A stretch of DNA of 34,140 nt from Thiobacillus sp. Lineage in GTDB: Bacteria > Pseudomonadota > Gammaproteobacteria > Burkholderiales > Thiobacillaceae. The position numbers and the translations under genes are program-made. Positions within the stretch are counted from its first letter, which is position 1. The number at the start of each line of letters is the position of its first letter. The notes below the pieces were generated by a model that did no database searches, had not been told where the DNA came from, and was given only the letters and a program-made list of their open reading frames with translations. Location of the stretch: positions 1-34,140 of the forward strand of contig JAIBFE010000241.1 of the NCBI GenBank assembly GCA_019459705.1, read 5' to 3'. Of the stretch, positions 1 to 34,140 are shown piece by piece.

Positions 1-323
1 TGCGGCATCGGGCCTTCGACGGCGTCGACCAGCAGCACCACGCCATCGACCATGCCGAGCACGCGCTCGACTTCGCCACCGAAGTCGGCGTGGCCGGGGG
101 TGTCGACGATGTTGATGTGGTATTCGCCGTAAGTGATCGCGGTGTTCTTCGCCAGAATGGTGATGCCGCGTTCCTTTTCCAGGTCGTTGGAATCCATCAC
201 CCGCTCGTCAACCGCCTGGTTGTCGCGGAAGGTGCCGGACTGTTTGAGAAGCTGGTCGACCAGCGTGGTTTTGCCATGGTCGACGTGCGCGATGATGGCA
301 ATGTTGCGGAGCTTGCGGGACAT
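1..323 (-). CDS. typA: Translational GTPase TypA/BipA, N-terminal part (truncated by window edge)
   Basis: Reverse-strand reading [32 protein letters not shown]...[34 protein letters not shown]; GTPase G1 (AHVDHGKTT) and G3 (DTPGH) motifs typical of TypA/BipA. Confidence 0.95.
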
Positions 324-377
324 GATGGGGTGCCGGATTGCGGGAAACCCAGCATTATATCAGGGTTTTTTGACTAT

Positions 378-1634
378 TTATTGTGCAAGCGGGTGGGCAT
401 CGATTCGCGCGTCGATGCGGTCGATGATTTTCAGGTAGCGGGGGCTGCCTATCGGGCCGTAGCGGCGGTTGAACTCGGCCTGCGGCATGAACTCCGGGAG
501 GTCGCGAAAATCCGGCAGCAGGTCGGCGTCGCTGCGGGCGGCGGCCAGCCGCTGCCGCACCTGCGCCGCCGCTTCGCCGGTGGCGCGCTCGCCAAGTCTG
601 ACGCCGGCACGGTTGGCGGCCAGGTCGGTGAAACTGAAGCCCGAGCCCTTGTTGGCGTCCTCTTCTTCCTTGATCAGGCCGATGGCGTTGGCCAGCCGGC
701 TGCCGCCGTTGACAGTCAGCGCGGCGGAAATCATGAAGTGTTCGGCAAAATCTCGCCGCCCATGTAGCGACAGCAGCACACGCGGCGCCCTGCGGATCGA
801 TTTGCTGTCGCCTTCCAGCAGTCTGGGCAGGCTGATGCCGGAAAGATAGGCGGCGAGGGCAGTGAGCGCTGCGCGGTTTTCCTCGGCTGCGTCGCCGCTA
901 TTCTGCTGCGCATGGTCAAACAGCGGCGCGATGACGCTGACCAGCGGCACTGTGCTGCCACGCGAATGAGGTTTCAGGAGCGCATCCAGCTTCTCGGCAT
1001 AGCCCAGCATGCGTGCCTGGTCTTCCGGCGCAATCAGCAGTTCGGCGCTTTTGCGTTCAAGCTGGGTCAGCAGTTCAGGGTGCCAGCGGTAGTCCAGAGT
1101 GGCCTGGTTTTCGTCAAAATTCACCTGGGAAAATGCGTCGGCAAGCGAAGTGTAGGTTTCGTCGCGGCGCAGCCAGCGGTGCGCCAGGCGTGCCATATTG
1201 TCGGCCAGCGTGCCCGGTAGCGGCAGGCTGCCGAGTTGCAGGCTCTGGATGCGGATGCCGTTGGGCACATCGGCAACCTCGGCGGTGAGGTTGAGATAGC
1301 GGCCAAACGGATTGGACGGCACGGCCAGGGTGGCGGTCAGCGTGGCCAGGCCAGGCGTGAGTTCGGCGGCGATGCCGTTGACCTGGCGCAATTCGACCGC
1401 GTAATTGAGCAGGCGGTTGAGTTCTGCCTCGTCGAGCTGGATGGTCTGAATCACGTCGGGCGTCTGGCGGCGCGGGTCGTGCTTCTGGAACAGGGATTTG
1501 ATCCAGGCCAGATCGGTGCGGCGAAATTCGCTGGGCGGCTCGATTGCCGGTGCGTCGTCCAGCATCAGCCAGGGCAGCGCGATGAGCCCGGCCAGCATGA
1601 CAAACAATGCGCTCCACCCGATAAGCCGTTTCAT
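378..1634 (-). CDS. Conserved hypothetical protein with N-terminal membrane anchor
   Basis: 418-aa ORF; N-terminal hydrophobic helix (LIGWSALFVMLAGLIALPWLML); no domain recognised with certainty. Confidence 0.8.
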   Translation of the reverse strand: MKRLIGWSALFVMLAGLIALPWLMLDDAPAIEPPSEFRRTDLAWIKSLFQKHDPRRQTPDVIQTIQLDEAELNRLLNYAVELRQVNGIAAELTPGLATLTATLAVPSNPFGRYLNLTAEVADVPNGIRIQSLQLGSLPLPGTLADNMARLAHRWLRRDETYTSLADAFSQVNFDENQATLDYRWHPELLTQLERKSAELLIAPEDQARMLGYAEKLDALLKPHSRGSTVPLVSVIAPLFDHAQQNSGDAAEENRAALTALAAYLSGISLPRLLEGDSKSIRRAPRVLLSLHGRRDFAEHFMISAALTVNGGSRLANAIGLIKEEEDANKGSGFSFTDLAANRAGVRLGERATGEAAAQVRQRLAAARSDADLLPDFRDLPEFMPQAEFNRRYGPIGSPRYLKIIDRIDARIDAHPLAQ

Positions 1635-1635
1635 G

Positions 1636-2016
1636 TCATTGCGGCTGGTTGCGCATGAAATCGGCGGTCTTGAAAAAGGCCGCGGTCAGTTCCTGCTGCA
1701 TGGCGGGATCCACGTCCACATCCTGCATGGCGCGGATCATGCAGCCCATCCACTGGTCGCGCTCGGCTTCGCCGATGACAAACGGCATGTGACGGCGGCG
1801 CAGAAACGGGTGGCCGAAACGGTCGGTGTATTCCGGCGGGCCGCCGGTCCAGCCGGAGAGGAACCAGGCGAGTTTGTTGCGTGATTCGGTGAGGTCGGCC
1901 GGGTGCAGCTTGCGGATGCCGTAGTAATCGGGGTCTTCGTCCATCAGGTCGTAAAAGCGGTCGACCAGCCGACGGATGACTTCACCGCCGCCGAGGCGCT
2001 CGTAATGCGTCTGCAT
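1636..2016 (-). CDS. Truncated-hemoglobin-like globin (group II type)
   Basis: Internal start MQTHYERLGGGEVIRRLVDRFYDLMDEDP...; features ERLGG, FYDLM and FLSGWTGGPPEYTDRFGHPFLRRRHMPFVIG are typical of group II truncated globins. The longer ORF to 2376 overlaps purT antisense/out of frame. Confidence 0.88.
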   Translation of the reverse strand: MQTHYERLGGGEVIRRLVDRFYDLMDEDPDYYGIRKLHPADLTESRNKLAWFLSGWTGGPPEYTDRFGHPFLRRRHMPFVIGEAERDQWMGCMIRAMQDVDVDPAMQQELTAAFFKTADFMRNQPQ

Positions 2017-2018
2017 GT

Positions 2019-3215
2019 TCACCCTTTGACCGGCCTGACGGCTGCGGCCGCCGCCTTGGCATGGGTGCGGGCATCGTCCGTGGTGGTGGCCGTGGCGAGT
2101 GCGACGCCCATGCGGCGGCGGGCAAAGGCCTGCGGCTTGCCGAATAGCCGGATATCGATGCCAGGCGTGCGCAAGGCATCCGCAACACCTTCGAAGGCGA
2201 TGCTGGTCGCATCCATGCCGCCGTAGATCACCGCTGATGCGCCGGGTTCGCGCAAGGATACGTCGACCGGTAGGCCGAGAATGGCACGTGCGTGCAGTTC
2301 GAATTCGTTCTGCCGTTGCGTCGCCATCGTCACCATGCCGGTGTCGTGTGGGCGTGGGCTGACTTCGGAAAACCACACGGTGTCACCCTTGACGAAGAGC
2401 TCAACGCCGAAAATTCCGCGTCCGCCAAGGTTGCCGGTGACGGCGGCGGCGATCGCTTGGGCATCCTGCAACGCCGCGGCAGACATTGCCTGCGGCTGCC
2501 ACGATTCGACGTAATCGCCCTTGACCTGCACGTGGCCGATGGGCTCGCAGAAATGCGTCTCGACCTGGCCCGATGCACCAAGCGCGCGCACGGTCAGCAG
2601 CGTGATCTCGTAGTCGAAATCGATGACGCCCTCGACAATGACGCGACCCTTGTTGACCCGTCCGCCTGCAGAGGCGTAATCCCAGGCCGTCCCCAGCTGG
2701 CTGGCGTCGTCGACTTTCGATTGGCCCTTGCCGGATGACGACATCACCGGCTTGACGATCACCGGGTAGCCCAGCTTCTCCGCGGCGGCGGTCATCTCGG
2801 CGAGGCTGTCGGCAAACACATAGGGCGAGGTCAGGAGATTCAGCGTCTCGGCGGCAAGCCGGCGGATGCCTTCGCGGTTCATGGTGAGGTTGGCGGCGCG
2901 CGCGGTCGGGATGACTTCGGCCAGCCCGGCGGCCTCGATCTCCAGCAGGGTTTCGGTGGCGATGGCTTCGATCTCCGGCACCACCAGATGCGGCTTTTCC
3001 GCCTCGATCAGCGCGCGCAGGGCTGTGCCGTCACTCATGTCGATGACGTGCGCACGGTGGGCCACCTGATGGCCGGGCGCATTGTCATAGCGGTCGACCG
3101 CGATGACTTCGACGCCTAGACGCTGCAGCGCGATGATGACCTCCTTGCCGAGTTCGCCCGCGCCAAGCAGCATGACGCGGGTGGCGGACGGAGAAAGCGG
3201 GGTGCCGAGACGCAT
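2019..3215 (-). CDS. purT: Formate-dependent phosphoribosylglycinamide formyltransferase (GAR transformylase 2)
   Basis: 398 aa; [60 protein letters not shown] is classic PurT; ATP-grasp body [13 protein letters not shown]. Confidence 0.97.
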
Positions 3216-3252
3216 GGACGGATCCTGATCAAAAAAACGATTTTACCGTGGC

Positions 3253-4836
3253 TTACAGATGTTCCTCGATCGGCAGCGCCTGCAGCACGCGCAGCAAGCC
3301 GCGCTGGATCGGCGTGGTTCCCGGTTCGATGTCCGTGATGCGCGTCAGGCCCTCGTGGATGTCGTGCCACTGCAGGTGTCTGTCCGCTTTCCCGTCGACG
3401 GTCTCGACGTCGAGTTGCGGCCGGTAGCTGCGCTCGGGGCGCATCGCGTCCTCGGCGATGACGGTGACCTGGCGCGCCAGTTCGGGCGAATGGATGACCA
3501 GGCCCATTTCGGTATTGAGCAGCGCCGAGCGCGGGTCGAAGTTGAAGCTGCCGATGAAGACGTGCTCGTCGTCGAACACGAAGGTCTTGGCGTGCAGGCT
3601 GGCGCGCGACGAGCCGCTGCCGAGGTCGCGCAGGCGGCCGCCGGTGGGTTCGGCGACCGGCTTCAGTTCGTACAGGCCGACGCCGGCCTCGAGCAGCGGG
3701 ATCCGATAGTTCGCATAGCCGGCATGCACCACCGGCACGTCGCTGGCGGCGTAGGCGTTGGTCAGCACATCGACCCGCACGCCCTGGCTGCGCCAGTATT
3801 CAAAATACGCCATGCCGGTGGCGCCGGGCACGAAATAGGGCGAAACGATGAGTGCGCGCCGGCTGGGGTCGACACCCAGCCCGGCAAGTTGCCCGATCAG
3901 CAGCTTGGACGTCGATTTGCTGCGCTTCAGTACCTTCTCCGGCGGGTCGACGATGAGGTCGGCGCGTGCGATCTGCCAAGGGGTTTTCCCGGTCAGCAGT
4001 CCAGGGATGGGATCGGCAGCCGTCAGCGCGCGGCCATAGTCGCTGCCAAGCCGCTCGCTGCGGAACTGCTGCAGGCGGCGGCTGGCACGCTGCAGCCGAA
4101 TGTCGCCGGGATTGACCGGCAGGGCCGAGGCCGGCACCGCAGCCTGGCTGTTCCAGTACTGGTCGAACGACTGCGACAACTCGTCGACGATCGCGCCTGC
4201 AGCGATGACGTCGAGGTCGATGAAGGCGATGTCGTGGTGGGCGCTGAAATACTCGTCGCCGATGTTGCGCCCGCCGGCGATGCCGATCTGGTTGTCGGCG
4301 ATGAAGACCTTGTTGTGCATGCGGCGGACCAGCCGGACGTTCTCGCGCAGGGCCTGCCAGCCCTTCACGAACAGATTGGCGCTGCGGGTATGGAAGGGAT
4401 TGAATAGCCGCACCTGGATGTTGGGATGGGCGTTGAGCGTGGCGAGCCGCACTTCCTTGTCAGCGGTGTCGATGTCGTCGATCAGCACGCGCACGCGCAC
4501 GCCGCGTTCGGCTGCGGCAAGCAAGGCGGCGGCGACCAGTTTTCCGGAGGTGTCGTGATGAAACAGGTAATACTGGACGTCGAGCGTCCGGGTGGCGCGC
4601 TGCGCCAGCGCCAGCCGAGCGGCGAGCGCGGCGTGGCCGCCGTGCAGCAGGTGAAAACCCGATTCGCCCGGCGGAATATGCATATCCAGACGCGATTTCA
4701 GTGGGCTGTCGACCTGGTTCAGAGCGGCATGCGAGGGGGGGCGCTCGGTGTCCAGCCTGAGCGTAGGCGCGCAGCCGGCGAGCGCCAGCAACGCGGCGAG
4801 GGCGAAGCTCACCCGCGCGTCAGGCGATATTCTCAT
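3253..4836 (-). CDS. Phospholipase D family lipoprotein (cardiolipin synthase C-like)
   Basis: Two HKD motifs (HNKVFIADNQIGIAGGRNIGDEY; HAKTFVFDDEHVFIGSFNFDPRS); lipoprotein signal MRISPDARVSFALAALLALAGC. Start set at internal Met (MRIS) rather than 4854. Confidence 0.88.
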   Translation of the reverse strand: MRISPDARVSFALAALLALAGCAPTLRLDTERPPSHAALNQVDSPLKSRLDMHIPPGESGFHLLHGGHAALAARLALAQRATRTLDVQYYLFHHDTSGKLVAAALLAAAERGVRVRVLIDDIDTADKEVRLATLNAHPNIQVRLFNPFHTRSANLFVKGWQALRENVRLVRRMHNKVFIADNQIGIAGGRNIGDEYFSAHHDIAFIDLDVIAAGAIVDELSQSFDQYWNSQAAVPASALPVNPGDIRLQRASRRLQQFRSERLGSDYGRALTAADPIPGLLTGKTPWQIARADLIVDPPEKVLKRSKSTSKLLIGQLAGLGVDPSRRALIVSPYFVPGATGMAYFEYWRSQGVRVDVLTNAYAASDVPVVHAGYANYRIPLLEAGVGLYELKPVAEPTGGRLRDLGSGSSRASLHAKTFVFDDEHVFIGSFNFDPRSALLNTEMGLVIHSPELARQVTVIAEDAMRPERSYRPQLDVETVDGKADRHLQWHDIHEGLTRITDIEPGTTPIQRGLLRVLQALPIEEHL

Positions 4837-5380
4837 CGAGACGCCACCAGGCAAAATGGGGGCCGGGATCGGTCTTGCGGCCCGGTGCGATGTCGCTGTG
4901 CCCTACCACTGCCCGAATCGGGTAGGCCTGCTTCAGCACGTTCACCAGCGGGGCCAGGGTTGCGTACTGAACTTCGGTGAAAGGCAGGTCATCGGTGCCT
5001 TCGAGCTCGATGCCGATGGAAAAATCGTTGCAGCATTCGTGTTCCTGCCAGGTCGACACCCCGGCGTGCCAGGCGCGCCGGGTGCACGGCACAAACTGGA
5101 TCAGCGTGCCGTCGCGGCGGATCAGGAAATGGGCCGACACCCTGAGACCGCGGATACCCTGGTAATACGGATGCGCATCCCAGTCGAGCCGATTGGTGAA
5201 AAGTTCGATGATCGCATCGCCGTCGAAGACGCCCGGCGGCAGCGAGATGTTGTGGATGACAACGAGTTCGATCGCCATGCCCTCCGGGCGCGCGTCGCAA
5301 TTGGGCGAGGGCAGCTGGCGGGCGGTGGAGAGCCAGCCGGAAGCATCGAGGACGTCGGAGTGGGGCGAGGAAATCGACAT
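4820..5380 (-). CDS. ampD: 1,6-anhydro-N-acetylmuramyl-L-alanine amidase AmpD
   Basis: VVIHNISLPPGVF, HFLIRRDGTLIQFVPCTRRAWHAGVS, CNDFSIGIELEGTDDLPFTEVQY, VGHSDIAPGRKTDPGPHF: typical AmpD zinc amidase motifs. Confidence 0.96.
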   Translation of the reverse strand: MSISSPHSDVLDASGWLSTARQLPSPNCDARPEGMAIELVVIHNISLPPGVFDGDAIIELFTNRLDWDAHPYYQGIRGLRVSAHFLIRRDGTLIQFVPCTRRAWHAGVSTWQEHECCNDFSIGIELEGTDDLPFTEVQYATLAPLVNVLKQAYPIRAVVGHSDIAPGRKTDPGPHFAWWRLDENIA

Positions 5381-5468
5381 GGCGCAAGCTTACTCGACCA
5401 CCGCGAAGTCTGGAAACATCGGCGTCGAGGCCGTAGACTGCCGACTTCGTTTGATTTCGCTATCCGTC

Positions 5469-6014
5469 ATGACGCCGCCTGAAGCGCAACAACTGCTGGA
5501 CACTGCCGAGTGCGTTGCGTCCGCCGACGCCGTGCAGGCGGTGATCAACCGCTTGGCCAGTGACATTACCCATACACTGGCCGGCGAGTTTCCGCTGGTG
5601 CTGGCGGTGATGGGCGGCGCGGTGGTGTTTGCCGGACAGCTATTGCCGCGGCTGAATTTCCCGCTGGAGTTCGATTATCTGCACGTGACGCGCTATCGCG
5701 GTACCACCCAGGGCGGCGAGATGGAGTGGCGGGTGCTGCCGGGACAAAACGTGGTAGGCCGCAGCGTGCTGGTGCTGGATGACATTCTCGACGAGGGGGA
5801 AACCCTGGCGGCGATCCGCGACAAGCTCCTGCACATGGGCGCGACACGGGTGTGGTCAGCCGTGCTGACCAACAAGGACAACGGCCTCGCCAAACCGATC
5901 CGCGCCGATTTTGTAGGCCTGGACGTGCCAGACCGCTATGTGTTCGGTTGCGGCATGGATGCTTACGGACTGTGGCGCAACCTGCCCGCCATTTACGCTT
6001 TGAAGGATAAATAA
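5469..6014 (+). CDS. Hypoxanthine(-guanine) phosphoribosyltransferase
   Basis: Starting MTPPEAQQLLDTAE...; PRPP-binding motif VLVLDDILDEGETL and GAVVFAGQLLPRL. Upstream part of the ORF (from 5193) is antisense to ampD. Confidence 0.92.
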   Translation: MTPPEAQQLLDTAECVASADAVQAVINRLASDITHTLAGEFPLVLAVMGGAVVFAGQLLPRLNFPLEFDYLHVTRYRGTTQGGEMEWRVLPGQNVVGRSVLVLDDILDEGETLAAIRDKLLHMGATRVWSAVLTNKDNGLAKPIRADFVGLDVPDRYVFGCGMDAYGLWRNLPAIYALKDK

Positions 6015-6015
6015 T

Positions 6016-6777
6016 ATGTTGGGAATCATCGGCGGAACCGGGTTGACCCAGCTCGCCAATCTGGAAATCACCCACCGTCAGGTGGCACGCTCGCCATACG
6101 GCGAACCTTCGGGTGCGCTCACCTTCGGCCGCATCTGCGGACAGGAAGTGATTTTTCTTGCACGCCATGGCTACGGCCATACCATTCCACCACACGAGGT
6201 GAACTATCGTGCCAACCTGTGGGCGCTGAAGGACCATGGCGTTGATCGCGTGGTGTCGGTGGCCACCGTCGGCGGCATCCATCCCGAATTGATCCCCGGC
6301 ACGCTGGTCATCCCGAACCAGATCATCGACTACACGCATGGTCGCGCCGCGACGTATTTTGTCGAAAATGGCAAACCGGTCACGCATCAGGATTTCACGT
6401 TTCCCTATTGCAGTGCCATGCGAACTGCATTGCTGCAAGCCGCAGTCAGCGCCGGCATCAGCCTGCGCGACGGGGGTGTGTATGGCGTGGCGCAGGGGCC
6501 GCGCCTGGAGACGGCGGCCGAAATCAACCGCATGGAACGCGACGGCGCCGACATGGTGGGAATGACCGGCATGCCCGAAGCCTATCTGGCGCGCGAACTG
6601 GCGCTCTGCTACGCGACGGTGGGAGCGGTGGTGAATTACGCCGCCGGGCGCGGTTTGTCGGCCGACGGCATCCAGATGGAAGAGATTCAGCCCGTGCTGG
6701 GGGAAGTGATGCTGCAGGTGCGGCATTTGCTGGAACAGTTGGTGACCAACGACGCTGCCGGGCTGTGCAGCTTCTGA
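6016..6777 (+). CDS. S-methyl-5'-thioinosine phosphorylase (MTAP/PNP superfamily)
   Basis: MLGIIGGTGLTQLANLE, ARHGYGHTIPPHEVNYRANLWALK, VYGVAQGPRLETAAEI, MVGMTGMPEAYLARELALCYA; resembles my recollection of the characterised Pseudomonas MTI phosphorylase. Confidence 0.87.
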   Translation: MLGIIGGTGLTQLANLEITHRQVARSPYGEPSGALTFGRICGQEVIFLARHGYGHTIPPHEVNYRANLWALKDHGVDRVVSVATVGGIHPELIPGTLVIPNQIIDYTHGRAATYFVENGKPVTHQDFTFPYCSAMRTALLQAAVSAGISLRDGGVYGVAQGPRLETAAEINRMERDGADMVGMTGMPEAYLARELALCYATVGAVVNYAAGRGLSADGIQMEEIQPVLGEVMLQVRHLLEQLVTNDAAGLCSF

Positions 6778-6784
6778 GTGCGTG

Positions 6785-7507
6785 ATGAAGCTTTACCGTG
6801 TCTTGCAGTCGCAGGGGTTCGGCTCGCGCAAGGGCAGCATGGTGCGCATCAGGGCAGGCGAAGTCGCGGTCAACGGCGTGGTCTGCGATGACCCCGAGGC
6901 CGAGGTCGACCTGTCCGGACTGGAACTGACGCTTGACGGCCTCACCTGGCCGTATCGCGAAAAGGCCTACGTGCTGATGCACAAGCCGGCTGGCTACGAA
7001 TGCTCGCATCATCCCAGCCATCACCCCAGCGTGTTTTCCCTGTTGCCGCCGCATCTGCTGCAGCGCGGCGCGCAATGCGTGGGGCGTCTCGACCAGGACA
7101 CCACCGGCCTGCTGCTGTTTTCGGACGACGGCCAGTTCATTCACCGCATGATCTCGCCGAAAAAAAGCGTAGCCAAGGTCTACCGTGCCGTGTGTGCCGA
7201 CCCGGTGAGCGACGCCATGCTGGACGTCCTGCGCGGCGGCGTTCAACTCAACGACGAGCCGGCGCTGATTGCCGCGCTGGCGTGCGACAGGCTCGACACA
7301 CGCACGCTGCGCCTGACGCTGGCCGAGGGCAAATACCACCAGGTCAAGCGCATGATCGGCGCCACCGGCAACCGGGTCGAGGCGCTGCACCGCGAAGCCA
7401 TCGGCCACTATGCCTTGCCGGCAGACCTGCCGCCCGGCAGCTGGTGCTGGCTGGAGCCGGAAGATCTGAAACAGCTGGAGCAGCCATGGCGATCCGTGAT
7501 GTCCTGA
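6785..7507 (+). CDS. rsuA: 16S rRNA pseudouridine(516) synthase, RsuA family
   Basis: S4-like N-terminus, [13 protein letters not shown], catalytic [37 protein letters not shown] at 6782 is an equally possible start. Confidence 0.9.
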
Positions 7508-8019
7508 AAATGGGTGACCCGCGCCTGCTGGAACCGGCGCGCCCGGTGGAGGATTTTGCCTCGCTCGAACTGGCGCACCTGTTTGTCGACATGCACGACA
7601 CCATGCGCTCGCTCAACGGCGCCGGACTGGCGGCGCCGCAAATCGGCGTCGGCCTGCAGGTGGTGATCTTCGGGGTTGACCTCAATCCGCGTTATCCGGA
7701 TGCGGAAAGCGTGCCGTTCACGGTGCTCATCAATCCTGTGTTGACGCCCCTGTCCGACGCGATGGAGGAAGGCTGGGAGGGCTGTCTGTCGGTGCCCGGC
7801 ATGCGCGGGCTGGTGCCGCGCCACACTGCTTTGCGCTACCAGGGCTTCGACGCGGCGGGTCAGCCGATCGACCGCAGCGTGAGCGATTTTCACGCCCGCG
7901 TGGTGCAGCACGAAGTCGATCATCTGCGCGGCATTCTGTACCCGATGCGAATCCGCGACCTGCGCTATTTCGGTTTTACCGAGACCCTGTTCCCGGGGCA
8001 AAACCTGCAGGACGATTGA
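7486..8019 (+). CDS. def: Peptide deformylase
   Basis: [21 protein letters not shown]; motifs [32 protein letters not shown]. Overlaps the end of the rsuA-like gene. Confidence 0.97.
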
Positions 8020-8057
8020 CGGGGTTTCGACGCTTTCGGGCACGATTTTAGCTAGCC

Positions 8058-8084
8058 TAAAGTTGCTTCTGTCCTCGCCGCTAA
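8058..8084 (+). promoter_or_regulatory. Candidate sigma-28 (FliA) promoter TAAAGTTG-N11-GCCGCTAA
   Basis: Direct read: TAAAGTTG CTTCTGTCCTC GCCGCTAA; consensus TAAAGTTT-N11-GCCGATAA, 2 mismatches in 16, exact 11-bp spacer, 53 bp upstream of the ATG at 8137. Confidence 0.75.
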
Positions 8085-8136
8085 CTTGTTACGTAACCGT
8101 GGGCGAGGTGCCCCGGCACAGGCAGCAAGGACAACA

Positions 8137-8520
8137 ATGAGCCCGGAACACAAGATCCAGCCGACCCCGCGCCGCATCAATCACGCCACCGTGATGATGA
8201 GCGAGGCGGCCCAGCTCGACGACATCGCCGCCCAACTGATGGCAGTGCAGCGCCACTGGAACGATCCCGACCGCGAATTCCATCTGGCCGCTGCGCTGGC
8301 GGCCAGCCGTAGCGCCTGGCATGCCATTCAGACCGCGCTGGCCGAAGGTGTGCTGACGCTGCCGCCGGATGTGCAGCACAACGTGCTGATTCTGTCGGTG
8401 TATGCCGACAGCAAAATCAATATCTGCGAAATCAGCCCCAGCGCCGACGTGCTGGGCAGCCTCATTTCCCTTACCCGCACCCTGGCGGGCAGCCTGAAGG
8501 AATGGCGGGTGGCGGCATGA
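8137..8520 (+). CDS. FlaF-like flagellar regulatory protein (putative)
   Basis: MSPEHKIQPTPRRINHATVMMSEAAQLDDIAAQLMAVQRHW...ALAASRSAWHAIQTALAEGVLTLPPDVQHNVLILSVYADSKINICEISPSADVLGSLISLTRTLAGSL; residue pattern matches FlaF (A-NR-LW...LP...R..I+.LS+.V......L+..NR.+..GL). Supported by the sigma-28-like promoter. Confidence 0.62.
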   Translation: MSPEHKIQPTPRRINHATVMMSEAAQLDDIAAQLMAVQRHWNDPDREFHLAAALAASRSAWHAIQTALAEGVLTLPPDVQHNVLILSVYADSKINICEISPSADVLGSLISLTRTLAGSLKEWRVAA

Positions 8521-8574
8521 GTCACCCGGCGAGGGCCCCGCGCAGCGGGATCGACGGCCAGACGAATGCCGCCC
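8515..8574. repeat. 60-bp perfect direct repeat, copy 1
   Basis: GCATGAGTCACCCGGCGAGGGCCCCGCGCAGCGGGATCGACGGCCAGACGAATGCCGCCC; identical to 8626-8685; internal hairpin CCCGC-GCA-GCGGG. Confidence 0.97.
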
Positions 8575-8921
8575 AAGGCCGAATTGGGGAGGGTGAATTT
8601 ATTACGATTCCTCAAGAGGCCGAGCGCATGAGTCACCCGGCGAGGGCCCCGCGCAGCGGGATCGACGGCCAGACGAATGCCGCCCTGGGAGAAAACGACA
8701 GGATCACGTTGAGGGCTGCGCCCAATCAATTCAACTTGCCCGTTGCTGCAGTGGATGTCGGCACCGTGGTGCGCCCGGGCCGTGTTCGCAACCGCACCAA
8801 GACCGAGACGGACGAAAAGATCAAGAAACCCGCCGACGGCGTGCGCAAGAAATCGCCGCCTGCCCGCAAGGCCCCGGCACGCGGGCGTTACGTCGACGAA
8901 TACGCGCGCCCCGCCTGCTAG
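8517..8921 (+). CDS. Hypothetical protein with duplicated MSHPARAPRSGIDGQTNAA segment and basic C-terminal tail
   Basis: Open frame, ATGA overlap with the upstream gene; alternative start at 8628 (second repeat copy). The N-terminal half is mostly repeat-derived, so protein status is uncertain. Confidence 0.45.
   Translation: MSHPARAPRSGIDGQTNAAQGRIGEGEFITIPQEAERMSHPARAPRSGIDGQTNAALGENDRITLRAAPNQFNLPVAAVDVGTVVRPGRVRNRTKTETDEKIKKPADGVRKKSPPARKAPARGRYVDEYARPAC
8626..8685. repeat. 60-bp perfect direct repeat, copy 2
   Basis: Identical to 8515-8574; offset 111 bp; flanks not similar. Confidence 0.97.
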
Positions 8922-11473
8922 GCGCTCAGCACTTTATCTATCTCGGCTTCCAGCGCTTCGCGTCCCGCTGCGGTCTGCAGGGCTTCGCCCCGGATCAGGA
9001 AGGTGTCTTCGACCCGCTCGCCCAGCGTGTCGATCTTGGCGGCATAGACGCTCACGTCATGCCGCATCAGTGTCTCCGCCACTGCAAACAGCAGGCCGCC
9101 GCGATCCGCACAGGTGATTGACAGCATGTCGCCATGTCCCTGCGCGTCGGCCTCGAGCTTGACCGTGGCCGGGTAGGGATGGTGGCGCTGGTGACGCGAC
9201 AGGCGGCCGCGCGGCACGGCTTGCATCGGCTGCGCCGGATCGAGATCGCGTGCCAGTTCGTGTTCCACATAGCTCAAAAAGTCGCGGTAATGAATGCCGC
9301 GATTGGCCAGGTCCATCACCTGAAAGCTGTCGAGTGCATAGCCATGCCGGGTGGTGTGGATCTTGGCTTCTAGGATGGTGTACTGGATGCGCGCGAAAAA
9401 GCCGCAAATGCGGGCAAACAGATCAGGGCGGTCGGGCGTGTAGACCAGCACCTGGATGCCTTCGCCGGCCGGCGAGAGACGCGCCCGTACAAGGACATCG
9501 GGGCTGTCGGTGCGCCGCCACAGCATGCGGGCCTGCCAGGACATGTCGCGGACATCGAAGCGGACAAAATAACGCCTGTCGAGATGCTTCCACAGGGCAT
9601 CCGCGGCGTCGCCCGGCAGGCCATAGAGGGCGAGGTTGACGCGTGCTTCCGCCTGCTTGGCGGCGATATCGGCCACCACTTCGTCGCTGCCCGCCAGCTG
9701 GGCATGCGCAGCGTGATAGAGGTCTTCCAGCAGCTTGCCTTTCCAGGCGTTCCAGACCTTGGGACTGGTGCCGCGAATGTCGGCCACGGTCAACAGATAA
9801 AGCGCCGTCAGCCGGCGTACGTCACCGACCCGCGCGGCGAAGGCGGCGATGACGTCGGGGTCGCTGATGTCCTCTTTCTGCGAGGTGCGCGACATCGCCA
9901 GATGCATCTCCACCAGCCAGGCAACCAGTTCGCTGTCCGCCTTGTCAAGCCCGTGCTGGCGGCAGAATCGCCGCGCATCGGCTGCGCCCAGTTCGGAGTG
10001 GTCGCCGCCGCGGCCCTTGGCGATATCGTGAAACAGCGCCGCCAGGTACAGCAGTTCAGGCTTGTCGAAGGCGGCGATCAGCCGGCTGGCGAGCGGGAAT
10101 TCGTGCGCCAGTTCCGGCACGGTGAAGCGGCGCATGTTGCGCAGCACGGTGAGGATGTGTTCGTCCACCGTGTAGACGTGGAACAGGTCGTGCTGCATTT
10201 GTCCGACCACGCGGCCAAACGCCGGGATGTAGCGTGCAAGCAAGCCGTAGCGGTGCATGGCGCGCATCGCCCGGGTGAGGCCCGTCGGCTGGCGCAGCAG
10301 CGTCATGAACAGCGCGCGGTGCGCGGGATTGGCGCGGAAGGCGGCATCAATGCGGGTGCACCCGCGCCACAGCGCGCGCAGCGTGGCCGGTTCGAACCCG
10401 GCGAGTGCGGGGCGCTGCGCGTAGACGATGAAGGCGCGCAGCAGGGCGTCGGGTGTGCGCTCGAACAGATCGGCAGCGCGTGCTTCGAGAAGCCGGGCGC
10501 GCACCTGGAAATCCGCGTCGATCGGCTCGGGCGGCACAGTCACCGGGAACAGCCGCACCCGCAGCGACTGGATGAGGATGTCGTTGGCGCGCTGGATCAG
10601 CTTGGCGGCGCGGTAATAGCCCTGCATCATGCGTTCGCCCGCGCGTTTGTTCGTGGTGGAGGCGAGTCCCAGACGTTCGGCCAGTTCGGTCTGGTAATCG
10701 AAGGCCAGGCGGTCGTCGCGCCGCCTGGCCAGCAGATGCAGATGAATGCGCAGCGCTGACAGGGCGCGTTCTTCGCGCGCAATGCGCCGCGCCTCGGCCG
10801 GGGTCAGCAGCCCCGCGCGCGCGATGCCACTCCAGCCACCGTGGATGCCGCAGGCCTGCGCCAGCCAGTGGATGGTATGCAGATCACGCAGGCCGCCGGG
10901 GCTGTCCTTCAGATTGGGTTCGAGCTTGTAGGCGCTGTCGTCAAAGCGCGCGTGGCGTGCCTGCTGTTCGGCCAGCTTGCCGTCCAAAAAATGCTGGGCG
11001 TCGAAGCGTGCCTGGAAACGGCGGCCGAATGCGTCGAACAGGGTGCGGCCCCCCCATACGAAGCGTGCTTCCAGCAGGTTGGTTTCCACCGTGATGTCGG
11101 CGTCGGCCTCGGCCATGCAGGCTTCGACGGTGCGCACGCTGTGACCGATTTCCAGGCCGACGTCCCAGCATGCCTGTACCCAGTTTTCCAGGATGGCTTG
11201 CTGTTCAGTGGTGGGGTCGTGCGGCAGCAAGAGCAGCACGTCGACATCCGAGCCGGGGAACAGTTCGCCCCGCCCATAGCCGCCAACGGCGGCGAGGCAA
11301 AAACTGGCGGGCAGCGCGAGCCGGGCGCTGATGTCAGATAGCACGCCGTCGACCAGGGTGGCATGCCGGGTCAGGTAGCGGGGGACGGAGGGGGTTTCAA
11401 GATAGGCCGCGGCGAGTGCCGCGCGCCCGGATTTGAGCCGCTCGCGAAGATCGGCGAACGGCGGGTAGCTCAT
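8918..11473 (-). CDS. glnD: [Protein-PII] uridylyltransferase / uridylyl-removing enzyme
   Basis: MSYPPFADLRERLKSGRAAL; nucleotidyltransferase GGYGRGELFPGSDVDVLLLL; HD domain LAALFHDIAKGRGGDHSELG; C-terminal ACT repeats. Start placed at MSYPPF, not 11569. Confidence 0.96.
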   Translation of the reverse strand: MSYPPFADLRERLKSGRAALAAAYLETPSVPRYLTRHATLVDGVLSDISARLALPASFCLAAVGGYGRGELFPGSDVDVLLLLPHDPTTEQQAILENWVQACWDVGLEIGHSVRTVEACMAEADADITVETNLLEARFVWGGRTLFDAFGRRFQARFDAQHFLDGKLAEQQARHARFDDSAYKLEPNLKDSPGGLRDLHTIHWLAQACGIHGGWSGIARAGLLTPAEARRIAREERALSALRIHLHLLARRRDDRLAFDYQTELAERLGLASTTNKRAGERMMQGYYRAAKLIQRANDILIQSLRVRLFPVTVPPEPIDADFQVRARLLEARAADLFERTPDALLRAFIVYAQRPALAGFEPATLRALWRGCTRIDAAFRANPAHRALFMTLLRQPTGLTRAMRAMHRYGLLARYIPAFGRVVGQMQHDLFHVYTVDEHILTVLRNMRRFTVPELAHEFPLASRLIAAFDKPELLYLAALFHDIAKGRGGDHSELGAADARRFCRQHGLDKADSELVAWLVEMHLAMSRTSQKEDISDPDVIAAFAARVGDVRRLTALYLLTVADIRGTSPKVWNAWKGKLLEDLYHAAHAQLAGSDEVVADIAAKQAEARVNLALYGLPGDAADALWKHLDRRYFVRFDVRDMSWQARMLWRRTDSPDVLVRARLSPAGEGIQVLVYTPDRPDLFARICGFFARIQYTILEAKIHTTRHGYALDSFQVMDLANRGIHYRDFLSYVEHELARDLDPAQPMQAVPRGRLSRHQRHHPYPATVKLEADAQGHGDMLSITCADRGGLLFAVAETLMRHDVSVYAAKIDTLGERVEDTFLIRGEALQTAAGREALEAEIDKVLSA

Positions 11474-12279
11474 GCGGCGTGGCGGATGCGGTCGGGAACG
11501 GCCGGGGTGCCGGCTGACACGGTCAGTACTTCGTAGCCGCTGTCGGTGACCAGAACGGTGTGTTCCCACTGCGCCGACAGGCTGCGGTCCTTGGTGACGA
11601 TGGTCCAGCCATCCGGCATCAGGCGGATGACGCGGCGGCCGGCATTGATCATCGGCTCGATGGTGAAGGTCATGCCGGGTTCGAGCAACATGCCGGTGCC
11701 GGGCTTGCCGTAATGCAGAACTTGCGGGTCCTCATGGAAATTGAGGCCGATGCCGTGGCCGCAGAATTCGCGCACCACGCTGTAGCCGTGATTTTCGGCA
11801 AAGCGCTGGATGGCATGGCCGATGTCGCCCAGGCGGGCGCCGGGTTTGACGTGGTCGATGCCGACCCACATCGATTCGTAGGTGATCTGGATCAGCCGCT
11901 TGGCCTGAATCGACGCTTCGCCTACCGCGAACATGCGGCTCGTGTCGCCGTGCCAGCCGTCCTTGATGACGGTGATGTCGAGGTTCACGATATCGCCGTT
12001 TTTCAGCACCTTGTCGCCCGGTACGCCGTGGCACACCTGGTTGTTGACCGAGGTGCAGATCGACTTGGGATAGGGTGCGTGGCCGGACGGTGCGTAGTTC
12101 AGCGGCGCCGGGACCGTGCCCTGCACGTTCACCATGTAGTCGTGGCACAGCCGGTCAAGTTCGCCCGTGGTGACGCCGGGTTTGACGAAGGGGGTGATGT
12201 AGTCGAGCACTTCCGAGGCGAGCCGGCCGGCGATGCGCATGCCTTCGATCTCGGCACCGGTTTTGATGGTGACAGTCAT
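11470..12279 (-). CDS. map: Methionine aminopeptidase type I
   Basis: MTVTIKTGAEIEGMRIAGRLASEVLDYI; metal ligands VNLDITV, CGHGIGLNFHEDPQVLHYG, GMTFTIEPM; overlaps the glnD start by 4 bp. Confidence 0.97.
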   Translation of the reverse strand: MTVTIKTGAEIEGMRIAGRLASEVLDYITPFVKPGVTTGELDRLCHDYMVNVQGTVPAPLNYAPSGHAPYPKSICTSVNNQVCHGVPGDKVLKNGDIVNLDITVIKDGWHGDTSRMFAVGEASIQAKRLIQITYESMWVGIDHVKPGARLGDIGHAIQRFAENHGYSVVREFCGHGIGLNFHEDPQVLHYGKPGTGMLLEPGMTFTIEPMINAGRRVIRLMPDGWTIVTKDRSLSAQWEHTVLVTDSGYEVLTVSAGTPAVPDRIRHAA

Positions 12280-12367
12280 TGATGATGGGTCGGTGGGAAG
12301 TAAAGCCGCATTCTAGCGCGCCCGATGCGCGCCTGAAAAAGCTCTGCAAGGGATAACCACAATATGA

Positions 12368-12394
12368 AAAGGGGACACATGGCGTGTCCTCTTT
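12368..12394 (-). terminator. Rho-independent terminator for the 12432-12734 gene (possibly bidirectional)
   Basis: AAAGGGGACAC-ATGGC-GTGTCCTCTTT: 11-bp stem with one G.U; on the minus strand followed by TTTTCATATT. Confidence 0.75.
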
Positions 12395-12431
12395 CTATCC
12401 GGCGCGGATGCGCCGGCTTACGGTCTTGAAC

Positions 12432-12734
12432 TTACTGACCCGAGGGATGCGTCCCATCGCTGCGAACCTGCTCGCGGGTTTCATTGCGGATCTGGTCGCG
12501 GTCCTGATTGCGCTGTGCATCGCCGTCATGGGTGCCGTCGCGCTTCTGCAGGCGTTTTTCTTCACGGCTCTGGCTGCGCGTTTCCGTGCGCTGGGCCGGA
12601 TCGGGCTGGGTCATGCTGCCATTTCCCATGCCCAGGCCGCCACCCATGCCGCCGTTGCCGCCTTTGGCATGAACCACGCCGCTGGCGAGGCCGGCAGCAA
12701 ACAGAACCAGGGAAATAATTTTCAGTGATTTCAT
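12432..12734 (-). CDS. Small exported Gly-rich/charged hypothetical protein
   Basis: MKSLKIISLVLFAAGLASGVVHA signal peptide, then GGNGGMGGGLGMGNGSM and an Arg/Glu/Asp/Gln-rich tail. Confidence 0.7.
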   Translation of the reverse strand: MKSLKIISLVLFAAGLASGVVHAKGGNGGMGGGLGMGNGSMTQPDPAQRTETRSQSREEKRLQKRDGTHDGDAQRNQDRDQIRNETREQVRSDGTHPSGQ

Positions 12735-12757
12735 ATGGCACTCCTCGTCGATTGAGA

Positions 12758-13108
12758 TTACCGACCCCGTCGCCCTGAACCTGCTGCAGAACCTGCGCCG
12801 GCACCTGCGCTGCCCCCGGCCGCTGCCCCCCCCATTTCCTGCTGGCGATGTTCATAACCGGTGCCGTAGCGCAGCTGGGCCGGCCCTGGCTTGTTGCCTT
12901 GAAGAGGCGGCGCTGGCGCATGCAGGTTGCGCTGCACCGTCTCGTCGACCGGGCCCGCGGGGGTGCGCAGGATGTCGTGTGGCAAGGACAGGTTGAGGGG
13001 GCGGGGCTGCGCGGCTTTCGGGCTTGTCTGCCGTGCCTGGGCCCAGGCCGGCGAGGCCAGAGCCAGGACGGACGGAATAAGGATCAGGTTCAGGCGTGAC
13101 AGGCTCAT
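12758..13108 (-). CDS. Small exported hypothetical protein
   Basis: MSLSRLNLILIPSVLALASPAWAQA signal peptide; Pro/Gln/Gly/Ala-rich mature region; divergent from the two-component system. Confidence 0.62.
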   Translation of the reverse strand: MSLSRLNLILIPSVLALASPAWAQARQTSPKAAQPRPLNLSLPHDILRTPAGPVDETVQRNLHAPAPPLQGNKPGPAQLRYGTGYEHRQQEMGGAAAGGSAGAGAGSAAGSGRRGR

Positions 13109-13409
13109 GTTCAGGTACGGATATCGATTGATGCCGCGGGATTGCGGTTGGAGTGCATTCTGGGCGGGGCGTGTCGCTGCGTGATGTCAGGCGGATGGCG
13201 CTGCGTGTCAGTGTGTGTCGGTTTGTGACAGGCCGGCGGGAGTGTCCCTGTTCTGGAGTAGGATAACCGTTGCCGGGAAAGCCGTCATCGCCGCCCGTGG
13301 ATGGCGTGCCGTTTACCCCCGAATGTAGCCGTCTAACCCATGCCAAGCCCATGCACCACATGATGCAACTGTTCCAGCCTGTTTTCGCCAACGCTGCACG
13401 GGATGTGCC

Positions 13410-14126
13410 GTGACAGAGGGGAGCGCTACACGCATTCTGGTAGTGGATGACGACCCGGGCATGCGCGCCCTGCTGGAGGCCTATCTGGGCGACAGCGGGT
13501 TTGCGGTGGAGGCCGCAATGGACGGCCCGGCCATGTGGCAGGCGCTGGAGCGCGGCATGCCGGACGCCATTGTGCTCGACCTGATGCTGCCCGGTGAGGA
13601 CGGGCTGTCGCTGGCGCGGCGGCTGCGCAGCCAGTCGAACGTACCCATCCTCATGCTCTCCGCGCGCGGCGAGGAAATCGACCGCGTGGTTGGCCTGGAA
13701 ATGGGCGCCGACGACTATCTGGCAAAACCGTTCAGCCCGCGCGAACTGCTGGCCCGCCTGCGCGCGCTGCTGCGGCGTAGCCAGGGGCAGCGTGAACCTG
13801 AACCGCAGGCACCGCATCCCGCATTCGGCCCCTATCGGCTCGACGTATCCAGCCACCGCCTCACCCGTGACGGCGCCGAGGTGAAACTGTCGACTGCCGA
13901 ATTCGCGCTGCTGCGCATCTTTGTCGAACATCCGCTGCGGGTGCTGTCGCGCGACACCTTGATCGACATGCTGAAAGGCTACGAGCGCGATCCGTTCGAC
14001 CGCAGCGTCGACACCCGCGTCACCCGCCTGCGCCGCAAGATCGAACCCGATTCCGCGGAGCCGGTCTACATTCGCACCGTGCGCGGCGAGGGCTATCTCT
14101 TCAATCCGCGCGGCGCCGAGGCGTGA
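13410..14126 (+). CDS. OmpR-family response regulator
   Basis: GTG start; RILVVDDDPGMRALLEAYL, VLDLMLPGEDGLSL, DDYLAKPFSPRELLARLRALLRR, C-terminal winged helix ...FDRSVDTRVTRLRRKIEPDSAEPVYIRTVRGEGYLFNP. Confidence 0.94.
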   Translation: MTEGSATRILVVDDDPGMRALLEAYLGDSGFAVEAAMDGPAMWQALERGMPDAIVLDLMLPGEDGLSLARRLRSQSNVPILMLSARGEEIDRVVGLEMGADDYLAKPFSPRELLARLRALLRRSQGQREPEPQAPHPAFGPYRLDVSSHRLTRDGAEVKLSTAEFALLRIFVEHPLRVLSRDTLIDMLKGYERDPFDRSVDTRVTRLRRKIEPDSAEPVYIRTVRGEGYLFNPRGAEA

Positions 14127-15457
14127 GGCTGTCGTCGCGCCTGAGCCTGACGCAGCAGAATGCGCTGCTGCTGGTGGTGGTTTTCATCGCCTTCGAACTG
14201 CTGGTGGCCAGTGCCATCACCTATTTCCTGATGCTGCCGATGGCGCGCCGGTCGGCGGCCGATCTCGCGGGTCTGATGACGCTGTCGGCGCAGACCTGGA
14301 GCGAGTTGCCGCCGATCACCCGGCCTGCTTTCGAAATCGAACTGGCGCGCTCGCATGCCCTCGCGCTGCGCGCCGAGCCACCGCAACACGCTCAACCCCC
14401 AACGTGGCGGGAGCCCTATCTGCATTTTCTGGTGGCGTCGTTGAACGCACGGGTGGGCGAGCCGGTGGCGACTGCGCGCGAGGAAATCCAGGGGGAGCCA
14501 TGGTTCTGGGTGTCGTTGCCCGCAGGCAGCAGGCATCTCTCGGTGGGGTTTCCTCACAGCCGCATCGGCCCGCGGCCGATTCATGCCTTGCTGGCTTCGC
14601 TGGCCGGCGGCGCGCTGCTGACCCTGCTCGCGGCCTGGTGGCTGGCGCGCCGTGCCACCCGCCCGCTGCAAAGGCTGCAGGAAGCGGTCACCTCGCTGGG
14701 GCGAGGGCAGACGCCGGAACGCCTGCCCGAAACAGGACCGCGCGAAATCGCTGCGCTGAGCCGCCGCTTCAACGAGATGGCGAAGCAGGTGGAGGACCTG
14801 CTCGCTGCCCGCACGGTGCTGCTGGCCGGGGTGTCGCATGATCTGCGCACCCCGCTGGCGCGGCTGCGGCTGGCGGTGGAAATGCTGGTGCGCAAGCCCG
14901 GTCCCGAGCTGGCTGCACAGGTGGAGAGCGATATCGAGGCAATGGACCGCTTGATCGGCGACGTGCTGACCCTGGCGCGCGGCTTTGGTCACGAAGCGAA
15001 CCAGCGCGTGGCGCTGCCCGACCTGCTGGCCGACCTGGTGCGCGCGACCCCGGGCGCGGCAGAGCGGGTGCGGATCGAGGCGGCCGATATCAGGCTCGCA
15101 GTGCCCGTGGGGGCCCTGCGTCGCATCCTGACCAACCTGCTGGAAAACGCCCTGCGCTACGGCAATGGCCAGCCCGTGACCTTGCGTGCCGAGATTGCGG
15201 ACGGGCAGTGCCGCATCGGCGTGCTCGATCGGGGTCCGGGGATCCCGCCCGCCGAGCAGGAAGCGGTATTTCGCCCGTTCTACCGGCTGGAAGCCTCGCG
15301 CAGCGTCAGCACCGGCGGCTCCGGGCTGGGCCTGGCGATCGTGCGCCAGCTGGCAGCGGCGCAAGGATGGGAGGTGGGCCTGCAGGACCGTCCTGGTGGA
15401 GGGCTGGCAGTATGGCTGCACATCCCCCTGTTGGCGGACGCGGAGGCTGTACCTTGA
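14123..15457 (+). CDS. Sensor histidine kinase, EnvZ-like
   Basis: Two TM regions, HAMP, H-box GVSHDLRTPLARLRLAVEML, N-box NLLENALRYGNG, G boxes DRGPGIPPAEQE and GGSGLGLAIVRQLAAAQG; GTGA overlap with the regulator. Confidence 0.94.
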   Translation: MRLSSRLSLTQQNALLLVVVFIAFELLVASAITYFLMLPMARRSAADLAGLMTLSAQTWSELPPITRPAFEIELARSHALALRAEPPQHAQPPTWREPYLHFLVASLNARVGEPVATAREEIQGEPWFWVSLPAGSRHLSVGFPHSRIGPRPIHALLASLAGGALLTLLAAWWLARRATRPLQRLQEAVTSLGRGQTPERLPETGPREIAALSRRFNEMAKQVEDLLAARTVLLAGVSHDLRTPLARLRLAVEMLVRKPGPELAAQVESDIEAMDRLIGDVLTLARGFGHEANQRVALPDLLADLVRATPGAAERVRIEAADIRLAVPVGALRRILTNLLENALRYGNGQPVTLRAEIADGQCRIGVLDRGPGIPPAEQEAVFRPFYRLEASRSVSTGGSGLGLAIVRQLAAAQGWEVGLQDRPGGGLAVWLHIPLLADAEAVP

Positions 15458-15482
15458 AATAAGCGCCCGTTCGAATTAGAAT
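15454..15482 (+). promoter_or_regulatory. Sigma-70-type promoter TTGAAA-N17-TAGAAT for rpsB
   Basis: TTGAAA at 15454-15459 and TAGAAT at 15477-15482 with 17-bp spacing; -35 overlaps the histidine-kinase stop codon. Confidence 0.75.
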
Positions 15483-15489
15483 CGTCGGC

Positions 15490-15593
15490 TGTCCGAAATG
15501 GTTCGGACAAATTCGCACACCTGTCATTAAAGGGTGGCAGCGCGTTCAGAATAAAAAACGCGTGGCTGCTGACGGGTGGAGGCTCAACCCTTT
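15490..15593 (+). promoter_or_regulatory. Structured rpsB 5' leader (candidate S2 autoregulatory element)
   Basis: Perfect 8-bp hairpin TGTCCGAA-ATGG-TTCGGACA (15490-15509); outer stem AAAGGGT (15529-15535) x ACCCTTT (15587-15593) next to AGGAG; inner stem GCAGC/GCGTT (15537-15546) x AACGC/GCTGC (15557-15569, 3-nt bulge). Confidence 0.55.
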
Positions 15594-15604
15594 AGGAGAT
15601 TTTC

Positions 15605-16348
15605 ATGTCTGTCACCATGCGTCAAATGCTGGAAGCCGGTGTCCACTTCGGTCACCAGACCCGCTTCTGGAACCCCAAGATGGCCCCGTTCATTTTCGGT
15701 CATCGCAACAAGATTCATATCGTCAACCTGGAAAAATCGCTGCCCCTGTTCCAGGATGCGCAAAAATTCGTCCGTCAGCTCGCTGCCAACAAGGGCAACG
15801 TGCTGTTCGTCGGTACCAAGCGCGCCGCGCGTGACATCGTGCGCGAGGAAGCGCAGCGTGCCGGCATGCCTTACGTCGACCAGCGCTGGCTGGGCGGCAT
15901 GCTGACCAACTTCAAGACGGTCAAGCAGTCGATCAAGCGCATGAACGACCTGGAGACCTCGCTGGCCGAGCCGGGCCGCCTGTCGAAGAAAGAAATCCTC
16001 ACCGTGCAGCGCGAAGTCGACAAGCTCAACCGCAGCCTGGGCGGCATCCGCGAAATGGGTGGGCTGCCCGACGCGATTTTCATCATCGATGTCGGCTACC
16101 AGAAGGGTGCCGTGGTCGAGGCCAAGAAACTGGGCATCCCGGTGATCGGCGTGGTCGACACCAACAACAGCCCGGAAGGCGTGGATTACATCATCCCCGG
16201 CAACGATGACTCGGCCCGTGCGATTCGTCTGTATGCACGCGGCATGGCCGATGCGGCGCTGGAAGGCCGCGCCCAGGTCATCAGCGAAATCGTCGGCGGC
16301 GAAGAGTTCGTCGAGGTGGAAGAAGAGGGCGCACCGGCTGCCGAATAA
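15605..16348 (+). CDS. rpsB: 30S ribosomal protein S2
   Basis: [49 protein letters not shown]. Confidence 0.99.
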
Positions 16349-16401
16349 ACGCGGCGCACTGCAACATCGCCGGGATCATTTTCCGGCGAGCGTATTTTGA
16401 G

Positions 16402-16424
16402 GAGGGGCGTTGGCCCCTCTTTCT
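16402..16424 (+). terminator. rpsB-tsf intergenic terminator/attenuator
   Basis: GAGGGGC-GTTG-GCCCCTC followed by TTTCT; preceded by a second hairpin TCGCCGG-N9-CCGGCGA (16367-16389). Confidence 0.65.
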
Positions 16425-16450
16425 GTATTAATACTGGATAGGAGTTCGAA

Positions 16451-17323
16451 ATGGCAGAAATCACTGCAGGCATGGTCAAGGAACTGCGCGAGAAAACCGA
16501 TGCGCCGATGATGGATTGCAAGAAGGCGTTGTCGGAAGCCGGCGGCGACATGCAGAAGGCGGAGGAAATCCTGCGCGTACGCTTCGGTAACAAGGCCGCC
16601 AAGAGCGCCGGCCGCGTGGCCGCCGAAGGCGTGGTCACCATCGCCATCAGCGCCGACGGCAAGTCGGCCGCCATGGTCGAAGTCAACTGCGAAACCGACT
16701 TCGTGGCGAAGAACGACGATTTCCTGGCGCTGTCCAGTGCGCTGGCCGAGATGGTGCTGAACCAGAATCCGGCCGACGTCGCCGCGCTGTCCGCGCTGCC
16801 CTACAAGGGAGGCACGGTGGAAGCCTTCCGTACCGAACTGGTCGGCAAGATCGGTGAGAACATGTCGGTGCGCCGCTTCGTGCGCCTGGCCGGCCAGGGC
16901 AAGTTCGCCAGCTACATCCACAGCGGCAAGATCGGCGTGCTGGTCGATGTGACGGGCGACGAAGCGCTGGCACGCGACATCGCCATGCATATCGCGGCTT
17001 CCAAGCCGAAATCGCTGGATGCCTCCGGCGTGTCGCAGGACCTGATCGATACCGAGCGTCGCGTCGCCATCGAGAAGGCCAAGGAAGCCGGCAAGCCTGA
17101 AGCCATGCTGGACAAGATTGCCGAAGGCACGGTGCAGAAATTCCTCAAGGAAGTCACCCTGCTGTCGCAGCCCTTCGTCAAGGACGACAAGCAGACCGTC
17201 GAGCAGGTGCTGAAGTCGAAGAACTCACAGTGCCATGGTTTCATGATGTACGTGGTGGGCGAGGGCATCGAGAAAAAAGTGACCGACTTCGCCGCTGAAG
17301 TTGCGGCGGCTGCCCAGGTCTGA
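16451..17323 (+). CDS. tsf: Elongation factor Ts
   Basis: [42 protein letters not shown]. Confidence 0.99.
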
Positions 17324-17330
17324 TCCGGGG

Positions 17331-18044
17331 ATGGCGCCGGTCCGTCGCATCCTGCTGAAGCTCTCCGGCGAAGCCCTGATGGGGCCGGACAGCTTCGGCT
17401 ATCACGCTGAAACCATGGCCGGCTTTGTCGGCCAGATCCGTGAGGTGGTGGCGACAGGCGTGCAGGTCGGCATCGTGGTCGGCGGCGGCAATCTGTTTCG
17501 CGGCGCCACCGGCGCGCTGTCCGGAATGAGCCGCGCGACCGCCGATTCGATGGGCATGCTGGCCACAGTGATGAATGCGCTGGCGCTGAAGGATGCGCTC
17601 CAGCAGTCCGGGGTGGATGCGCGGGTGCAGACTGCGGTCAGCATTGCCCATGTCGGCGACGATTTCGATCGCGATGCGGCAGTGCGTCACCTGGAGGCGG
17701 GGAGGGTCGTGATTTTTGGCGGCGGTACCGGCAATCCCTTCTTCACCACGGATACCGCCGCAGCGCTGCGTGCGGCCGAGATCGGCGCCGACCTGCTGCT
17801 CAAGGCGACCAAGGTCGACGGCGTTTACAGTGCAGACCCCAAGAAAGATGCCAATGCGCAGCGCTACGAGACGCTCAGTTTCGACGAGGCGATCGCCGGC
17901 AATCTGGGGGTCCTCGACACCGCCGCCTTTGCCTTATGTCGGGAACAGAAACTGACCCTGGTCGTGTTCAATGCCTTCAAGCCCGGTGCGCTGAAGCGTG
18001 TGGTGATGGGCGAAAACGAAGGCACCCGGGTGACCTTAAGTTGA
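17331..18044 (+). CDS. pyrH: UMP kinase
   Basis: [58 protein letters not shown]. Confidence 0.98.
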
Positions 18045-18053
18045 GGAGTTGAA

Positions 18054-18623
18054 ATGGCTGAAACCACCATCGCCGAAATCAAGCAATCCGCCGAACAGAA
18101 AATGGGCAAGACGCTGGAAGCCCTGAAGAACGATCTGGCCAAGGTACGCACCGGCCGTGCGCATGCCGGCATTCTCGACCACGTCATGGTCGATTACTAC
18201 GGCAATCCGACACCGGTGCCGCAAGTGGCTAACGTGTCGCTGGTCGATAGCCGCACGCTGGGTGTGCAGCCGTACGAAAAAAATATGGTCGGCAAGATCG
18301 AGAAAGCGATCCGCGATGGCGATCTGGGCCTCAACCCGGCGACGCACGGCGACATCATTCGCGTGCCGATGCCCGCGCTGACCGAGGAGCGTCGCCGTGA
18401 TCTGATCAAGGTGGTGCGTAACGAGGCGGAAGCCGCGCGCGTGGCCGTGCGCAATATCCGTCGCGACGCCAACGGCACGCTGAAGGACATGGTCAAGGCC
18501 AAGACCGCGACCGAAGACGAGGAGCGCCGCACCCAGGACGAGGTGCAGAAGCTGACCGACAAATTCATCGGCGAGATCGACAAGATGCTGGCCGAGAAAG
18601 AGAAAGACCTGCTCGCAGTCTGA
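18054..18623 (+). CDS. frr: Ribosome recycling factor
   Basis: [46 protein letters not shown]. Confidence 0.99.
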
Positions 18624-18647
18624 GCGAGTCTGGCGAGAGAACCCGGC

Positions 18648-19394
18648 GTGTCTACCCGCACGAAGCAAGCAAGTCCGGCAAGCGCTGATGTGCCGCGGCA
18701 CATTGCCATCATCATGGATGGCAATGGTCGCTGGGCGAAGCGCCGGTTGATGCCGCGCGTGGCCGGCCATCGCAAGGGCGTCGAGGCGCTGCGCGGTGTG
18801 ATCCGCGCCTGCGCCGAGCGTGGGGTGTCACATCTCACCGTTTTTGCCTTCAGTTCGGAAAACTGGCGGCGCCCGCAGGAAGAAGTCACCCTGCTGATGG
18901 AACTGTTCATGCGCGCGCTCGAAAACGAGGTGGCGCGACTGCATGAAAATGAAATCCGCTTCCGCGTCATCGGCGATCTGTCTGGTTTTTCCGAACGCAT
19001 CCAGGCGCTGATCCGGGACGCCGAGGTGCTGACGCGCAACAATACCCGCCTCACCTTCACCGTCGCTGCCAATTACGGCGGACGCTGGGATATCGTGCAG
19101 GCCGTCCGGAAGCTGATGGAAACGGGCGTGGCGGCGGATGCGGTGAATGAGGACGCACTGGTGCGGCAGCTGAGCATGGCCGACATGCCCGAGCCGGACC
19201 TGTTCATCCGCACCGGCGGCGAGCAGCGCATCAGCAATTTCCTGCTGTGGCAGCTGGCCTACACCGAACTGTATTTCACCGAGGCGCTGTGGCCTGACTT
19301 CGACGCGGGTGCGCTGGATGAGGCGATTGCCTCATATCGCGCGCGCGAACGCCGCTTTGGCCGTACCAGCGAGCAGGTGCGATCTGCCTCGTGA
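18648..19394 (+). CDS. uppS: Undecaprenyl diphosphate synthase
   Basis: [70 protein letters not shown] start. Confidence 0.98.
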
Positions 19395-19416
19395 TCGCGT
19401 ACCCGGGACTCAATCC

Positions 19417-20223
19417 ATGACGCCGCTTTTCCGGCGTGTGTTCACCGCAGGACTGCTGCTGGCCGTGTTCGTGCCGGCCGTGCTGTGGGCGCCTGCATGG
19501 CTCTGGGCCATCCTGATGGCCGGGGTGGTTGGCATGGCCGCTTACGAATGGGCCCGCCTGAGCCATTTCCCGCCGCTGTCTGCGCGTGCCTATGCGGTGC
19601 TGCTGGCGCTCTGCGCGCTGGCCCTGCCGTATGGGCTGGGTGCAGGCTGGCCGACTTTTCAGCTGGGCTTGATGCTGCTGGCCGCCGTATTCTGGCTGCT
19701 CGTAGCGCCGCTGTGGCTGCTGGGACGCTGGCATGCCCCGCAGCCCTTCGTGCGTGCTGCGGTCGGCGTTGTGCTGTTGGTGCCGACCTGGGCGGCGCTG
19801 CTGTATCTGCATGCGCGCGGTCCGGGTGTGCTGCTGGGCGTGATGGCGATCGTCTGGATTGCCGATACCGCCGCCTATTTCTCCGGTCGCCATTTCGGCC
19901 GGCATAAACTTGCACCCGCCATCAGCCCCGGCAAAACCTGGGAAGGCGTGGCGGGCGCGTTCGCTGCGCTTGCGCTGTATGCCGGCGCTTTGAGCCTGCT
20001 GGCCGGAATGCCGTTGCTGTCGCTGTTTGTCATGGTGTCCGGGTTGCTGTATCTGTCAGTACTGGGCGACCTGTTCGAGTCCTGGATCAAGCGCGTTTCC
20101 GGCATGAAGGACAGCGGCGACGTGCTGCCCGGCCATGGCGGCGTGCTCGACCGCATCGACGCGCTGACCTCCACCCTCCCGATTGCCACCGGCATGTTGA
20201 TGTGGCTGGAGCGCTCCGTATGA
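19417..20223 (+). CDS. cdsA: Phosphatidate cytidylyltransferase
   Basis: [15 protein letters not shown], multi-TM, signature [37 protein letters not shown]. Confidence 0.97.
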
Positions 20224-21419
20224 ACAAAAGCGGCATGAAACCGCGCGTGCTCACCATTCTGGGCGCTACCGGCACCATCGGCGTCAATACGCTCGATGTG
20301 GTGGCACGCCACCCCGATCGTTTCGAAGTTTTCGCGCTGACCGGTGCCACCCAGGTCGAGCGCATGGTTGAGCAGTGCCGCGCCCATCGCCCGCGCTTTG
20401 CCGTGATGAGCGAGCCGGCTGCCGCCGCTGCGCTGCGCGAGCGGGTCGCTGCAGAGGGTCTGGCGGTCGAGGTGCTCGAAGGCGCCGCGGCCCTGACCGA
20501 GGTGGCGACGGCGCCCGAAGTCGATACCCTGATGGCGGCGATTGTCGGCGCCGCCGGACTGCCGGCCACGCTGGCCGCGGCGCAGGCGGGCAAGCGCATC
20601 CTGCTCGCCAACAAGGAAACCCTGGTGGTGTCCGGCCAGCTGTTCATGGACGCCATTGCCGCCAGCGGCGCCGAGTTGCTGCCGATCGATTCCGAACACA
20701 ACGCCATCTTTCAATCATTGCCGCGCGACTTCAACGGCGACTTCCAGCAGGCCGGAGTGAAGGCCCTGTGGCTCACCGCGTCTGGCGGCCCATTTCGCAC
20801 CCTGTCGGCAGAAGCCATCGCCGCGGCCACCCCGGCGCAGGCGGTGGCGCACCCCAACTGGGTGATGGGCAAGAAGATCTCGGTCGACTCGGCGAGTCTG
20901 ATGAACAAGGGACTCGAAGTGATCGAAGCACGCTGGCTGTTCAATGCGCGCCCCGAGCAGATCAAGGTGGTGGTGCATCCGCAAAGCATCGTGCATTCGA
21001 TGGTCGAATACGCGGACGGCTCGGTGATCGCGCAGATGGGCACCGCCGACATGCGTACGCCGATCGCCTATGCGCTGGGCTTTCCAGAACGCTTCGAAGC
21101 CGGCGTGTCGGCGCTTGAACTGATGGGCAGGCAGCTCACTTTCGAAGCGCCCGACACGCAGCGCTTTCCCTGCCTGCAACTGGCGTTTGACGTGCTCGCC
21201 GCCGGCGGCAATGCGGCGGCCGTGCTGAACGCCGCCAACGAAGTTGCCGTCGCCCGTTTCCTCGGGGGTGAGGTGCCGTTCGGCGCCATTGCCGCCAGCA
21301 TTGCCCACACGCTCGACAGGCTGGCAGGTGGCGCTGCCGACACGCTGGAGGATCTGCTCGAATCTGACCGGCAGGCGCGCAGCGTGGCTGAGACCTATCT
21401 GGGACAGGTACACGCATGA
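20220..21419 (+). CDS. dxr: 1-deoxy-D-xylulose-5-phosphate reductoisomerase
   Basis: [75 protein letters not shown]. Confidence 0.98.
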
Positions 21420-22768
21420 GCGTGCTGCACACGATCCTGTGGTTCCTGATCGCCATCGGCATCCTGGTCGTGGTACACGAGTTCGGCCATTACCTTGCGG
21501 CACGGCTGGCCGGCGTCAAGGTGCTGCGTTTTTCGGTCGGTTTCGGCAAGCCTTTGCTCAGCCGTCGCATCGGCCGCGACCAGACCGAATGGACGCTGTC
21601 CGCGCTGCCGTTCGGCGGCTACGTCAAGATGCTCGACGAGCGCGAGGGCGAGGTCCCGGCAGCGGAAGCGCATCGCAGTTTCAATCGCGCGACGGTATGG
21701 CGGCGCATCGGCATCGTTTCCGCAGGGCCGGTCGCCAATTTCCTGCTCGCCATCGTGTTCTACTGGGCGCTGTTCCTGCACGGCTTGCCGGCGCTGAAAC
21801 CGATGATCGGCGAACCGCCAGCCGGCACACCGGCGGCGCAGGCCGGGCTGGCGGCGGGCGATGAAATACGTCGTGTCAACGGCAAGGACACGCCATCGTT
21901 CACGGATTTGCGGCTCAATCTGCTGCGCGCGGGGGTGGCGGGCGAGGAACTCACGCTGGAACTGGCAGACGGCCGTAGCGTGCGTCTCGCCGCGCTGCCG
22001 ATGGATACCGACAATCTGGAACGCGACACCTTGCTTCCGCTGGGTATCGTGCGCTACGACCCGCAAATCGAGCCGGTCATCGGCAAGCTGTTGCCCGATG
22101 GCGCGGCCGTGCGTGCCGGCTTTCAGCCCGGCGACCGCTTGATCGCTGCGAACGGGAAACCGGTGGTCAACTGGCAGGATTGGGTGAAACTGGTTCGCCA
22201 GCATCCGTCCGCACCCCTGCGCATCGAATACGAACGGCTGGGACAGCGCGGCGAATTGACCGTCGTGCCCGATGCTGTAGACGAAAGCGGGCAGCGCATC
22301 GGCAAGATCGGCGCCGGCCCCCAGGTTGATGAAGCCGTGCTCGCCGGGCTGATGACCGAAGTGCGCTATGGTCCGTTGGACGCGTTGTGGCGGGGTGCTG
22401 CCAAGACCTGGGACATGAGCCTGTTCACGCTCGAGATGATGGGGCGCATGGTGCTCGGGCAGGTGTCGTGGAAGAACCTGTCGGGTCCGCTGACCATTGC
22501 CGATTATGCGGGCCAGAGCGCCACCCTCGGCTGGATCAGTTTCGTCGGCTTCCTGGCGCTGGTGAGCGTGAGCCTGGGGGTGCTGAACCTGCTGCCGATC
22601 CCGCTGTTGGACGGGGGGCACCTCATGTATTATGTTGCCGAAGTTTTGACTGGCCGCCCGGTGTCCGAACGCACCATGGAAATAGGCAGCCGGATTGGCA
22701 TGACACTCCTGCTGCTGCTGATGTCGTTTGCCCTGTTCAACGATTTGCAACGCCTGATAGGCGGATGA
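21416..22768 (+). CDS. rseP: RIP metalloprotease RseP
   Basis: [33 protein letters not shown] domains, [15 protein letters not shown]. Confidence 0.97.
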
Positions 22769-22778
22769 AAAAATAACC

Positions 22779-25067
22779 ATGATCCCGAACCGTTTGACGC
22801 TTGCTCTTGCTGCCGTGTTTGCCGTGCAACCCGTGTTCGCCGACGAACCTTTCGTCGTCAAGGACATCCGGGTCGAAGGCATCCAGCGTACCGAGGCAGG
22901 CACGGTGTTCAGCTACCTGCCGGTCAAGGTCGGCGAGACGATGACCGACGAGAAAACCGCGGCGGCGATCAAGGCACTGTACGCCACCGGATTCTTCAAG
23001 GATGTGCGGCTGGAAGCACGCGATGGCGTAGTGATCGTCACCGTCGAGGAGCGACCCTCGATCGCCACGATCACCCTGAACGGCATCAAGGAGTTCTCGG
23101 CGGATGACCTGAAGAAAGGCCTCAAGGAGACCGGTCTGGCGGAAGGCCGGGTGCTCGATCGCGCGCTGCTGGACAAGGCCGAACAGGAATTGCAGCGGCA
23201 ATACTTCAACCGCGGCAAGTACGCGGTCGAGATCAAGTCCACCCTGACGCCGCTGGAGCGCAACCGGGTTGCCGTCCAGTTCGACGTGGTGGAAGGCGAC
23301 AGCGCCAAGATCCAGCAGATCAACATCGTCGGCAACAAGGCATTCAAGGAAAAGGAACTGCTGAAGCAGCTCACCTCGACCACACCGGGCTGGCTGACCT
23401 GGTACACCAAGAACGACCAGTATTCCAAATCGCGCCTGGGCGGCGATATCGAAGCCCTGCGCTCGTTCTACCTCAATCGCGGCTATCTCGAGTTCAACGT
23501 CGACTCCACTCAGGTGTCGATTTCCCCAGACAAGCAGGGCATCTACATCACCGTCAACGTGACCGAGGGGCCGCAGTACAAAGTGTCCGACGTCAAGCTG
23601 GCAGGACAGATGCTGGTGCCGGAGGCGGAGCTGCAGAAGCTCATCACCATCAAGCCGGGCGAGGTGTTCGAGCGCGACCGCCTGACCGAGACCACCAAAA
23701 AAATTGGCGACCGTCTCGGCAACGACGGCTATGCGTTTGCCAACGTCAATGCGGTGCCCGAACTCGACAAGGACAAGGCCACCGTCGCCTTCACCCTGTT
23801 TGTCGACCCGGGCCGCCGTGTGTACGTGAATCGGGTCAACGTGGCAGGCAATGCCAAAACGCGCGACGAAGTAGTGCGCCGCGAAATCCGCCAGATGGAA
23901 GGTGCGTATTACGACGCCGAAAAGATCAACCGTTCGCGCGACCGCCTGAACCGGCTCGGCTTCTTCAACGAAGTCAACATCGAGACGCCGGCCGTGTCGG
24001 GCACCACCGATCAGGTCGACGTCAACGTCAGCGTGGCCGAGAAATCGACCGGCAACGTGATGCTGGGTGCCGGCTTCTCCTCCTCGGAGGGCCTGGTGCT
24101 GTCGGGCTCGGTGTCGCAGAGCAACGTGTTCGGCACCGGCAACCGGCTGTCGGCGCAGATCAACTCGGGCAGCGTCAACACCGTCTATGCGCTGTCGTTC
24201 ACCAATCCCTACTACACCATCGACGGCATCAGCCTGGGTTACGACGTGTACCGGCGCGACGTGGATTCCAGTTCATTGGACAACACCGCGTACTATGAGA
24301 ATTCGACCTATGGTGCCGGCGTGCGTTTTGGCCTGCCGGTCAACGAACGCGACTTCATCTCCTTCGGCCTGACCTACGAAAGCATTTCGCTCAGCCTGTC
24401 GGGCGCCAGTCCGCAGCAGTATCTCGATTTCTGTGATAGCGCCCTTTCCTGTGACAATGACACGCTGCGACTCGATACGTCCTGGGCGCGCGATACCCGC
24501 AACAGCTACCTGTTCCCCACCAAGGGCCTGTTCCAGCGGGCGGCGCTCGAAATCGGCACGCCGGTCGGAAGCCTGCAGTACTACAAACTGTCGTTCCAGC
24601 ATCAGCAGTATTTCCCTCTGGGCAAGATCTTTACCCTCATGCTGAATGGCGAAATGGGAATCGGCGATGGTCTGTCGGGCGAAAAGTCCCTGCCTTTCTT
24701 CAAGAACTTCTATGCGGGCGGCACCAGTTCGGTGCGCGGCTTCGAGAACGGCACGCTGGGCCCGAAAGATGTCAACGGGGATGCGCTGGGTGGCAACAAG
24801 CGCATCGTCGGCAACGCGGAACTCTTCTTCCCGCTGCCGGGACTCAAGGATGACCAGTCGCTGCGGATGTCGGCATTTGTCGATGCGGGTGCGGCGTTTG
24901 GAGCGGGCGAACAGTTTGCATTCGAGGACTTGCGTTATTCGGCGGGTGTGGCCGTACTGTGGGTCTCGCCGCTTGGCCCGCTCAAATTCAGCCTGGCGCA
25001 ACCGCTTGTCAGCAAGACGGGCGATCAGGAAGAAGTGTTTCAATTCACCCTCGGCAATGTGTTCTGA
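22779..25067 (+). CDS. bamA: Outer membrane protein assembly factor BamA
   Basis: Signal peptide, POTRA repeats (FVVKDIRVEGIQRTEAGTVFSYLPVKVGE), C-terminal Omp85 barrel ending FQFTLGNVF. Confidence 0.98.
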   Translation: MIPNRLTLALAAVFAVQPVFADEPFVVKDIRVEGIQRTEAGTVFSYLPVKVGETMTDEKTAAAIKALYATGFFKDVRLEARDGVVIVTVEERPSIATITLNGIKEFSADDLKKGLKETGLAEGRVLDRALLDKAEQELQRQYFNRGKYAVEIKSTLTPLERNRVAVQFDVVEGDSAKIQQINIVGNKAFKEKELLKQLTSTTPGWLTWYTKNDQYSKSRLGGDIEALRSFYLNRGYLEFNVDSTQVSISPDKQGIYITVNVTEGPQYKVSDVKLAGQMLVPEAELQKLITIKPGEVFERDRLTETTKKIGDRLGNDGYAFANVNAVPELDKDKATVAFTLFVDPGRRVYVNRVNVAGNAKTRDEVVRREIRQMEGAYYDAEKINRSRDRLNRLGFFNEVNIETPAVSGTTDQVDVNVSVAEKSTGNVMLGAGFSSSEGLVLSGSVSQSNVFGTGNRLSAQINSGSVNTVYALSFTNPYYTIDGISLGYDVYRRDVDSSSLDNTAYYENSTYGAGVRFGLPVNERDFISFGLTYESISLSLSGASPQQYLDFCDSALSCDNDTLRLDTSWARDTRNSYLFPTKGLFQRAALEIGTPVGSLQYYKLSFQHQQYFPLGKIFTLMLNGEMGIGDGLSGEKSLPFFKNFYAGGTSSVRGFENGTLGPKDVNGDALGGNKRIVGNAELFFPLPGLKDDQSLRMSAFVDAGAAFGAGEQFAFEDLRYSAGVAVLWVSPLGPLKFSLAQPLVSKTGDQEEVFQFTLGNVF

Positions 25068-25092
25068 GGGTTGGCCGTTACTGGAGTATTTG

Positions 25093-25596
25093 ATGATGAA
25101 GTTCAAGCAGCTTGCAGCCTCCCTGATTCTGGCGTCCGCGTTCGTGGCGGCGCCTGCCCTGGCCAACACTAAGATCGGTTTCGTCAACACCGAGCGGCTG
25201 TTGCGTGAAGCGCCGCTGTCGGTCGCGGCACAGAAGAAACTCGAACGCGAATTCGCTGCGCGCGACCAGGAATTGCAGAAACTCGCCAAACAGGCGCGTG
25301 ACCTGCAGGCGCAGCTCGACAAGGACGGCGTGACCATGTCTGACACCGAGCGCAAGGCGAAGGAGCGCGACCTCGGCAACTTCAACCGCGAGTTGCAGCG
25401 CCAGGGCCGCGAGTTCCGCGAGGACCTCAACCAGCGCCGCAACGAGGAGCTGGGGCAGATTCAGCAGCGCGCGCGCAAGGCGATCCAGGACATTGCCCGC
25501 GCCGAGAAATTCGACCTGATCGTCGAGCAGGCTGTGTTCGTCGACCCCAAGAGCGACATCACCGACCGGGTGATGAAGGCGCTCGGCGGGAAATAA
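25093..25596 (+). CDS. skp: Periplasmic chaperone Skp/OmpH
   Basis: Signal peptide [24 protein letters not shown], then [36 protein letters not shown]. Confidence 0.93.
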
Positions 25597-25639
25597 GCCG
25601 GCATGGCAAACAAACCCTGCTGCGGAAAGTAAGCACCCG

Positions 25640-26671
25640 ATGGCCTCTACGCTGACCGACCTGGTCGCGCGTTTTGGTGGGGAACTGCTGGGCGACGGCG
25701 CCGTTCTGATCCGTCAGGTTGGACCGCTGGACCAGGCCGGGGCAGACGAAATCGGCTTCGTCTCGCAAAGCAAGTATCTCGCCCAGCTGGCGAGCACCCG
25801 TGCGGGCGCGGTGATTTTGCCGCTGGACGCGCGCGATGCCACCGAGCTGCCGCGCATCCTCACCCCCAATCCCTACTTGTATTTCGCGCGCGTTTCGGCC
25901 CTGCTGAATCCGCCGCCACGGCCGCCTGCCGGGATTCACCCTGCGGCGACGGTTGCGCCGGATGCGGAGATTGCCGCCGACGCCAGTATTGCGGCCGGCG
26001 CGGTGATCGGCGGCGGCGCGGTGATCGGTGCCCGCACCGTGATCGGCCCCAATTGCGTCGTCGGCGACCAGGCCCGCATCGGCGCCGATTGCCTGCTGCA
26101 CGCCAACGTCACCCTGTATCACCGCTGCGAAGTGGGCGACCGTGCGATCCTGCATTCCGGATGCGTCATCGGTGCCGATGGCTTCGGTTTCGCGCCCAAC
26201 GAAGGCCGCTGGGAAAAAATTCCGCAGATCGGCCGCGTGCTGATCGGCGACGATGTCGAAGTGGGGGCCTGCACCACCATCGACCGCGGCGCGCTGGAAG
26301 ATACGGTGATCGAGGAGGGCGTCAAGCTCGACAACCTGATCCAGGTTGCGCACAACGTGACGATCGGTGCGCATACGGCGATCGCGGCCTGTACCGGCAT
26401 CGCGGGCAGCGCCAAGATCGGCCGTCATTGCACGATCGGCGGCGCGGCGATGATCTTCGGCCACATCGAAATTGCAGACGGCACCCGCATCTCGACCAAC
26501 ACGCTGATCACCAAATCGCTGCCGAAACCGGGCACCTACACCTCGGCACTGCCGTTCTCAGAACACGAGGTCTGGCAGAAGAATGCCGTCCACATGCGCA
26601 ATCTCGACAAGCTGGTGAACCGCATCAAGCAGCTTGAGAAACGCCTAACCGAACTGGAAAGCAAATCATGA
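25640..26671 (+). CDS. lpxD: UDP-3-O-acylglucosamine N-acyltransferase
   Basis: Left-handed beta-helix hexapeptides; [42 protein letters not shown]. Confidence 0.98.
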
Positions 26672-27111
26672 TCATGGATATCGAGCAGGTGATGCAGTAT
26701 CTGCCACACCGCTACCCGTTCCTGCTGATCGACAAGGTCATCGAACTCGATCTCGGCAAGACCATCACCGCGATCAAGAACGTCACCATCAACGAGCCGT
26801 TTTTCCCGGGTCATTTCCCCGGCGCGCCGGTGATGCCGGGCGTGCTGATCCTGGAGGCGATGGCGCAGGCAGCGGCGATCCTGTCGTTCAAGACCAAGGA
26901 CTACGCACCGGAAGATATCGGCATTGTCTATTTTGCCGGCATCGACGGTGCGCGTTTCAAGAAGCCGGTCAAGCCGGGCGACCAGCTGGTGCTCAAGATT
27001 GCGATCGTGCGCGAGATGCGCGGCATCTGGAAATACACCGGACGTGCCGAAGTCGACGGCGCGCTGGTCGCCGAAGCCGAATTGATGGCGACCCTGCGCG
27101 ACAAGCCCTGA
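26668..27111 (+). CDS. fabZ: 3-hydroxyacyl-ACP dehydratase FabZ
   Basis: [46 protein letters not shown]. Confidence 0.98.
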
Positions 27112-27112
27112 C

Positions 27113-27889
27113 ATGGCGACGATTCACCCCACCGCGCTGGTTGCGCCGGGTGCACGGCTGGCCGACGACGTCGAGATCGGACCCTACACGATCATCGGCG
27201 AGCACGTCGAGATCGGCGCCGGGACCACGGTTGGCGCGCATGCCGTGATCACCGGCCATACCCGGATCGGTGTCCACAACCAGATATTCCATTTCGTCTC
27301 GCTCGGCGAGGCGCCGCAGGACAAGAAATACGACGGCGAGCCGACCCGGCTCGAGATCGGCGATCACAACGTCATCCGCGAATTCTGCACCTTCAACACC
27401 GGCACCGTGCAGGACCGTGGCGTGACGACCATTGGCAATCACAACTGGATCATGGCCTACGTCCATATCGCGCACGACTGCGTGGTGGGCGACCGCACCA
27501 TCTTCGCCAACAATGCCTCGCTGGCGGGCCACGCCGAAGTGGGCGACTGGGCGATTCTCGGCGGCTTCACCGGCGTGCACCAGTTCTGCAAGGTCGGCGC
27601 CCACGTGATGACCGGCATATCCAGCGTGGTGTTCAAGGACATCCCGCCCTTCGTCATGGCGTCCGGCCAACCTGCCGCGCCGCATGGCCTCAACAGTGAA
27701 GGCCTCAAGCGGCGCGGGTTCTCGGCTGAATCGCTGGCCGCCCTGAAACGCGCCTACAAGATCCTTTACCGCGAAGGCAACACGCTGGCCGAGGCGCAGG
27801 CCAAGCTCGCGCCTGAAGCGGCGAACCACGCTGAAGTCCAGCAGCTGCTCGATTTTCTCGCGCGTTCGGAACGCGGCATCATTCGATGA
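27113..27889 (+). CDS. lpxA: Acyl-ACP--UDP-N-acetylglucosamine O-acyltransferase
   Basis: MATIHPTALVAPGARLADDVEIGPYTIIGEHVEIG, HIAHDCVVGDRTIFANNASLAGHAEVGDWAILGGFTGVHQFCKVG. Confidence 0.98.
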   Translation: MATIHPTALVAPGARLADDVEIGPYTIIGEHVEIGAGTTVGAHAVITGHTRIGVHNQIFHFVSLGEAPQDKKYDGEPTRLEIGDHNVIREFCTFNTGTVQDRGVTTIGNHNWIMAYVHIAHDCVVGDRTIFANNASLAGHAEVGDWAILGGFTGVHQFCKVGAHVMTGISSVVFKDIPPFVMASGQPAAPHGLNSEGLKRRGFSAESLAALKRAYKILYREGNTLAEAQAKLAPEAANHAEVQQLLDFLARSERGIIR

Positions 27890-29016
27890 TCGATCTGGGG
27901 CTGGTCGCTGGCGAAACGTCCGGCGATCTCCTGGGTGCGCATTTCATCAACGCGCTGAAGCAGGGCCATCCCGATTTGCGCGTGGCTGGCATTGCCGGCC
28001 CCCGCCTGGTCGAAGCCGGGGTCGGGGCGATCTATCCGAGCGAAAAACTGGCGGTCAACGGTTACGTCGAGGTGCTGCGCCATCTGCCTGAATTGCTGTG
28101 GATACGCTCGCGTATCACCCGCTATTTTCTGCACGAGCGGCCGCGTGTCTTCGTCGGCATCGACGCCCCCGATTTCAACTTCACGCTGGAAACGAAGCTC
28201 AGGCAGGCTGGCATCCCCACCGTGCATTTCGTCAGTCCTTCGATATGGGCATGGCGGCCCGAGCGCATTCATCGAATCGGGAATGCGGTGTCGCACATGC
28301 TGGTGGTGTTTCCTTTCGAGGAGCAGATCTACCGGGATGCGGGCATTCCGGTCAGCTACGTCGGCCATCCGCTGGCCGATGTGATTCCGCTGGAACCCGA
28401 TACGGCTGCCGCGCGTACTGAATTGGGCCTGGAATCCGGCCCGGTCGTCGCGCTGCTGCCGGGCAGCCGGCTTTCCGAAGTGGCGCGCCACGCGCGGTTG
28501 ATGCTCGACGCGGCGGTGCGCATTCGCCGGCAGCATGCGGACGCGCAGTTCGTGCTGCCCGCCGCAACTGAAGCCGCCGGCCGGCTGGTCCGGCAGGAAA
28601 TGCAGGGACTGGGATTGCCCTTGCGTATTTTGGAGGGGCAGTCTCACGCTGCGCTGGCAGCGTGCGATGTCGCGCTGGTGGCATCCGGCACCGCAACACT
28701 CGAGACGGCGCTGTTCAAGAAGCCGATGGTCATCACCTACCGTGTTCCCGCGCTGACCGCCTATCTGATGCGCAAGAAGGCGCTGCTGCCCTGGATCGGC
28801 CTGCCGAACATCCTGGCGCGCGATTTCGTGGTGCCGGAACGGGTGCAGGAAGCCGCCACGTCCGAGAACCTGGCGAACGATGCACTGGCCTGGCTGGCCG
28901 ACGCGCCGCGGCGGGAGGCCGTCGTCGAAACCTTCCGCGCCATGCATCTGAGCCTGCGGCAGAACGCCAGCGCGCGCATTGCCGAGGCGCTTGAGCCGTA
29001 TCTGGAGGGCGCATGA
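27886..29016 (+). CDS. lpxB: Lipid-A-disaccharide synthase
   Basis: [23 protein letters not shown]-like [36 protein letters not shown]. Confidence 0.97.
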
Positions 29017-29627
29017 CGCCACGCCAGCCTGTCATCCTGCATGTCGGCCCGCTCGGGCTGTGCGGCGTCGACGAAGCCGGCCGTGGGCCACTGGCGGGGC
29101 CGGTGACGGCTGCAGCCGTGATGCTCGACCCCGGACGGCCGATCGACGGTCTGCGCGATTCCAAAAAACTGTCCGCCGCCGCGCGCGAACGCCTGGCCGA
29201 CGAGATCCGCGAGCGTGCCGTCGCCTGGTGCGTGGCCGAAGCCAGCGTCGCCGAAATCGACCAGCTGAACATCCTGCAGGCCACGATGCTCGCCATGCAG
29301 CGTGCCGTCGCCGGACTCGGGCGTGCGCCGGACGACGTGATGGTGGACGGCAACCGCTGTCCGAACTGGGCGTGGCGCTCGCAGGCGGTGGTCAAGGGCG
29401 ACGACAAGATCGCCGCGATCGCTGCGGCGTCGATTCTCGCCAAGACCACGCGCGACCAGTTCATGTGCCGCCTGCACGACGAATATCCCGCCTACGGGTT
29501 TGCCCGGCACATGGGCTACGGCACCGCCGCGCATCTGGATGCACTGAAGGCACACGGCGCCTGCCCGCAGCACCGCCGAAGCTTCGCCCCGGTTAAACTC
29601 GTCCTCGATCAAGCTACCCTGTTCTGA
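29013..29627 (+). CDS. rnhB: Ribonuclease HII
   Basis: [63 protein letters not shown]. Confidence 0.97.
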
Positions 29628-29638
29628 AAGGAAATCCC

Positions 29639-30091
29639 GTGACCCTGTCCCTGTTTCTGCATGTATTGAGTGTCGTTGTCTGGGTAGGCGGCATGTTCTT
29701 CGCCTATATGGCGCTGCGCCCGGTGGCCGCCAGCGTGCTCGAACCGCCGCAGCGTCTGACGCTCTGGGCCGGCGTGTTCGGCAAGTTTTTCCCCTGGGTA
29801 TGGGCATCGGTGGCGCTGATCCTGGTCAGCGGCCTGCACATGCTGATGGTCTTCGGCGGTCTGGCTGCGCCGCATTACGCAATGACCATGCTGGTGCTGG
29901 GTGTGGTGATGATGGCGATCTTCGCTCACGTGTTTTTTGCGCCCTATGGCCGGCTCAAGCGGGCGGTGGCTGCGCAGGACTGGAAAGCGGGCGGCGCCGC
30001 GCAGGCGCAGATTCTCATGATGATCGGCATCAACCTCAGCCTGGGCTTGCTGACGATTGCTGTGGTGTTTCTCGGGCGAGCCCTGGCCTGA
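29639..30091 (+). CDS. CopD-like integral membrane protein
   Basis: Four predicted TM helices; HVLSVVVWVGGMFFAYMALRP typical of CopD/related membrane proteins; GTG start. Confidence 0.7.
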   Translation: MTLSLFLHVLSVVVWVGGMFFAYMALRPVAASVLEPPQRLTLWAGVFGKFFPWVWASVALILVSGLHMLMVFGGLAAPHYAMTMLVLGVVMMAIFAHVFFAPYGRLKRAVAAQDWKAGGAAQAQILMMIGINLSLGLLTIAVVFLGRALA

Positions 30092-30098
30092 CGGCCTG

Positions 30099-30494
30099 CT
30101 AGGGCTCATCCTGCGCTGGCGCTGCCAGTAACCGCTGCACGGTCTCGCGGAGGACTTCGCGCCGCGCCTCGCACTGCAGCTCGGCATGGAACCGCCCGTC
30201 GCGATAGAGATAGATCGTCGGCAGATGGAAAATGCCGAAGTAGCGCGCAACCCCGGTGGCTTCGCTGACGTCGACTTCAAACAACGCATCGGCGAGATCG
30301 GACAGCACATCCGGCAGCAGGCGTTTCCATGCCCGGCACGCACCGCAGTGAGGTGCACTGAACAGCACGACCGACACACCGTTCGCAGCGGCCAGGCGGG
30401 CATGGAACCCACCCTCGGCCAGTCGCGAAAAAGCGGGTAGGGCAGCGGCATCCGGGCTGCTAGAATCGCGACTTTGCTGCTGGCTGCTTCCCAT
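30099..30494 (-). CDS. Thioredoxin-fold protein with CGAC active site
   Basis: VSVVLFSAPHCGACRAWKRLLPDVLS...FGIFHLPTIYLYRDGRF; cis-Pro region LPT. Confidence 0.82.
   Translation of the reverse strand: MGSSQQQSRDSSSPDAAALPAFSRLAEGGFHARLAAANGVSVVLFSAPHCGACRAWKRLLPDVLSDLADALFEVDVSEATGVARYFGIFHLPTIYLYRDGRFHAELQCEARREVLRETVQRLLAAPAQDEP
30461..30466 (+). promoter_or_regulatory. Possible -10 element TAGAAT for the antiporter gene
   Basis: TAGAAT 27 bp upstream of the antiporter ATG, inside the thioredoxin-like ORF; no clear -35. Confidence 0.3.
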
Positions 30495-31494
30495 GCTATT
30501 TCTTGAACTCTTCGGTTATCTGCTGCTCATCCTCGTGGCGGCGGAAATCTTTGTCAACGCGCTCGAACACCTGGGCGAGAAACTCAAAATCTCGGAAGGG
30601 GTGACCGGCTCGCTGTTCGCCGCGGTCGGTACCGCCATGCCGGAAACCCTGGTGCCGCTGCTGGCGATTTTTGCCACCACGGGCAACGCGACGACCAACG
30701 AGGAAATCGGCGTGGGCGCGATTCTTGGCGCGCCGCTCATGCTGTCGACGCTGTCGGTGTTCCTGATGAGCGTGGCTGTGCTCAAACGCCGCGGCTTTCA
30801 GGGCCATCTCACGCCGGAAAAGACCGGCCTCAAGCGCGATCTGGACTTCTTCCTGATGGCCTTCATGCTGGCTTTCGTCGCCATGTTCGTGCCGCACGGA
30901 GAAGGCTGGGTGCGCGGCGCGCTCGCGTTCGTCATGGTGATGATCTACTTCTTCTATGTGATGCTGACCCTGCGCGCGTCGGCCAAGCTGGTGGAAGAAG
31001 GCCACGCCACCGAGGCCGGTTCGCCGATGCTGCTGACCCGTCTGGGCCTGCCGCAGAATCTGCTGTTCATCGTGGTGCAGCTGGCGCTGGGCCTCGGTCT
31101 GCTGGTCCTCGGCGCCAAGGGCTTCATCCACGGCGTCGAACTGGCCGCGCCTATCATCGGCATCTCCGCGCTGCTGCTGTCCTTGATGATCATCCCGATC
31201 GCGACCGAGTTGCCGGAGAAGGTGAATTCGATTCTGTGGATCCGCAAGCACAAGGACACGCTGGCCTTCGGCAACATAACCGGCGCCATGGTGTTCCAGG
31301 GCACGCTGCTGCCCGCCATCGGCATTTCGCTGACGCCGTGGGCGCCGCAGAAGGAAGTGCTGCTGGGCGTGCTGGTCACCCTGGTGGCTGCGTTCTGGCT
31401 GCGCTGGGCGGCGCTCAACGGCGGCCTGCGCGTGTGGCATCTGTTCGTCAACGGGGCGCTCTACGTCACCTATCTGACTGTGGTTCTGGTGTAA
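30493..31494 (+). CDS. Sodium/calcium exchanger family antiporter
   Basis: Multi-TM; two alpha-repeat motifs GTAMPETLVPLLAI and IIPIATELPEKVNSILWIRK. Confidence 0.88.
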   Translation: MLFLELFGYLLLILVAAEIFVNALEHLGEKLKISEGVTGSLFAAVGTAMPETLVPLLAIFATTGNATTNEEIGVGAILGAPLMLSTLSVFLMSVAVLKRRGFQGHLTPEKTGLKRDLDFFLMAFMLAFVAMFVPHGEGWVRGALAFVMVMIYFFYVMLTLRASAKLVEEGHATEAGSPMLLTRLGLPQNLLFIVVQLALGLGLLVLGAKGFIHGVELAAPIIGISALLLSLMIIPIATELPEKVNSILWIRKHKDTLAFGNITGAMVFQGTLLPAIGISLTPWAPQKEVLLGVLVTLVAAFWLRWAALNGGLRVWHLFVNGALYVTYLTVVLV

Positions 31495-31524
31495 ACAAAA
31501 CGGCGGGTTTCCCCGCCGTTTTGT
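31495..31524. terminator. Bidirectional rho-independent terminator
   Basis: ACAAAACGGCGGG-TTTC-CCCGCCGTTTTGT: perfect 13-bp stem, 4-nt loop, between convergent genes. Confidence 0.92.
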
Positions 31525-31541
31525 CGTGTGGCGTATTCGTC

Positions 31542-32654
31542 TTATGCGGGGCTCGGCGGCTCGCGGCGGAACGGTCCCTCGAGTTCGTCCATGTAATGCG
31601 CGATGGCGTCGGTCTCGCGTTCCAGGAAGCGGTCGACCGCCTCGCGGAATTCGGTGTTTTCCAGCCAGTGCCAGGAATGCGTGGCGGTAGGCACGAGGCC
31701 GCGCGACAGCTTGTGCTCGCCCTGCGCGCCGCCTTCGAACACCTGTAGGCCGTGCGCGATCGCGTATTCGATGCCTTGCTGATAGCAGGTTTCGAAATGC
31801 AGGCCGGGCACGTATTCCAGCGTGCCCCAGTGGCGGCCGTATAGCCGCTGGCTGTCTTTCATGCAGAACGAGCAGGCGGCAGGCTCGCCGTCCTTGTCGG
31901 CGATGATGAGCAGTAGATTGTCCGGCATCGTCTCGCGCAGGTTTGCGAAAAAGGCGCGGTTGAGATGCGGCTCGCTGCGGTGGCGGGTGTAGGTGTCGGC
32001 GTAGCAGCGGTAGAAATGGTCCCAGTCGGTATCGGTGCTCTGCGCGCCTTCCACCCAGCGGAACGTCACGCCCAGATTCGCCAGCTTCTTCCGCTCCTGG
32101 CGAATCTTCTTGCGCTTGTCGTGCGTCATCGCAGCGAGGAAGTCGTCGAAGCTGCCGTAGCCCGTGTTGTTCCAGTGGAACTGGAAGCCGCTGCGGTGCA
32201 TCAGCGGGGTCGCATTGAGCGAGGCATGATCCGGCTGGGTGGGAAACAGGATATGGAGCGACGAGCAGTTCAGATCGCGGGTGAGCTTGAGTGCCGCCTG
32301 GATCAGCACGGCGCGGTCGGCGTCGTTCTTCGCCAGCAGACGCGGCCCGGGCACCGGTGAGAAGGGTGCGCAGGACACCAGCTTGGGATAGTAATTCAGG
32401 CCATGCCGGCGGTAGGCGTCGGCCCATGCCCAGTCGAACACGAACTCGCCCCAGGAATGATGCTTGATGTAGAGCGGCATCGCGGCTTCGAGCTGGCCGC
32501 CGCGAAACAGCGCCAGATGCACCGGCTCCCAGCCGATGGGGGCGCCGACGCACCCGGTAGCTTCCAGCGCATGCAGAAAAGCGTGCTGCACGAAGGGTGA
32601 CTCGCCGGCGAGGGCGTTCCAGGCGTCGGCGGGCAATTCCGCGATTCTTGTCAC
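31542..32654 (-). CDS. FemAB/GNAT-like acyltransferase (DUF482-type, peptidoglycan biosynthesis-like)
   Basis: TRIAELPADAWNALAGESPFVQHAFLHALEATGCVG...; W(G)EFVFDWAWADAY, HWGTLEYVPGLHFETCYQQGIEYAIAHGLQVFEGGAQGEHKLSRGLVP. GTG start proposed; the extension to 33575 is antisense to sucC. Confidence 0.82.
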   Translation of the reverse strand: MTRIAELPADAWNALAGESPFVQHAFLHALEATGCVGAPIGWEPVHLALFRGGQLEAAMPLYIKHHSWGEFVFDWAWADAYRRHGLNYYPKLVSCAPFSPVPGPRLLAKNDADRAVLIQAALKLTRDLNCSSLHILFPTQPDHASLNATPLMHRSGFQFHWNNTGYGSFDDFLAAMTHDKRKKIRQERKKLANLGVTFRWVEGAQSTDTDWDHFYRCYADTYTRHRSEPHLNRAFFANLRETMPDNLLLIIADKDGEPAACSFCMKDSQRLYGRHWGTLEYVPGLHFETCYQQGIEYAIAHGLQVFEGGAQGEHKLSRGLVPTATHSWHWLENTEFREAVDRFLERETDAIAHYMDELEGPFRREPPSPA

Positions 32655-32744
32655 GACACGGACGACTGTTTCAGTGGCTTTGGCTTCCGTCCCGGGGGGC
32701 TTTGCTTCAAAATGCACGTTTTGGCGGCTTCCTTCGAAAAAACA

Positions 32745-33901
<1,157 letters not shown>

Positions 33902-33905
<4 letters not shown>

Positions 33906-34140
33906 GCATCCTCGTCAACAAGGACACCAAGGTCATCTGCCAGGGCTTCACCGGCAAGCAGGGCAGCTTCCATTCCGAACAGGCGATCGCCTACGGTACA
34001 AAAATGGTCGGCGGCGTGACGCCGGGCAAGGGCGGCCAGACGCATCTCAACCTGCCCGAGTTCAACACCGAGCGCGACGCAGTGCGGAAGACCGGCGCCA
34101 GCGCGACAATGATCAACCTGCCCGACGAGTTTGACTCGCC
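33902..34140 (+). CDS. sucD: Succinyl-CoA ligase alpha subunit, N-terminal part (truncated by window edge)
   Basis: [60 protein letters not shown] overlap with sucC. Confidence 0.95.

Follow-up and report, generated by a model that had tools for sequence, protein, structure and literature searches.

In Caulobacter, FlaF binds all flagellins and serves as a chaperone for their secretion (PMC7591256). A member of the same family (PF07309) is encoded in the 34,140-nucleotide stretch of Thiobacillus DNA analyzed here, referred to as the window. The window FlaF resembles the Caulobacter protein in its family, similar length, helical nature and tie to flagellar-type export. However, it matches the family at only about 30 bits, is unlinked to flagellin, is preceded by a sigma-28 promoter, overlaps a second gene (here called X) and is kept in genomes without flagellin. 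The solved structures closest to the FlaF model are those of FliS, but there is no significant sequence likeness or Foldseek E-value to join the two, and a true FliS coexists with FlaF in flagellated Thiobacillus.

The FliA/FlgM switch is the textbook means by which a cell learns that the flagellar hook is finished. A second such pair in Thiobacillus, FliA2 and FlgM2, is like this checkpoint in that both proteins pass the NCBIfam family cut-offs and sigma-28-like sites with an 11-base spacer (N11) lie at flaF and flgM2. It is unlike the checkpoint in serving a system (system 2) without detected rod, hook or filament, and in having only two recognized target operons.

Other reduced systems have been described. 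Lysobacter enzymogenes, which has no flagella, has retained export genes that influence twitching and are able to export flagellin (PMC7277350). Thiobacillus is similar in that export-gate and ATPase genes can be kept without a flagellum. In contrast to Lysobacter, system 2 occurs together with a flagellum in most species and includes a FliF/FliG, FliA2, FlgM2 and FlaF-X of its own, and the available portion of the Lysobacter account (PMC7277350) mentions no sigma/anti-sigma circuit. In many species, tomography has shown a hat-shaped structure of the inner membrane that is linked to proteins of flagellar export (PMC9380563). In the parts of these two sources that were available, no filament-less system with its own FliA/FlgM pair is described. 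The secretin-less non-flagellar type III secretion system (T3SS) of Myxococcales, as cited in PMC9380563, is likewise a type III system in reduced form that has no tube outside the cell, but the FliF, FlhB and FliP proteins of system 2 score as flagellar and not as SctJ, SctU or SctR. The open-licence literature on rod-less or filament-less flagellar systems and on Thiobacillus flagellar genes yielded no description of system 2.

The flaF-X locus and its promoter

The features of the locus are as follows.

8058 to 8065, + strand: -35 box TAAAGTTG, with 1.7-2.0 bits per base among orthologous promoters
8077 to 8084, + strand: -10 box GCCGCTAA, 11-base spacer from the -35 box
8091 to 8136, + strand: leader, with a start of transcription near 8091 predicted from the promoter; partly conserved CGTAACCGTGGGC...
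8127 to 8131, + strand: ribosome site AAGGA, ahead of the flaF ATG
8137 to 8520, + strand: flaF, 127 aa, ATG at 8137, stop at 8520; predicted four-helix bundle
8515 to 8574, + strand: 60-bp exact repeat, copy 1 (111-bp unit), 5' part of X
8517 to 8921, + strand: gene X, 134 aa here and 66-91 aa in most relatives; basic
8626 to 8685, + strand: 60-bp exact repeat, copy 2, 5' part of X

The original prediction, made from the window alone, described an isolated gene with a FlaF-like product and a FliA-type promoter, in an apparent betaproteobacterium with no flagellar genes in view. The product does match PF07309 (34.1 bits against a cut-off of 23.6, E 3e-8), its sole match in Pfam, where FliS gave none. 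It falls below the stricter NCBIfam FlaF equivalog NF009435 (31 against a cut-off of 91 bits), so that by sequence it is a member of the PF07309 family that does not reach equivalog status at that cut-off. The host and the setting were also correctly called: the genus is Thiobacillus, and flaF lies far from other flagellar genes, with none beside it; it is also present in genomes without flagellin. The gene is not isolated, as it overlaps the second conserved small gene, X.

A scan of one genome per species, across 84,980 species, gave 45 flaF loci with titles of Thiobacillus or broader or discordant labels of metagenome-assembled genomes (MAGs). Within the genus, searches detected flaF in 32 genomes out of 36, in single copy in all but one of the 32, and its median dN/dS of 0.25 indicates purifying selection. 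The structure model of FlaF is a four-helix bundle (pLDDT 83.5). When this model was compared with the PDB by Foldseek, FliS structures were the six best matches (TM 0.55-0.65, probability 0.99-1.00), with E-values of 0.13 or worse. The likeness to FliS chaperones lies below Foldseek significance and is suggestive only, as small helix bundles resemble one another. The FlaF profile found nothing relevant among PDB sequences.

The promoter (8058-8084) reads TAAAGTTG-N11-GCCGCTAA and agrees at 14 of 16 positions with the FliA consensus, TAAAGTTT-N11-GCCGATAA. When both strands of the window were scanned with this consensus at up to three mismatches, the flaF promoter was the single match (0.06 in shuffles). 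The predicted site and its exact spacer hold up among orthologs: both boxes were letter-perfect at 39 of the 45 Thiobacillus flaF loci, 38 of these 39 with N11. Spacer letters vary among the loci whereas the boxes are near-invariant; in 40 distinct orthologous promoters, nearly every box base carried 1.5-2.0 bits, compared to 0.1-1.45 in the spacer. A pattern slightly wider than the site gave exactly one match per genome in the six Thiobacillus genomes searched for FliA sites, each of them at flaF. Five of these lie at an intact flaF; the sixth, in genome G015, has a 12-base spacer and precedes a flaF that is truncated. These comparisons give good support to a conserved, predicted sigma-28 promoter ahead of flaF. 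Other two-mismatch promoter matches that recur across genomes (e.g. TAAAGGTGCTCGAGGAACCGCCGTTAA) were judged from their recurrence and letters to be probable coding-sequence matches. Conservation was also seen to extend past the promoter, over about 8085-8130 (CGTAACCGTGGGCGAGGTGCC), which suggests an RNA or protein site.

The flaF stop and the X start overlap (ATGA) in all 45 loci, and the two genes form what is, by sequence, a two-gene operon. X has a variable N-terminus and a conserved C-terminus ending RGRYVDEYARPA, with an invariant RGRYVDEYA near the end. The C-terminal part shows a dN/dS of 0.14 in the X frame vs about 2 in the other two frames. X is predicted to lack secondary structure (disordered); it had no match in Pfam or NCBIfam and no similarity to FlgM. 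Its 111-bp in-frame unit (MSHPARAPRSGIDGQ...) occurs in 0 to 3 tandem copies among relatives (also L007, L021, L167, L170 and L209) and, among the loci compared, was seen only at gene X. Rfam returned only a sub-threshold sRNA match, on the opposite strand. Genome G015 (L097) provides a natural test of the need of X for FlaF: flaF is internally deleted, with 55 aa left, and X is intact. FlaF is therefore not strictly required for X.

Two flagellar-type systems in Thiobacillus

Thiobacillus has, either alongside an ordinary flagellum or in its place, a second exporter of the flagellar type with its own sigma/anti-sigma pair, for which rod, hook and filament genes were not found. System 1 is an ordinary flagellum with FlhDC, FliA1, FlgM1, FliS and flagellin. 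System 2, whose proteins were identified by Pfam and whose genes are unlinked to the window, consists of FliF/G/H/I/J/O/P/Q/R, FlhA, a shortened FlhB, FlhF, FliA2 and FlgM2. The fliA1 gene lies in flhB-flhA-flhF-flhG-fliA-motCD near flhDC, and fliA2 belongs to a second flhB-flhA-flhF-flhG-fliA set, next to genes for malic enzyme and succinate dehydrogenase. A further system 2 cluster adjoins dapA and comprises fliF, G, H, I and J, an uncharacterized ORF, and fliO, P, Q and R; the fliP2 cluster is present in genome G035 too.

System 2 has an export gate, ATPase complex, MS-ring and FliG, and by NCBIfam models its FliF2, FlhB2 and FliP2 score as proteins of a flagellum and not of an injectisome. 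Injectisome cut-offs were missed by all three (FliF2 72 vs 162 for SctJ; FlhB2 120 vs 358 for SctU; FliP2 165 vs 209 for SctR). The rod/hook/hook-filament domain Flg_bbr_C was absent from G015, G028, G035, G020 and G003 and present as one set of 5 in flagellated genomes; a flagellin search found none in G015, G028 and G035. Genome-wide, the axial negative for system 2 covers Flg_bbr_C and flagellin; FliE, FlgB, FliM/FliN and FliD were not seen in the system 2 stretches examined. At the order level, close FliP2 relatives occur in the genus itself (90%) and in G265 of the same family (61%, same neighborhood), and other matches, near 50%, look like ordinary FliP.

Two side observations concern the system 2 proteins. 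FlhB2 is 256-261 aa long and its model is covered only to about 241-248 of 335, leaving the protein (L113:4258-5028; L082, L084, L086) without the cytoplasmic domain in which the export switch is normally found. A conserved 155-aa ORF (L108:10211-10675; L103, L106, L245) separates fliJ2 from fliO2, in the usual place of fliK-L-M-N, and has no Pfam or NCBIfam match.

Most of the genus has two fliA genes over the TIGR02479 cut-off, and the two proteins form separate clades (support 100/100). The genome to which the window belongs likewise has two fliA genes, together with flagellin-family matches. FlgM2 scored 66.1 against a cut-off of 40.75 for the TIGR03824 equivalog and matches the FlgM chain of a structure solved with FliA. 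By PF04316, flagellated genomes have two FlgM genes and the others have only FlgM2. A sigma-28-like site with N11 lies at a constant distance ahead of flgM2 in seven genomes and is weaker than the flaF site; it reads TAAAGAA..GCCG[AT]TAA in four and the weaker TAAGGTTT..GCCGTAT in three. No sigma-28 and no convincing sigma-54 site was found upstream of flhB2 and fliF2, where the conserved TGCTAGACT and TGGTTATAAT suggest sigma-70-like -10 boxes. The recognized output of FliA2 may thus be put at flaF-X and flgM2, among which flaF is the strongest predicted target of the FliA2/FlgM2 switch; weaker targets may be missed.

Retention of flaF with system 2

Genomes without the ordinary flagellum were compared to assess which system flaF follows. 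G028 and G035 (97-99% complete) lack flagellin, FliS, axial proteins, FlhA1, FliA1 and FlgM1, and retain FlaF, its intact promoter, FliA2 (their sole FliA), FlhA2 and FlgM2. Because these genomes keep flaF, promoter, FliA2 and FlgM2 without system 1, flaF follows system 2 and not the flagellum. G015 (97-99% complete) likewise lacks flagellin, FliS, FlhA1, FliA1 and FlgM1 and keeps X and FlgM2 although its flaF is broken. G009 (75% complete) has neither system and no flaF. System 2 is present with no FlaF match in G012 and G022 (81-87% complete); in G020 (79% complete) flaF and FliA1 are present and FliA2 was not found; and in G003 (8% contamination) a FliS match remains despite the lack of Flg_bbr_C. 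The co-occurrence of flaF with system 2, judged by gene content, is strong but not perfect, and its predicted membership of system 2 is well supported.

These genomes also bear on the original prediction that flaF is an unlinked class III member of a flagellar regulon, in which FliA1 would read the gene and FlaF would regulate or escort flagellin. The family, the sigma-28 promoter and the lack of linkage all stand, flagellin promoters of Thiobacillus have a similar -35 (C[AG]AAGTTG) and a GCCGA -10, and most flaF-bearing genomes have a flagellum. What fails is the simple class III gene of an ordinary flagellum, since G028 and G035 have kept flaF and its promoter in the absence of FliA1, flagellin and rod/hook proteins. 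In addition, flagellated Thiobacillus already has the flagellin chaperone FliS and does not need FlaF to fill that role. In an order relative, G055, a strong FlaF (100 bits) lies between flagellin-family genes (G055:C1:610924-621178) and there is no FliS, as expected if FlaF replaces FliS there; from its sequence context this is a canonical FlaF use outside alphaproteobacteria. We regard the class III reading of the window gene as unlikely.

Proposed mechanism and alternatives

The reading we favor, with moderate confidence, is that FliA2/FlgM2 senses export via a filament-less flagellar apparatus and switches on the chaperone FlaF and its probable client X. RNA polymerase would transcribe flaF-X with the help of a sigma-28 factor, most likely FliA2, which we presume to be the user of the promoter where both factors are present; in flagellated strains FliA1 could read the flaF site too. 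If the flagellar checkpoint is a guide, FlgM2 would keep FliA2 inactive for as long as the exporter is not working. A working exporter would then export FlgM2 itself, and the freed FliA2 would turn on flaF-X and flgM2. The role of FlaF would be that of an export chaperone, comparable to FliS or to FlaF of Caulobacter. Type III substrates usually have unstructured N-terminal export signals and C-terminal chaperone sites, and because this layout is usual, the disordered X is the likeliest client or partner of FlaF. More tentatively, the stripped flagellar-type T3SS with its full FliA/FlgM switch might be a dedicated Thiobacillus secretion or signaling device, the whole recognized output of which is FlaF, an exported disordered X and FlgM2.

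System 2 might instead have been recruited to another envelope machine that FlaF-X modulates, either nanotubes or, as has been proposed for Lysobacter, a type IV pilus. flhA and pilT are both among Thiobacillus biofilm transcripts (PMC10287647), but no link of system 2 to pilus genes was noticed in the stretches examined. This is about as improbable as the class III reading.

A little less likely still is that the operon serves mainly for feedback and not for cargo export, in which case X, as a disordered protein, would regulate FliA2 or some other factor and FlaF would escort it. The class III pair flgM-flgN of enterics encodes a small disordered regulator together with a helical chaperone, and X is small, basic and predicted to be unstructured; however, X has no FlgM similarity and a true FlgM2 exists elsewhere. 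That system 2 is the decaying remnant of a lost second flagellum, with flaF-X left over, would account for the shortened FlhB, the axial genes not found and the truncated flaF of G015, but is very improbable given that system 2 genes are in all but one genus genome searched, purifying selection acts on flaF and X, the two promoter boxes hardly vary and a related cluster stands next to the same genes in G265, a distinct member of the family.

In the favored reading, a flagellar assembly checkpoint seems to have been retained for a job other than swimming. An apparatus without detected hook or filament has apparently retained the switch, whose target promoter is nearly invariant. Two questions follow: what an export signal tells a cell when that exporter builds no hook, and which proteins leave through a minimal flagellar exporter. 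X and FlaF are a candidate client-chaperone pair. Thiobacillus species with and without an ordinary flagellum form a natural comparison set. Among these species the flagellin type also differs, being either long (near 160 bits) or short (about 210-270 aa, near 75-87 bits).
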